A stretch of 64,000 nt of DNA from Candidatus Bathyarchaeota archaeon. GTDB lineage: Archaea; Thermoproteota; Bathyarchaeia; TCS64. Shown here in pieces: positions 1 through 64,000 of this stretch. The translations under genes were made by a program, and so were the position numbers. Positions within the stretch are counted from its first letter, which is position 1; each line of letters begins with the position of its first letter. The notes below the pieces were generated by a model. That model had not been told where the DNA came from, did not search any database, and was given only the letters and a program-made list of their open reading frames with translations. The stretch lies in contig JAFGHP010000020.1 of the NCBI GenBank assembly GCA_016930055.1, positions 1 to 64,000 of the forward strand, read 5' to 3'.

Positions 1-22
1 AGAAGTCTATGCATTACAATCA

Positions 23-418
23 CTAGTCAAAAGCAGTATACGTCTGAGTATGCTGAACAGTAGTCCAAGAATTCCAAAGCGACCCAAACTTGACAGTAAC
101 CCTAGAATAAGCGTAAGAACCACCATTCTTTACTTCATGTTCATATGTTTCTATCCATACTCCGTAACATGCGGATGCTGCTCCGCTTCCCTCAACATCA
201 TAATAAATCTCGTTACTCTCATACCCAGTGACTGAGGCTTCCACCTCCCACCAGCCTATAAGACATAAACCAACATCATTGCCGTAGCAGTAATCGATTG
301 AGGGATCCGGGTTAGTGTCTCCGCCTACCCATCCAGCGTATACTATTGCTCCTAATATGAGGCTTGATATGATCAGCGCTGCCAGTAGTGAAGTTATACT
401 TTTTTTTGATATTATAGA
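23..418 (-). CDS. Small secreted protein with N-terminal signal peptide (start codon unresolved)
   Basis: The track ORF (23..244) begins at an internal Met. The same frame is open back to 418 and reads ISKKSITSLLAALIISSLILGAIVYAGWVGGDTNPDPSIDYCYGNDVGLCLIGWWEVEASVTGYESNE..., a basic then hydrophobic signal sequence. No ATG/GTG/TTG is in frame there. Confidence 0.55.
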   Translation of the reverse strand, partial: SIISKKSITSLLAALIISSLILGAIVYAGWVGGDTNPDPSIDYCYGNDVGLCLIGWWEVEASVTGYESNEIYYDVEGSGAASACYGVWIETYEHEVKNGGSYAYSRVTVKFGSLWNSWTTVQHTQTYTAFD

Positions 419-472
419 TCACCTGTTTATGAGTAGCTTTATATATATATAAAAAACTTACTATAGTATTAG

Positions 473-1399
473 ATGAATAATACAGTAATAACATGCAAAA
501 ATCTCAAAAAACGATTCAATGACACTTATGTCTTAAAAGGTATTAATCTGAAAATCGATAAAGGGTTCAATGCTGTGATTGGACCTAATGGTGCAGGAAA
601 ATCGGTTTTTTTCCGAATTCTTTTAGGAGGATTATATCCAAGTCAAGGTGAAGCGCGTTTTTTTGGTTATGATTGCTGGAGTGAATCATATAAGATTAGA
701 GAAAAACTGGGTGCGATGATTGAGGATCCTTCTTATCCTGGTTCAATTTCATGTGAAGACTATTTGTCACTAATCTTTAAGCTCCGTAACATACCTAGAA
801 GCGGAACATTTCATGAAGTGCCACGTCTATTAAAGCTCGTAGACCTCTACGATGAGAAAAGTAAAGTTATAAATAAGTTTTCTTCGGGTATGAAGAAGAA
901 GCTGGCTTTTATTGCTGCAATTATAGGTGAACCAGAGTTTCTGTTACTTGATGAACCGCTGGCTAATTTAGATGTAATCATGCGTGAAAAAGTTAAGGGA
1001 ATCATCAAGGATTATTGTAGAGACAATAGATCATCTGTTTTAATGTCTACTCATGTCATTAGTGACATAAACAATATTGCAGATAAGTACATTATAATGC
1101 ATGAAGGTGAAGCGGATTTTCTTGATGACCTTAAAATTAAGAGGTTATTAAGGAGTAATAAGCTAAGAATCGTTTCTGTAAATGTTAGTTTAATGAATAT
1201 TTTGTTAGAATCAGATAAAGTGGTTGCGGTTCAGAAGGATAATAATGGTTTGATTGTTGAGTATAAAGGTAGTTTTGATGACATTGTAAATTTAATTAGC
1301 GGGTTTGATGCTGGCGCGTTTGTTGAAGAGTTTTTTGATGACAAGTTTATTTTAAGTTTAGTGTCTAATTTATTTGAAGGTGATCAGGTTAAGCAATAA
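473..1399 (+). CDS. ABC transporter ATP-binding protein
   Basis: Walker A GPNGAGKS, signature FSSGMKKKLAFIAAIIG, Walker B FLLLDEPLANLD, switch His (MSTHV). Confidence 0.95.
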   Translation: MNNTVITCKNLKKRFNDTYVLKGINLKIDKGFNAVIGPNGAGKSVFFRILLGGLYPSQGEARFFGYDCWSESYKIREKLGAMIEDPSYPGSISCEDYLSLIFKLRNIPRSGTFHEVPRLLKLVDLYDEKSKVINKFSSGMKKKLAFIAAIIGEPEFLLLDEPLANLDVIMREKVKGIIKDYCRDNRSSVLMSTHVISDINNIADKYIIMHEGEADFLDDLKIKRLLRSNKLRIVSVNVSLMNILLESDKVVAVQKDNNGLIVEYKGSFDDIVNLISGFDAGAFVEEFFDDKFILSLVSNLFEGDQVKQ

Positions 1400-2225
1400 T
1401 AGGTTACTTAATTTATTATGGATGGAAATCAAAGAGTCTTTTAGATATCCTGTTTTTGAAATAATAATTTGTGTTTTATTATTTTTCTTGTTCCTCACAG
1501 CTGGTGGCGCAAGTAACATAGGCTTATCAATAAATTCAATTAATCTCTTCACCCTGTTACCATATATTTATAGATCTGTTGTTTTTTATGATAAACGATA
1601 TTTACTCAACATATTCTTATTTGAAGCATTAATTATTCCTGTAATCGTAAACTATAGATTAGCACAAGCAATAGAGAAAAAAGAAGTTGAAACACTCCTC
1701 CTTTTACCAATAAAAAGAGCGGAGCTCTTTTTCATTAAAATATTATCAATATTCTTAGTCTTTACAATAATTAATTCAACGCTATATATTTTATGGAGAA
1801 ACTTATTGATGCAGAATGCTTTCTGGTACTCAGATTATCCAAGCATGATTATTATTATTGCTTACCAGACTCTTCAAATTACAATAGTATCAATTCTTAT
1901 ATCAACTGTTGTTAAGAGATTCGTACCAGCTACAATAGTTTCTTTATTGGCTTTTCAAGCAATTTACTATTTATCAGAAATATTTCGCAACACATATAAT
2001 CCAATATTCTACTTGATGCCTCCGCAATCCTCTAATCTGTTATTTACTTTCCTGGGATACTTTGGTGATTTGCCTTATCCACATTTTGACCAAATATTGG
2101 GCAATAATTTTGATTATTCTCTTTCAACTACATTGATTTTTGGTTCTATCACGATTTTAATTTTAGCAGTTATTTCTGGTTATTATGTTTTCACTAAAAA
2201 GTTGGAGTTTGAGAAAGAACAATGA
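1374..2225 (+). CDS. ABC transporter permease subunit (ABC-2 like)
   Basis: Multi-TM hydrophobic protein overlapping the end of the ATPase gene; architecture matches ABC-2 permeases. Confidence 0.75.
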   Translation: MKVIRLSNNRLLNLLWMEIKESFRYPVFEIIICVLLFFLFLTAGGASNIGLSINSINLFTLLPYIYRSVVFYDKRYLLNIFLFEALIIPVIVNYRLAQAIEKKEVETLLLLPIKRAELFFIKILSIFLVFTIINSTLYILWRNLLMQNAFWYSDYPSMIIIIAYQTLQITIVSILISTVVKRFVPATIVSLLAFQAIYYLSEIFRNTYNPIFYLMPPQSSNLLFTFLGYFGDLPYPHFDQILGNNFDYSLSTTLIFGSITILILAVISGYYVFTKKLEFEKEQ

Positions 2226-2731
2226 GAAGAATTGGTATAATCATATTAATTTTAACTGTAGGGATTTATTTGTCAGATAACACTATATTTGAGATGGCTG
2301 CAAACTATTCGGATACTCTTAATCCTTTAAATAAAGGGCAAGATAATGTCATTCAAATTTTTCGTTTGAATCGTGGTGTTAACAACTTTGCTTTTAGGTT
2401 CAATGAAGTGGATAATTTATTGAATAAGACAAATATGGTTCAAATACAAGTAATGTCTGTTGATCAAGGACTAAAATTACAGTCCGATGAGTATGATACA
2501 ATTTACTCTAAGAACGTTACTTTTGTTGGTTCAAACGTTAATGAGTCTTTTGATATAGATTTCAAGAACAACGGATTATTTCTCGTTTATCTTCAGAATC
2601 TCGGTGAAACAAATTTAGGTGTTAATGGCAAAATCAACACCATAAGAATGGATGCTAATTACCTCACTTACCTTATATTAGTAATTTTAAGTGTATCATT
2701 AATACTATTTGATTCAATTAAAAAAACCTAA
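2222..2731 (+). CDS. Membrane-anchored protein encoded with the ABC transporter
   Basis: Overlaps the permease stop by 4 nt (ATGA); hydrophobic segments at both N- and C-termini with a soluble middle. Confidence 0.6.
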   Translation: MRRIGIIILILTVGIYLSDNTIFEMAANYSDTLNPLNKGQDNVIQIFRLNRGVNNFAFRFNEVDNLLNKTNMVQIQVMSVDQGLKLQSDEYDTIYSKNVTFVGSNVNESFDIDFKNNGLFLVYLQNLGETNLGVNGKINTIRMDANYLTYLILVILSVSLILFDSIKKT

Positions 2732-2783
2732 GCCGATCGGTTATTAATGGATTAAATAAATATTTGAGCATATGATATGATTG

Positions 2784-3662
2784 TTACTTAGAGTAATATT
2801 CGTATACAGTTTTTGATACTTCTGCTATTGCTTCTTCACCTTCATTACTGTCTTTTAGGTGTTTTGTGAAGCAGCATAATATGTATGGTTTAAAGTTTTT
2901 TGGGTATATTATTGCTGTATCATTAACTACGCCTCTGATAGACCCTGTTTTATGAGCTATTTTAACTAATTCTCTTGGAAGATGTTTTGGGATCCTGTTT
3001 CCACCTGTTTGGCATAATTTCATTAATTCGATGATTTCGTCACATGAATTGCGTGATGCTGCTTCACCGTTATAGATTTTTTCTAAAAGTGTTAACATCT
3101 CCTTAGGCGTAGTTACTCCACGGGTCTCATCGACTTCTGATCTTGGACGGATTGACGCTGGTACACTCATTTCAGATTTGTAACGTTCAATAGTACGATC
3201 CTCGTAGGGAAGGTCCAAGAGACCTCCTAGTTCGAAAAGAATCTCTCGACAGGTTGTTATATTCGTTTTTTCTAAGCCAAGCTGCTTCATGTTGAGATTA
3301 ATTTTGTTTTTACCAAGAAGTTGAACTATAATATCTGTAGCAGTGTTATCACTTATCATCATCATGAGGCTTCGATAATCACGAATACTTAAAACAAGTC
3401 CAGGAGTCAATTCTCTAAGGACTCCTGAGCCTGGAACTCTTGAAAAAGCAGTCATAGGAACCTTCTCTTCAAGACCAATTTTACCGTCATCAACTCTATT
3501 ATAAAGGGTTACAATTACGGGAACTTTGAAAATACTCGCAAAAGGAAAGAGAACATCACCATTAATAAAAATCTCTTCGCCAGTTTCTAGATATTTTAAA
3601 GAAATACCTAATATTCCCTGAATATTATTAGAAATTTTTTCCAACTTCTCTATAAGACTCAT
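2784..3662 (-). CDS. Class A beta-lactamase/PBP-like serine hydrolase
   Basis: Ser-x-x-Lys (SIFK), SDN (MMISDNTA), KTG (AHKTGSIRG) and DETRGVTTPKEM resembling the class A DxRDTTTPxxM segment. Start shifted to internal MSLIEKLEK; the track ORF extends to 3731. Confidence 0.8.
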   Translation of the reverse strand: MSLIEKLEKISNNIQGILGISLKYLETGEEIFINGDVLFPFASIFKVPVIVTLYNRVDDGKIGLEEKVPMTAFSRVPGSGVLRELTPGLVLSIRDYRSLMMMISDNTATDIIVQLLGKNKINLNMKQLGLEKTNITTCREILFELGGLLDLPYEDRTIERYKSEMSVPASIRPRSEVDETRGVTTPKEMLTLLEKIYNGEAASRNSCDEIIELMKLCQTGGNRIPKHLPRELVKIAHKTGSIRGVVNDTAIIYPKNFKPYILCCFTKHLKDSNEGEEAIAEVSKTVYEYYSK

Positions 3663-3771
3663 TTTGATCGAATTAATTATAATAGTATAACTAAATATTT
3701 GTTTATAGGTTAACAATTCTAATTGATTCAATAAATTTAAAAAAGATGGTTAACATTTTAATGGAGTATAA

Positions 3772-4257
3772 GTGGATATCCCAAATTTTAATCGGATTCC
3801 TGCAGATAAGTTAAATAAACAAACAAACATCAAAGATAAGATTATTCAATTTGATGTCGAGAAAGTTGCTACTTCCGATGAGACAAGCGTTGACGTGCAA
3901 ATTCAAAATAAAATAAAAAGTTTAAACAAAAAAGAGTTTGACTCTTTTTCAGAGTATGTTTTAATCAGGAAACTAAAAATTAATGGGCATAAGGTAGAGG
4001 GCGATTTAAAAAACCTAGATGTTGATGATGAAAGAACTTTTGTCATTGGATTCAGAAATTATATGGATCTTATTGAAGTCCCAGCGATACAAGTGAATGA
4101 ACATATACCTAAAACAACTTACCTGCATCTAATATTTCTTAAAAACCATGTGGAATATTATGAAGAAAATGAGAAATATTTTGGGCAAATTGGATATGAT
4201 AAGATCATTCAGTATTGGAATGAATGGTATAAAAAAATTAGTAAAAATAAAAACTGA
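3772..4257 (+). CDS. Hypothetical protein
   Basis: 161-codon ORF with charged, soluble composition; no recognised motif. Confidence 0.55.
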   Translation: MDIPNFNRIPADKLNKQTNIKDKIIQFDVEKVATSDETSVDVQIQNKIKSLNKKEFDSFSEYVLIRKLKINGHKVEGDLKNLDVDDERTFVIGFRNYMDLIEVPAIQVNEHIPKTTYLHLIFLKNHVEYYEENEKYFGQIGYDKIIQYWNEWYKKISKNKN

Positions 4258-4335
4258 AAAACCCTAAATTTCTTTAAAAACAAACAAAAGACTTTAATAT
4301 CTTTAAGTGAAGATTGTTGGCTTACAGGTGAATAT

Positions 4336-5293
4336 ATGAGGAATTATTTTTGCTGAATCCTGTAAACGAGATAGTTTAAGTTATTCTCCGAGTTCCTTAC
4401 CTTCTTTAATTGGTAAAACTCCTTTATTAGAATTAACAAAAATTAATGAAACAAAAAACTGTAAGCTTTATGCTAAAGCAGAATTCTTGAATCCAAGTGG
4501 AAGCATCAAAGACCGTATGGTAAATTATGCTTTAGAAGCAGCTGAAAAAAGGGGTGAATTAAAGCACGGAGACACTATTGTTGAGGCTTCTAGTGGTAAC
4601 ACTGGTGTATCTCTGTCAATGTTATCTGCTCTAAAAAAATATAAATCAATAATTGTTGTCCCTGACTCAACTAGTTTAGTTAAAGTTAAAATGATGGAAG
4701 CATACGGCTCAAAAATTGTTTATACTAATTCGAAAGACGGCGTAAATGAGACGCTACAGAAAGCTAAACAAGTCGCTGAAGAAAACAATGCATTTCTTCT
4801 TAACCAGTTTGAGAACCAAGACAACATTAAAGCACATAACATAACTGGAAAGGAAATATTAGACCAAGTAGGCAACGTAGACATATTTGTTGCAGGAATT
4901 GGAACCGGGGGAACTCTTCTAGGAGTAGCAGAGATATTAAAAAAATCAAATCCAGAAACAAGGATAATAGCGGTTGAACCAAAAAAAGCACCAGCTTTCT
5001 ACAACATGTTCTATGACAAAAACCTACCAATAGCTGAAGGAATACCCCACAAAATTGAAGGTATAGGCGAATCCTTCGTACCTGAGCTATTGAAACGAAA
5101 CCAAAACATTGTAGACGAAGTATCATTAGTTACGGATAATGAAGCATTCATGATGAAAAGTCGACTCGCAATAGAAGAAGGACTATTTATCGGAAACTCA
5201 TCAGGAGCTAACGTATATGTTGCACAAAAGTATCTTCACAAAAACAAAATAGTCATAACAATTTTACCCGATACAGGAATGAGATATATCTAA
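4336..5293 (+). CDS. Cysteine synthase-like PLP-dependent enzyme, apparent +1 frame change near the 5' end
   Basis: FLNPSGSIKDRM (PLP Lys), ASSGNTG, GTGGTLLG. The conserved N-terminus SLPSLIGKTPLLELTKINETKNCKLYAKAEFLNPSGSIKDR lies in frame upstream of the track start (4487). The only good ATG (4336, after AGGTGA) is in a different frame. Confidence 0.85.
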
Positions 5294-5437
5294 AACACTT
5301 TATATCAATATATAAATAAAATATTATAATATTATGAGAAGAAATTATTTTAATTTTAAAATCTATTTGGTAATGGGTTATGGTATTAAATAATTTAAAT
5401 TCTCATTTAATAGTTTTATATCCAATCCAAATATACA

Positions 5438-6775
5438 TTACATCATATTTTCAGTAACAGGTTCTAAAGTTTTTAGAATCATTATACCTATTATTCCTGA
5501 AATAATTGAAGCTGTGATAACACCAATTTTAGCATTAGATATATAGTTCGGGATTTTAAAAGCCAAACTGGAGATGAAAATTGACATAGTGAAACCTATT
5601 CCTCCTAAAAATCCTACTCCCACTATATGCTTCCATGTTATTCCTTGAGGCAGAGAAGCAATTTTCAGTTTAATTGCCAACCAAGAGAAGAAGGTTATTC
5701 CTATGGGTTTACCTAAAACAAGACCAGTTATTATACCTAGACTAATAGTATTCGTTAATGATGAAATCCCTGTTTGTGATAGATTGACACCAGAGTTAAC
5801 GAGGGCAAACAAAGGTATAATTATAAAAGATGTAAAATTATGTAATTCTCTTTCCCATTTTTGTATTAAAGGCTCTACCTGAGCGATGTTTTCTTCTAAG
5901 TTTGATATTGCATCAATGCATAATTTATTCAGAAAGATATCATCATTGGCTGGTGCTGAAGTCTCAAATGATTCTAATATTGTCAATGAATCTGTGATGA
6001 ATTTTTGGGGATTAAGTTTTGATCTTGCTGGCACTGTTATAGCTAATAATACTCCAGCAATTGTTGCATGTAAACCAGATGATAAGACAGCTAACCATAA
6101 GGCAATACCAAGGGTTGAGTAAACAATTGGTCGTTTTACTCCCAATCTATTAGCAAAAACGAGGATTAGAAATATTTGTATAGCAATTAATAGTGGAGTA
6201 ATTGCTATTTGATTTGTATAAAATATAGCAATCACAAATATTGCTCCCAAATCATCAATGATTGCTGTAGCGGTTAAGAATACTTTCAGAGAGAGAGGTA
6301 TTTTATTTCCAAGTAATGAAAGGATGCCGAGAGCAAAGGCTATATCTGTTGCCATAGGAATCCCCCAGCCTGAAAATGTTGTTTCTTGTTGATTCAAATA
6401 AATATATATTAGAGCGGGTATTCCCATACCCCCAATTGCAGCAAAAAAGGGTAATATCGCATCTTTAATTTCACTCAGTTCCCCAACCATAAATTCTCGT
6501 TTAATTTCTAAACCAATAATGAGAAAGAAAATGGCCATTAGGCCATCATTTATCCAATGTGATAATGTTTTACTTAGTATATATGATCCGAGAGCTATTG
6601 AGAGGTGGTTTTCCCAAAGATCAAAGTATATTTGGGATAGATGAGAATTTGACCAGATTAATGCAATAATTGTAGTTATTAGTAATATAGTACTACTTGA
6701 TGCCGTTGTTTTAAAAAACTGGTTAAACCTATTCCTAGTTCTTTCTAACATTTCATTTGACCAAAAAGGAATCAT
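5438..6775 (-). CDS. nhaA: Na+/H+ antiporter NhaA
   Basis: INDGLMAIFFLIIGLEIKREF and GWGIPMATDIAFALGILSLLG with TAIIDDLGAI are typical NhaA segments. Confidence 0.95.
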   Translation of the reverse strand: MIPFWSNEMLERTRNRFNQFFKTTASSSTILLITTIIALIWSNSHLSQIYFDLWENHLSIALGSYILSKTLSHWINDGLMAIFFLIIGLEIKREFMVGELSEIKDAILPFFAAIGGMGIPALIYIYLNQQETTFSGWGIPMATDIAFALGILSLLGNKIPLSLKVFLTATAIIDDLGAIFVIAIFYTNQIAITPLLIAIQIFLILVFANRLGVKRPIVYSTLGIALWLAVLSSGLHATIAGVLLAITVPARSKLNPQKFITDSLTILESFETSAPANDDIFLNKLCIDAISNLEENIAQVEPLIQKWERELHNFTSFIIIPLFALVNSGVNLSQTGISSLTNTISLGIITGLVLGKPIGITFFSWLAIKLKIASLPQGITWKHIVGVGFLGGIGFTMSIFISSLAFKIPNYISNAKIGVITASIISGIIGIMILKTLEPVTENMM

Positions 6776-6937
6776 ATATCAAAATATCATATATGAAGAT
6801 TTTTAAACATATATAAAAAATATTAAAAGTTTATATAACTTCAATTGAAATAATCGGATAATTTACTATTACACCAGATTTAGCTAATATATATCGATTA
6901 TTAAAAAGAGCCTTGTTAACTATTTTATTCAAAGCTC

Positions 6938-6996
6938 AGCCTCAGGGTAACTCTGATCGCTCATGTATTCGCTCTAATGCCTTCACATCATTGGCT
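6938..6996 (-). ncRNA. Candidate C/D-box sRNA
   Basis: Minus strand reads AGCC-A-[AUGAUGU]-...-UGAGCGA-UCAGAGUUACC-[CUGA]-GGCU. Terminal AGCC/GGCU stem flanks near-consensus C and D boxes; about 59 nt; more GC-rich than the surrounding intergenic DNA. Confidence 0.4.
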
Positions 6997-7034
6997 ATGC
7001 TTTTAAATTGTTTTTAGGTTATATATGTTACTAA

Positions 7035-7640
7035 TTATTGGATTTTAATTTTTGTTTGTCCAAGATTTTCTTCTGTTTTCTTTTTAATTGTAGTTTCTAA
7101 TATACCGTTTTTATATGTTGAGGTGGCTGTGTTTTCATCTACTTCGAATAAGAAGTCTATTTCTTTAAAATATTTTTTATCGGGGTTAGTAACATTAATT
7201 GTAAGTTTTTTTGGGATCAAGAAAAGGTTAATTTCTTCTTTTTCAACACCTGGTATTTCAGCAATTATTTTTACTTGATCTATTTCTTCAATGATATCGA
7301 TTAATGGTTCTCTTGCTTCTTGTAAATAGACTGGTTTATTGCTTTTATTATCTAGGTTTTGTTTCATGTTACCAAATTCTCTGATTATTGGTTTACCGTC
7401 TTTACCTATTTTTACACTATAACCATATACAAATGGACCGTATTCTTTTTTTATCGAACCATTTGGTAAAACTCGTTCATGCGAAAGATCATCTGGAATT
7501 TCTTCTTCCATTTCTTTAAAAAAATCTGCGATCTCTTTCTCCATATCTTCTATCATTTTTTCGATATCAGGAAAAAAAGGCGATCCGCGTTTCTTTCGTC
7601 TTTTTTCCCAATCTTCCCAAAAAGTCATTGTACCTATCAA
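7035..7640 (-). CDS. hsp20: Hsp20/alpha-crystallin family small heat shock protein
   Basis: VKIIAEIPGVEKEEINLFLIPKKLTINV and C-terminal TYKNGILETTIKK match the alpha-crystallin domain. Confidence 0.88.
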   Translation of the reverse strand: MIGTMTFWEDWEKRRKKRGSPFFPDIEKMIEDMEKEIADFFKEMEEEIPDDLSHERVLPNGSIKKEYGPFVYGYSVKIGKDGKPIIREFGNMKQNLDNKSNKPVYLQEAREPLIDIIEEIDQVKIIAEIPGVEKEEINLFLIPKKLTINVTNPDKKYFKEIDFLFEVDENTATSTYKNGILETTIKKKTEENLGQTKIKIQ

Positions 7641-7707
7641 GAAAATCTATTATATATTAGACTATAAGCATATCTTATTAACATTCAGAAAATCTGAAAC
7701 TTTTCAC

Positions 7708-7723
7708 TAGACTAATTAGTCTA
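7708..7723. promoter_or_regulatory. 16-bp perfect palindrome upstream of hsp20
   Basis: TAGACTAATTAGTCTA, 68 bp upstream of the hsp20 start; a related half-site TTAGACTATAA lies at about 7655. Confidence 0.35.
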
Positions 7724-7973
7724 AATAACGAATTTAAATTTTAAATAAAAAAAATCAGGTGTTTTACTATTGTAATAAAGAAATTAATCTAAATGAAGTA
7801 TAAGAGTTCTTGTCTATTATGTCTAAACTAAAAATTTTAATTAATATAAAATAAGGATTTAAGCCATAATTCATTTCAACGATTAAGCATATTATTTGGT
7901 GACTTAGGTTTTAAAATAAAGTGATTAGTTCTTTCCACTCACCTTAAGAGTAGGTTTACAGAAATTAGACATA

Positions 7974-9122
7974 ATGCCAATCTTAGTAGCATATAATGAA
8001 ATTGCACTCAAAAGCCGTTATGTGAGATCAAGTCTTGAAAGAAAATTAGTATCACAAATAAGTTTTTCATTAAAAAGAGAAGGCTATACTAATTTTAATG
8101 TAACTAGAAGTTTTGGTAGAATCATTATTAATAGTATACCTGATACAGCAGTTGATGTTGTTTCAAGAGTTTTTGGTGTAGTTTTCTCAATTCCTGCAGA
8201 AGCTACAGATACAACAATAGAATCAGTGATAAGTAAGGCTGTAGAAATAGCTGACAGAGAATTATCAGATAATAACACATTTGCGGTTAGACCAAAAGTA
8301 GTTGGAGAACATCCATATAATAGTAGAGATTTAGCTGTTAAAATCGGGTCAGAAATTTTAGAAAAATGCAAAAATAAAAACCCTAAAGTTAACTTAACTA
8401 AACCAGAAGTCACAATTTTTATTGAAGTAAGAAATTCTTCTGCATACATCTATACAAAAACTGTTCCAGGAGTATCGGGTTTACCTTATGGAAGCCAAGG
8501 AGTTGCCATTTCGCTTTTTAGTGGAGGAATTGACAGTCCAGTAGCATCCTGGTTTATGATGAAAAGAGGGGTAGCAATATACCCACTTTTTATGGATCAA
8601 ACACCATATGTTGGCGAATCCTATATTTCAAGAGCAGTTGATGCTTTCGAAAAAATTAAAAAATATGCTCCTACAGATCATTTCCATCTACATATTGCGC
8701 CTATGGGTGAAATAATGGAGATAATTTCGGAAACTAGAGAACCACGTTTCAATTGTATTCTTTGTAAAAGGTCAATGTATAGGATAGCTGAAGAGTTTAG
8801 TAAGCAAAATAATGCTAAAGGCATTGTCACCGGTGAAAGCTTAGGTCAAGTCGCCTCTCAAACATTAGATAATCTTAATGTTCTAAACGCAGCAGTAAAA
8901 ATACCTGTTTTTAGACCATTAATAGGTTTAGATAAAGTCGAGATAGAAGAATACGCTCGTCAAATAAACACATATAATATTACAGCAAAAAAAATTGAGG
9001 GATGTAAAATTACCCCTTCTTCTGCTGCCACCACTTCTAAACTGGAAAAAATCGAAGCTTTAGAAGAAGAACTGGATTTAAAAACACTGTGTATTAAAGC
9101 TGCAAACTTGATACACATTTGA
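7974..9122 (+). CDS. thiI: tRNA 4-thiouridine synthetase/ThiI family
   Basis: THUMP-type N-terminus and PP-loop LFSGGIDSPVASWFMMKRG; FNCILCKRSMYRIAEEF. Confidence 0.93.
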   Translation: MPILVAYNEIALKSRYVRSSLERKLVSQISFSLKREGYTNFNVTRSFGRIIINSIPDTAVDVVSRVFGVVFSIPAEATDTTIESVISKAVEIADRELSDNNTFAVRPKVVGEHPYNSRDLAVKIGSEILEKCKNKNPKVNLTKPEVTIFIEVRNSSAYIYTKTVPGVSGLPYGSQGVAISLFSGGIDSPVASWFMMKRGVAIYPLFMDQTPYVGESYISRAVDAFEKIKKYAPTDHFHLHIAPMGEIMEIISETREPRFNCILCKRSMYRIAEEFSKQNNAKGIVTGESLGQVASQTLDNLNVLNAAVKIPVFRPLIGLDKVEIEEYARQINTYNITAKKIEGCKITPSSAATTSKLEKIEALEEELDLKTLCIKAANLIHI

Positions 9123-9172
9123 AATCATGCTAAAGATATAATATTCTGTAGATACATTGTAATGCGATAATT

Positions 9173-9433
9173 ATGGTTATACCCCCAGAAGCTTTGGCTG
9201 ATAGTGTGGACATAGACTTTGATGAAGTTGAAGAGCATTGGAATGTCTATAAACTTAGTGACGGCACTAAATTAAAAGTAAAATTAATTCTTAGAGGTGT
9301 TAAAAGGCTCCCTCAATACGAGCCTGATGGAACACCCGTTTATGTAATTAACAGTATGAATGTTGTAAGAGCATTGGATGTTCCATCTGAAATAAAAGCA
9401 AAACCCAAAAAATCAAGCATGCCTCCGGTGTAA
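9173..9433 (+). CDS. Conserved hypothetical archaeal protein
   Basis: Short ORF in compact spacing with downstream thyX-like genes; VYKLSDGTKLKVKLILRGVKR...YEPDGTPVYVINSMNVVRALDVP. Confidence 0.7.
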   Translation: MVIPPEALADSVDIDFDEVEEHWNVYKLSDGTKLKVKLILRGVKRLPQYEPDGTPVYVINSMNVVRALDVPSEIKAKPKKSSMPPV

Positions 9434-9437
9434 AACA

Positions 9438-9854
9438 ATGAAAATTCAGCTAATCGCAACAACGCCAAATATTGAAACCCTTGTTGCGACAGCTGTTCTA
9501 ACAACTACTAGTGGTGCACAACCATCAATTTTATTTGATAGGATGAGAGAAAAACCAGATAAAGTGAATGAAATTATAGAAAAAATTGAGGTCCAACATG
9601 GAAGTATTTTAGAACATAATAGAATTATTTGGAGTGTAGAAGCAGAAGAATTTGAAATACTTGACATTCTTTTAAAAACAAAATTCTTTACGTTCACTAG
9701 AATTGGATCAAATTACTGGATAATCAGCGGTAATTTAAGAACAATTATTGAATACTGGAATGAACAAAAAGACGATTTTTCTAAAAAATTACTGAATTCT
9801 TTGAAAGACATCGTACCAAGCATATATTCAAATATTAAGGAGGAGAGTAATTGA
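9438..9854 (+). CDS. ThyX-like protein, degenerate (lacks RHR motif)
   Basis: N-terminal LIATTPNIETLVATAVL and HGSILEHNRIIWSVE...WIISGNLRTIIEYW parallel ThyX LIAHTP..., HxSxLEH.., MSGNxRT segments, but RHRxxSxxxxSxRY is absent. Confidence 0.7.
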   Translation: MKIQLIATTPNIETLVATAVLTTTSGAQPSILFDRMREKPDKVNEIIEKIEVQHGSILEHNRIIWSVEAEEFEILDILLKTKFFTFTRIGSNYWIISGNLRTIIEYWNEQKDDFSKKLLNSLKDIVPSIYSNIKEESN

Positions 9855-10450
9855 AAGTAAGTTTGCTTGTTAGCACAAATTCTACTAAAATATTAGAAAA
9901 GCTACCTCAGATCGAAATACCTGAATCAGGTTTTTTACAACATTTAAGCTTCACTTTTGCTATAGAAGGAATAAGCAGAGCATGCAGCCATCAACTTGTT
10001 AGACATAGAATTGCTAGTTTTAGTCAACAAAGCCAAAGATACATCCAAGTGAAGAAATTAGAACAAAACATAGTAGTTCCTCCTAAAATGAGCGAAAACG
10101 CTAAAAATCATTTTCTTTCTAACATTGAGAAAATCAGAGAAACCTATGATGTTTTAATAAATGAAGGAGTACCACGAGAAGACGCACGTTTTATTCTACC
10201 TAATGCAACACAAACAAGTCTATTATTGACTATGGATGGTAAGAGTTTAAAACATTTTTTTGGTTTAAGATTGTGCACTAGAGCTCAATGGGAGATTAGA
10301 TTATTAGCCGAAGAAATGTTAAAATTAGTAAAAAAAATCGAACCAGAACTGTTCTGTGATGTGGGTCCTTATTGTGTTCAACTTGGTAAATGTCCTGAAG
10401 GACGTTTTAGTTGTGGGAAAATTAGTGAAATGAAATTAAAATATCTTTAG
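9851..10450 (+). CDS. thyX: FAD-dependent thymidylate synthase ThyX
   Basis: FLQHLSFTFAIEGISRACSHQLVRHRIASFSQQSQRYI (signature RHRxxSxxxxSxRY), ARFILPNATQTSLLLTMDGKSLKHFFGLRLCTRAQWEIR. TTG start overlaps the preceding TGA. Confidence 0.95.
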   Translation: MKVSLLVSTNSTKILEKLPQIEIPESGFLQHLSFTFAIEGISRACSHQLVRHRIASFSQQSQRYIQVKKLEQNIVVPPKMSENAKNHFLSNIEKIRETYDVLINEGVPREDARFILPNATQTSLLLTMDGKSLKHFFGLRLCTRAQWEIRLLAEEMLKLVKKIEPELFCDVGPYCVQLGKCPEGRFSCGKISEMKLKYL

Positions 10451-10454
10451 AGAT

Positions 10455-11069
10455 CTATCTTATTTGATATTTTTTTTCTTCGTTTTGCCACCAAATATCT
10501 AACGAAATTAATATTGCATAACCTATACTACTAAATACAGTAAACCACTCAACTATTGGAGATCCGTTCAGTAATAAAAAAGAAGCAAGCGTTATAAGTT
10601 GACATAAATAACTGTAAAAAATTATACGTTTACTAATTTTTCTCATAAAAAATAAGGATGTATTTACAGCTAACATAGCTAAGAAGTTGAATTGAAAAAA
10701 AATGCTACTCCAGAATGCGTGTTGTGCGGGAAAATCTTCAGGGTAAATGCCAATTAAGATTAATGCTATTCCTGAAAATAATCCTACTAGTTGACCCAGG
10801 ATTAATAAATATCTCCAATTTACATCAGTAAATAATTCAATTAATCCAATATAGAAAAAAATAACTGAAATCCCTGTAAGGATGCAACCAATATTATAAT
10901 AGTTACTCCCTATAGAGCTTATTCTCATGTTACCAAAATCACTCAAATAGGTTGTAAAAGGACTAAAAGGATGGGGATAATAAATAATTGATAGTAATGT
11001 GAAAATTATATAAAAAAAGGTTAAACAGAAGCCAGCTATGCAACTTAAGGGTATTCCTCTTATTTTCAT
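10455..11069 (-). CDS. DUF998-like multi-TM membrane protein
   Basis: About six hydrophobic segments; SDFGNMRISSIGSNYYNIGCILTGI resembles DUF998 proteins. Confidence 0.55.
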   Translation of the reverse strand: MKIRGIPLSCIAGFCLTFFYIIFTLLSIIYYPHPFSPFTTYLSDFGNMRISSIGSNYYNIGCILTGISVIFFYIGLIELFTDVNWRYLLILGQLVGLFSGIALILIGIYPEDFPAQHAFWSSIFFQFNFLAMLAVNTSLFFMRKISKRIIFYSYLCQLITLASFLLLNGSPIVEWFTVFSSIGYAILISLDIWWQNEEKKYQIR

Positions 11070-11074
11070 ATTAA

Positions 11075-12145
11075 CTAACCCTTCGGTTCGGAGTCTCTTT
11101 CAAGGCTTCCACAAGTGCAATGTATGCTTCCACTGTTACGAGGTCTCACTAGACTACTACATTCAACTTCAATTACATCACAACCAATACTTTCAAGCCA
11201 TTTTATACTTTTAGGATTGCTTTCCGGAACTAACAATTTTAAAGGTTCTAATACAACCCCGGTATCAGGTCCTTTTTTAAAGCCACGAGTATCAATGCTA
11301 ACAAGCTCGTCTGGAGGTTTAATAAAAACCCAGTTCATTTCTCTTTTCATCCATTCAACAAGATAAGGATCATAAAAACTTGGATCTCCTATGCTTGTAT
11401 GTTTATCAATCATGCTATAATGTATTGTTCCTTTTCTAGTTCCATAACCTGGACCTAATTTTATATCTACTTCAGGATCCTGTGCTCTAACTATATGTGC
11501 ATATTGTTTATGCCCCCATTCATTAGCTTTAGTAATATTAGGATCCGCAGTATTTCCACGAGGATAATGAACTTCAATTAAAAGATGTTTTTCATCAAGC
11601 CATCCACATGGACCCCCCTCTACCATTCCATTACCAATTATCATGCCAACCACTGGACACCCAATTTCAGCAAGGGTTTGATATGTTGGAACTTCTTCCC
11701 CTTTCCTAATCCAGTCATACATTCGAAGTATTACTTGTCCATACACGGCTGCATGACAAACATCATCGGTATAAATCGATTTTACTTGATAAGGGGGATA
11801 ATAAGGATCTGGTTTTCTGATAACAACTTTGATTCCCTCATCTTTGTATGCTTTAACTAAATTTTCATGATGCTGAATTAACTCATCTAAATTTGGTTTA
11901 AAGGTCATTCTCCATGCATCTAAACTATTCTCATAAGGAGACCAAGGAGTTGGTTTTCCTACGCTTAAAAATTCTTTTCCTGGTCGATGGAGAAGGACTG
12001 TTCGAAGTTTACCAATAGTAGTATTTGATTTCCACTTATTACCCCAATATTTGGGTAACTCATCTTCAAAACTACTGTAAACTTGAGGGTGTAAACGATT
12101 ATAGATATCATGAAGTTGTTGAACTGCGTCTTTAATAGAAGACAT
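11075..12145 (-). CDS. Amidinotransferase/dimethylargininase-like (pentein fold) hydrolase
   Basis: LRTVLLHRPGKEFLSV, MVEGGPCGWLDEKHLLIEV and C-terminal GSIHCTC catalytic Cys context fit the guanidino-modifying enzyme superfamily. Confidence 0.8.
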   Translation of the reverse strand: MSSIKDAVQQLHDIYNRLHPQVYSSFEDELPKYWGNKWKSNTTIGKLRTVLLHRPGKEFLSVGKPTPWSPYENSLDAWRMTFKPNLDELIQHHENLVKAYKDEGIKVVIRKPDPYYPPYQVKSIYTDDVCHAAVYGQVILRMYDWIRKGEEVPTYQTLAEIGCPVVGMIIGNGMVEGGPCGWLDEKHLLIEVHYPRGNTADPNITKANEWGHKQYAHIVRAQDPEVDIKLGPGYGTRKGTIHYSMIDKHTSIGDPSFYDPYLVEWMKREMNWVFIKPPDELVSIDTRGFKKGPDTGVVLEPLKLLVPESNPKSIKWLESIGCDVIEVECSSLVRPRNSGSIHCTCGSLERDSEPKG

Positions 12146-12302
12146 GATTTGTTTTTATCCTCTTAATATAAAAAATTTGATAGTCATTACTTCTTGCTTA
12201 TCACTGGTAGGCTATGATAAGAAAAAAGGGTAAGTCAATATTTTAAAAATATGAGTTTCATTAATCTAGTATCTTTATAAAGATAAAAAGAAATTTTCTT
12301 TT

Positions 12303-13349
12303 ATGGCTATTAAAAAGCGGATTTTAGGAAAAACCAGTCTTAACATTACTGAGATGGGCTTTGGTGGTATTCCTATTCAGCGTATTTCAGAAGATGAAGC
12401 AATTAAAGTAGTTAGACATTGCTATGAATTAGGTATAAATTATTTTGATACAGCAAGAGGATATACTACAAGTGAAGAAAGAATTGGTAAAGCTCTTGAA
12501 GAAGTGAGAGAAAACGTGTATATTGCTTCAAAAAGTCATGCACGGACATCAAAAGACCTTTGGGAAAATCTAAAGACTACATTAAATAATTTACGTACTG
12601 ATTATCTTGATGTTTATCAACTTCATAATGTAAACGAAGAGAGTTGGAAATTCATCTCTTCACCAAATGGTGCTTTAGAAGCCATTAAAGATGCAAAAAA
12701 GGAGGGGATTATCAAACACATAGGAATAACTAGTCATAGCCCAGCATTTCTAATAAAAATGGTAGAGGAACAAGAAATTTTTGAAACAATTATGGTGGGT
12801 TATAATTTTATTGCTCAACAACCAGCCGAAATTTTATTACCACTATGTAAAAGAAAAAACGTTGGAACCATAATTATGAAGCCTTTTGGTGGTGGTGCTT
12901 TTACTAATGCATCAACTGCTCTAAAATTTATTTTAGTTAATAAAAATGTAAGTTGCACAATTCCGGGTATGTTAAGTGTAGAAGAAGTTGAAGAGAACGT
13001 AAAAATATGTAGCGAGTCTCTTGAACTCTCAGAGGAAGAGAAAAAAATAATTGAAGAAGACAGAAAAATATTAGGTGAAGAATTTTGTGCAGCTTGTGAT
13101 TATTGTCAACCATGTCCTTCAGGTATTCCAATTAGTTTTGTTTTAAGAACAGAATTAAGTAGTCTACGACGGATGGGCTGGACAGAGTCTCTAATAAAAC
13201 AGACACAGGATACAGCACAAAAGGTTGATGCTTGTTTACAATGTGGTGTATGCGAAATTAGATGTCCCTATCAGTTACCTATAAGAAAGTTACTCCCTGA
13301 AAAAATGGAAAGGCTTAAAAAACTATCTGAAACAAGAAGCATTCCTTAA
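12303..13349 (+). CDS. Aldo/keto reductase with C-terminal 4Fe-4S ferredoxin-type region
   Basis: GFGGIPIQRI, NYFDTARGYTTSEERIGKAL; Cys clusters CAACDYCQPCPSGIPI and CLQCGVCEIRCPYQLPI. Confidence 0.92.
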   Translation: MAIKKRILGKTSLNITEMGFGGIPIQRISEDEAIKVVRHCYELGINYFDTARGYTTSEERIGKALEEVRENVYIASKSHARTSKDLWENLKTTLNNLRTDYLDVYQLHNVNEESWKFISSPNGALEAIKDAKKEGIIKHIGITSHSPAFLIKMVEEQEIFETIMVGYNFIAQQPAEILLPLCKRKNVGTIIMKPFGGGAFTNASTALKFILVNKNVSCTIPGMLSVEEVEENVKICSESLELSEEEKKIIEEDRKILGEEFCAACDYCQPCPSGIPISFVLRTELSSLRRMGWTESLIKQTQDTAQKVDACLQCGVCEIRCPYQLPIRKLLPEKMERLKKLSETRSIP

Positions 13350-13473
13350 AAAGTTTTATTACTTTTTTTCAAATAAAAATTTGGGGTATAAGATTTAATA
13401 AAAGTTTGTTAGGTTATTTAAAAATGCTTTTTTTATCGAAGATAATAAAACCTATAAAATACATGTTTAAATT

Positions 13474-14760
13474 ATGAGTCTCTCGAAAATTTTCTCTGAA
13501 TCTGAGAAAGCACAAAATGAAGTAAGTGAAATTGCGTCAGGTTTAGTCAAATTAAATTCAGCCCATCCTGATGGGAAAACAGTTGATTGTGTGGAATACA
13601 TAAGAAAATATTTTGATGAAAAAGGAATCGAATATTACATTCATGCGAAAGAGGATAATAAGCCAAATATTGTTGGAGTTTTAAAAGGACAATCCAAAAA
13701 GAAAATACTATGGGTTGGACATTTAGATGTAGTTCCAGTAGGAGAAATTGATACTTGGACTTATCATCCTTTTAGTGGCAAAATAATTGATGGCAAAGTA
13801 TGGGGTAGAGGATCTAGTGATATGAAAGGAAGTTGCGCTGCTGCAATGGTAGCTGCACGAATATTATCTAAACAAAAAAGCATACCAAACACTGTTGAAT
13901 TCTGGTTTACTGCTGATGAAGAAATAGGAGGAGGAGCTGGTGCAAGATGGTTATCTGAAACAAAAAAACTGAATGGTGATGTTTGTATTATCGGTGATGG
14001 AAATGGAGGAGGATACAAGAATCCAAGCATTGATTTAGGATGTAAAGGCGGGGCAGGTACAAAACTGATCGCAAGAGGAAAAACCGCTCATGGTAGTACT
14101 CCTTACCTTGGAGATAATGCAATTATGAAACTTCTTAAAGTCATACCTTACATTTACAAGATTGGAGATTATAAATTAAAACTTCCTGCGGAATTAGAAA
14201 AAACATTTAAAGTGAGTACAAAATTCTATATGGCTGAAGCATCTACACCTTTACAGAAAAAAGCAGTAAAAAAATTGTTTTTTTATCCAACGGTAGCATG
14301 TAATATTATTAATGGTGGTGTAAAAACAAATGTTGTACCTGATTATGCAGAAGCGGATTTTGACATTCGTTTATCACCAGGAGCTAAAGTAAGTGAAGTA
14401 AGAGCAGAAATTGAGCGTTTAGTTAAAGAAGCTGGAATTCCAGGAGTTGAAGTAGATAAAACTAGAATTAGAACTCCAACAAATAGTAAAATGGATAGTG
14501 CTGGTTATTATGAGTCACCTAATTCAGAATTTATGGAAAAATTATCATTAACAATAAAAAAAGCAACAAAAAAGAAACCAAAAACAAAGATCCTTACTGG
14601 AGGAACAGATGGAGTTAGTACAAGTAAAATTGCAGGTATACCTAGTCTTGGATATGGTACAAGTTTAACAGGTAAAGCCCATCAACCAGATGAGTATATC
14701 ACAATCGAAAATCTGGTGCTGGGAATAAAAGTTTATGCAGGTTTCCCAATTATATTTTAA
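13474..14760 (+). CDS. M20 family metallopeptidase (ArgE/DapE type)
   Basis: LWVGHLDVVPVG, VWGRGSSDMKGS, WFTADEEIGG, TGGTDGVSTSKIAGIPSLGYG. Confidence 0.92.
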   Translation: MSLSKIFSESEKAQNEVSEIASGLVKLNSAHPDGKTVDCVEYIRKYFDEKGIEYYIHAKEDNKPNIVGVLKGQSKKKILWVGHLDVVPVGEIDTWTYHPFSGKIIDGKVWGRGSSDMKGSCAAAMVAARILSKQKSIPNTVEFWFTADEEIGGGAGARWLSETKKLNGDVCIIGDGNGGGYKNPSIDLGCKGGAGTKLIARGKTAHGSTPYLGDNAIMKLLKVIPYIYKIGDYKLKLPAELEKTFKVSTKFYMAEASTPLQKKAVKKLFFYPTVACNIINGGVKTNVVPDYAEADFDIRLSPGAKVSEVRAEIERLVKEAGIPGVEVDKTRIRTPTNSKMDSAGYYESPNSEFMEKLSLTIKKATKKKPKTKILTGGTDGVSTSKIAGIPSLGYGTSLTGKAHQPDEYITIENLVLGIKVYAGFPIIF

Positions 14761-14762
14761 TT

Positions 14763-14771
14763 AAAAAAAAA
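14763..14771 (-). terminator. Oligo-U terminator for tRNA-Arg
   Basis: Nine As on the plus strand (U9 on the tRNA strand) shortly downstream of the tRNA 3' end. Confidence 0.45.
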
Positions 14772-14782
14772 TTAGATTTAAC

Positions 14783-14872
14783 GCGGTCGGCAGGATTCGA
14801 ACCCGCGACCATAGGCTATCTTCCAGATACTGTTCGAAGGCCCATGCTCTATCCTGGCTGAGCCACGACCGC
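14783..14872 (-). tRNA. tRNA-Arg (TCG anticodon) with about 16-nt intron at 37/38; CCA not encoded
   Basis: Acceptor GCGGUCG/CGACCGC, D-stem GCUC/GAGC, anticodon loop CUUCGA|A interrupted by ACAGUAUCUGGAAGAU, T-arm GCGGG-UUCGAAU-CCUGC. Confidence 0.93.
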
Positions 14873-14961
14873 ATTAGAGGAAAAACTCATTTCAAACTAG
14901 TTAAGGTTTACCAAATATAAGAAACCATAAGTACCAAATCGTGGAGGATTAAACAACAACA

Positions 14962-15438
14962 TTGATTGAAGGATTGAGAATAATCAGAGCAATAGAGATA
15001 ACAGTATTTTCACATGCTACAGAAGACATTGAAAAAGTCAAAAAAGCAGTAGAAAAATTATTACCAAACTCATTAAAACTTAAAAATTTTGAAACAATAA
15101 AATTGACTGGCCATTATAATGACCCAATACTTTTTCTTACACTTAGAGTAGAGAATAAAAAAGAGTCAACAACAATAGTAAATTACCTTTTCTATAAATT
15201 ATCAACCCTTAATCAACAAACCATTCTTGACGAGTTACCAAATAGAGTTGATGCTTCTGGTAACCTATACTTGCGTTTAGATAAACAAAAAGCATACAAA
15301 GATAAATTAGTTTTAACCGAAAATGATCCAATTAGAATAAAAATAAAAAGTCAATTACCACATAAATCAGACCCAGTCAAAATGTATAGACAATATTTAC
15401 TGAATTTAATAAATTTTGGAGAAATAGTGAATGAATAA
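14962..15438 (+). CDS. COG1325-like RNA-binding/predicted exosome-associated protein
   Basis: Sequence pattern (IEITVFSHATEDIEKVKKAVEKLLP...GHYNDPILFL) and location directly upstream of RNase P genes; ATGA overlap with the next gene. Confidence 0.75.
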   Translation: MIEGLRIIRAIEITVFSHATEDIEKVKKAVEKLLPNSLKLKNFETIKLTGHYNDPILFLTLRVENKKESTTIVNYLFYKLSTLNQQTILDELPNRVDASGNLYLRLDKQKAYKDKLVLTENDPIRIKIKSQLPHKSDPVKMYRQYLLNLINFGEIVNE

Positions 15439-16120
15439 ATATATAGATCTACATTTAAAACAACCTATTGATGTTTTTGAAGCAAAACAAATGGTTGACC
15501 TAGCAGAAATTCTTGGTTATTCAGGTGTTGCATTAGCTGTTGATAATAATTCTAAAATATTTAAAATTGAATCAAAAATTGATATTATTACCAGACTAAA
15601 TTTAAGTTGCACAACCCAAAAACAACTATTAGATAGTTTAAATAAATATCGGAAAAAATTTGAAATAATATCTGTTCAAAGTTTAACTAAAGAAGTAGCT
15701 AGGCAAGCTGCGAAGGATCATCGTGTAGATATTTTAACATTTCCCAGAGATCCATTATTGAGAAAAAATGTATGGCTAGATTATAGAGTAGCCTCATTAG
15801 CTGGAGACTCTACTTGTTCATATGAAATCAATTTTTTTGATTTAATTAATAAAAAAATATTGGCTAATTCAGTATTAAATATAATTAAAAAAGAAGTATT
15901 AAACGCGAAAAAAAGGAAGATTCCCATTATTTTAGCTAGCGGAGCGAGTGAAGCGTTGGAAATGAGAGAACCGAAAGCACTTACTTCTATATTAAACTTG
16001 ATAGATGTTTCAGAGGAAGAAGCAAAGAAAATGATTACAATTAATCCAGCAAACATTATTAAATTAAATAGAATGAAACTTAGCTCAAAATTTGTACAAC
16101 CAGGAGTAAGGAGAGTGTAA
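15431..16120 (+). CDS. rnp3: RNase P protein component 3 (Rpp30)
   Basis: PHP/TIM-barrel like: YIDLHLKQPID, HRVDILTFPRDPLLRK, IPIILASGASEALEMREPKAL; next to Pop5. Confidence 0.88.
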   Translation: MNKYIDLHLKQPIDVFEAKQMVDLAEILGYSGVALAVDNNSKIFKIESKIDIITRLNLSCTTQKQLLDSLNKYRKKFEIISVQSLTKEVARQAAKDHRVDILTFPRDPLLRKNVWLDYRVASLAGDSTCSYEINFFDLINKKILANSVLNIIKKEVLNAKKRKIPIILASGASEALEMREPKALTSILNLIDVSEEEAKKMITINPANIIKLNRMKLSSKFVQPGVRRV

Positions 16121-16123
16121 AAT

Positions 16124-16453
16124 ATGCCAGTTAGAAACATTAGAAGAAGATACCTAAGATTCAATGTTTACTCAAAAAATGAATTAAATGGTATAAATGT
16201 CTATGAAGGCATTAAAACAAGTATTAAAGAATTGTATGGATTAAAAGGTCTAATAAAGGCTGATCCTAAATTAATTGAATATGATCCATTAAAAAAAAGT
16301 GGTATTTTAAGATGCACCCATAATGAACTTATAAATACAAGAGCTGCAATTGCTTCAATAACCAAAATTCAAGACTGTGAATTAGCTATACATGTCTTAA
16401 AAGTCTCTGGGACAATAAAAGCTCTTAAAAGAAAAACCTCTTCGGACTTTTAG
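16124..16453 (+). CDS. rnp2: RNase P protein component 2 (Pop5)
   Basis: RRRYLRFNVYS, SGILRCTHNELINTRAAIASITKI, VSGTIKALKRK. Confidence 0.88.
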   Translation: MPVRNIRRRYLRFNVYSKNELNGINVYEGIKTSIKELYGLKGLIKADPKLIEYDPLKKSGILRCTHNELINTRAAIASITKIQDCELAIHVLKVSGTIKALKRKTSSDF

Positions 16454-16561
16454 AATATTAAAGGATTAATACAATACTTATATTTTTAATATAGGGAAGT
16501 GTTTTTATTCAACATAATAATTGTTGAGTTGGAACATTACTGAGGCGTGGGATAAAATAAG

Positions 16562-16789
16562 ATGATAGTGCCAATAAGATGCTTTTCATGTGGTAAAGTG
16601 ATAGGCGATAAATGGGAAGCATTTAAAAAACGTGTAGATTTAGGAGAAGAACCAGATAAGATTTTAGATGACTTAGGCGTAACAAGATATTGTTGTAGAA
16701 GAATGTTAATATCTCATGTGGAAGTAATAGACGATGTAATGAAATTTCATGAGGGAAAGGAACCCATTAATCACAGAGGAGGAAAATAA
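16562..16789 (+). CDS. rpoN: DNA-directed RNA polymerase subunit N
   Basis: [21 protein letters not shown] and [16 protein letters not shown]. Confidence 0.98.
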
Positions 16790-17419
16790 TTGGAATCAAA
16801 TGTTGATACACAACAACAAATAAGTGAAACCCTTCTACTACCTCAAGAAGTTCTACTATCAGCAGGAGTCCATATAGGTACAAGAGTTAAAACAAAAGAT
16901 ATGGAACCCTTCATCTATAAAGTAAGACCTGATGGTCTATATGTTTTAGATATGGAAAAGATGAATGATAGAATAAAAATTGCTTCAAAGTTTTTAAGCA
17001 GAATGAATTTGAGTAAAGTAGTCGTAGCTTCATCAAAAAGATATGGTCGTAGTCCTGTTGAAATGTTTTGCAAAGTTATTGGATGTAAACCAATGACTGG
17101 AAGATTTACTTCAGGTACTTTCACTAATCCAGCATATTCAGATTTTTTTGAGCCTACAGCAGTGATTGTAACAGATAGTTTAGCAGACGATCAAATAGTA
17201 GAGGAAGCAAGCCAATGTGGAGTACCAGTTATTGCATTAGCTAGCACGGACAATTCTAAAATGAATGCGGATCTTATTATACCAATGAATAATAAGGGAA
17301 GAAGAGCTCTAGCAATTGCTTTCTGGTTGATAGCCAAAGAAATTTTAAAAGAAAAAAACGAATTACCAGCTAATGGTGAAATGCGTTACAGTATTGATGA
17401 TTTTGAAACTAATGGTTAA
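16790..17419 (+). CDS. rps2: 30S ribosomal protein S2
   Basis: LLSAGVHIGTRVKTKDMEPFIY, MTGRFTSGTFTNPAY, EPTAVIVTDSLADDQIVEEASQCGVPVIALASTDN. Confidence 0.97.
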   Translation: MESNVDTQQQISETLLLPQEVLLSAGVHIGTRVKTKDMEPFIYKVRPDGLYVLDMEKMNDRIKIASKFLSRMNLSKVVVASSKRYGRSPVEMFCKVIGCKPMTGRFTSGTFTNPAYSDFFEPTAVIVTDSLADDQIVEEASQCGVPVIALASTDNSKMNADLIIPMNNKGRRALAIAFWLIAKEILKEKNELPANGEMRYSIDDFETNG

Positions 17420-17434
17420 TAGGAGGCTTTTTTC

Positions 17435-18289
17435 TTGAGTATTAGACGCCCATATGTCGCGGGAGCTTTTTATCCCGGTGACATGAAGCGTCTAATTCAA
17501 AGTATAGAGGAATGCTATCTTCATAAACTAGGGCCAGGCAAACTTCCTATTTTAGGAAATAAAAATCGTACAATAATTGCCTTAGTTTGTCCTCACGCAG
17601 CTTATATGTATTCTGGACCCGTTGCAGCACATAGTTATCTAGCATTGTCTGAAGAATCTGCTCCAGAAACTGCAATAATCTTATGTCCAAACCATACTGG
17701 TTTAGGTTCAGCAATATCTATAATGGGAAAAGGAGTCTGGGAGACGCCTTTAGGAAAAATAAATATCGACGAGTCTCTTGCACAAACTATTTCCCAGAAA
17801 TCAAATTTAATAAAAAACGATATATCTGCACATATCTATGAGCACTCTATTGAAGTACAACTTCCATTCTTACAACATTTATATCAAAATAATATCAAAT
17901 TAATTCCAATTTGTATGGGATATCAAGATCTTGATATAAGCACCGAATTAGGAAAAGTTTTAGCTGAATCAACTAAAAATAAAAATGTGATAATTATTGC
18001 ATCAACTGATTTAAATCATCAAGAATCCCAACAAATTTCTATTCAAAAAGATAAAATCGTCTTAGAATGCATAAAAGACATGGATGAAAAAAGACTTCAA
18101 AATGAAGTGAAAAAAAATAGAATAACTATGTGTGGGTATGGACCAGTCTCAGCTGCATTGGTTGCAGCAAAGATTTTAGGTGCAAACAAAACAGAAATCT
18201 TATCCCATCAAACCAGTGGAGATATTACTGGTGACCTTGATGCAGTAGTTGGATATGCTGCTGCTACAATCACACGCATGGTGCAATAG
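17435..18289 (+). CDS. MEMO1 family protein
   Basis: RRPYVAGAFYPGD, CPHAAYMYSGPVAAHSY, LCPNHTGLGSAISIMGKGVWETPLG, HSIEVQLPFLQ. Confidence 0.95.
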   Translation: MSIRRPYVAGAFYPGDMKRLIQSIEECYLHKLGPGKLPILGNKNRTIIALVCPHAAYMYSGPVAAHSYLALSEESAPETAIILCPNHTGLGSAISIMGKGVWETPLGKINIDESLAQTISQKSNLIKNDISAHIYEHSIEVQLPFLQHLYQNNIKLIPICMGYQDLDISTELGKVLAESTKNKNVIIIASTDLNHQESQQISIQKDKIVLECIKDMDEKRLQNEVKKNRITMCGYGPVSAALVAAKILGANKTEILSHQTSGDITGDLDAVVGYAAATITRMVQ

Positions 18290-19285
18290 ATGTCTGTTGA
18301 AGCAACAGCTCCTGGTAAGATGATTTTATTTGGAGAACATAGTGTTGTTTATAGAGGCCCCGCAATTGTTTTAGCAATCGATCGTAGGGCAAGTGTGATA
18401 GCTTCTAAGCGTGATGATAAAAGAGTGTATGTTGACGCTGAAGATCTTGGTTTTTCAGGATATTTTGAAGAAAACATCTATTATCCAATAACGGGAAAAG
18501 CCTGGAGAGGAAGAAACTTATCTGCTCTTAATGTTGCATCAAAAAAAGTAATGGAACACTTAAACGTTGATGGGGGGGTAAATCTAAAAGTACGTAGTAT
18601 GATACCTATAGCAGTAGGATTAGGTTCTTCAGCAGCAGTATGTGTAGCTACTACAGCTGCAGTTGGAGAATTATATGAAGGCAAGTTAACAAAAGAAGAA
18701 ATTGCTGAACTATCTTTCGAAGGAGAAAAAATTATTCATGGTACCCCAAGTGGAGTAGATAATAATGTATCTACTTATGGGGGAATAATGAAGTATGAGA
18801 GAAATCAGCCTTTTAATCGATTTAAAATTGAGAACCAATTACCTTTCGTAATTGGGAATACAAGAAGAAAAAGGTCAACAAAAAATTTAGTTGATGAAGT
18901 TAGATTATTACATGAACGAAATTCAGATTTGGTTGACAACATCATTGATACTATAGGTCTAATATCTACTCAAGGACTTGAATCTTTATTTAAAAATGAC
19001 CATTATATGATAGGTGAATTAATGAACATTAACCATGGGTTACTTTCAGCTTTAGGCGTATCAACACCCGAATTAGATCAACTTGTACACTCTGCAAGAA
19101 GAGAGGGAGCTTATGGAGCGAAACTAACAGGAGCTGGTGGGGGAGGCTGTATGATAGCAATTTCATCAGAAGAGAATCTTAGTAGTATTGAAAGAGGAAT
19201 AAGACGTTATAGAGGTCAATCAATTAGAGTCAACAACACAAATGAAGGAGTAATTACTAGGAGGATAAATAATGGAGATAATTAA
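18290..19285 (+). CDS. mvk: Mevalonate kinase
   Basis: APGKMILFGEHSVVYRGPAIVLAID, PIAVGLGSSAAVCVATTAAV (GHMP motif), KLTGAGGGGCMIAI. Confidence 0.96.
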   Translation: MSVEATAPGKMILFGEHSVVYRGPAIVLAIDRRASVIASKRDDKRVYVDAEDLGFSGYFEENIYYPITGKAWRGRNLSALNVASKKVMEHLNVDGGVNLKVRSMIPIAVGLGSSAAVCVATTAAVGELYEGKLTKEEIAELSFEGEKIIHGTPSGVDNNVSTYGGIMKYERNQPFNRFKIENQLPFVIGNTRRKRSTKNLVDEVRLLHERNSDLVDNIIDTIGLISTQGLESLFKNDHYMIGELMNINHGLLSALGVSTPELDQLVHSARREGAYGAKLTGAGGGGCMIAISSEENLSSIERGIRRYRGQSIRVNNTNEGVITRRINNGDN

Positions 19286-20048
19286 ACTCGGAGGCTCAGT
19301 TATAACAAACAAAGAAAAACCTATGACACCTAACTTGAATAGCATTTTTAGGCTTTCAAGAGAAATCTCATCAGCAAAACCAAAAGAACTAATAATAATC
19401 CATGGAGGAGGATCTTTTGGTCACCCATTAGCAAAAGAGTATTTGATTTCAGAAGGATATGTTCAAAAAAAGCAACTTATCGGATATTCTTTAACACATC
19501 AATCCATGGTGAAACTAAATACAATAATTGTAGAAGCTCTATTAGATTCTGGAGTACCCGCAGTATCAGTAGCTCCTTCAAGTTTTATCACAACCACAAA
19601 AAAAAGGATAACTCAAATAGATATATCAATTATTTTAAATTATTTGAAAATGGGTATGATCCCAGTCCTCTATGGTGATACTATATTGGATTCTGAAATG
19701 GGGTTCACAATTTTATCAGGAGATCAATTAGCTGTTCGATTAGCTATTGAATTAAAAGCAAATAGGCTAATTTTTGGTGTAGATGTTGATGGAGTATACT
19801 CTACTAATCCTAAAATAGATAATAAAGCTGAATTTTTTAATGAATTTTCTTTAAGTCAATTAAACAATAATCAAATAAGTGGATCTTCAGAAACAGATGT
19901 AACTGGTGGTATGTTAGGCAAAATTATGGAAGCTGAAAATGCTGTTAAAACAGGAATAAATGTTGTTCTACTAAATGCTTTGAAAGTTGGTCTAATATAT
20001 CAAGTACTTAAAGGTGAAAGTGTAAAGGGCACAATTCTCAGGAGATAA
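19272..20048 (+). CDS. ipk: Isopentenyl phosphate kinase
   Basis: Amino acid kinase fold: IIKLGGSVITNKE, IIHGGGSFGHPLAKEY, LSGDQLAVRLAIELKANRLIFGVDVDGVYSTNPK, DVTGGMLGKI; next to MVK and IDI2. Confidence 0.94.
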   Translation: MEIIKLGGSVITNKEKPMTPNLNSIFRLSREISSAKPKELIIIHGGGSFGHPLAKEYLISEGYVQKKQLIGYSLTHQSMVKLNTIIVEALLDSGVPAVSVAPSSFITTTKKRITQIDISIILNYLKMGMIPVLYGDTILDSEMGFTILSGDQLAVRLAIELKANRLIFGVDVDGVYSTNPKIDNKAEFFNEFSLSQLNNNQISGSSETDVTGGMLGKIMEAENAVKTGINVVLLNALKVGLIYQVLKGESVKGTILRR

Positions 20049-20051
20049 AAA

Positions 20052-21146
20052 ATGACTCATATTGAAACAAGAAAACAACGTCATATCAGAGTAAGTCTTA
20101 AAGAAAAAGTTGAAGCAAATATAACTAATGGGTTCGAAGATATTAATTTAATACATAGAGCAATACCTGAGGTTGATTTTTCGGAGATAGACACATCAAT
20201 AATTCTTTATGGAAAAAAACTTTCGGTACCACTAATAATTTCAGCAATTACTGGGGGTACCGAAGAAGCAAAAAAAATCAATCAAACTTTAGCAACTGTT
20301 GCTGAAAAAATGAGAATAGGTATGAGTGTAGGTAGTCAAAGAATTGCATTACAACAACCAGAGACAATAGACTCTTTTAGTGTTGTCCGTGATAATGCGC
20401 CTAATACGTTTATAATGGGTAATATTGGCTGTCCCCAATTATCTCTTGGGCTTGATAAAAATCAAGCACAGAAATGTATTGATATGATTCAAGCTGATGC
20501 ATTAGCTATACATATGAATGCTACCCAAGAAGCAGTTCAAATTAAGGGAGAAAAAAATTATAAAAATATTTTAACCAAATTAAAGGAATTAAATAACGAA
20601 GTTTATACACCTATAGTTATGAAAGAAACAGGTTGTGGAATCAGTTACGAAGATGCTTTAAAACTAGAAAAAGCAGGAGCATCGGGCTTTGAGATAAGTG
20701 GTTTAGGTGGAACAAGTTGGGCTGCTGTTGAATATTATATAGCTAAAGAAGTTGAAGACCCCTTGCAAGAACATCTCGGAAAATCGTTATGGGATTGGGG
20801 AATACCAACTGCTGCAAGTTTAATCGAAGTTAGGGAAGCTTCAAAGTTACCAATAATATCATCTGGTGGATTACGTTCAGGAGCAGATATGGCTAAATCA
20901 ATAGTTATGGGAGCAAACGCAGCTGGTATTGCTAGGCCATTCCTAGAAAAAGCAATAGAAGGAGAGAAAGCCTTAGAAGAACATATAACAAAAATTATTA
21001 CAGAATTTAAATCAATAATGTTTCTTCTTGGTACAAGAAATATTCAAGAATTAACTAACACGCCTTTCGTAATAACTGGATGGACTTCTGAATGGTTAAG
21101 ACAAAGAGGATTTAACATTCAAAAAAACGCAGTTAAAGGAAGATGA
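20052..21146 (+). CDS. fni: Type 2 isopentenyl-diphosphate delta-isomerase
   Basis: ISAITGGTEEAKKIN, MSVGSQRIAL, HMNATQEAVQIKGEKNY, ISSGGLRSGADMAKSIVMGANAAGIARPFL. Confidence 0.95.
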   Translation: MTHIETRKQRHIRVSLKEKVEANITNGFEDINLIHRAIPEVDFSEIDTSIILYGKKLSVPLIISAITGGTEEAKKINQTLATVAEKMRIGMSVGSQRIALQQPETIDSFSVVRDNAPNTFIMGNIGCPQLSLGLDKNQAQKCIDMIQADALAIHMNATQEAVQIKGEKNYKNILTKLKELNNEVYTPIVMKETGCGISYEDALKLEKAGASGFEISGLGGTSWAAVEYYIAKEVEDPLQEHLGKSLWDWGIPTAASLIEVREASKLPIISSGGLRSGADMAKSIVMGANAAGIARPFLEKAIEGEKALEEHITKIITEFKSIMFLLGTRNIQELTNTPFVITGWTSEWLRQRGFNIQKNAVKGR

Positions 21147-21191
21147 TTCCTTAGATAAGCTTATTATTCTTTAAAAACTGTAATCTCATAA

Positions 21192-22211
21192 TTGGAAGGT
21201 TACACATTGTCTAATGAAAACGACATCAAAAAAAAATTGTCTGATAATGCAATCAAAGTCGATAAATTTATCGATTCTATTTTAACACCTAAAAGACCTG
21301 AAATACTTTACAATGCTTCAAAATACCTGATTTCAGCTGGAGGAAAAAGACTTCGTCCCTTTCTAACACTAAAATCATGTGAAGCAGTTGGAGGAGATCC
21401 AGATTTAGCTATACCCTTTGCTGGAGCACTAGAAATATTACATAATTTTACATTAGTTCATGACGATATTTTAGATAATGATCCTATTAGAAGAGGAAAC
21501 CCATCAGTACATATAAAATTCGGTGTTCCTCTAGCTATATGTGCAGGCGACTTATTATTCGCTAAAGTTTTTGAAGCCATGACAATTTACTCACCAAAAA
21601 AAATAAACAACAAGCAGATACGTAAAAGCATCGAAATTGCTTCAAAAGCAACAATAGAAATATGTGAAGGTCAAGTTCTTGATGTTACATTTGCAGATAC
21701 AGAAAAAGTAAGTGAAGAAGATTATATTTTTATGGTGAGTGGAAAAACAGGTGCATTATTCCGAGCGTGTGCTGAGATCGGTGGAACCATTGGTAAAGGT
21801 AAAAAGAGCCAAATAAAGGCTTTAGGAAAATTCGCTTATAACGCAGGTATTGCTTTTCAAATTGTTGATGATATTCTAGGTTTGACAGCAGATGAAAAAA
21901 CTCTTGGAAAACCGACTGGCAGTGATATTAGAGAAGGAAAAAAGACCATTATAATAATTCATGCAATGTCAAAAATATCTAAAAAAGACTTGAGAATAAT
22001 AAGAACAGCCCTTGGTAACCACAGAGCATCAAAAAGCGACATTGAAAATTCAATAGAACTCATCAAAAATTTAGGTTCAATAGAATATGCTTCAAAAAGA
22101 GCGGATAAATACATTTCTACTGCTAAAAAACAATTAAAAAAATTACCAGACTCTGAATCAAAAAAGGATCTAAACGAATTAATTGACTATTTTACTAAGC
22201 GTAACTATTAA
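21192..22211 (+). CDS. Polyprenyl (geranylgeranyl-type) diphosphate synthase
   Basis: FARM LVHDDILDNDPIRRG, SARM-like FQIVDDILGL, GGKRLRPFLTLKSCEA. Confidence 0.95.
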   Translation: MEGYTLSNENDIKKKLSDNAIKVDKFIDSILTPKRPEILYNASKYLISAGGKRLRPFLTLKSCEAVGGDPDLAIPFAGALEILHNFTLVHDDILDNDPIRRGNPSVHIKFGVPLAICAGDLLFAKVFEAMTIYSPKKINNKQIRKSIEIASKATIEICEGQVLDVTFADTEKVSEEDYIFMVSGKTGALFRACAEIGGTIGKGKKSQIKALGKFAYNAGIAFQIVDDILGLTADEKTLGKPTGSDIREGKKTIIIIHAMSKISKKDLRIIRTALGNHRASKSDIENSIELIKNLGSIEYASKRADKYISTAKKQLKKLPDSESKKDLNELIDYFTKRNY

Positions 22212-22286
22212 AAATAAAGGGTAAGGTATAATAGGTCTTACCTTAGGCTATTGAAACATATGAGGTTAATCTTAAGGTGATCAATT

Positions 22287-23999
22287 TTGGATAAAATAAA
22301 AGAATCTGCCATAAAATATGCATTATTTAACGCTATACAATATAACGGTAAAGCCAATATAGGATCTGTTATAGGCAGAATTTTTGCAGAGTTTACTGAT
22401 GCAAAATTAAATGCGAAAGAGATCCAAAAAATAGTCATAGAAGTGGTCACCGAAGTAAATTCATGGTCAAACGAAAAACAAAAGGAAGAAATAAAAAAAT
22501 GGCCAGAATTAGTTGAAATTAAAAAAGTTGAAGAAAAAAAGACACTTCCCCCCCTAAAAAATGTGAAAAAAGATGTTATGGTTAAAACCAGATTTGCACC
22601 AAATCCTGATGGTCCCCTTCATATGGGTAGTGCAGAGCCCATAATTTTCTGTGACGAATATGCAAAAATGTATGATGGTCATTTTATTTTAAGATTCGAA
22701 GATACATCAGCCGATGTCAAACCACCAATAATTGAAATGTATGATAAAATAATTAACGATCTTGAATGGCTAAGAGTAAAAATAGATGAAAAATATATTC
22801 AATCTGATAGACTTGAAATTTATTATAAATATGCAGTAGAATTAATCAAAAAAGGTGCAGCCTATATTTGTATTTGCCCAAGCGAGTTATTCAAGTCATT
22901 ATATATGGCAAAAAAGCCTTGCCCCTGTAGAAATCTATCACCTAATGAGCAGTTAAAAAGATGGGAAGACATGCTAAATGGTACTTATAAAAAAGGTGAT
23001 GCGGTAGTTAGAATAAAAACAAATATTGAACACCCTAACCCTGCTATAAGAGATTGGCCAGCCTTAAGAATATCAACCCGTTCACATCCAAGAGTTAAAA
23101 GAAAATATAGAGTATGGCCTTTATACAATTTTAGTTGCGCTATTGATGATCATTTAATGAAGGTAACCCACATAATAAGAGGAAAAGAACACGAAGTTAA
23201 TGGTACACGACAAAAATGGATTTATGATTATATGAATTGGGAATATCCCGAGATCATTAATATTGGTAGATTAGGTATAGAAGCAGGGATATTAAGTAAA
23301 TCTAAAATTAGAGCAGGTGTTGAAAATGGAACTTTCACTGGATGGGATGATCCCCGGTTAGGAACCTTATGTGCTTTAAGGAAACGTGGTATACAACCAG
23401 AAACGATAAGAGATATTATGATACAAGTAGGTCCTAAACCAATAAATGCAACTCTGAGTTGGGGTAACATTGCTGCAGCAAACAAAAAAATAGTTGAACC
23501 AAAAGCTAATAGGTATTTTTTTGTAAATAATCCAGTTGAAATAAAAGTTACTGGTTTACCAAATATATTAACTGCAAAACTTGCTTTACATCCTGACCAT
23601 CCTGATAGAGGTTACAGAGAATATATCATTAAATCTATTAAGGGTGAAACTAATGTTATTGTTCCTAGAAAAGACCTTGAGGAAAATATAGGAAAACTTG
23701 CTAGATTGATGGGTTTAATGAATCTAATAATTGAACAAGAAGAGGGCAAATTCATCGCGAAATTCAACTCAAAAGAACATCAAGTTGCTAGGGAAAAAGG
23801 TGCTAATTTCCTTCATTGGGTAATTCCAGATAAAAGCGAAGAGGCTTATGTAGTTATGCCAGATGCAACGAAATCTTTTGGTAGAGTAGAAAGTTTATGT
23901 ACAAAATTAAATGTTGATAACATTATTCAATTTGAGCGGTTTGGGTTTGTAAGAGTTGATTCTTTAACGCCTTTAATCTATTATTATGCTCATAATTAA
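22287..23999 (+). CDS. gltX: Glutamyl-tRNA synthetase (archaeal type)
   Basis: RFAPNPDGPLHMGSAEP (HIGH-like), LRFEDTSAD, LSKSKI (KMSKS-like), C-terminal beta-barrel. Confidence 0.95.
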   Translation: MDKIKESAIKYALFNAIQYNGKANIGSVIGRIFAEFTDAKLNAKEIQKIVIEVVTEVNSWSNEKQKEEIKKWPELVEIKKVEEKKTLPPLKNVKKDVMVKTRFAPNPDGPLHMGSAEPIIFCDEYAKMYDGHFILRFEDTSADVKPPIIEMYDKIINDLEWLRVKIDEKYIQSDRLEIYYKYAVELIKKGAAYICICPSELFKSLYMAKKPCPCRNLSPNEQLKRWEDMLNGTYKKGDAVVRIKTNIEHPNPAIRDWPALRISTRSHPRVKRKYRVWPLYNFSCAIDDHLMKVTHIIRGKEHEVNGTRQKWIYDYMNWEYPEIINIGRLGIEAGILSKSKIRAGVENGTFTGWDDPRLGTLCALRKRGIQPETIRDIMIQVGPKPINATLSWGNIAAANKKIVEPKANRYFFVNNPVEIKVTGLPNILTAKLALHPDHPDRGYREYIIKSIKGETNVIVPRKDLEENIGKLARLMGLMNLIIEQEEGKFIAKFNSKEHQVAREKGANFLHWVIPDKSEEAYVVMPDATKSFGRVESLCTKLNVDNIIQFERFGFVRVDSLTPLIYYYAHN

Positions 24000-24079
24000 T
24001 CCTAATTTTTGCATTATAGGCATAAACTTTAAAAATGAAGGTTCACGGTATTGTTTGCACAAATGGAGGAAATGACCAA

Positions 24080-24463
24080 ATGTCCGAGGATCCTTCGAAA
24101 CCATTCTATGTAAAATTTACAGTACCTAAAGAAGTAGCAGAAGCAGCATATGAAGCTTTAAAAATCGCTTCTGAATCTGGAAAAATTAGAAAAGGAACAA
24201 ATGAAACAACAAAAACTGTTGAGCGAGGAAAAGCTAAACTTGTTTTAATTGCTGAGAATGTTACACCACCAGAAGTAGTTGCGCATCTGCCATTATTATG
24301 TGAAGAAAGAAAAGCACCTTATGTCTATGTTCCTGATAAACAAAAGATTGGAGAATCTTTAGGATTAGGAGTAGGTTCAGCAGCTGCAGCCATTGAAGAA
24401 GTAGGCGACGCAGATAAATTAATTGCTGAAATAATAACAAAAATAAAGGGTATAGTGAAATAG
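24080..24463 (+). CDS. rpl7ae: 50S ribosomal protein L7Ae
   Basis: IRKGTNETTKTVERGKAKLVLIAENVTPPEVVAHLPLLCEERKAPYVYV. The track ORF starts at 24035; MSEDPSKPF at 24080 follows GGAGGA and is preferred. Confidence 0.96.
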   Translation: MSEDPSKPFYVKFTVPKEVAEAAYEALKIASESGKIRKGTNETTKTVERGKAKLVLIAENVTPPEVVAHLPLLCEERKAPYVYVPDKQKIGESLGLGVGSAAAAIEEVGDADKLIAEIITKIKGIVK

Positions 24464-24473
24464 GTGACTTCCC

Positions 24474-24686
24474 ATGTCTGAGGAAGCAGATATACTTACG
24501 CCTGCAACCGTTATACAAATATTAGGGAGAACGGGTTTGACAGGTGAAGTTATGCAGGTACGTGTTAGAATAGAAGAAGGTAGAGATAAAGGTAGAATAA
24601 TAACAAGAAATGTTAAAGGCCCAGTAAGAATAGATGATTTATTATTACTAAGAGAAACAGAGCGTGAAGCCAGGAAAATAAGGTAG
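24474..24686 (+). CDS. rps28e: 30S ribosomal protein S28e
   Basis: [61 protein letters not shown]. Confidence 0.98.
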
Positions 24687-24881
24687 GTGTATGAATTGCC
24701 AACAATATACAAATGTTCGTTCTGCGGAGAAGATATTGCTCCAGGAACAGGCATAAACTTTGTACGTCGAGACGGCCGTATACTACGCTTTTGTTCCTCA
24801 AAATGTAGAAAAAGCACTTTAAAACTTAAAAAAGATCCACGTAAATTTAAGTGGACCAAAAGCTGGGGTCTACAAAGATAA
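24687..24881 (+). CDS. rpl24e: 50S ribosomal protein L24e
   Basis: YKCSFCGEDIAPGTGINFVRRDGRILRFCSSKCRKSTLKLKKDPRKFKWT. Confidence 0.98.
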   Translation: MYELPTIYKCSFCGEDIAPGTGINFVRRDGRILRFCSSKCRKSTLKLKKDPRKFKWTKSWGLQR

Positions 24882-24973
24882 ATTCATTTTTCTCTTTTTT
24901 TTAAATTCTAAGTAATAACATTTTTAGTAAATAGAATAATTTTTAATTTAGATCATTATTTTTTCCAGATGAT

Positions 24974-25477
24974 ATGATTCAGGAGACTTTAGTTATTCTA
25001 AAACCAGATGCCTTGGAAAGGAATCTTGTTGGTACAATAATAAAAAGATACGAAGATTCTGGATTAAAAATACGTGACATTAAATATTATAAGAAGGTTG
25101 ATGACGAATTATTAAATCAGCATTATCCAGATTCGATGGCATTATCTATTGGTAAAAAAGCTCAAGCAGTTTCAGCAGAAATCACAGACCCATATACACA
25201 TGGATTAAAAGTACTTGAAAGGCTTAGAAAATACTTTTCAAGAAATCCTGTTATAGCAATAATATTTTCAGGTGAAGAAGCTATTCCTCAAGTAAGAAAG
25301 ATTACAGGTTATACTGATCCAATTTCTGCAGATAAAGGAACAATACGCGGAGATTTTGGTGTAGATAGTATACAGAAAAGTACCGTAGAGCAGAGAGCCT
25401 GCGAAAATCTTATTCACGCTTCGGGTAATGTTGATGAAGCAAAAAAAGAAATGGCTCTTTGGTTTCCTGAGCTTTAG
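24974..25477 (+). CDS. ndk: Nucleoside diphosphate kinase with internal insertion
   Basis: TLVILKPDALERNLVGTII, GTIRGDFGVDS, NLIHASGNVDEAKKEMALWFP (catalytic His). Confidence 0.95.
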   Translation: MIQETLVILKPDALERNLVGTIIKRYEDSGLKIRDIKYYKKVDDELLNQHYPDSMALSIGKKAQAVSAEITDPYTHGLKVLERLRKYFSRNPVIAIIFSGEEAIPQVRKITGYTDPISADKGTIRGDFGVDSIQKSTVEQRACENLIHASGNVDEAKKEMALWFPEL

Positions 25478-26544
25478 CGTTCTTTTTTACCTGAAATAAA
25501 ATCTTCAACCCACTGCTTAGCTTGATCGTCGGTTGTTTGTATTGGTGGATGCTTGAAACTATAACTGCTTATACTTAATAATGGTCCTGAGATTTCCCTA
25601 TCAAGAGCGATCTTAACTGCTCTAATAACATCAATAACCACACCCCCACTGTTAGGACTGTCATTAACCACTAGTTTTCCATCAAATACTAAATCAAGAT
25701 CACCGAAAGCTTTACCATTTATTCTAATATAACATATCTTGTGATCTTTAAGGAAAGGTACATAATCACTTGGACCAATCCTTGTTGGCATATCGTAGGG
25801 GATTAGACTTTTTACAGCATCTGTTTTACTGATTCTTTTTGTTTTTAACCGATTTTCAACAGTCATATTTAGAAAATCGGTGTTACCACCAATGTTAAGT
25901 TGATAAGTTGAATCTATTTTTACACCTCTATCATAGAATAGTTTAGCTAAAACTCTATGAATGATTGTAGCACCGACTTGACTTTTAATATCATCTCCTG
26001 CCACAGGTAATCCTTTTTCTTCAAATTTTTTTGCCCATGAAGGTACAGATGTAATAAATTCTGGGATGCAATTAATAAATGCACAACCCGCGTCTAAACA
26101 GGCTTGAGCATAAAGTTCAGTGCCTTTTGCACTTCCTACAGGTAAATAATTTATCAACATATCTGCATTAGAATCATGGAGAATCTGTGTAACATCAACT
26201 GGTTTAATATTTGAATCAGCGTGGAATGCTTCATACATATGGGCAGCAACTCCATCACTTATTGGTCCGGGTTTAACTATACAACCAGTTTCAGGAACTT
26301 CACTAAATTTTGCACAACAATTAGGTTCAACCCAAATAGCTTCTGAAAGATCTTTCCCTATTTTATATTTATTAACATCAAAAGCAGCAACAAATTTTAT
26401 GTCTCTTATATGATATTTCCCAAAATATGCATGCATCACACCTGGAATATCTTCATCTTTTTCCACATTTTTATAGAATTCGACTCCTTGAATTAAGGCG
26501 GATGCACAATTACCAATTCCTGCTACTGCTACTTTTATTACCAT
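25474..26544 (-). CDS. ino1: Myo-inositol-1-phosphate synthase
   Basis: VAGIGNCASALIQGVEFYK, VGDDIKSQVGATIIHRVLAKLF, NIGGNTDFLN, SPNSGGVVIDVIRAVKIAL. Confidence 0.95.
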   Translation of the reverse strand: MVIKVAVAGIGNCASALIQGVEFYKNVEKDEDIPGVMHAYFGKYHIRDIKFVAAFDVNKYKIGKDLSEAIWVEPNCCAKFSEVPETGCIVKPGPISDGVAAHMYEAFHADSNIKPVDVTQILHDSNADMLINYLPVGSAKGTELYAQACLDAGCAFINCIPEFITSVPSWAKKFEEKGLPVAGDDIKSQVGATIIHRVLAKLFYDRGVKIDSTYQLNIGGNTDFLNMTVENRLKTKRISKTDAVKSLIPYDMPTRIGPSDYVPFLKDHKICYIRINGKAFGDLDLVFDGKLVVNDSPNSGGVVIDVIRAVKIALDREISGPLLSISSYSFKHPPIQTTDDQAKQWVEDFISGKKER

Positions 26545-26621
26545 TTAGACTCTCCTGTTGATTTTTGGGATATCATATTCCCATATACTTATCCGTTTAA
26601 GCATTTCCACTTTGGATTATA

Positions 26622-28667
26622 TTAAGTGGCTCTCTTATAGTATCCTGGTCTAGGTGAATATATTGTACCATCTCTCATCAAGGTACTTATCAGTTTACTT
26701 GCCTCAGTTCTACTTATTCCATGATCTTCGGCGAGAACCTCGTATAAGTCATCATCTTTAACAGGACCAGTCTTCTCCATAGAAGCTAATGTGCTTAAAA
26801 GTTTCTGTAATTGTAATTGTAGACTTCTGGGTTTGCCAGTATAGAGAATATCGATGTCAACCTGTCCAGTTGAAACATCTATACCTACTTGCTCGAGGCT
26901 ACTCTGCATTAAAGTTATTACAGCTTCAGCGTCTTCAACTGTTACTGTTTCTCTTAAATGTGCTCTTGCACGTGCTTCTGCAAGTCTAACTAAGCTTTCA
27001 AGTTGACGAGCAGTAATAGCAACTGCTGAAGCTTCACCACCCTCCATCGAAGCGGTTCTCATTTTTACATAGAAATCTCTGAAACGAATAATTACTTCAT
27101 CAGTTATTGTGGGTTTAACTCTTTTAGCATAACTAATATACTTCCTAAGAAGCGGTGGATCAATCGAAGAAGTTACTGAAGAACCAGATTCCTTATGTAA
27201 TCCTAAAATATGTTCAGCCATCACAGCATCTTTTTCTGCGTCAGGGATATCCTTCAATACGAAGATTGCGTCAAATCTACTTAATATGGTGACAGGCAAG
27301 TTAATGTTTTGAGCAATTGTTTGGTAAGGATTATATCTCCCAAGAGTCGGATTTGCTGCAGCTAAAATGCTTGTTCTAGCATTTAATGTAGCAACTATTC
27401 CTCCTTTGGCAATGGGAACAATTTGCTGCTCCATAGCGGGGTGTATTGCTCCACGATCCTCTTCTTTCATTTTATCAATTTCATCAATACAACATATTCC
27501 TTTATCAGCTAACACTAAAGCCCCGGCTTCAAGAATGAAATTACCTGTACCACCTTCCTTAACTACTGCAGCAGTTAAACCAGCAGCTGTCGAACCTCTG
27601 CCTGTAGTAATTAACCCCCTCGGAGCTATCTTAGCAGCAAATTGGAGTAATTGGCTTTTACCTGTTCCAGGGTCACCAACTAAAAGAACATTAATATCTC
27701 CACGTATTTTCAAGTCTGGGAGCTCTTTGTTTACTCCACCTAATAAAAGGTAAAGAATTGATTCTTTTATGTTATCATATCCATAAATACTTGGGGCAAT
27801 TGATTGTAAGAGTCTTCTATGAACCCATGGATCTGTGGCAATCTCTTTGATAGCAACCTCGTCTTCAGGAGATATCTCCAGTAACTCCATTTCACGACCA
27901 CTTACTTCAATATTATTTGACTCCATTACCATATCAAAGATACGTAAAGGTCCTCCTCTACCATATCTTTGAATTAAATTAACCCATCCGACAACAGTTA
28001 TCCTGTCACCTGGCCTAGCATTATCGACAAGATCATCTTTCAAGTCAATATGCAAGGATCTAGGAAGCTGTCCAGGGGGCAGATCTTCAGGTCTTTCTTG
28101 AATTGTAACCCTTTGAGAATCTATAAACACTGATTCTCTGGGAACTATTATGAAACCTCGTTTATTATCACATCCATCACATTTTAATGGAGTTTTTAAA
28201 GTTTCACCATCTTGTATGACATAATTTAACTCGCCACATAAAGGACACCGATAAACAGCTTTAATTATTAAGGGAGTAACAGCTGATGCCCTTACGATTA
28301 TTCCATGAAGAAGTACAAGTTTACCAATGTGATCGGAGCCAATTTTTCTTAATGGCGTCTCTGAAGGAAGCCCTCTTATTCTTATATGTATTTCTTTATG
28401 AGTTTCAGCATATATTGGGTCCTTTACTTTTAATTTAGAAGAAACAACATTACTAAAATCATCAAATAATTTTTCTGGTTCAGAAAGAATACTTGTAGCT
28501 AACTCCATATCAAAAGAATAAATATCATTAAATTCTACTATCAAAGATTTAGTTCCTTTAACAGCAAGCTCAGAAATTGCTTGATCATATACTAAAGTAC
28601 CATTAATGTCTCTAAAATCCTCAATAAATCTAGTAAAAACCTCTTCATATGAAGTTAATTTTGCCAC
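26622..28667 (-). CDS. mcm: MCM replicative helicase
   Basis: Zn motif CPLCGEL..CDGCDNKRG; Walker A VGDPGTGKSQLL; Walker B KGICCIDEIDKM; sensor ILAAANPTLGRY; Arg finger SRFDAIFVL. Confidence 0.97.
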   Translation of the reverse strand: MAKLTSYEEVFTRFIEDFRDINGTLVYDQAISELAVKGTKSLIVEFNDIYSFDMELATSILSEPEKLFDDFSNVVSSKLKVKDPIYAETHKEIHIRIRGLPSETPLRKIGSDHIGKLVLLHGIIVRASAVTPLIIKAVYRCPLCGELNYVIQDGETLKTPLKCDGCDNKRGFIIVPRESVFIDSQRVTIQERPEDLPPGQLPRSLHIDLKDDLVDNARPGDRITVVGWVNLIQRYGRGGPLRIFDMVMESNNIEVSGREMELLEISPEDEVAIKEIATDPWVHRRLLQSIAPSIYGYDNIKESILYLLLGGVNKELPDLKIRGDINVLLVGDPGTGKSQLLQFAAKIAPRGLITTGRGSTAAGLTAAVVKEGGTGNFILEAGALVLADKGICCIDEIDKMKEEDRGAIHPAMEQQIVPIAKGGIVATLNARTSILAAANPTLGRYNPYQTIAQNINLPVTILSRFDAIFVLKDIPDAEKDAVMAEHILGLHKESGSSVTSSIDPPLLRKYISYAKRVKPTITDEVIIRFRDFYVKMRTASMEGGEASAVAITARQLESLVRLAEARARAHLRETVTVEDAEAVITLMQSSLEQVGIDVSTGQVDIDILYTGKPRSLQLQLQKLLSTLASMEKTGPVKDDDLYEVLAEDHGISRTEASKLISTLMRDGTIYSPRPGYYKRAT

Positions 28668-29222
28668 TTATTCTGCCCCCAATTTACGCATATCTTCACG
28701 CCATCTCTTGATAAATGATTCTAATACTTCAAAGAGCCGAACTTCTTCTGTTTCTAAATTTTTTGGAGTCGATGAAGCTTCAGCTGCTGCTACTCTAACC
28801 AATTTTCCTATTCTACTTTCAAGAACATCCCTATAGCGTGCTTGAATTCGATTTAATTGTTCTTGCTTAGCTCTATTATCCTCAACATTTTCTGAAGCAA
28901 GATTTAAACTAACGTATGCTCTAGAGTAGAAACCATTTGGTAAAACCGATAAAGGACCTGTAGGATTAAAACGTTCTTTAAAATGCACTTGGGTCCATTC
29001 ATCATTATTAATACCTTCATCAATTAACCTAACTAATCCAGACTCTACAAAAATTTTTGCTATCCAATAAGGTAAAGTAAACTCTTTCCGCTCGTCAACA
29101 TCTACTAAATTTAAACCAGGTGTATCAACCTTGGAAATTTTCCTCAAAGCAACTACTTTAACAGGAGTATTTTCGTATTCAATTAAATTTTTATTTAAAG
29201 CCAAGATGAATACACCTGACAA
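28668..29222 (-). CDS. GINS complex subunit
   Basis: Directly upstream of and abutting mcm; N-terminal VVALRKISKVDTPGLNLVDVDERKEFTLPYWIAKIFVESGLVRL and helical C-terminus fit archaeal GINS. Confidence 0.82.
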   Translation of the reverse strand: MSGVFILALNKNLIEYENTPVKVVALRKISKVDTPGLNLVDVDERKEFTLPYWIAKIFVESGLVRLIDEGINNDEWTQVHFKERFNPTGPLSVLPNGFYSRAYVSLNLASENVEDNRAKQEQLNRIQARYRDVLESRIGKLVRVAAAEASSTPKNLETEEVRLFEVLESFIKRWREDMRKLGAE

Positions 29223-29322
29223 AATACATATTTACAACGCTTTAAACACTATTCTAATAACAAATGAAAATAACTTAAGAATAAGAGGCATTTTTTAATC
29301 AGTATTATTTACTATTTAAGTA

Positions 29323-29979
29323 ATGCAAAAATCTGTTCCAGGTCTTAATAAGTTAGTTAAACTTGTAAAAGAAATCAAATCTGATCCAGTTATTCATAAA
29401 AAGGTTGAAGCAAAGATCTTGGAATTTAAAACTATTCAAAACGAAGATTCTGAGAAATGGTTTGAAGAACTGGTTTTTTGTCTTTTAACCGCAAATTACA
29501 GTGCTAAAGGTGCCCTAAGTTGTCTAGCAGCTTTAGAAAACAACAATATATTACAGGAAGGTAATGTTGAAGAGGTTAAAATTTGTTTGACTCATAAACA
29601 CCGTTATCCAACTAAAAGAGCAGAATACATAATTAAAGCTCGAGAACAGAAACCATACCTCAAAAAAATCATCACAAGTCAAATATCAATACATGCTGCG
29701 CGAGAATGGTTAGTAGAAAATATTCTTGGAATTGGTATGAAAGAAGCAAGCCATTTTTTAAGGAATGTGGGTTACCTTGATTTAGCAATAATTGATAAGC
29801 ATATAATATCTCATATGATAGAACAAGGCATTATAAATGAACGCCCCAAAACCATTACTAAAAAAAAGTATCTAGAGTATGAAGCTTTATTAAATCAAGC
29901 AGCATTGATTTTGGAAATGCCTTTAGGTAAAATGGATCTCTACTTATGGGCAAATAAAAGTGGAGAAGTAATAAAATAA
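29323..29979 (+). CDS. ogg: N-glycosylase/DNA lyase (Ogg family)
   Basis: VFCLLTANYSAKGALSCL, helix-hairpin-helix NILGIGMKEASHFLRNVGYLDLAIIDKHII (Lys and Asp catalytic pattern). Confidence 0.9.
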   Translation: MQKSVPGLNKLVKLVKEIKSDPVIHKKVEAKILEFKTIQNEDSEKWFEELVFCLLTANYSAKGALSCLAALENNNILQEGNVEEVKICLTHKHRYPTKRAEYIIKAREQKPYLKKIITSQISIHAAREWLVENILGIGMKEASHFLRNVGYLDLAIIDKHIISHMIEQGIINERPKTITKKKYLEYEALLNQAALILEMPLGKMDLYLWANKSGEVIK

Positions 29980-30010
29980 TCATATAACTTCGTTTAATAA
30001 TCTATTCTAT

Positions 30011-31087
30011 ATGAGTGTCGATGAAAAACTAAAAAAAATTTTTGCTATTAAGCGTGAAAATAAAAAAATAAAATTAATTGATCAAAGACTACTTCCACAT
30101 AAAGTTAAGATAATTACACTACATAACTATAATGAAACTATTGAAGCAATAAGAGATATGGCAGTTAGAGGTGCTGGTTCAATTGGGGTTGCAGCTGGTT
30201 ATGGATTAGCTCAAGCAGCTTTAGAAGCAAAACATTTGAATCTTGAAAAGTTTAACAAATTTATTAAGGCAGCATCTGATAAACTTCTTTCTTCCCGTCC
30301 GACTGCAATTAATTTAAGGCATTCTATTGATAGGTGTTTAAAGGTAGCTGAAAACGGTACTGTAACTGAAAGAATTCAAAATATATGTAATGAATCAGAT
30401 AAAATTGCGTTTGATGACATTAAAGCATCCAGACTAATTGGTGTTTATGGAGAACAACTACTCAAAGAAAATTCAAACATTCTAACACATTGTAATGCGG
30501 GAGCTTTAGCGTATATTGATCAAGGAACAGCTCTAAGTCCAATTATTGAAGCAAAAAGAAGACATAAACCAATTTTTGTTTATGTTGATGAAACTAGACC
30601 AAGAAACCAAGGAGCAAAAATCACTGCGTGGGAGCTTTCAAAATTAGAGATTCCATATGCCCTAATTGTAGATAACGCTGCAGGCTATTTTATGATAAAT
30701 AAAAAAATTGATGTTGTTATTGTCGGTGCAGACCGAATAGCAGTAAATGGAGATACTGCAAATAAAATTGGTACCTACGAAAAAGCTGTTTTAGCGAAAG
30801 AAAATAACATCCCATTTTATGTTGCAGCACCTAGTATGAGTTTTGATCTAAAATGCGAATCAGGAGAGAGAATCGAGATAGAACATAGAAGCTCTGAAGA
30901 AATAACTCATATCTCTGGAGTAAATGATTCCAATGAATATACAAAATTAAGAATTACTGCAAAAAATACTAAGGCATATAATCCAAGCTTCGACATTACA
31001 CCAGCAAAATATATATCAGGATTCATAACTGAAAAAGGGCTTCTAAAAAAGCCTTTTAAAAAATCTATAAAAAATGCTTTCAAATAA
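30011..31087 (+). CDS. mtnA: MtnA/eIF2B-alpha family sugar-phosphate isomerase
   Basis: MAVRGAGSIGVAAGYGLAQA, LTHCNAGALA, VDETRPRNQGAKITAWEL, IVGADRIAVNGDTANKIGTYEKAVLAKENNIPFYVAAP. Confidence 0.9.
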   Translation: MSVDEKLKKIFAIKRENKKIKLIDQRLLPHKVKIITLHNYNETIEAIRDMAVRGAGSIGVAAGYGLAQAALEAKHLNLEKFNKFIKAASDKLLSSRPTAINLRHSIDRCLKVAENGTVTERIQNICNESDKIAFDDIKASRLIGVYGEQLLKENSNILTHCNAGALAYIDQGTALSPIIEAKRRHKPIFVYVDETRPRNQGAKITAWELSKLEIPYALIVDNAAGYFMINKKIDVVIVGADRIAVNGDTANKIGTYEKAVLAKENNIPFYVAAPSMSFDLKCESGERIEIEHRSSEEITHISGVNDSNEYTKLRITAKNTKAYNPSFDITPAKYISGFITEKGLLKKPFKKSIKNAFK

Positions 31088-31152
31088 ACCATTGGACAGG
31101 GCCTCCTGACCATATTACTTAAATTTCTGTCGAACTTAAGTTTCGTAGCTAT

Positions 31153-31270
31153 CCCGCCTTAGCTCAATGGTAGAGCAATCGGCTGTAGTCTCCGCCCTGC
31201 GGGGCGAAGGCAATCAGACCTTTGAGCAGACACCGATGGGTTCCCGGTTCAAATCCTGGAGGCGGGACCA
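31153..31270 (+). tRNA. tRNA-Tyr (GTA) with about 43-nt intron at 37/38; CCA encoded
   Basis: Acceptor CCCGCCU/AGGCGGG with C1-G72 typical of archaeal tRNA-Tyr; anticodon stem AUCGG/CCGAU, loop CUGUAG|A; intron contains hairpin GCCC-UGCG-GGGC. Confidence 0.92.
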
Positions 31271-31275
31271 TTCAC

Positions 31276-32163
31276 TTAATTTGTAAACTTTTCCCCAGCT
31301 AAATTTTCTATAACTGTAATTAATGCTTGGGTTCCTTTATTATTCATTTTTTCTGCATCCAAATTTCTGAATAGTTGTTGTACTAATGATGTACCTAAAA
31401 GAGGCGTCTTCGTTTCTTGAGCAGTCTCCATTATTATTCTCAAATCTTTGATGTAATCTTTTACTTTAAACCCAGGTTCTAAATCGTTTTTCAAAAGTTT
31501 CATGCCATTATTAGTTAATTGCCAACTTCCAGCAGCCCCTCCCGAGATCGCATTATAACATTTTTGAAGGTCTATCCCAGCTTTTTTAGCAAACATTAAT
31601 GCCTCAGCAACAGCTAACATGTTTATGCCTACTAAAATCTGATTTACAGCTTTAGTTGCTTGTCCTGAACCAACATCACCAATATGGGTAATTGTTTTAC
31701 CCATCGCTTCAAATATTGGTAAGACTTCTTGAAATGTCTCTTTTGGTCCACCAACCATAATACTTAATGTTCCATTTCGAGCTCCTACATCTCCACCACT
31801 TACAGGAGCATCAAGCATTATAGCTCCTTTCTCTCTTAACTTTCTGGCAATCTCCCGTGTTTTAATTGGACTAATAGTACTCATATCTATAATGACTGCT
31901 CCAGGTTTAACACCTTCATGAACACCATTTGGACCCAATAAAACCATTTCAACATCTTTACCATCTGTAACAATGGTTATGATTACATCTGAATTTTCGG
32001 CAACCGCTTTTGGTGAAGTAGCAGCATTAGCTCCCGCTTCTACAAGTGGTTTAGTCTTAGATGAAGTCCTATTCCAAACAGTAACAGAAAACCCTGCTTT
32101 AACTAAATTAAGGGACATACCACTGCCCATTAAACCTAAACCTATAAAGCCTATACGTTTCAT
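31276..32163 (-). CDS. NAD(P)-dependent beta-hydroxyacid dehydrogenase (3-hydroxyisobutyrate dehydrogenase family)
   Basis: IGFIGLGLMGSGMSLNLVKAGFSVTVWNRT, MLDAPVSGGDVGARNGTLSIMVGG, GDVGSGQATKAVNQILVG. Confidence 0.94.
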   Translation of the reverse strand: MKRIGFIGLGLMGSGMSLNLVKAGFSVTVWNRTSSKTKPLVEAGANAATSPKAVAENSDVIITIVTDGKDVEMVLLGPNGVHEGVKPGAVIIDMSTISPIKTREIARKLREKGAIMLDAPVSGGDVGARNGTLSIMVGGPKETFQEVLPIFEAMGKTITHIGDVGSGQATKAVNQILVGINMLAVAEALMFAKKAGIDLQKCYNAISGGAAGSWQLTNNGMKLLKNDLEPGFKVKDYIKDLRIIMETAQETKTPLLGTSLVQQLFRNLDAEKMNNKGTQALITVIENLAGEKFTN

Positions 32164-32606
32164 TAATTAATCATAAATAATTGTTTAATAAAGCTTAATA
32201 AGTCTTCAAAGTAACTAAATTTTAGATTTAATAATTGATAATTTCCTAATATACCTATAAAAATTAATAGTAAACCACCTGAAAAAAAGAGGTTGGCTCG
32301 ATTTCTATCATACATTACTTCTGTACCTTTATAACATAAGAAAAGCCCCAAAATACCTAGCCCATACAATACCATTACAGTCAAACTTTCATTTAATGTC
32401 TGACCATCATAACCAGGATAAACTGAATACATGTTACCATAATCATCATATACAACTCCCGCAGGACGATATTTGAGGTCGTATATACCTCCACCCAATA
32501 AAAAAATCGATAAAAGAATACATCCAATTAATGCATATCTTTCTAATCCTTTGAATTTTTCTTCGCTAATAAGAGGTAATTTACTGCGCCTTTTTTTAGA
32601 TGACAT
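32163..32606 (-). CDS. Membrane protein with three predicted TM segments
   Basis: Three hydrophobic stretches; directly upstream of the dehydrogenase. Confidence 0.6.
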   Translation of the reverse strand: MSSKKRRSKLPLISEEKFKGLERYALIGCILLSIFLLGGGIYDLKYRPAGVVYDDYGNMYSVYPGYDGQTLNESLTVMVLYGLGILGLFLCYKGTEVMYDRNRANLFFSGGLLLIFIGILGNYQLLNLKFSYFEDLLSFIKQLFMIN

Positions 32607-32737
32607 GGATTACTTTCTCCTCTATATGGTAAAGGGATTATGAATATATTCTTTTTTAAAAAAATTATAAAAGCAAAAGGTTAGAAAGAAGAAGTTTATA
32701 AGTAATCTTCTAGGTCTACTTAATTACTTGATTTACA

Positions 32738-32902
32738 TTGCCTCAAAAAATAATATGTTCAAACTGTAAGGAAATCCTCTACGAAGGAGAATTGTTAAAA
32801 TCACCGCAAGATATCATAAAAAAATATGAAGGTAAATGCCCTAAATGTAAAAAAGAACTTAATTTTACTACTGACGGGGTTATAGTAAAACCAACGGATT
32901 AA
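32738..32902 (+). CDS. Small zinc-ribbon protein (54 aa), not in supplied ORF track
   Basis: TTG start, translation MPQKIICSNCKEILYEGELLKSPQDIIKKYEGKCPKCKKELNFTTDGVIVKPTD; two CxxC pairs (CSNC, CPKC). Confidence 0.8.
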   Translation: MPQKIICSNCKEILYEGELLKSPQDIIKKYEGKCPKCKKELNFTTDGVIVKPTD

Positions 32903-32957
32903 ACAAATATTGTATAAATAGTTTTAACTTTGTTAAACTAGAATTACAATCTGATAT

Positions 32958-34082
32958 ATGATGGAACTTAAAAAAACTCATATTTATGCATATCACTTAG
33001 AAAATGGTAACATAGTAGATTTTGGTGGATATGCAATGCCAATATGGTATGAGGGAATCATACCTGAACATCATTCAGTAAGAAACAGTTGCGGAATATT
33101 TGATACAAGTCACATGGGCAGAGTATGGGCAGAAGGCCCCGATGTAGTAAAATTTCTAGACTATGTAGTAACTAATGATGCAAGCTCACTTTCAGATAGT
33201 AAAGGACTTTATACGGTAATGTGTAAACCTGACGGAGGAATAATCGACGATTTAATATTTTATCGCGTAAATAATGAGAAATTCCTTGTCGTATATAATG
33301 CAAGTAACCGTAAAAAAGACTTTGAATGGCTAAATAAAAATTCGAAAGGATTTAAAGTAAAATTAACTGATGTTAGCGACAACGTCGCTATGATTGCTTT
33401 ACAAGGACCTTCAGCTGTTCAGGTACTCCAAAAAGTTTGTCAAACTGATGTCAATTCGATTAAACGCTTCCACTTAGCTGAATTAAACATTTCTGAAGAA
33501 GATTGCTTAGCAGCAAGAACAGGATATACAGGTGAAGATGGTTTTGAAATTTTTGTCATAGATTCTCCCCTTGAAAAACCGGAAAAAGCTTTGAAAATTT
33601 GGAATAAACTTATAGAAAATGGTGCTAAACCATGTGGATTAGGAGCTAGAGACAGCCTTAGATTAGAAGCGGGATTATGGCTCTATGGTAACGAGATTAA
33701 TGAAGATACTAACCCGATAGAAGCAGGTTTAAAATGGACAATTAAAATGAATAAAAATTACTTTATAGGAAAAAAAGCAATCCAACAAATAATCGAAAAT
33801 GGCATACAGAGAAACTTAGTAGGATTAATGTTAACTGAAAGAGGAATCCCGCGACATGGTTATGAAATATTTGATGGCGAAAAACAAATAGGAATAGTTA
33901 CTAGTGGAGGCATGAGTCCAACATTAGAGGCTGGCATCGCTTTAGGCTATGTACCTCCTGATTATAAGAAAGTAGGTACAGAAATAAGTGTAAAGATACG
34001 TAATAATTTCGTAAAGGGAAAAGTTGTTAAGCATCGTCCCTTTTATGATGAAAGTAAGTATGGATGGAAGAGGAATAAGTAA
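32958..34082 (+). CDS. gcvT: Glycine cleavage system T protein (aminomethyltransferase)
   Basis: DFGGYAMPIWYEGIIPEHHSVRNSCGIFDTSHMGRV, RTGYTGEDGFEIFV, LGARDSLRLEAGLWLYGNEI. Confidence 0.97.
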   Translation: MMELKKTHIYAYHLENGNIVDFGGYAMPIWYEGIIPEHHSVRNSCGIFDTSHMGRVWAEGPDVVKFLDYVVTNDASSLSDSKGLYTVMCKPDGGIIDDLIFYRVNNEKFLVVYNASNRKKDFEWLNKNSKGFKVKLTDVSDNVAMIALQGPSAVQVLQKVCQTDVNSIKRFHLAELNISEEDCLAARTGYTGEDGFEIFVIDSPLEKPEKALKIWNKLIENGAKPCGLGARDSLRLEAGLWLYGNEINEDTNPIEAGLKWTIKMNKNYFIGKKAIQQIIENGIQRNLVGLMLTERGIPRHGYEIFDGEKQIGIVTSGGMSPTLEAGIALGYVPPDYKKVGTEISVKIRNNFVKGKVVKHRPFYDESKYGWKRNK

Positions 34083-34489
34083 TGACTGATGAGATAAAAG
34101 TTGTTTCTGGATTTTATTATACAAAAGAACATGAATGGGCTAAACCCCAAGAAGATGGAACCGTATTAGTGGGTATTGATGATTACGCTCAGGGGCAACT
34201 ACACGAGATAGTTTATGTAGAGCTCCCTAAAGTAGAATCAGATGTAGTACAAGGAAAATCAATTGGAGCAGTAGAATCCGTTAAAGCTGTATCAGACATG
34301 TTTTCACCTATTTCAGGGAAAATAATCGAAGTAAATCAAGACCTATTGGATAACCCAGACAAAATAAACAAAGACCCATATGGAGAAGGATGGATAGCAA
34401 AAATACAACCAACAAACCTAGAAACAGATTTAGCCAAACTATACGACTCAGAAAAATATAAAACATACCTCGGAACCTTAAAACATTAA
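34082..34489 (+). CDS. gcvH: Glycine cleavage system H protein
   Basis: YYTKEHEWAKPQEDGTVLVGIDDYAQGQLHEIVYVELP, GAVESVKAVSDMFSPISGKI (lipoyl-Lys context). Confidence 0.97.
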   Translation: MTDEIKVVSGFYYTKEHEWAKPQEDGTVLVGIDDYAQGQLHEIVYVELPKVESDVVQGKSIGAVESVKAVSDMFSPISGKIIEVNQDLLDNPDKINKDPYGEGWIAKIQPTNLETDLAKLYDSEKYKTYLGTLKH

Positions 34490-34501
34490 TTTTTATAAAA
34501 C

Positions 34502-34586
34502 GCGGGGGTTCCCGAGTGGCCAAAGGGGTCAGGTTCAGGACCTGATGGTTAGTCCTCCGTGGGTTCGAACCCCACCCCCCGCACCA
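34502..34586 (+). tRNA. tRNA-Leu (CAG), type II, CCA encoded
   Basis: Acceptor GCGGGGG/CCCCCGC, anticodon stem-loop UCAGG-UUCAGGA-CCUGA, long variable arm, T-arm GUGGG-UUCGAAC-CCCAC, CCA. Confidence 0.95.
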
Positions 34587-34600
34587 TTTGAAAGAAGTGT

Positions 34601-35338
34601 TTATGTTAAGTTTTCTTCGAGTTTAATTCGATTTTTTATGTTTACTGAATCAAATAGTTTGAGTAGGTCATCTGATATTGTAGTGATGTTGTTTACGTTT
34701 TGTTCAATTGATGCTTTTTTGGGTTTATAATTTGGGTCATAACTGTATTCTATTGCTTCTGTTTGTTTCTCTATAAGTGGGGGTGTTGTTATGGGTGGCT
34801 CTGGGAAGCTTTCTTGTAAACAGTTTTCAATGTTGTTGGATACTTCTTCTAATATTTGTATGCTTTCAGAACTATTTGCATTAAAAACATCTTCAAGTAC
34901 TGGTTGCTGGAAACTGATTGTTGTCTGTTTTAGGGTATCGCTAGCTAGTTTTGATAGGTTTTCTAGTCCAGAGATGAATTCTGGTGAAATACCTTGGATG
35001 TCCATAACTACTTCTTTTATTACTTCGGAGATTGGTTCAAGTTGTATTACGTTATGAAGTTCTAGAAGGTTTTCCATCCTAATGGTGATACATTCCATAA
35101 CTAGTTGACATTGAGAAAAGACTTTCTTTAAGTGTCGAACTTTAGTTAATTCATTAGCAAACATATTGGCTCTAAGTTTGTCTTTTTTACGGATGGCATT
35201 CTCAATCATTTTATAAAGTTCTTTATCTCTTTGAGTAAGCCTTGTGCTAGATTCTTCAAAAAGTATGCTCTGTTTTTTTAATTCATTTATTGATTCTTGA
35301 GAAACTTGTATATTCTGCTGAGATTTTCGTCTTTCCAA
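34601..35338 (-). CDS. CdvB/ESCRT-III (Snf7)-like protein
   Basis: RDKELYKMIENAIRKKDKLRANMFANELTKVRHLKKVFSQCQLVMECITIRMENLLELHNVI matches the CdvB core (ANELxxVR...LExxxxRLE). Confidence 0.85.
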   Translation of the reverse strand: MERRKSQQNIQVSQESINELKKQSILFEESSTRLTQRDKELYKMIENAIRKKDKLRANMFANELTKVRHLKKVFSQCQLVMECITIRMENLLELHNVIQLEPISEVIKEVVMDIQGISPEFISGLENLSKLASDTLKQTTISFQQPVLEDVFNANSSESIQILEEVSNNIENCLQESFPEPPITTPPLIEKQTEAIEYSYDPNYKPKKASIEQNVNNITTISDDLLKLFDSVNIKNRIKLEENLT

Positions 35339-35353
35339 ATATTTTTTCTCCTA

Positions 35354-36004
35354 CTAATTATTAGTCTCTGAATTGACCTCATTACTACTAACTTTTTGTG
35401 ATGATTTAGATCCAGGTGGCTTTTCTAAATTGTAATTGATTCTTGATTCTGCTAAAAGTTGAGCTTCTTCTAAAATTTTATCAGACCCATCATTTATTGG
35501 TTCAAAGTTGAAATTCATGTTAGTTACAGTACCTGTTTCTATAATTATCCCACTTAATAAATTATTTATTTGATCAAGCTCCCCCACAGCTTGAGGATTA
35601 ATCACATCTATCCCTGATTGAATTCCTTTCATAACATTAACTACAGGCAAAAGGGTGTAAGCTACATCACCAATTTCAGTCATCGTTTTCAATCTTAACG
35701 ATAATTGTTCAAGAGTTAATTTTAGATTAAAAATTAATTTTTCAACTTTACGCACTTCTGCAAGCTCATTAGCATAAACATTTGCTCTTATATTATCATG
35801 TTTCGCATATGCATCTACAATTTTATCATAAATTTCTTTTCCTCTATTTTGAAAACGTGCTACAGCTTGATCTAATTTTCGATTCTCAACATCTATTCGA
35901 TTTATTGAATCATTGAGCCTTGATTTTAGTGTGTCAGAATTATTGACAGCCTTATTTGTTCCTTTATATTCATTTTTATTAATCCATTTCTTATCAAAGC
36001 TCAT
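35354..36004 (-). CDS. CdvB/ESCRT-III (Snf7)-like protein, second copy
   Basis: RGKEIYDKIVDAYAKHDNIRANVYANELAEVRKVEKLIFNLKLTLEQLSLRLKTMTEIGDVA, typical CdvB core. Confidence 0.9.
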   Translation of the reverse strand: MSFDKKWINKNEYKGTNKAVNNSDTLKSRLNDSINRIDVENRKLDQAVARFQNRGKEIYDKIVDAYAKHDNIRANVYANELAEVRKVEKLIFNLKLTLEQLSLRLKTMTEIGDVAYTLLPVVNVMKGIQSGIDVINPQAVGELDQINNLLSGIIIETGTVTNMNFNFEPINDGSDKILEEAQLLAESRINYNLEKPPGSKSSQKVSSNEVNSETNN

Positions 36005-36259
36005 TATAAGTTACACTTAAAAATTATGAGCATACTTAAACCTAATAAAGTATGTAATAACATATGTAAATATTTACACAATTTTTGATTATATTATTCA
36101 TAGAATTAACATATTTATGTTAAAAATAATTATTACTCTTTCATTAAATGAATAAAGTTAATTATTAAAAGATTCTAAATTAACATAAAAATTAATTATT
36201 TAAAAAATATTCATTAATATATAAAACGAAGAAATTTGTATTAAAAAATATTGAAAAAA

Positions 36260-38029
36260 TCAGTTAATTGGTTTTTCTCTTATACCTAAATAATATGCAG
36301 TATTTGCGTGTGGATCAATTTTTGTTTTAATTTTTCCAGGTAAAGCACTTAGTATTGGATCCACTCCAGGACCATGACCTGCTGAACCACTGAAACCGTG
36401 AATTACAGTACCAATAGTTATTGCGCCTTTGTATCTTCCTCTTCCCCAAAAATCGTAATGGTCTTTAATCGCTACTATATCACCTAATTTTAAGCTTGTA
36501 AGATTGAATTCATCCACTACTTCTTGACAAGTTGTTTGTATGTCATAATCTCCTGGTTCAATGAATGATCCTCCGATGCCTGAACCCATAATATGCCCAG
36601 GGACTTCCATCACTACTGGTACAACAAGTTGTCCATCATCTATTGTTATCCCTAAATTTTCCAATAATTCTGGAGATAATTTATTTACTCGGACATCTTC
36701 GTATCCATCAATTTTAAGACCTACTCCCCGTGCCATTATCTGTATTTTGTCATTTATTGTGAGTTTTTGTAGTGTTTCTTTTGGGAACCAAACCAGATCA
36801 TCTGAACCAGCATGTCTACCAATAAAGTAACCTTTGTCTCCTTTAGCATCACCAGATACTACTTTTGCTTCATTACCAATACAAGCTAAAATTGCTAATG
36901 CACAATCACTTGGAACTGGTTTATCTCTTCCTTGAATAGTGACATCTGGCTCCACATGGTCTGCGTTTGCCCAGCCATATGTTGAATCACCAAGAGATAC
37001 TGTATAATTAATTGAAGCCATACCTACAGTTAATCTTGGTTTACCATCATAGGTCGTAGAATAGCCCCTGCTTGAAAAAGGTTGAACTACTCCCTGGACA
37101 GCTGTGGTTATTAATTTATCTTTATTTGTTTTTATAACTCCCGTAGAGTTAGTCTGTATTTCAGAAGTTTTCTTTTTAATATCAAGGTATTTACCAATAT
37201 TTGCTTCACGATCAATTCGTGTACTAATCATACCGAATCTTGTTGAAAGGACAGGAGTTACACCTATACCATACCCTGATATGTCACTTGGACCACAGCA
37301 AACAACGCCAACAGTAGCTCCACCTCTATAATACCCTTTACCATAGTCTGTTTGAAAGTTTTCAAGCAAAACTATATCTCCGAAACGTAGTTCATCTAAA
37401 CCATATTCACGAATATCTGGTGGATAACAGGTTTGAATATGCCAATTACCTGATAAACTTGACCCCCCAGAGCCTTGACCAACAATTTCTTCAGGAATAA
37501 CCTTTACAACGGGAACTTCAAGTTTACCATCTACTTCTCTAATATCCATTTTTTCTAAAACTTCAGGAGCTAAACTATGTACAACTACTTTATCATAACC
37601 TTCAATATTTAATCCAACGCCTTTTGCGTTAACATGTATTGAATCGCCAATACTTAATTTTAATAGAGTATCGTCTTCAAAATGGATCTGTATGTATTGA
37701 CCAAATTTACCGATTACAACTCCTTTATCTCCTTTTGCTTCTCCCGTAAGCACTCTAACTTCATTGCCAATGGATAGATTATTCAAATATCCTTGCTTGA
37801 AATTAGCTTCTCCTACTCCTTCTGTTGAGACCCCTACTGTTGCGCGATCTCCAGATGCCCATCCAAAAACTTTATCCCAGATTCTTAAATTATAATTGAT
37901 ACCTCCGGTACCTATTACCATTTTAGGTTTTCCATCCCAGGTTGTTGCATAAGGCCTTAGAGGTTGAGCTGGTGAAATTGTACCCTGTGCAGCAAGAGTC
38001 AGAAGTTTTTCTTTATTTGTTCTAATCAT
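36260..38029 (-). CDS. Tandem-duplicated DUF4438-like protein
   Basis: Two about 290-aa halves align: RTNKEKLLTLAAQGTISPAQPLRPYATTWDGKPKMVIG vs KTNKDKLITTAVQGVVQPFSSRGYSTTYDGKPRLTVG; GNEVRVLTGEAKGDKGVVIGK vs GNEAKVVSGDAKGDKGYFIGR. Confidence 0.75.
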   Translation of the reverse strand: MIRTNKEKLLTLAAQGTISPAQPLRPYATTWDGKPKMVIGTGGINYNLRIWDKVFGWASGDRATVGVSTEGVGEANFKQGYLNNLSIGNEVRVLTGEAKGDKGVVIGKFGQYIQIHFEDDTLLKLSIGDSIHVNAKGVGLNIEGYDKVVVHSLAPEVLEKMDIREVDGKLEVPVVKVIPEEIVGQGSGGSSLSGNWHIQTCYPPDIREYGLDELRFGDIVLLENFQTDYGKGYYRGGATVGVVCCGPSDISGYGIGVTPVLSTRFGMISTRIDREANIGKYLDIKKKTSEIQTNSTGVIKTNKDKLITTAVQGVVQPFSSRGYSTTYDGKPRLTVGMASINYTVSLGDSTYGWANADHVEPDVTIQGRDKPVPSDCALAILACIGNEAKVVSGDAKGDKGYFIGRHAGSDDLVWFPKETLQKLTINDKIQIMARGVGLKIDGYEDVRVNKLSPELLENLGITIDDGQLVVPVVMEVPGHIMGSGIGGSFIEPGDYDIQTTCQEVVDEFNLTSLKLGDIVAIKDHYDFWGRGRYKGAITIGTVIHGFSGSAGHGPGVDPILSALPGKIKTKIDPHANTAYYLGIREKPIN

Positions 38030-38095
38030 AAAGTATCAAAACAATGTCTTCAAAACAATATTTAACGTTTATCAGTAACATAAAAATTAGAAAAA

Positions 38096-38722
38096 TTATG
38101 ATTCTACAGGAATCCTTTTTGTTATTGGTTTAGCAAGAATTTCTTCCACATCTAAATCAAAAAAATTGCTTGAATTCGCTGATTTTAATACTATTGCAGT
38201 GTCTGCACCTCTTCCTTGACCACCAACTGCAATCACATTTATGCCAACAGGGATAACTCCTGCGTCTGCTGCCATCACTACAATTTCAAAACAAACCTTC
38301 ATTCCTTGAGAGAATAGACGAAGAACATTAGCTATTAGCTCCCCAGTTGAAGGCACATATGCTGGCCAAAATGGTTCAGGTCTTGGTTTTCCTGCTTCCA
38401 TTTTTGGTGATCTACGTAAACTTCCTGAAACGCCACCAAAAGCATGGGTACATGTCACAATCTTTGCTCCCAGTGCTCTAATTTTTACCTCGTTTTTTTG
38501 TGTCAATTCAGGACCAGATGGACCTACTTGGTGAGTGACAACTATTGCTTGTATTCCTGTGCCTCTGAAATATTCTGCAGCTCTAGCTCCTGTCTCACCA
38601 CGGGTTGATGCAATAACGATGTGTTTAATTCCCTTTTCTATTGCTTTCTGTTTAACAAGTTTAAGTAAAAGATCAATATTCTCTTGTTTTTCTTCTTTAA
38701 AATATAGAATATCTCTCTTCAA
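38096..38722 (-). CDS. Pyruvate kinase C-terminal-domain-like protein (COG1751-like)
   Basis: IVIASTRGETGARAAEYFRGTGIQAIVVTHQVGPSGPELTQKN; CFEIVVMAADAGVIPVGINVIAVGGQGRGADTAIVL. Confidence 0.75.
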   Translation of the reverse strand: MKRDILYFKEEKQENIDLLLKLVKQKAIEKGIKHIVIASTRGETGARAAEYFRGTGIQAIVVTHQVGPSGPELTQKNEVKIRALGAKIVTCTHAFGGVSGSLRRSPKMEAGKPRPEPFWPAYVPSTGELIANVLRLFSQGMKVCFEIVVMAADAGVIPVGINVIAVGGQGRGADTAIVLKSANSSNFFDLDVEEILAKPITKRIPVES

Positions 38723-38815
38723 TTTACATCCAAATAGGTATAGTAAAAACTAATATAAAAATAAAAACAAGAAAATAATTTAACAGCAGATAAATATTTT
38801 AAAAAATGTGTATTA

Positions 38816-40612
38816 TTATTCTCTTCGAAGTATTTTCCCAGGTGTTTTACCAGTATGTTTATTCTCATTTACAACGAGAACACCGTTAATAATTACATAT
38901 TCTATCCCTTCAGGATATAATCTAGGTTCCATCTGGTCTCCTTTATCATTAATAGTTTCTAGATTAAATATAGTTAAATCAGCAAAATAACCAGGTTTAA
39001 TTATTCCTCTTTTAGGTATTTTAAATTTACATGCAGGATTATAGGTTATTTTCATAATCGCTTCTTCTAAAGTTAACGTGTTAGTTTCCCTAACTGCTCG
39101 TTTAATATAATGTGGAAAACCTCCAAAACTGTTTTCGCTGGGAAGCCCAGGTGCTGGACCACTACCAATTCGTGTTTCATCTACTGCAAATGTATCAATT
39201 CCAACCATCATTTTAGGGTGTTTCATGAAAGTTAAGAGACTTGAGTCATCTCTAGGTTTACGAAATATCTTTGAGTTAGGATCAGCTATTATTGCTTGCA
39301 TTAAAGCTTCTAGTTCGTCGATGTTCATCTCTTTAGCTATTTGACTTATTGTTTTATTTTTGAACCTTGAATCAGAGTGTTCAATTAAAATTCCTCCCTC
39401 TGCCCATGTAGGAGTAATGTTTGGATTTAATCCATAATATTTGCCTGACATCACGCTGTTTTTAATCTCTTCTCTCCAATCTGGCATTCGTAAAGCTTTT
39501 GCGAATTGTTCTAAACTACCAGCAATCTTGAGCCAAGGTCTTAATCTTGCTGCAAGATAGTGATTACCTCCAATTCCCCCACTCGCACTATTGGGTATTA
39601 CATCAAAACTAATATCTAATCCTTCATGATTTGCGTCATTTACAAGTTTTAAAGTTGCTTTGATCCCTGCTTCAGTTAAAATTTTGCTATCACCTGGATT
39701 AACGGAGTAAAGATTACCTAAATGACTTATTTGAACAGAAGCCTTCGCTTTTCTACCAATATCAATAGTCTCGAGTACACCTTTTGTCGCTGGAATACTT
39801 GCCTCTCCTGGGCGACGGGCTTTCCTATGACTTGTCCGCAAACTGTGAGCTGCATAAACTCCATCATATTTTGCTACAATTTTTGCACATTCAAATATTT
39901 CTTCAAAATTAGCCCATATACCTGGATCATAATCACGTCCAACTGTAAGACCTATACAGCCATCAATCATCGCTTCTTCTGTGATTTTAACCATCTGTTC
40001 AATCTCTTTCTTTGTAGACTCTCTACGATAATCTGGACCTAAAACAACGCTTCTAATCTCACCATGACCTACCATTGGTACATAATTTGGACTAAACCCC
40101 TTTCCTTCGAGTTTATTGAAAAATTCCCCCATAGTATTCCAATCAATTTCCCAACCAAATTTTTCCTTATGTAACTTATTTACTTCTTCTCTTGGGTGAA
40201 GCCAATCAGCATCATACATTGTCGGAGAAACTTCTTGATGAAGCTCACTTAACATCCACGGATTTCCAACATAATTACCAACTGGTGCTGGACTATTACC
40301 ACACTGCCCCCCAACAAAAGTAGTAATACCTTGTCTAACAAACCCATCTGCTTTAGGATAATATAAAATCGTCAGATCTCCATGATTATGGACGTCAATC
40401 CAACCAGGACTAACCACGAGTCCCTTTGCATCAATATTTATTTCTGATATACCCTGAACTTCACCTATAGAATGGATTTTTTCATCTTTTATTGCTATTG
40501 ATCCATTAATGCATGTTGAACCAGAACCATCAACTATCTTTGCATTATTTATTAAAATATCATATTTTTCCATGCCATTTAATATGAGCTTTCTGCGTTT
40601 AACTTTTAGCAT
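38816..40612 (-). CDS. N-acyl-D-amino-acid deacylase family amidohydrolase
   Basis: VVSPGWIDVHNHGDLTILYYPKADGFVRQGITTFVGGQCGNSPAPV, AHSLRTSH, C-terminal KRGIIKPGYFADLTIFN. Confidence 0.88.
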   Translation of the reverse strand: MLKVKRRKLILNGMEKYDILINNAKIVDGSGSTCINGSIAIKDEKIHSIGEVQGISEINIDAKGLVVSPGWIDVHNHGDLTILYYPKADGFVRQGITTFVGGQCGNSPAPVGNYVGNPWMLSELHQEVSPTMYDADWLHPREEVNKLHKEKFGWEIDWNTMGEFFNKLEGKGFSPNYVPMVGHGEIRSVVLGPDYRRESTKKEIEQMVKITEEAMIDGCIGLTVGRDYDPGIWANFEEIFECAKIVAKYDGVYAAHSLRTSHRKARRPGEASIPATKGVLETIDIGRKAKASVQISHLGNLYSVNPGDSKILTEAGIKATLKLVNDANHEGLDISFDVIPNSASGGIGGNHYLAARLRPWLKIAGSLEQFAKALRMPDWREEIKNSVMSGKYYGLNPNITPTWAEGGILIEHSDSRFKNKTISQIAKEMNIDELEALMQAIIADPNSKIFRKPRDDSSLLTFMKHPKMMVGIDTFAVDETRIGSGPAPGLPSENSFGGFPHYIKRAVRETNTLTLEEAIMKITYNPACKFKIPKRGIIKPGYFADLTIFNLETINDKGDQMEPRLYPEGIEYVIINGVLVVNENKHTGKTPGKILRRE

Positions 40613-40635
40613 TTTTTATTTTTATCCAAAAAAAT

Positions 40636-40959
40636 TTATATAATTTTCTCTCTTTTCTTAATAATCTTTAAGATCCAATAATCATTAAAATAATTCATTA
40701 TAGTTACTCCTGAAAAGAAAATAATTACTTCATAATAATACCCAACTAAATAAATCAAATAAAAAACAGGTATTAATAGCAAAGTTTCAATTATCATTAC
40801 TTTTAAAGCACCAAATTTTTTAAATAATTTAGAGTTAATCGGATTTACTTCGATACTAACATGCTTATATTTAGTAAAAGCCTCATAATTAATACGCACT
40901 AAATCCAATCTTAGAATTATTACAATTATTGTACATATTGCCATAAAATAGAAATCCAT
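40636..40959 (-). CDS. Small membrane protein
   Basis: Three hydrophobic segments in 107 aa. Confidence 0.5.
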   Translation of the reverse strand: MDFYFMAICTIIVIILRLDLVRINYEAFTKYKHVSIEVNPINSKLFKKFGALKVMIIETLLLIPVFYLIYLVGYYYEVIIFFSGVTIMNYFNDYWILKIIKKREKII

Positions 40960-41026
40960 GTTTTCACCTTTCTACAATAATAACGGATTAATATATAAAT
41001 TAAGAATTTTAAATGGTAAAAAAGTC

Positions 41027-41482
41027 TTAATCAATATATAGAAGTGCAGGATTTTTTGATTCAATTAATTTATCCACATTAAACAGTTTGGCATATAATA
41101 GAGGAAAAAATCTAGCAATATCTGTAAGTGAAAGCAAACCTACTAATTCACTATCCTTGTAACCACTTAAAACTGGTAATTTTTTAATCTTATTAAAGAC
41201 CATCAACTGAGCAGCAAACTCAAGATCAGCTTCAGGCATTGTTGTTAAAAGAGGAGTAGTCATAACTTCACTAACCATTAACTTATTAGGGTTTTTATCT
41301 TTAGACACGACTCTAGAAATTATGTCTCCCTTCGTAATTATGCCCACAACAACATTATTTTCAACAACTACAAGACTACTAACTTGTAAATAAGCCATCA
41401 TTCTAGCAGCATTTTTTACAGAAAGATCCGAATCAACTATCATTACATTACGAATCATAGCGTCTTGTACTTGTAGCCTCAT
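41027..41482 (-). CDS. CBS domain pair protein
   Basis: VQDAMIRNVMIVDSDLSVKNAARMMAYLQVSSLVVVENNVVVGIITKGDIISRVV repeated by VSEVMTTPLLTTMPEADLEFAAQLM...LVGLLSLTDIARF. Confidence 0.93.
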   Translation of the reverse strand: MRLQVQDAMIRNVMIVDSDLSVKNAARMMAYLQVSSLVVVENNVVVGIITKGDIISRVVSKDKNPNKLMVSEVMTTPLLTTMPEADLEFAAQLMVFNKIKKLPVLSGYKDSELVGLLSLTDIARFFPLLYAKLFNVDKLIESKNPALLYID

Positions 41483-41617
41483 TTAAACCAGCTATGAGGG
41501 AAATATATTGAAAAATAGATAAAATAATTATGGATCTTAAAACTATATTAAAAAATAATTAAAATAGAATTATTTTTAATTTCTAAGACTAATAAAAAAC
41601 TCTAAAAAATTAATTAT

Positions 41618-42598
41618 TTAAATCGATTTAAATGAATTAAAAATTTTTGTTATCCTTAATGTTACCCAACTTTTTTCCAATATTTCTGATTTTTTGCTTA
41701 TTTTATTATTTGGAAAATAACTTGTATGCCATGAGCCATCTTCTTCTTGATGTTCTTTAAACCATTGAAGCGCTTTCTGAACATCAGGATCATCTGCCTG
41801 AAATCCGAACTGAATTAATGACTCTAAGCTTGTAATTAAGTTTGGCCACCAGTGTATGAACCTAACCCAATAATTTTTATTTTTATAGCTATTATAAGCA
41901 TCTTCTTTAAAGAAACGTGATTTCAGTAGATTTGCTGCGTGTAGTGCTGAGGGGTTTTTTCTCCATTTAGGATGAGCTGCGAAAGCTCTTAAAACCATAT
42001 CTGTACAGTTATGACTAAAAGGTCTGGTTTTATCAGGTTCAATAGGGTCTGCTGGTGAACTTGTTAATGAAATTAATCTTTTTATTCCCCCACCTGGAGG
42101 ACGAGTTAATATTGGCACAATCCATCCACCATCGTTTTGACGAATCGACAAAAGCCATCTGAATGCTAGCTCTATTCTTATGTCATCTATGTATCCTGCT
42201 TTTATGAGTAAAGCTGTTACTTCACCTGTATAATAAGTTGCATATTGATCACCAATGAACCCCCTGAAATCACCTTCAAGAGTCTGGGTATTAAAAATAA
42301 ATTCTGAACATGAAGCAATTTGATGATGATTATTATTTAATTCATATCTTTCGATTAACAATCTAAACCGTTTAAATGTTTCAATTAATTTATTATGATA
42401 TAGAGGGTATCCGCCTTCCTTCCCCCATGATCCATCTCTATTTTGATTCTTAAGCAGTTTTTTTACTTCAGGAAGAACCCATATTTTTTTGATATTATCA
42501 ACAGATTCATTTAGTAAATCTCTTTTTGTAAAATAATTAATCGCTATTCCTGAGTTTAGTAAATAGGGTATAGGATTTTTATTTAATTGAGGGATCAT
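41618..42598 (-). CDS. Prenyltransferase/squalene-cyclase-like alpha-toroid repeat protein
   Basis: QNRDGSWGKEGGYPLYHNKLIETFK, RQNDGGWIVP, HQEEDGSWHTSY: QxxDGxW repeat motifs. Confidence 0.75.
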   Translation of the reverse strand: MIPQLNKNPIPYLLNSGIAINYFTKRDLLNESVDNIKKIWVLPEVKKLLKNQNRDGSWGKEGGYPLYHNKLIETFKRFRLLIERYELNNNHHQIASCSEFIFNTQTLEGDFRGFIGDQYATYYTGEVTALLIKAGYIDDIRIELAFRWLLSIRQNDGGWIVPILTRPPGGGIKRLISLTSSPADPIEPDKTRPFSHNCTDMVLRAFAAHPKWRKNPSALHAANLLKSRFFKEDAYNSYKNKNYWVRFIHWWPNLITSLESLIQFGFQADDPDVQKALQWFKEHQEEDGSWHTSYFPNNKISKKSEILEKSWVTLRITKIFNSFKSI

Positions 42599-42651
42599 TA
42601 ATATTGTCTATTTTTATTAAAATATTTAAAATTGATTGATTTAATAAATAA

Positions 42652-45189
42652 TTATTTGTACAACGCATTAAAGAAGAATTTGAAGGTTGCTTCAGTCATA
42701 GCTCTTGATATTGGAGAGAATCCATATAGAATAGCTTTTCCTTTACCATACTTTGCTTCAATGATTGCTGCTTTATTGCTAAGGTATTTTTCCCCTATAA
42801 GCCAACCTGTTTTAAGTATTTGTTCTTCTGGATAACTAGCAACAATTGAATAGTCGTCATTTTTAGGTGTATTTAGTATTTCGAAAGCTACATCATTTCT
42901 TTTAAATAGAATGTTTGTGTTCTTGGATACCCCATAAGTTAATGGATGTGTTGTATCAATATCGATTTTTAGTGTTGATCCTGGACAAAAGAACTCCTTA
43001 GCATTGATATCTTTAATTACATTTCTAATTGGTAACTTCAGTTCTTCTAATGCAAATATACATGCTTCTGAAAGAGTAATAAGTGTCCCTCCAGCTTCAA
43101 CAAACTCTCTAATTTTTTCAGTTCCTTCTTTTCCGATTCCGCTTCTAAATTCTGGAGGGTATTTCGGTTGAACATATTTTGGATTAGTTTTCCTATAATG
43201 TTCTTCAATACCTTCACCTGTAATCATGCATTTAATATCACCTGGAAATATGATGACATCAAATTTTTCAATTAATTTACCTTCTTTAACTTCTAAATCT
43301 AAAAGAGTTTTATATTCAAAATTATATTCTCCGTCGAATAACCATCGAAGCCAGCCCTCTTCCATGTTACCTCCAGAATAACGTTGGTAAAGACCTATCT
43401 TAAGAGATTTAAGTTGCTTTTTTTCAAAATTAATTACTTTAGGTGATATAAAAGAAATATGGTGTTGTTGGGAGAGTGCTTTTATTTCTTCTTCTATTCC
43501 TTCCTGATGGGGTATATAAAAAGAACCTATAGTCATTTTTTCTACGGATTCAAGTATTCTATATACTAACTTACCTTTCTTCAATAACTTGTTAATAACT
43601 GAATAACTTTGATTTAATTTTACGTTAAGAAGATAACCATTATTATTCGAAACTATTTTTGGTTCTGGATATTGAATGTCTTTAGATTCTACAAATTCTC
43701 CCTCAATCGGTTCAGTAACTTCAATTATTTTTACACCCCAGAAATCTCCAAAATAATTTGATGCAAGATCATACGGTGCTAAAGGTGTTCCATCATTTCT
43801 TCTTGACCATGGACCATCATGATAATATGATTGTTTAAGTAATCTCAAAATGTATGGTCGCGATATTTGAGATGTAAAAATGATATATGTTCCTTTAGGA
43901 TATGTTACTCCTTCATATTTAAAATTTTTATTTGCTTGATGTATGTTTACATCAGCTAAATTAAGAACTTTTAGAAGCTTTATTGTAGTTAATTCGTCAT
44001 GTTGGTCTGGTGATATTATAAATGCATAAGGTGGCTGATTTTCTCCAGCAACTATTTGTCTCTCTGCTTTAAGTACCATGTTCCTTAAAATCCTTTCACG
44101 GAAATTTGATGCAGCATTTAGAGTAGCAAATGCAGCGATTTTTTGTTGCTCTACAATATCTCTAAGCTTCCACCACCCTCCTTCCCAAGGATGAGGAAAA
44201 TTCATCTGTATTCTATTCTCAGGTCTTCCTCTCCTTGAAGCTTCTAATTGTTGTTTATGAATGAAAATGGGTGATGCTAAGTTTGCACTTGCAGATTCTG
44301 TTAACATTCCACATATCCCATGCATACAAGGTGATTCATCCCAGTATGGTCCACCATCTGCTGGATAACTTGCTTGTGTTTCTATCCCTTTTTTACCTGC
44401 AGCTTCAAGTTCTAAAATCATTGATGCCCCATATAATTGCTGCTCAGTCCAAACCAGTGGATCAATATATTCATAAAGAGGATCCATATGAGGCGGAATA
44501 TAGAAACGTGCAGAATAGCTTCCCATATGATGAAAATCAACTTGTGCTTGAGGATACCAATCTTTAAATAAAATCTTTGTAAGCATTTTAGACTCCGCTT
44601 GAGTTATGTGGAAAGCATCTCGATTATTATCATGACCAACATATTTATTGTAAAGAAAGGGCAAAGGACCTCCTTCATATTCAGTATCTAACCATTTGTT
44701 ATACCAGTCAACAACCATGATATTGCCATCAGGATTTGAGCTTGGAACAAGAACTAAGACAGCGTTATCTCTTATTTTTTGTGTTACTTGATCATTTATG
44801 GTAGCTAATTCATATGCTAATTCTGAACACATTTGTGTACCGCCAATCTCCGAAGCATGTACACTCATCGTCATAGAAACAATTGTTTTACCATCAACAA
44901 TCATTTTTTCTATTTCATCCTTACTTAATCCCTTAGGATGAGACAGTTTTAAGCTAATTTCTCTAATTTTATCTAAATTTTGAATATTTTGAGGAGATGA
45001 AATATACGCAACAATAAATGGATTACCCATCGTAGTTTTTCCAATCTCCTCAACTTTGATGCAAGGAGAGTTCGAAAGAATTTCAAAATATTCTATAATT
45101 TTATCCCAACGAACCAATTTTTTGTCAGAACCAATTTTAAAACCATAGAACTCTTCAGGGGAAAGTATCTGTGTTTCCATAAAAAACAT
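42652..45189 (-). CDS. M14 family zinc carboxypeptidase-like protein
   Basis: SMTMSVHASEIGGTQMCSELAYEL (HxxE), VPSSNPDGNIMV, QVDFHHMG; C-terminal glutamine-amidotransferase-like segment (VEAGGTLITLSEACIFAL). Confidence 0.85.
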   Translation of the reverse strand: MFFMETQILSPEEFYGFKIGSDKKLVRWDKIIEYFEILSNSPCIKVEEIGKTTMGNPFIVAYISSPQNIQNLDKIREISLKLSHPKGLSKDEIEKMIVDGKTIVSMTMSVHASEIGGTQMCSELAYELATINDQVTQKIRDNAVLVLVPSSNPDGNIMVVDWYNKWLDTEYEGGPLPFLYNKYVGHDNNRDAFHITQAESKMLTKILFKDWYPQAQVDFHHMGSYSARFYIPPHMDPLYEYIDPLVWTEQQLYGASMILELEAAGKKGIETQASYPADGGPYWDESPCMHGICGMLTESASANLASPIFIHKQQLEASRRGRPENRIQMNFPHPWEGGWWKLRDIVEQQKIAAFATLNAASNFRERILRNMVLKAERQIVAGENQPPYAFIISPDQHDELTTIKLLKVLNLADVNIHQANKNFKYEGVTYPKGTYIIFTSQISRPYILRLLKQSYYHDGPWSRRNDGTPLAPYDLASNYFGDFWGVKIIEVTEPIEGEFVESKDIQYPEPKIVSNNNGYLLNVKLNQSYSVINKLLKKGKLVYRILESVEKMTIGSFYIPHQEGIEEEIKALSQQHHISFISPKVINFEKKQLKSLKIGLYQRYSGGNMEEGWLRWLFDGEYNFEYKTLLDLEVKEGKLIEKFDVIIFPGDIKCMITGEGIEEHYRKTNPKYVQPKYPPEFRSGIGKEGTEKIREFVEAGGTLITLSEACIFALEELKLPIRNVIKDINAKEFFCPGSTLKIDIDTTHPLTYGVSKNTNILFKRNDVAFEILNTPKNDDYSIVASYPEEQILKTGWLIGEKYLSNKAAIIEAKYGKGKAILYGFSPISRAMTEATFKFFFNALYK

Positions 45190-45290
45190 TCATTTATCTT
45201 GTTTACTTAAAATTTGTGTATAAAAAAATAAAATTTTTAAAGTAATCGTATTTCTTAAAAAGTTGTTGATAAATAGAATTATTGATTTAA

Positions 45291-46289
45291 TTGAGGAAGC
45301 ACGGGGTTTATAACTCGATTTGTGATGTTAAAGGAATTCTTGTTGGTCATTTTACTGATGATGCAATTCTTTCAGGAGTAACTGTAATTATTGCAGAACA
45401 TAATGCAATTGGTGGAGTTGATGTAAGGGGTAGTGCCCCTGGAACATGGGAGACAGATTTGCTTAATTCAATAAATCTTATTGATCAAATTAACGCTGTT
45501 ACTCTAACAGGTAATAGTGTTTATGGGTTGGATTCAGGTGTAGGAGTTAGAAAATGGTTGACAGAAAAAGGATACGGGTATCCTATTGGTACTTTGAAAG
45601 TCCCAATAGCTCCAGGAGCTGTAATTTTTGATTTAAACCGAGGCAAAACTAAGGAACACCTAAACATAGAGTCAGGGTATAAAGCATGTCAAAACGCAAT
45701 TTCTGGTAAAATAACTGAAGGGAATATCGGTGCAGGAACAGGAGCTGTTTCAGGTGGTTTAAAAGGAGGCGTAGGTACAGCGAGTGAAGTATTAGAAAAC
45801 GGAATCACTGTTGGAGCTATCGCTGTAATAAACTCTGCTGGAAAAATATTTTATCCAGAGACAGGAGCAATTTATGCTCGACATCTTGAACTTGGTAATG
45901 AATTCGGTAAATTGAAGTCAAATATTATTCTTGGTACCCCGACTTATTCAATTCCTACTAGCATTGGTGCAAATACTACAATAGGTGTTATCGCGACGGA
46001 TGCAAAATTAACCAAGACTCAATCCAATAAAATAGCTCAAATGGCTCATGATGGAATAGCCAGAGCAATTTATCCATGTCATACAATGGGTGATGGAGAC
46101 ACTATTTTTGTTATGGCTACAGGAGAAAAGAATCTTTCTAATGACAAAATATTAAGAGAAATAACTTTGTTAGGTTCAGTTGCTGCAGATGTATTTGCTA
46201 GAGCTATAGTTAAAGGTGTTTTAGCTGCAGACTCGGTTGGTAAATATAAAAGCTATAAAGACTCATACCCTGATTCTTTTGAAAATTAA
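45291..46289 (+). CDS. S58/DmpA family aminopeptidase
   Basis: GILVGHFTDDAILSGVTVI, GVDVRGSAPGTWETDLL, TGNSVYGLDSGVGVRKWL, GNIGAGTGAVSGGLKGGVGTAS. Confidence 0.93.
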   Translation: MRKHGVYNSICDVKGILVGHFTDDAILSGVTVIIAEHNAIGGVDVRGSAPGTWETDLLNSINLIDQINAVTLTGNSVYGLDSGVGVRKWLTEKGYGYPIGTLKVPIAPGAVIFDLNRGKTKEHLNIESGYKACQNAISGKITEGNIGAGTGAVSGGLKGGVGTASEVLENGITVGAIAVINSAGKIFYPETGAIYARHLELGNEFGKLKSNIILGTPTYSIPTSIGANTTIGVIATDAKLTKTQSNKIAQMAHDGIARAIYPCHTMGDGDTIFVMATGEKNLSNDKILREITLLGSVAADVFARAIVKGVLAADSVGKYKSYKDSYPDSFEN

Positions 46290-46326
46290 ATGTTTTGTTT
46301 AGAGGTTATTGTTTTAAAAAATTGTT

Positions 46327-46911
46327 TTATTTCTTTTTCAGTGAAAACTCCAATTTCCTTTTTTGTTTCAAATTCTTTAATTTTTTTTCAATTGGTATTT
46401 TAGTATTAAAAGATATCTCTTCAACTGTTTTGTAATGTATTTTACGAAGTCTCTTTAAAGCTACTCCATAATAAGCTAAACCACCTTTAGTGGCTAATAA
46501 ATATTTAAATCCTTTCCAAGAAGGGCATCGTCTAATTTTAATACTTATTTCGCCGTTATCATTTTTAAATAATTTAAATCTTCCTTCTAATGCTGTTTTA
46601 TTAGGCTCTAACACCAATTGTTGAAGAATATATTTTGAAGCAATACATAATCTTTTAGCTATTATCCAAAATTCTAAACTATGCCCTCCTGGTACTATGC
46701 TGTGTATTAATTCATGTTTAATAAGTTCTTCAACTTTTTTTTGAGGGGTTTTTGCTTAAGAATAAGGTTCACTAATGTATATTGCTTCTCCAGTATTCTC
46801 GCCTTCATAATCGTTACTCTGTATAATAATTATTTCAAGAGGATTTATTTTTCTAAAAGTTATATATTTTTTAATAATATCTTTTTCAATATTAAATAAA
46901 GCTTTAAGCAT
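46327..46911 (-). pseudogene. HExxH metallopeptidase (YgjP/DUF45-like) interrupted by in-frame TAA at 46756-46758
   Basis: Continuous frame MLKALFNIEKDIIKKYITFRKINPLEIIIIQSNDYEGENTGEAIYISEPYS*AKTPQKKVEELIKHELIHSIVPGGHSLEFWIIAKRLCIASKYILQQLVLEPNKT... The track ORF (46327..46617) is only the 3' part. Confidence 0.7.
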
Positions 46912-46923
46912 TTAATATTATAG

Positions 46924-47538
46924 TTATGGCATTGCTTCTTCTCTAATCTGAACTGTTGATCCGCAGTTTTTACATTTAATTATTATACCTCTAAGAAACT
47001 GTTTTTTCTCTTCTATACAATCATTACATATTTGACCACATTTTGGACAATGATAGGATACCTTTCCCCATTTTGGGGGCATACCTCCTTTTGCTTCTAT
47101 AAGACATCTATAATCTGTAAAGAAAGTGTCATAGCAATCTCCACATGCTTTAGATATTGGCAAAGTCTCATCTTTTTCTCCTTTTGCTTCTCTTTCTAAG
47201 CAACTTCTACAGGTAATAAACGCATATTTTCCACATAAGGTACAAGCTTCATTTGCTGCCAAAAGACAACTTTTACAAACATATCCTCCAGGGTTTAGTA
47301 ATGATACGCAGTCTTCGCAAAGATCATATTTTCCACAGCGCATACATTTTATTCCAGTACCGGGTTGTATTGGTTTCCCACAAATTGGGCAATTATGTGT
47401 TACTACATCCTGTTTTTGAATGTCTGGTCTAATGAAATGGAAAGAAGTCCCACAGCTTCTACAATAATATTGATCTTGGGAGGTTGTTGTTACTTCGTTA
47501 GATCCACAATTTGGGCATCTTATCATTACTACAGTCAT
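46924..47538 (-). CDS. Multi-zinc-ribbon protein
   Basis: Many CxxC pairs: CPNC, CRSC, CPIC, CMRC, CKSC, CTLC, CRSC, CPKC, CKNC. Confidence 0.85.
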   Translation of the reverse strand: MTVVMIRCPNCGSNEVTTTSQDQYYCRSCGTSFHFIRPDIQKQDVVTHNCPICGKPIQPGTGIKCMRCGKYDLCEDCVSLLNPGGYVCKSCLLAANEACTLCGKYAFITCRSCLEREAKGEKDETLPISKACGDCYDTFFTDYRCLIEAKGGMPPKWGKVSYHCPKCGQICNDCIEEKKQFLRGIIIKCKNCGSTVQIREEAMP

Positions 47539-47541
47539 TTT

Positions 47542-48615
47542 TTATTCCTCTTTTTTTGCTTCCCATTTTTCTTTTAGTTTTTTATAGGTTTCTTCACTAA
47601 TTTCACCTTTAGCGAGTCTTATATCAAGACCATCAAGAACCTCTTGTATGTTTTCTTTATTTTTTGTATTTTCCTTTTCTTCTTTTGGTTTTGATATATT
47701 TGTATTTGCATCTGAATATTTTGGGAACATTTGTTGTAAAGAATTCTTAATATCTTTGGGTATGCTATTATCTTTCATTAATACGCCAAAAAATACAAGG
47801 GGCATAAGTAAATCGCCTCCAATTAATGAGCCTTCTCCACTTGGTTTTTCTGCATATTTCATGAGTGCTTCAGCTGCTTTATATTGAACAGGATCTACGC
47901 CAGCTTCCCGCATTTTTCCTAGAATTTGCGCTGTAGCGGTTCCAGTCTGAATTAATGCTTGAGCTTCTTTAGAGGCTATTAGGGGTTTTCTTAATGCACT
48001 TATTACATCATCTGGTAAAAGAAAATTTGGGATTTCAACGCTTCTAAACTCAAGACCGATATCACCGAACATTTCATCAAGTTTAACACGTGCAACACTA
48101 ACGAACATGTCTCTTTCAAGGTATAATGATTGAACATCGTAATGTCCCATTTCTGCTCTCATTATACTGTTTAGTTGATCTCTTAAGAAAACTTCAAGAT
48201 CATTTGAAAAATACAGTTCTTTAGCGGTTACTAAATTTATAATAAATTTTTCTGCGTTCGAAACACGTAAATATACTACACCATTAGCTCCTAATTCTAC
48301 TCCATCTGATGTTAAAGTTCTTAGACCAAATCTTATTCTTTGTATTCCAGTATCTACCCAAATAAAATCCATTTTTCCTACTACAGGCATTCTTGAAAGA
48401 AGCCACCTACCTGGAGGAACCACTGCATAAAGTTTTCCGTCTCTTAAAAAAATTCCTGACTCATACTCCTTAACTAAAACAACTTTAAGGAACCTCATTT
48501 GATTACTTGGTAAATGATATATTAATCCTGGATTAAGCATATGATTCCATTCAGTATGACTTCCGCCCTTCTCATTTGCTGGAATTATCCCTAATGCTGA
48601 TAGAATGCTTGACAT
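47542..48615 (-). CDS. SPFH/band-7 domain protein with C-terminal SHOCT-like motif
   Basis: VDTGIQRIRFGLRTLTSDGVELGANGVVYLRVSNAEKFI, FGDIGLEFRSVEIPNFLLPDDV, C-terminal LDIRLAKGEISEETYKKLKEKWE. Confidence 0.87.
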   Translation of the reverse strand: MSSILSALGIIPANEKGGSHTEWNHMLNPGLIYHLPSNQMRFLKVVLVKEYESGIFLRDGKLYAVVPPGRWLLSRMPVVGKMDFIWVDTGIQRIRFGLRTLTSDGVELGANGVVYLRVSNAEKFIINLVTAKELYFSNDLEVFLRDQLNSIMRAEMGHYDVQSLYLERDMFVSVARVKLDEMFGDIGLEFRSVEIPNFLLPDDVISALRKPLIASKEAQALIQTGTATAQILGKMREAGVDPVQYKAAEALMKYAEKPSGEGSLIGGDLLMPLVFFGVLMKDNSIPKDIKNSLQQMFPKYSDANTNISKPKEEKENTKNKENIQEVLDGLDIRLAKGEISEETYKKLKEKWEAKKEE

Positions 48616-48616
48616 T

Positions 48617-49132
48617 TTAAACCTCCGAGAAACCTGTTCTTGAAAGTCGTTCTCTTTCCAATAAAAGTTGGTCTAATGGTTGAAGGCTACGTTTAATTTC
48701 GATATTATTAAAATTTTCTTCACCTAGAAGATTTTCAGTATAGGTTTTTAATGAAGAATATAATTTTTCTGAATGTTGAACAATAGAGTCATCTATGTCA
48801 ATAATTTTTTCAAGAACCTTTTTATCAATTTTAATAGGACTCATCATCGGAAAATAGCTGTATGCTTGTGTTTTTATTCGATCTTTAACTAAATGTATAT
48901 CTTTTCTAGAATCTTCTAAACTCCTAATTAATTCTCTATTCCTTTTATCAACTGCTCGTTTTAAAAGATTGTTTAATGAAGACTCACACTCTGTCAAATA
49001 TTTGACAGCTTCGTCTCGGACACTTCTATCCCATTCTCTTAACTCTTCTTCTATTTTATAATGACCATAACCTGGTATGAATTCTAAAATCCTTTTCCGT
49101 AGAGTCATTCTTTTTGCTTTTTCTACAACCAA
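48617..49132 (-). CDS. Helical/coiled-coil protein encoded with the SPFH gene
   Basis: Charged helical 171-aa ORF ending 1 nt before the SPFH gene. Confidence 0.65.
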   Translation of the reverse strand: MVVEKAKRMTLRKRILEFIPGYGHYKIEEELREWDRSVRDEAVKYLTECESSLNNLLKRAVDKRNRELIRSLEDSRKDIHLVKDRIKTQAYSYFPMMSPIKIDKKVLEKIIDIDDSIVQHSEKLYSSLKTYTENLLGEENFNNIEIKRSLQPLDQLLLERERLSRTGFSEV

Positions 49133-49222
49133 TTAAATCCAATCCTTATAATATAAAATTAATATAATATGAATTAACTTAATTAGATTTTATGTGAATT
49201 ATAAAAATATTTTAAAATTTTT

Positions 49223-49534
49223 TTATCTTCTAACAATTATGAAAATAATTATTAAAGCAATGACTGCAATTATTTGAAAAATTTTTATTAAGGTACCATT
49301 CCTTTCCCAAATTAATAATTTGCCATTTAATACTTCTAATGGGTTTTTCGAAATTAGTAAACGGTATAAATATTTAGCTTCTTCAATTGTGTATAGTCTT
49401 CCATCAATTTCTAAATTACCTTTCTTAGTGATTCTGAATTTATGGCCTTTTATCCATACTTGGTCAATAAACCTAGTTTTTAGCCATAATTCAAAATCCT
49501 CTATCTCAGGTTTTTCTTGATACATTTCTATCAC
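49223..49534 (-). CDS. Small C-terminally membrane-anchored protein
   Basis: Soluble N-terminus followed by IFQIIAVIALIIIFIIVRR; overlaps the UPF0182 stop by 4 nt. Confidence 0.65.
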   Translation of the reverse strand: MIEMYQEKPEIEDFELWLKTRFIDQVWIKGHKFRITKKGNLEIDGRLYTIEEAKYLYRLLISKNPLEVLNGKLLIWERNGTLIKIFQIIAVIALIIIFIIVRR

Positions 49535-52287
49535 TTTATTTTTATACTAATATAATGGAGTTCGTTCACTCCTTTTTGCGTAGTTTTGAATACTCCATAA
49601 TTTAGTATATTTTCGTTGCTTATCCATTTATATACATCGGGACCATAAATTTTAACCTTGTTTTCAATGAAATTTAATACTACGTTTTCCATCGTATCTT
49701 TTTGTTGAAGATTAATGTATGTTATATTAGAGACTTGTATGAATACTTCTGCATTAATTGCAGTTACGTTAATAGGTGTGTAACCATTTTCTGTAAAAAT
49801 GTTATAGGTATCATTGATTCTTTCTTCTTCACCTGGTTGTACGATTGGTGCTTGTTGAGTTAGACTATAAAATGCTACTGAGGAGTCAATACCTATTGCT
49901 ACATCTCTAGTTAAAGCATCTACAACACCTATAAAGGGCATCTTTGAAATTATTCCTCCTCCAGAAGTTATGTAAACGGGTATAAAATAGTATAATTTTT
50001 GATTAATTCTATAGAGTAAAACATTGCCTAACTTATAGTTACTACCAAAAAGTGTAAGCTTTTCACGAACTTCGCTGTTTGTTTGGAATGCACTAACTGC
50101 TCCTGTTGGTCCAATTAATGATGATGTTCCATTGCCTGATGTTACTTTTAAAAGTTGTATCTCACCAAGTTTTGTACCACTTCCTATAATATACATTCCT
50201 GCAAGGTTTTTTCCTGCTGAGCTAACATATTCAGCTAATTGGACTCCAACAAATAATACTTGATTATCTTCAGTTAATAGAATGTAGTTGACTTCTGTGC
50301 TAGGTGGTCTTTCGAAAAAGTCTGATCCTGAACGCCATACATATGGGTCTGACACATGATAGACAAAATCAATGTCGAGCTGTCCTTTTATGTCAAACAT
50401 TACACTACCAAGTAATGCTTCAGGGTATCTTAATTGAGGTACTAACCATTCTGGTATGGATCCCCAATTTGAATAATAATTTTTGTAAAAGGTTGCTAGA
50501 AAACCATCATCTTCTCCTACAGTATAGCATGACATTTCGCCATCTTCCACATTAACTAAAATTACTGCAAAAAATCTGTAATAATCACTTGCTACGAATC
50601 TTGAATTCATCTTATATTGTATGTAAACTTGTATCGCATAATATACAGTATTATTATTTGCTACAATATAGGGATCTGGATCAATTTTTAATCCATCAAT
50701 TAGAATTTTTTCAGCTCTATTCACAATATCTCTGTTATATAACATCTCAATTGATTCTTGTGGAGGTGCAAAAGCAAATCCGAGCTGTCCTTGAGCTAAA
50801 AACCACATCATTCGTTGCCATCCTGAGAGAGTGTAATCTGATTCTCCACGATAGGTGATGTTTTCAACTTCGTTGAAGCCTTTTACTTTAATATAAACAG
50901 TATCAGATATTTCTTCACCATAATATATTTCAGGTTCTTTTGTCAAATGTAATGCTTCTGTGATCGGAACAGATTCGCCTGAATGACTTTCAATAGCAAA
51001 AATATTCGATGCATGGGTATAAATTAGTTGATGGCTGATCCAGTCTTCACTTGGATATTTAATTGTAGTTGGTGAAATCCAGTATTCTTTTCCGTAAACA
51101 TATACTATATCTGGTGTAATAATTTTTAGCCAATTTACTGGTATTAAATTTACCATTCGAGTTAAAGCAGATTCATAATCCCATTGCCTAACTACGCTAA
51201 GTATTTTTGTTTCATTCCCAACCGGATAATCTTCTATTGGACGAGTTACAATTGAATCAATACCTGATGCCCATTGTGTAGCATCAATTTGTTTTGATGT
51301 AAAAGGATACCATTCATAGGCTACCCAATTGTTGTTCCAATTAAAATTATATAAAGCAATTATTCCAGCATTTATAGCAATAATCCCAATCAGAATAATA
51401 ATTGAACCTGTTACAATAATATTTTGTCTTCTTAATTTAGTAAACTGAAGAGGTGTTACCCCTCGATCAAGCAAAATAGATATTAAAATGAAACTGAATA
51501 ATAGTGTTAATGCAATATAATAGTAATGAGGGGTAGTTATGTCCATCCTCCAGTAAGGAGAATCAAATATAAATGCCAAGGTTATTAAAGAGAAAATTAT
51601 GAAGATATTTCTCATTCCAGTGGAATACTTTGCGTTTATAAATTCTTTAATTGATTTTAAAATTAATCTTAACGAAATTACCCCAAAAACAGTCAATATT
51701 AAAATGAATATTAGTCGATATTGTACTTCCATTGTTGGCATTAAATTAATTAATTCTCCACTTGTTACAGGTTGTATTGCTAATAAAAATATTCTAGGGA
51801 CGAGAGACCAATCACCTATACCACTTATAATCATATAAAAAATATTCATAAAAGGACCAATAAACGGAATTCTCATAGAAGAAACCATTAATGAAAAAGC
51901 TAAGAACCATTTAATTACTTGCCAAAATAACCATAGAAGCTTTTTTTGTTTTAACACAATAGTTGGCATTGAAAAATTTGTAGGAATGCCTGAAGTTGCT
52001 GCTGTAATTTTTATATATTGTTGAATGCTGTTATAAACTTCGAATAAATCACTTTTACCTATTATTGGATTAATTGTTAATAAAGCCAAAAAGCCTGCAA
52101 TGAGAAAAAGGTAATTATTATAAAAGACTGTTTGAAACCAATTTATATCTGCTTTTTTAAAATACATTGTTTGATTAATATTAAAATCTAGATAAACATA
52201 AAGCCCGAAAAAAATTGTTATTAGTAATAAAATGGACAGTATTATCCAAATTTGATTACGTTTAATATACCCAGGTTTTTTAAACAA
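49531..52287 (-). CDS. UPF0182 family large membrane protein
   Basis: Seven or so N-terminal TM segments, then a large exterior domain with YGEEISDTVYIKVKGFNEVENITYRGESDYTLSGWQRMMWFLAQGQLGFAF and TSGGGIISKMPFIGVVDALTRDVAIG, typical UPF0182 layout. Confidence 0.82.
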   Translation of the reverse strand: MFKKPGYIKRNQIWIILSILLLITIFFGLYVYLDFNINQTMYFKKADINWFQTVFYNNYLFLIAGFLALLTINPIIGKSDLFEVYNSIQQYIKITAATSGIPTNFSMPTIVLKQKKLLWLFWQVIKWFLAFSLMVSSMRIPFIGPFMNIFYMIISGIGDWSLVPRIFLLAIQPVTSGELINLMPTMEVQYRLIFILILTVFGVISLRLILKSIKEFINAKYSTGMRNIFIIFSLITLAFIFDSPYWRMDITTPHYYYIALTLLFSFILISILLDRGVTPLQFTKLRRQNIIVTGSIIILIGIIAINAGIIALYNFNWNNNWVAYEWYPFTSKQIDATQWASGIDSIVTRPIEDYPVGNETKILSVVRQWDYESALTRMVNLIPVNWLKIITPDIVYVYGKEYWISPTTIKYPSEDWISHQLIYTHASNIFAIESHSGESVPITEALHLTKEPEIYYGEEISDTVYIKVKGFNEVENITYRGESDYTLSGWQRMMWFLAQGQLGFAFAPPQESIEMLYNRDIVNRAEKILIDGLKIDPDPYIVANNNTVYYAIQVYIQYKMNSRFVASDYYRFFAVILVNVEDGEMSCYTVGEDDGFLATFYKNYYSNWGSIPEWLVPQLRYPEALLGSVMFDIKGQLDIDFVYHVSDPYVWRSGSDFFERPPSTEVNYILLTEDNQVLFVGVQLAEYVSSAGKNLAGMYIIGSGTKLGEIQLLKVTSGNGTSSLIGPTGAVSAFQTNSEVREKLTLFGSNYKLGNVLLYRINQKLYYFIPVYITSGGGIISKMPFIGVVDALTRDVAIGIDSSVAFYSLTQQAPIVQPGEEERINDTYNIFTENGYTPINVTAINAEVFIQVSNITYINLQQKDTMENVVLNFIENKVKIYGPDVYKWISNENILNYGVFKTTQKGVNELHYISIKIK

Positions 52288-52476
52288 TCATAATAGCTCC
52301 TATCTGTTATTATCTAATATTATATGATTGCATATGTACTTGTATTTTATTAATATCTCTATTAAAGAATATTTGATAAAGATATTTATATTAATTACAA
52401 ATTGTACTTGTTTCAAGAGCTTATTACTACTGAGTTGGATTTAAAAAGTAAGTTTTAGTCACCTTTTTCGATATTA

Positions 52477-53745
52477 ATGGATGAATTAAAAAAAATATTT
52501 AATCAGAATCTTGATGATGTTTTAAATAAAATCAATATTGAAAGCGTAAATATTGAAAAGAAAGTCATTAAATGGCGTCGAATAATTCATCAAAACCCGG
52601 AACTGGGTAACAGAGAATATAAAACAGCTGAACTCGTTGCTCAACATCTTGAAAAAATAGGATTAGAAGTTACTAGAAATGTTGCTTATACCGGTGTAGT
52701 TGGTCTTCTTCGTGGAAATAGATCTGAACCTGTAGTGGCATTAAGGGCAGATATGGATGCTTTACCTATTAAAGAAGCACTTGATTTACCTTTTTCTTCT
52801 AAAATAACTACAATTTATAATGGTGAAGAAGTGCCAGTTATGCATGCTTGTGGACATGATGCTCACACTGCAATTTTAATGGGCGTTGCAGAGGTTTTAT
52901 CTAAAATATCTTCAGATATTCCTGGCACTATTAAATTTATTTTTCAACCATCAGAAGACAGTCGACCAGATGGCGAGGAGGGAGGAGCAAAATTAATGAT
53001 AGATAAAGGAATCCTTGAAAACCCTCAAGTTAATGCAATTTTTGGTTTACATGTTGTTCCTTTTCCAGTTGGAAAAATCGGTGTACGTGAAGGGGGTTTA
53101 ATGGCGGGTGTTGATAATTTCTGGATAAAAGTTAAAGGTAGAGCAACACATGGAGCAATGCCATGGACTGGAATAGATCCAATACCTATTGCAGCTCAAA
53201 TAATTCTTGGTTTACAGAACATTATTAGTAGACAAATAGATTCAACTCAAGATTCTGCAATATTAACTATCGGAAAAATTCATGGCGGAGAGCAACCTAA
53301 CATGATACCAAATGAAGTACAAATTATAGGCACGGTTAGAACTTTTAATGAGGCTTTAAACTCTTTCATTAGAAAAAAGATAGAATTAATTTCTGTGAAT
53401 ATTGCAGACAGTTTTGGTGCTTGTGCTGAGGTTACTTTTTCCAACGAAAAATCACCAGTGACTTATAATGATGCTGAATTAACAAAAAACATGTATCCTT
53501 TCATTGAAAGAGTTGTTGGTAAAGAAAATATTTTCAACCCAAATCCAATACCGGTTGGTGAAGATTTTGCTTATTATCAACAAAAAATACCTGGACTTTT
53601 TCTTTTACTTGGTACAGCCCCTATAGATGAACATTTAGTTGCATTGAACCATTCTCCTTACTTTTACGTTGAAGAAAGCGGATTAATACAGGGAATAAAA
53701 ACTCTATCTTATTTAGCATATAGTTGGTTAGAACAAAAAAAATAA
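52477..53745 (+). CDS. M20D amidohydrolase/carboxypeptidase (HipO-like)
   Basis: IHQNPELGNREYKTAELV, VALRADMDALPIKE, HACGHDAHTAILMGVA, FQPSEDSRPDGEEGGAKLMI, PVGEDFAYYQQKIPGLFLLLG. Confidence 0.96.
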   Translation: MDELKKIFNQNLDDVLNKINIESVNIEKKVIKWRRIIHQNPELGNREYKTAELVAQHLEKIGLEVTRNVAYTGVVGLLRGNRSEPVVALRADMDALPIKEALDLPFSSKITTIYNGEEVPVMHACGHDAHTAILMGVAEVLSKISSDIPGTIKFIFQPSEDSRPDGEEGGAKLMIDKGILENPQVNAIFGLHVVPFPVGKIGVREGGLMAGVDNFWIKVKGRATHGAMPWTGIDPIPIAAQIILGLQNIISRQIDSTQDSAILTIGKIHGGEQPNMIPNEVQIIGTVRTFNEALNSFIRKKIELISVNIADSFGACAEVTFSNEKSPVTYNDAELTKNMYPFIERVVGKENIFNPNPIPVGEDFAYYQQKIPGLFLLLGTAPIDEHLVALNHSPYFYVEESGLIQGIKTLSYLAYSWLEQKK

Positions 53746-53779
53746 AAAAATTAATTTTTTAAACTAAGTTAAAAAGAAT

Positions 53780-55426
53780 TTACTCGTCGTAATCGCTTGC
53801 TCCGGGTGCTCCACCGGGGCCTCCTGGGCCACCGGGACCGCCACTACTCTTTGCTGCTACTACGTCATCGATTCTCAGAATCATGCTAGTGACTTCTAGA
53901 CCTGATTTGATTGCTTGTTTCTTTACAACCATTGGTTCTATTACTCCTTCGTTTAGCATGTTTTTTACTCCTCCTTCGAAGACGTTTACACCCATAACTA
54001 TACCGTTTTCATTTTCGTGAGCTGCTTTCATTGATACTAATGTGTCCAATATGTCTAATCCTGCGTTTTCAGCGAGTGTTCTTGGTATAACTTCTAAAGC
54101 ATCTGCAAAAGCTTCAATAGCTAATTGTTCTCTACCACCAATTTGACGTGCGTAACTTCTAACTTCTTTAGAGAGCTCCATCTCGATAGCTCCGCCTCCT
54201 GGAACCATCTTAGGTACTTCAGCGACATCACTTACTACATATAATGCATCATTTAGGCTTCTTTCTGCTTCATCCATCATTCTTTCTAATCCTGCACGTA
54301 TAAAGATTGCAACTGATGAGGGGTTTTTACATTCTTCTACAAAGATCATTTTTTCGTTGCCAATTTTTCTTTCTTCAACTAGTCCACACACACCTAAATC
54401 GGAGGTTTTTAAGTCTGCTAAGTTATTAATCACTTTTCCACCCGTAGCTTTGGCTAGTTTTTCCATGTCGCTTTCTTTTAGACGGCGAGCTGCCAGCATA
54501 CCACTTTTAGATAGGTAATGTTGAGCTACATCATCGATGCCTTTTTGACAGAATAATACGTTTGCTCCGGAACTTACGACGGTGTCAACCATCTTTTTTA
54601 GCATTAATGCTTCTTGGTCAAGGAAAGCTTTGATTCCTTCAGGGGTTCTTATTCTGATTTCTGCGTCAATTTCTGTTTTCTCGATCTCTATTGCTGTATT
54701 TATTAAAGCAATTTTAGCATCTTTTATTTTTTTGGGCATTCCATCATGTACAACTTCTTTATCGACAATTATCCCGCTTATCAATTTAGTTTCTTGAAGA
54801 CTTTTTCCTTCTTTTTTGACTATTTGAATATTATCCACGTCTGCTATTGTTTGTCCGTCTCTTTTCTGAACGATTTGTTTTATTGCATCAACAACTATCT
54901 CTGAGAGGTGATCTCTATCAGTGGAGACTGTTTTACTCCTCATCGAGGTACTGGCTAATTTTATTAAGGTATCTCTATCATCCAAGTTAACGTCTAATGC
55001 TATCTTTTCTAGGTATTCCAATGCTTTATCGGCTGCTTTCTGATAACCAGAGATAATGATTGAAGGGTGGATCTCTTGTTCAAGAAGACCATCTGCTTTT
55101 TTGAGTAATTCTCCTGCAAAGATTACTGCGGTTGTTGTTCCATCTCCAACTTCTTTGTCTTGAGTTTTAGCGACTTCAATAACCATTTTTGCTGCTGGGT
55201 GTTGTACATCGATCTCTTCAAGGACTTTTGCTCCATCGCTCGTTATTGTTATATCTCCTAAACTATCGATTAGCATTTTGTCCATGCCACGTGGTCCTAA
55301 AGTGCTTTTTAATACTTCAGCAATTATTTGACCAGCCATCATGTTACTTCTACGAGCTTCTTTTCCTCTATTTCTTTTAGTGTCTTCTTTTAGGATTATT
55401 ACCGGTTTTCCACTCATGCTTGCCAT
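53780..55426 (-). CDS. ths: Thermosome subunit
   Basis: [70 protein letters not shown], Gly-rich C-terminus. Start set to MASMSGKP after GTGAGGTGA; the track start (55546) lies inside the upstream gene. Confidence 0.97.
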
Positions 55427-55436
55427 TTTTTTCACC

Positions 55437-57095
55437 TCACATTGGGGGCATGCCACCAGGCATTCCACCCATTCCTCCCATTCCGCCATAGCCTCCTTCA
55501 CCGCCAGGTGGTGTTTTTGGTTTTGTAGAAGCAATAATATCATCAATTTTTAGTAATAGTGTTGCTGCTTCAGTAGCTGATTTTATTGCTTGTGCTTTAA
55601 CTGCTTTAGGTTCGAGTATTCCTTTTTTCTCCATATCAATGATTTTTGATTCAAAAGCTTCAATTCCGGTCCATATTTCACCGTTAGCATGGCGACTCTG
55701 TAATTCAGCTAATGCATCTATTGGATCCATACCTGCGTTTTCTGATAAAGCGTTTGGAATTACTTCAAGTGCATCAGCAAAAACTGCTACTGCTAAACGT
55801 TCTCTGCCTTTTAATTTCTGAGCATAATCTCGGATTCTTAAAGCGATCTCTACCTCTGAAGCGCCTCCACCAGCAACAATCTTTGGCTCTTCAACAACGT
55901 CTTTTACTACACATAAAGCGTCGTGAAGGCTACGTTCTGCTTCATCTACTACTCTTTCTGATCCACCACGGATTAGTATGCTAATGGCTTTTGGGTTCTT
56001 GCATCCTTCAACAAAAATTAATTTATCTGATCCAATCTTTCTCTCTTCGACTAATTCAGAAAAGCCACTATCGTTTGTAGATAATTCTTCTATATTGGAT
56101 ACTACTTTAGCTCCTGTTGCCTTGGCTAAGGCTTCCATGTCACTTTTTTTAAGTCTTCTTGCAGCCATAATTCCTTCTCTAGCTAAAAAGTGTTGTACCA
56201 TATCATCGATGCCTTTTTGACATAGAAGAACAGTTATTCCTGCCTCCTTAATTTTTGCAACCATATCTCTCATCATGTGTTCTTCTTCATCTAGGTATTG
56301 TTGCATTTGTTCTGGTGTTTCAATGCTAATTTTACTTGTAAACTCAGTTTTTTCGATTTCTAATGCGGCATCTAGTAAACCAATTTTAGCGTTTCTAACG
56401 AGTTTTGGCATGTCACTATGGACGACATCTTTGTCAATGATTAATCCATTTATCAGAGTAGTATCTGTTAAGCTACCGCCTGGCTTTTTTTCTACTTTAA
56501 CCATGTCAAGGTCAACTTTCCAGCCTCCATTAATATCCTCAGCTACTTGTAATATCGCATTTGTTGCTAATTCTGCTAAATAGCCACTATGTCCAGATAC
56601 AAGTTTTGTTGACATCGTAGTTTTTGCTACTCTTTTTAGGGTCTCTTTATCTTTTGGTTCAACTTTTATTGCGATTTCGTCTAGTATTTTTAATGCTTGC
56701 TCTTGTGCATCTCTAAAACCATCAATTATTATTGTTGGATGAACCTTTTTATCGATAAGATCTTCTGCTTTTCCTAGAAGTTCACCAGTTAAAACAGCAA
56801 CAGTTGTAGTACCATCTCCAACTTCAGAATCTTGTGTTTTGGAGACTTCCACCATCATTTTAGCTGCAGGATGTTGAATATCCATCTCTTTCAACATTGT
56901 AGCACCATCATTTGTGATAGTTACATCACCAAAACTATCAACAAGCATTTTATCCATGCCTTTTGGGCCTAAGCTTGTTTTGATTGCTTCAGAGACTATT
57001 CTTGCAGCCATAATGTTGTTGCTTCTGGCATCAGACCCTCTAGAACGCTCAGTACCTTCTTTTAAAATATATATTTGTTGATTTGGGTCACTCAT
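55437..57095 (-). CDS. ths: Thermosome subunit, second paralogue
   Basis: [77 protein letters not shown] tail. Confidence 0.97.
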
Positions 57096-57124
57096 AGATT
57101 ATTCACCTTACATACTATTAGTGC

Positions 57125-57214
57125 ACAACTGGATGTGTTAACATCATATACAACTATTTGTAATTCTTCACACATTTAACAGTTTACCACCTTTAGTTGT
57201 AAACCATAAGTTGT
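57125..57214. promoter_or_regulatory. Candidate operator region upstream of the thermosome operon
   Basis: Two ACAACT (57125, 57150) and two AGTTGT (57195, 57209) sites; AGTTGTAAACCA (57195-57206) is repeated exactly upstream of the HTH regulator. Confidence 0.45.
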
Positions 57215-57260
57215 ATTCTTAATCTGATTAAAAACATTTCGGTAATTTAAATAATAAGAA

Positions 57261-57974
57261 TTAGACTTCTAGAAAAACAATATCACCTTCGATTTTAACA
57301 ACACCATCACTTTCTAGTTTAATGATAGTATCTTTTACTAACTCTTCTGATATGTCCAATGTTTTTGATAATAATTGAATACTGATTGGTCCTTGATCAA
57401 CAAGGTAATGAATAATTTGTTTTTTCTTATAATCTACATCTTCTAAAGCTTCTTGTGTTGCCCCTAAAGCCAGATTTCTTATGTATAATAGTCGTGCTCG
57501 GCGTTTTTCTAAACTTTCTAATTCTTCATCAATAATTTGTATAACTTGTTTAAGTTCTGAAATATCATCAACATTAATTTTATCATTATCTAGGTTAATC
57601 ACTTGTTCTTCTAATTGATTCATATAATTGTCTTGTTGTATCCAATGGTTAGGATTATTAAAACTAATTAACCGCTCATTGTAAAGATTTGGGCTAAAAT
57701 CAATTTGTAAACTATAAAATTTATTTATTTGAAAAACATTCTTGTCAGCACCAAATCTGCTTTTCTCTCTAATTACATTAACTAATTCTGCATCTTGAAT
57801 TATTTTCAAATGTTTCGCTGCTAACTGTTGAGCAATATTTAATTCGTTACTTAACCTAAGGGTATAATCTGGACCCTGACTAAGTTTTTTTATAATACTA
57901 CGTCTAACAGGATTACCTAAAATACCTACCAAAGTCTCGAAGTCTTTTTTAACAACTTTATTAACTTCAGACAT
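57261..57974 (-). CDS. ArsR-like winged-HTH transcriptional regulator
   Basis: GNPVRRSIIKKLSQGPDYTLRLSNELNIAQQLAAKHLKIIQDAELVNVIREKSRFGADKNVFQIN; second HTH-like C-terminal region. Start placed at MSEVNK rather than 58010. Confidence 0.85.
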   Translation of the reverse strand: MSEVNKVVKKDFETLVGILGNPVRRSIIKKLSQGPDYTLRLSNELNIAQQLAAKHLKIIQDAELVNVIREKSRFGADKNVFQINKFYSLQIDFSPNLYNERLISFNNPNHWIQQDNYMNQLEEQVINLDNDKINVDDISELKQVIQIIDEELESLEKRRARLLYIRNLALGATQEALEDVDYKKKQIIHYLVDQGPISIQLLSKTLDISEELVKDTIIKLESDGVVKIEGDIVFLEV

Positions 57975-57989
57975 TGGATATAAACCAAA

Positions 57990-58001
57990 AGTTGTAAACC
58001 A
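57990..58001. promoter_or_regulatory. Second copy of AGTTGTAAACCA motif
   Basis: Exact 12-bp match to 57195-57206, 15-26 nt upstream of the regulator's MSEV start codon. Confidence 0.45.
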
Positions 58002-58052
58002 AATTACCATTTAAACTTTATGTAGCAAATCAAAATATTTTAAAAAAAATTA

Positions 58053-58505
58053 CTATATAATGTCAAAAGAAACCTCTAATAATTTTTTATTTAATCTAAA
58101 TCTACTTTTTTGAATTTTTATTTCAACAATTTCTCCTGTTTTTTGCGTGTGTTTTTTATTACAAGTATTAATATTCCAACCAGGAATTTCAACAATTTTT
58201 AATGTAGTTAATCCTGGGGGTAGAGGAAAAAGATCATATATTATGTCTCCCCATTTTTTCTCTGCTTCAATTTTTGATAATTCATGAATTTTTATTTTGA
58301 TATCCTGTTTAATAATTTCATTTGAAGTTTTTTCGATAAGGTTAATTTCTTCATCAGTTGGTTTCCTATCAAATTGCACAGCAATTCCACCATGTAAACC
58401 AGAAGCATAAACACTTGAAGTCCATTTAGCTCCAAGAATTTTTTGTATAGCACCTTTAACTATATGTATTGCAGTATGAGTTCGAATCTCGATATCTGAA
58501 GACAT
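58053..58505 (-). CDS. AlaX-like alanyl-tRNA editing domain protein
   Basis: HTAIH and CNKKH zinc-site motifs in the order of the AlaRS second additional domain. Confidence 0.85.
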   Translation of the reverse strand: MSSDIEIRTHTAIHIVKGAIQKILGAKWTSSVYASGLHGGIAVQFDRKPTDEEINLIEKTSNEIIKQDIKIKIHELSKIEAEKKWGDIIYDLFPLPPGLTTLKIVEIPGWNINTCNKKHTQKTGEIVEIKIQKSRFRLNKKLLEVSFDII

Positions 58506-58596
58506 ATTATTCTACATAGGATGTTCTCTAACTAATATATTTAATTTTTATTTTTATAGAAATTTAGATGTTTAAATTTTTTTTATAAAATGAAAG

Positions 58597-58802
58597 TGCC
58601 CAAGTGTAGATTGCCATAAGCGATTTTCAGGTCTGTTTTACACCGTTCCCGGGTACGTCACGCGTGAACATGTAGTCGCTTGAGAAGTGTAGTTTTCTCA
58701 GCGAGCCTAAGCCTACCGAGTTCTTTACAGCCCACTCCTCATGGCTCTGCGATGCATAAGATCTTACGCTGTTTAGATCTTTAGTTCGCTCCCACTTGGG
58801 CA
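58597..58802. ncRNA. Candidate structured non-coding RNA, about 206 nt, family unassigned, strand uncertain
   Basis: Terminal 10-bp helix UGCCCAAGUG/CACUUGGGCA; internal hairpins UCGCUUGAGAA-GUGUAGUU-UUCUCAGCGA, AGCC(C)A-CUCCUCA-UGGCU and AAGAUCU-UACGCUGUUU-AGAUCUU; markedly more GC-rich than flanks; no ORF. Confidence 0.6.
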
Positions 58803-59099
58803 ATCAATACACCTACTTATGTTCTATTAAGTAGTTATGTTTCACGAATAAATTATTTGGCTATTTTCTAAACTATTAATTCAATAGATTTTTGTAATAA
58901 AATAGTTAATAATATCTCTATTATTGGAGACAATGTATTCTTGGTGTGTTTATTGAAAAAAGATAGTCTGTAGATTAGATATTTAATATATTCATTTTAT
59001 GTTAGTACCAAAAAATGAGGATGATATAGCGTTAATAAAAAAATTATTTTGATTAGGAAGCTAAACCTTAAAACCATATAATAAGGAGCTATAAAACAT

Positions 59100-59651
59100 A
59101 TGTTGAATCGCGATGAAGCAATAACTCTAGTCCGACAATATGTCACAAATGATAATCTAATAAAACATATGATTTCAGTTGGCGCAATTATGAAGGGATT
59201 AGCATTACATTTTAACGAAGATGCTGAGCTTTGGGAAGCTGTAGGTATTCTTCACGATATTGATTATGAGAAGGTTGGGCAAGATTGGGAAAAACATGGT
59301 GCTATTTCAGCTGAGATGGTTAAAGACTTATTACCTGAAAAAGGATTGTATGCGATTAGAGCTCATAATGAACAAACGGGTTATAGTCCTAAAAATTTAA
59401 TAGATATCTGTCTTTATTCAGCTGATGCTTTATCAGGTTTAGTTATAGCAATGGGATTAATGTTACCAGATAAAAAATTGGCTAATGTTAAAGTATCAAG
59501 TCTCGTTAAGAGAATGAAAGATAAAAGTTTTGCTAGAGGAGTAAGTAGAGAGAATATAAATAGATGTTCTGAAGTTGGTTTAGAACTACAAGACTTCCTT
59601 CAAATTGGTTTGACATCTATGAAAGCAATTGCTTCAGAAATTGGTATGTAA
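59100..59651 (+). CDS. HD-domain hydrolase
   Basis: LWEAVGILHDIDYEKVGQDWEKHG and AIRAHNE: HD motif arrangement. Confidence 0.88.
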   Translation: MLNRDEAITLVRQYVTNDNLIKHMISVGAIMKGLALHFNEDAELWEAVGILHDIDYEKVGQDWEKHGAISAEMVKDLLPEKGLYAIRAHNEQTGYSPKNLIDICLYSADALSGLVIAMGLMLPDKKLANVKVSSLVKRMKDKSFARGVSRENINRCSEVGLELQDFLQIGLTSMKAIASEIGM

Positions 59652-59653
59652 TT

Positions 59654-61369
59654 TTAAAAAAAACCCCCAAATGGGAATAATCCCGCGGTGATCCAAGAAT
59701 AAAGAAGAGTATTAAAGATAACTCCAGCCCCTATTCTTCTTGTATAGTTGTTTAACCACCAAGAAGAAAAAGTTGATATAATCAACATTGGGATTATTGC
59801 GAATAAAAATTCTACAAAGAATGCTGCGAAACTTGGGATTAATCTTATTCCAAAAAAATACATTGGAATATATTGTATACACAATAAAATTATGTATGGA
59901 GAAATTTTTAGTATTAATGTCATTAAAAAATCAATTATTTTTGAATTATAAGGTAATCTTGCTCTATAAACGTGTAGGTAAAGTCCCTCTGATAAAAAAT
60001 AAATTATATAAAACAATAAAAATTGTGGTAGAATTATTAATCTAGTTGTAGTTAAGACTGGGAGAATTGGTACAAATATTCTCACTTTTTGTAGCAAAAA
60101 TAATTGTGAAAAACTAGATAAAAGATACAAACAGACTATTAGGAAAAGCGCTAAATATACATCTTTATATTTGAAAGATAAACGTATTACTTTCTGTAAG
60201 TCTTTATACTCTTTTAATCTTCTTTGGTTTAATAAATATAAAATTACTAATCCTATTAATCCTGTTGATAAAAGCCACCATGCCATTGATGAACCTATAA
60301 GCAATGTTGGAAAGGGGATTAATGCTCCAACAAGCATTGTGGGTATAAAAAGAATTACTCCTAGAAAACCCCAAGCAAATAACACTTCTTTTTCGCTCAA
60401 AAAACGGTGTTTAATTATAATCTCTTCGTTCTTTGTATAAAGAATTTTTTCATTAAATATCTGTGAAATAGGGATTATTGTTAAAATTAAAGTGGTTAAT
60501 GCAAAAATTAGTGTAATTTCTCTAATAATATAAGTGAAACCCTTTATTTGTATGTTGTTTATATCTGAATAAAACGAAGAATTAAACCAATCCACAATAT
60601 TATGTACTGAATATAAATCTAAAGGTTCTAACAGATGTATTGTAGATAATATTAGTAATTTTCTTGCGTTTCCAGAACTAAAGTCTCCATAAACTTGTTC
60701 TGAAATAATTTTTTCATTAGTATTAAATATGTGTCTTAAAGTAGGTTCAAGACTATCTATATTAAATAATACGTCGTGTTCACCAACAATAATTAACAAA
60801 TTTTTGGGTAATGTTGCAGATAATGTATTTGAATTCGAAACATTATTGCTTCCACCTACTCCTCCTCCAATAAAAATTGTTGAAGTGATATTGATATTAT
60901 TTAAAGCGAGTGTTCGTATAGCACCGGCTCCTAAACTATGACCGACTACTCCAATTTTTGTTTGATCAACATTATTCATTTGTGCTAAATAATTGAATGC
61001 TGCTTCAGCTCCTAATGTTGGATCTTCTCCTCCCAAGATACCGCCAGATTCGCCATGTCCAGCTAGATCTATAGTTAATGAGATGAACCCTGCTTTCGTT
61101 GTTTCTAAAGCGAGACCACTTAACATTTCTTTTGTGCAACTAATCCCATGAAGTATTAGAATTCCAGGTACTTTCGTGTCTGTATTGTAGACTATTTTTG
61201 GTATGTATAATCTGCCTGATATTTGATAATTGTTTGATTGAATTTTTATTTCTTTAACGATTATACTCTCATTGTCGGTATCTAATTTTTCAGCAAAACA
61301 TACAGTATTTAGAAACAGTAAGAGTAGTAATATTAAAACTAAGTAATGGTTTTCTTTAATCTTTTCCAT
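59654..61369 (-). CDS. Alpha/beta hydrolase fused to multi-TM domain
   Basis: PGILILHGISCTKEM, GVVGHSLGAGAIRTLAL (GxSxG), then about seven TM segments. Confidence 0.85.
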   Translation of the reverse strand: MEKIKENHYLVLILLLLLFLNTVCFAEKLDTDNESIIVKEIKIQSNNYQISGRLYIPKIVYNTDTKVPGILILHGISCTKEMLSGLALETTKAGFISLTIDLAGHGESGGILGGEDPTLGAEAAFNYLAQMNNVDQTKIGVVGHSLGAGAIRTLALNNINITSTIFIGGGVGGSNNVSNSNTLSATLPKNLLIIVGEHDVLFNIDSLEPTLRHIFNTNEKIISEQVYGDFSSGNARKLLILSTIHLLEPLDLYSVHNIVDWFNSSFYSDINNIQIKGFTYIIREITLIFALTTLILTIIPISQIFNEKILYTKNEEIIIKHRFLSEKEVLFAWGFLGVILFIPTMLVGALIPFPTLLIGSSMAWWLLSTGLIGLVILYLLNQRRLKEYKDLQKVIRLSFKYKDVYLALFLIVCLYLLSSFSQLFLLQKVRIFVPILPVLTTTRLIILPQFLLFYIIYFLSEGLYLHVYRARLPYNSKIIDFLMTLILKISPYIILLCIQYIPMYFFGIRLIPSFAAFFVEFLFAIIPMLIISTFSSWWLNNYTRRIGAGVIFNTLLYSWITAGLFPFGGFF

Positions 61370-61428
61370 GTATTATCTTATTAAGTACTAGGTAAAAAAC
61401 TGAGTTGTTAATTTATTCTTTTATTATT

Positions 61429-61896
61429 TTAACCTAATTGGATTGTTAATTCTTGGACTATTAATTCGGGTGTATTACTTTTTCCAGTCTTTATAAAGGT
61501 TATAAAACCTATTGATTCAAGAAATTTGAGATCATTATATACGTTTTTAACATTTCTTTTAAGAACTTTTGCCAGTTCATTTATTGAGGTAACGTGATTA
61601 TCTGCAATGTAATCGCAGAGTTCTAGTTTTTTTAAGGTAAGTTTTTTTATTTTTTGCTCAGATATTTCGAATTCTTCATCTACATAGTACTCGAAGTCCT
61701 CTCCCTCATTTGCGGCATTTAATGCATGATTTATTCCACTCCATTCAACATAATCTATAAAACTTTCTCGATCTAAACGACCCCGTAAAAAATCTTCTTT
61801 AAGTTGATTTAATTTATCTCCATATTTTTTTTCTATTTTGGAGATTCGGATTAATGCTTCATTTAATGGTACTCTTTTTACTATTCGCCAAAGCAT
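61429..61896 (-). CDS. HTH-domain predicted transcriptional regulator
   Basis: LCDYIADNHVTSINELAKVLKRNVKNVYNDLKFLESIGFITFIKTG. Confidence 0.78.
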   Translation of the reverse strand: MLWRIVKRVPLNEALIRISKIEKKYGDKLNQLKEDFLRGRLDRESFIDYVEWSGINHALNAANEGEDFEYYVDEEFEISEQKIKKLTLKKLELCDYIADNHVTSINELAKVLKRNVKNVYNDLKFLESIGFITFIKTGKSNTPELIVQELTIQLG

Positions 61897-61966
61897 ATAT
61901 TATCATTGGTATTTAGACCAATAAATGTTTATAACTTTATGTCCTACGATCCCGTATAGATAAATA

Positions 61967-63415
61967 ATGACATATACTGTAGAAAAAATTTCTAATCTAA
62001 TATGGGAGGTCCCTAAAAATTCAGTACCTGGGATGAAGGTTCCAGCCAGAATTTATGCTGATGAAGACCTCTTATCTGCAATGAAAGAAGATGCAACCTT
62101 AACTCAAGCTGTAAATCTTACTCAGCTTCCGGGTTTACAAAAATATGGCATCACTTTACCTGATGGTCATCAAGGTTATGGTTTTCCAATTGGCGGAGTT
62201 GCTGCATTTGATATTGATGAAGGTATAATTACTCCTGGAGGAGTGGGATATGACATTAATTGTGGCGTACTTTTAATGCGTAGTGATCTGAAATATAAAG
62301 ATATTAAACCAAAAATTGATGAATTAATTGACAGAATTTTTAATACGGTTCCATGTGGGGTAGGTGTCGGAAGCAAAATTAGGTTAAGTAACCAAGAATT
62401 AGATAGAGCAGTTACTGGTGGGGTAAGCTGGGCTATTTCTAAAGGGTATGGATGGTCAGGTGACGAAAAACATATGGAAGAAAGTGGATGCATGAAAGAA
62501 GCAAATCCAGATGTTGTAAGTGGAAGAGCAAAAAGTCGTGGTTCATCTCAACTTGGTACACTTGGTGCTGGAAACCATTTTCTTGAAGTTGCTAGGGTCC
62601 AAGAGATTTTTGATTCTAAAGTAGCGAAAGTATTCGGAATAACGGAACCAGATCAAGTAGTTTGTTGGATACATACAGGTAGTAGGGGTTATGGTCATCA
62701 AATTGCTACTGATTATATTAGGGTAATGGAACGAGCAACATCAAAATATAAAATTAGTCTACCTGATCGAGAACTTGCTTGTGCCCCTATTAAAAGTAGG
62801 GAAGCTGAAGATTATTATCAAGCAATGGCTTGCGCAGTAAATTGGGCTTTCATAAATAGACATGTAATTCTTCACCAAGTTAGGCAAGCTTTTGAACAGA
62901 CATTCAATCAAAAAGCGGATCGTATGGGTTTAGATTTAGTTTATAGTATGACACATAATACAGCTAAACGTGAAGAGCATATTATTGATGGAAAAAGAAA
63001 AATGACTGTAGTACATAGAAAAGGGGCAAGCCGTGCTTTTGGACCAGGTAGAGACGACTTACCAGATGATTATAAGAGTACTGGGCAACCCGTGTTGTTA
63101 GTAGGAACAATGGGCACCGCAAGTTATTTGCTTAAAGGAACTGAGAAAGGAGAAGAAATTAGTTTCGCTTCAACAGCACATGGTGCAGGTAGAGTTCTTT
63201 CGCGAGCTGGTGCACGTAGAGCATGGACTGCTAATGAGATTATAGCTGATTTAAAGAAGAAAGGCATAGTTATTCGTGCAGCTTCAGGGAGAGTAGTAGA
63301 AGAAGAAAGCCCAGATAGTTATAAAGACATTCATAAAGTAGCTGATGTCAGTCACAGATTAGGATTAGCAGAAAAAGTAATGATGTCTGTTCCTGTTGCT
63401 GTTGCCAAAGGATAA
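61967..63415 (+). CDS. rtcB: RNA-splicing ligase RtcB
   Basis: LPDGHQGYGFPIGGVAAFD, GGVGYDINCGVLLMRSDL, GTLGAGNHFLEVARVQEIF, WIHTGSRGYGHQIATD, GAGRVLSRAGARR. Confidence 0.97.
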   Translation: MTYTVEKISNLIWEVPKNSVPGMKVPARIYADEDLLSAMKEDATLTQAVNLTQLPGLQKYGITLPDGHQGYGFPIGGVAAFDIDEGIITPGGVGYDINCGVLLMRSDLKYKDIKPKIDELIDRIFNTVPCGVGVGSKIRLSNQELDRAVTGGVSWAISKGYGWSGDEKHMEESGCMKEANPDVVSGRAKSRGSSQLGTLGAGNHFLEVARVQEIFDSKVAKVFGITEPDQVVCWIHTGSRGYGHQIATDYIRVMERATSKYKISLPDRELACAPIKSREAEDYYQAMACAVNWAFINRHVILHQVRQAFEQTFNQKADRMGLDLVYSMTHNTAKREEHIIDGKRKMTVVHRKGASRAFGPGRDDLPDDYKSTGQPVLLVGTMGTASYLLKGTEKGEEISFASTAHGAGRVLSRAGARRAWTANEIIADLKKKGIVIRAASGRVVEEESPDSYKDIHKVADVSHRLGLAEKVMMSVPVAVAKG

Positions 63416-63418
63416 TTT

Positions 63419-64000
63419 TCAAATCCATTTTTTTCTTCTAAAATATAATATCATAACAATTCCAACAATTAACATCATTACTAAAGATGCAGGGTATCCC
63501 CACCATTCTTTTAATTCTGGCATATAATTAAAGTTCATTCCGTATACTCCTGCTATGAAGGTTAATGGAATAAAAATAGTACCAATTATTGTTAGAAACT
63601 TCATTATTTCATTCATTTTGTTGCTTACGCTTGACAGATAAATATCTAGCATACCACTTAACAGATCTCGATTAGTTTCTATTGCATCAATAATTTGGAT
63701 TGTATGATCATAAATATCTCGAATATAAATTCGAGTTGAATCATTAATTAAAAAAGACCCACATCTGTCGATAAAGTTTAGAACTTCCCTTAAAGGCCAT
63801 ACTCCTCTCCTAACTGTTATCATCTGACGTCTAATTCTATGTATCTCCTGTAGTGTCAAATTCGTCGGGTTAATAACTAATTCCTCTTCAAGGTCCTCTA
63901 CTTTATCACCAAGCTTTTCTAAGATTACAAAATAATTATCAACAACAGCATCAATTAATGAATAAGCTAGATAGTCTGCACCCATTTTCCGGATAGGCCC
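63419..64000 (-). CDS. corA: CorA-type Mg2+/divalent cation transporter, N-terminus beyond window
   Basis: GMN motif in TFIAGVYGMNFNYMPELKEWWGYPASLVMMLIVGIVMILYFRRKKW. Frame remains open (GPIRKMGADY...) to the window end. Confidence 0.93.
   Translation of the reverse strand, partial: GPIRKMGADYLAYSLIDAVVDNYFVILEKLGDKVEDLEEELVINPTNLTLQEIHRIRRQMITVRRGVWPLREVLNFIDRCGSFLINDSTRIYIRDIYDHTIQIIDAIETNRDLLSGMLDIYLSSVSNKMNEIMKFLTIIGTIFIPLTFIAGVYGMNFNYMPELKEWWGYPASLVMMLIVGIVMILYFRRKKWI

What the first reader, a model, noticed from the sequence alone, without database searches (positions are those of the whole stretch)
58597..58802. GC-rich structured RNA of unknown family
In a strongly AT-rich intergenic interval (58506-59099) sits a 206-nt island closed by a 10-bp terminal helix and containing several long internal hairpins. 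GC-rich islands in AT-rich archaeal genomes are classically structured RNAs. I found no RNase P (GGAAAGUCC / ACAGAA) or SRP (GGAAGG...AGCA) signatures on either strand. On the plus strand an internal hairpin displays loop CUCCUCA, complementary to SD-like GAGGAG; its relevance is speculative.
Basis: partly seen in the sequence, partly recalled or inferred. Interest (0 to 1): 0.7.

Follow-up and report, generated by a model that had tools for sequence, protein, structure and literature searches.

The report
New multi-copy structured archaeal RNA family
The GC-rich island is very probably a gene for a folded non-coding RNA, read from the minus strand, that belongs to a family absent from Rfam and found in 1 to 5 copies per genome in four genera of one archaeal family; its function is not yet known.

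Summary
In detail: about 208 nt at roughly 50% G+C in flanks of 17-25%, closed by a terminal helix. No Rfam family matches; RNase P and SRP RNAs lie elsewhere in the genome. The RNA is on the MINUS strand (58803 to 58596). Covariance models found 33 complete copies in 16 genomes, all in four genera of one archaeal family, and none in the rest of the class, a 400-genome phylum sample, plasmids, phages or viral contigs. The fold keeps 92% of cells paired (30-41% when partners are slid), with two-sided changes in 32 of 45 pairs. A 5-bp pseudoknot not used in fitting is 96.9% paired, with 22 two-sided cells against 7 in shuffles. Copies share a TATA box at -25 to -21, an upstream dyad and a T-rich 3' element, so each looks like its own transcription unit. 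Best explanation: a lineage-specific, compactly folded, trans-acting RNA, probably protein-bound. That it is a new ncRNA family is nearly certain; the protein-binding role is inference. Strand and fold rest on comparison; expression was not tested.

The parts
58596..58803 (-). the RNA gene (208 nt in this genome; 131-171 nt in most relatives; one 91-nt form)
   Evidence: CM match R1 148.7 bits, R2 110.1 bits, R3 105.5 bits; blastn relative 84% identical in G004
58790..58802 (-). P1, 5' strand (pairs with 58597-58610; 13 bp with one bulged base)
   Evidence: helix 1; coordinates; 8 of 13 pairs with changes on both sides; the inner 3 pairs are not kept in shorter members
58597..58610 (-). P1, 3' strand
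58749..58789 (-). P2/P2b hairpin (58789-58786 with 58752-58749; 58779-58776 with 58763-58760)
   Evidence: helices 2 and 3, 96.7% and 88.8% of cells paired; all 4 P2b pairs have two-sided changes
58768..58772 (-). pseudoknot 5' strand in the P2b loop (ACAGC here)
   Evidence: 96.9% paired, best register of those tested, 4 of 5 pairs with two-sided changes
58727..58731 (-). pseudoknot 3' strand (GCUGU here) between P3b and P4
58742..58744 (-). P3, 5' strand (pairs with 58614-58616)
   Evidence: helix 5, 84% paired, all 3 pairs with two-sided changes
58614..58616 (-). P3, 3' strand
58684..58738 (-). P3b (58738-58733 with 58689-58684) enclosing P4
   Evidence: helix 6, 95.9% paired, 5 of 6 pairs with two-sided changes
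58697..58720 (-). P4 hairpin, tip GGC-UUAG-GCU with a nearly invariant G-U wobble
   Evidence: helix 7, 93.2% paired, 7 of 10 pairs with two-sided changes; wobble G-U in 32 of 33
58618..58681 (-). P5, optional arm (58681-58676 with 58623-58618), long here and in G004, short in subtype A, absent from other subtypes
   Evidence: constrained fold; alignments; helix 8
58825..58830 (-). TATA-like box TTAATA near the position of the conserved ATATA (-25 to -21) of relatives
58835..58856 (-). region of the upstream dyad (TTGC...GCAAC in relatives; only the proximal half, GAAAC, is recognisable here)
   Evidence: about 1.0-1.5 bits at -52 to -50, -37 and -32 against a background mean of 0.23 (single background positions reach 1.0)
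58578..58595 (-). 3' element TTTCATTTTATAAAAAAA (family: YTYCATTTTANNGAAAA), putative terminator or U-rich tail
   Evidence: ATTTT within 14 nt of the end in 22 of 33 against a shuffled mean of 1.5 (maximum 6)
58053..58505 (-). neighbour: AlaX-like alanyl-tRNA editing domain gene, 91 nt downstream, syntenic in G004
   Evidence: matches to AlaRS and AlaXM models below their curated cut-offs
59100..59651 (+). neighbour: HD-domain protein, divergent

Best explanation
The island is a stand-alone gene for a structured, trans-acting non-coding RNA on the minus strand. Shown by comparison: the RNA ends are joined by P1; a P2/P2b hairpin loop forms a pseudoknot with the strand between P3b and P4; P4 has a UUAG/UUUG cap; some subtypes carry extra arms; nearly all copies carry a TATA-like box, most with an upstream dyad, and most share a T-rich 3' element; many genomes hold several paralogues. 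Inferred: transcription starts at or within a few bases of P1 under a common DNA-binding activator and ends in the T-rich element. The compact fold then acts as a scaffold or decoy for one dedicated protein partner, in the manner of 6S or CsrB/RsmY-type RNAs, rather than as an antisense guide. Probability that it is a real non-coding RNA gene family read from the minus strand: about 0.95. Probability that it works mainly by binding a protein: about 0.45. The confidence given below is for the whole statement, mechanism included.
For: Homologues with conserved fold. Covariation far above shuffled and slid controls. Pseudoknot not used in making the alignment yet 96.9% paired with 22 two-sided cells against 7.2 shuffled and clearly the best register. 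Strand: G-U cells outnumber A-C cells 126 to 29, or 85 to 24 without the invariant wobble and inner P1; TATA-like box at -25 to -21 from the minus-strand 5' end. Own unit: T-rich 3' element right after P1 and no consistent downstream gene. Scaffold rather than guide: the strongly conserved unpaired positions are mostly isolated purines or cap bases, and there is no long unpaired variable stretch. Several diverged paralogues in many genomes.
Against: No expression data. No protein partner identified. A search for the composite promoter elsewhere in five genomes found no more sites than its control (13 against 17) and did not recover the RNA loci themselves, so neither a regulon nor an activator is demonstrated. 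The upstream dyad is weak in this AT-rich genome. Unpaired positions are on average less conserved than paired ones (0.69 against 0.78), which does not single out a protein-binding site. Antisense action through short seeds is not excluded.
Confidence: 0.45

Rival explanations
1. A trans-acting antisense-type sRNA: paralogues pair through short exposed seeds with different mRNAs, helped by an Sm-like protein on the U-rich tail.
For: Multi-copy, lineage-specific, own promoter-like flanks, U-containing 3' element.
Against: Little long unpaired sequence; one loop is in a pseudoknot and the others are short caps; diverged subtypes A, B and C keep the whole core fold.
Confidence: 0.22
2. A cis-acting leader or riboswitch of the downstream gene (AlaX here).
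For: In G000 and G004 the next gene on the same strand is AlaX, 91 nt downstream; a compact pseudoknotted fold is riboswitch-like.
Against: Downstream genes differ among relatives (AlaX, uppS, SPFH/Band 7, beta-CASP nuclease) or lie on the opposite strand; T-rich element directly after P1; AlaX has a TATA-like ATATATTA of its own in the spacer.
Confidence: 0.1
3. A guide or structural RNA of a mobile element or RNA-guided system (TnpB omega RNA, IS110 bridge RNA, CRISPR tracrRNA).
For: Dispersed copies, several at non-syntenic places in GC-rich g1 genomes.
Against: No recurrent nuclease, transposase or cas neighbour noticed among the flanking reading frames (only some were searched against Pfam or NCBIfam); shared 3' element instead of a variable guide; conserved synteny of some copies in g1 and g5; no match in phages, plasmids or viral contigs.
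Confidence: 0.05
4. A self-cleaving or processing ribozyme.
For: Pseudoknot plus compact junction.
Against: The TATA placement makes the 5' end a start site rather than a cleavage site; no match to Rfam ribozymes.
Confidence: 0.05
5. A derivative of RNase P, SRP or another housekeeping RNA.
For: Terminal helix joins both ends, as in those RNAs.
Against: RNase P and SRP RNAs found separately in this genome and RNase P in 20 of 27 family genomes; no similarity by cmscan, blastn or nhmmer.
Confidence: 0.03

Closest known systems
6S RNA and CsrB/RsmY-type protein-binding regulatory RNAs (bacteria)
   Same: Stand-alone structured RNAs, some of them multi-copy, with own promoters (from general knowledge)
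   Different: No Rfam match; pseudoknotted junction fold; archaeal; partner unknown
Y RNAs (Ro/TROVE-bound)
   Same: Terminal helix joining the ends, similar size range, several paralogues (from general knowledge)
   Different: The Ro partner (PF05731) was not found in 26 of 27 family genomes, including this one
Archaeal RNase P RNA and SRP RNA
   Same: GC-rich structured RNA closed by a terminal helix
   Different: Both present elsewhere in the genome; no similarity
Archaeal C/D and H/ACA guide RNAs
   Same: Small archaeal structured RNAs, often multi-copy
   Different: No such Rfam match on the RNA; no C/D or ACA layout seen by eye; no guide loop

Membership tests
Any Rfam 15 family | Match at or above the gathering score | tested here: not met
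   only tRNAs elsewhere reach the threshold; the only matches on the RNA itself, on either strand, are chance-like (sX5, 12.8 and 20.0 bits against 50)
RNase P RNA | Rfam RNaseP_arch match | tested here: not met
   True RNase P at C61:4411-4701 and a separate one in 20 of 27 family genomes
SRP RNA | Rfam Archaea_SRP match | tested here: not met
   True SRP RNA at C103:26899-27211
Y RNA | TROVE/Ro protein in the genome | tested here: not met
   Found in 1 of 27 genomes, not in this one
C/D or H/ACA guide RNA | C and D boxes, or ACA box and guide pocket | tested here: inconclusive
   No Rfam match and no such layout by eye in the 33-row alignment; no dedicated guide-RNA finder was available
Riboswitch or leader | Conserved position upstream of one gene family | tested here: not met
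   Downstream genes differ or are in opposite orientation
6S/CsrB-like protein-binding RNA | Binds and sequesters a protein | not testable with these tools
   Needs pull-down
Independent structured ncRNA gene | Conserved fold with covariation | tested here: met
Independent structured ncRNA gene | Own promoter and 3' end | tested here: met
   By conserved flanking sequence only
Independent structured ncRNA gene | Expressed as a discrete transcript | not testable with these tools
   No RNA-seq data available here

The most novel reading that the evidence does not exclude
A previously unknown, lineage-specific ribonucleoprotein: a pseudoknotted RNA core with several coexisting paralogous forms, transcribed from a dedicated promoter (upstream dyad plus TATA, reminiscent of snRNA promoters) and ending in a possible Sm-like U-rich tail, serving a function with no described archaeal counterpart.
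Probability: 0.3. Interest if true: 0.85.

Novelty: categorically new. Interest (0 to 1): 0.66.

Why it matters
Here is an RNA family from a little-studied archaeal lineage with a covariation-supported fold, a pseudoknot, defined ends, shared flanking elements and four subtypes, so probing, pull-down and deletion can be designed directly. The grade 'categorically new' refers to the RNA family, which matches nothing in Rfam 15; its function could still turn out to be of a known kind.

Tried and rejected
Four literature searches turned up no description of this RNA, judged by title and abstract; only the open-access library was searched. Pattern hits in 69 viral contigs were all rejected by the covariance model. 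A candidate in a sister family (G032, L039, E about 0.05, many broken pairs) was judged spurious. The composite promoter pattern elsewhere in five genomes gave no excess over its control. The plus-strand CUCCUCA idea was dropped with the strand. A link between the nearly invariant G-U wobble of P4 and the neighbouring AlaX gene (G3-U70 of tRNA-Ala) was considered and dropped: the adjacent pairs do not match and AlaX is near only some copies. Kink-turn and C/D layouts were looked for by eye and not found. Similarity of the RNA to this genome's RNase P, SRP and 16S RNAs was not found.

Full report
What is there. The interval between an AlaX-like gene (58053-58505, minus) and an HD-domain gene (59100-59651, plus) is AT-rich except for about 208 bases at roughly 50% G+C. 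Both strands fold better than all 200 shuffles (plus z -3.85, minus z -3.34), so folding alone does not choose the strand. No Rfam family matches at gathering score, and relaxed searches gave only chance-like hits on the RNA. RNase P and SRP RNAs are elsewhere in the genome.

Relatives. blastn against 61 related genomes found one syntenic copy (G004, 84% identity) and partial matches in two more genomes (three in G003, one in G005). From six sequences a first covariance model, R1, was built. For that model only, the long P5 arm of two sequences was shortened by hand so that the 3' ends would align. R1 found 28 copies in 16 of 259 genomes of the class. Models R2 and R3 were built from native sequences. 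The final count is 33 complete copies in 16 genomes plus a 5' half at a contig end in G009. All lie in genera g1, g3, g4 and g5 of the window's own family. The other genera of the family, the other families of the class and 400 genomes drawn from the phylum gave nothing convincing. RNase P is found in all 8 family genomes that are at least 90% complete and at most 5% contaminated, among them genomes of genera without the new RNA, so these genomes are not simply poor in RNA genes. Plasmids, phages and viral contigs gave nothing.

Copies and subtypes. This genome has a single copy. GC-rich g1 genomes have 3-5 copies from up to four subtypes: A, about 170 nt with P5; B, about 144 nt, beside AlaX; C, 134 nt; D, 91 nt, without P2 and the pseudoknot. 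Genomes of g5 usually have two.

Fold. On 28 sequences 92.7% of cells pair (30-41% when slid) and 29 of 49 pairs have two-sided changes. On 33 sequences it is 92.1%, and 32 of 45 pairs, the pseudoknot included. These alignments were fitted to the nested helices and lean towards them, and the copies are related, so the counts are not independent events. The pseudoknot was not part of any model: loop GNRGC of P2b pairs with GCYNC before P4, as GAAGC/GCUUC, ACAGC/GCUGU, GAGGC/GCCUC and GAGAC/GUCUC. It is 96.9% paired, with 22 two-sided cells against 7.2 shuffled, and the next best register reaches 80%. This is support independent of the fitting. The window's own sequence takes the consensus fold at -69.9 kcal/mol against an unconstrained -70.8.

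Strand and unit. In the conserved helices G-U cells outnumber A-C cells 126 to 29, or 85 to 24 without the invariant wobble and inner P1, as expected if the minus strand is the RNA; the model was fitted on that strand, so this leans the same way. Upstream of the minus-strand 5' end the relatives share ATATA at -25 to -21, AA at -32/-31 and an imperfect dyad TTGC...GCAAC at -52 to -35, against a background mean of 0.23 bits. In the window the TATA-like box is TTAATA at 58830-58825. Directly after P1 comes YTYCATTTTANNGAAAA; ATTTT lies within 14 nt in 22 of 33 copies against a shuffled mean of 1.5. The RNase P and SRP genes of this genome do not carry these flanks, by inspection. Downstream genes differ between loci or run the other way, so it is not a leader of one gene. 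Expression itself was not tested.

How it may work. The strongly conserved unpaired positions are mostly isolated purines and the P4 cap, and the tip of P4 has a G-U wobble in 32 of 33 sequences. There is no long unpaired variable stretch that would serve as a guide. I therefore favour a scaffold or decoy RNA bound by one dedicated protein, with paralogues adjusting dose or timing through the shared promoter type. This step is inference. The antisense rival remains open. The promoter pattern gave no sign of a wider regulon.

Taxon. The organism is an archaeon by its 16S rRNA match. One primer for the Bathyarchaeia (MCG) group, recalled from memory, matches its 16S exactly while another has three mismatches. 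This is a hint only.

Verdict. A new, lineage-restricted family of structured non-coding RNA genes; function unknown but directly testable.

Noticed in passing
L042:1501-1591 (minus): A 91-nt form that keeps P1 and the P4 hairpin but lacks P2 and the pseudoknot; possible minimal or degenerate paralogue, or a weak match.
   Followed up: partly
loci L009-L044: Members of genus g1 differ widely in base composition (loci at 29-33% G+C in G000 and G004 against 47-62% in the others). The RNA beside AlaX in G000/G004 groups with subtype A, while in the GC-rich species the copy beside AlaX is subtype B, which suggests replacement or gene conversion.
   Followed up: partly
window 31153-31267 (plus) and 14782-14872 (minus): Rfam tRNA matches of 115 and 91 nt, likely intron-containing or unusual tRNAs; ARAGORN misses the first and cannot type the second.
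   Followed up: no
window 53780-57095 (minus): Two adjacent thermosome-type reading frames; the 588-aa one, read from TTG, has about 47 extra N-terminal residues that overlap the neighbouring frame and are probably not translated.
   Followed up: no
G014:C137:14777-15664 (L128, L129): The only TROVE/Ro protein found in the 27 family genomes.
   Followed up: no
window 58053-58505 (minus): AlaX-like 150-aa protein with an HTAIH motif, without a Pfam match and below NCBIfam cut-offs; near the RNA in all six g1 genomes and one g5 genome.
   Followed up: partly
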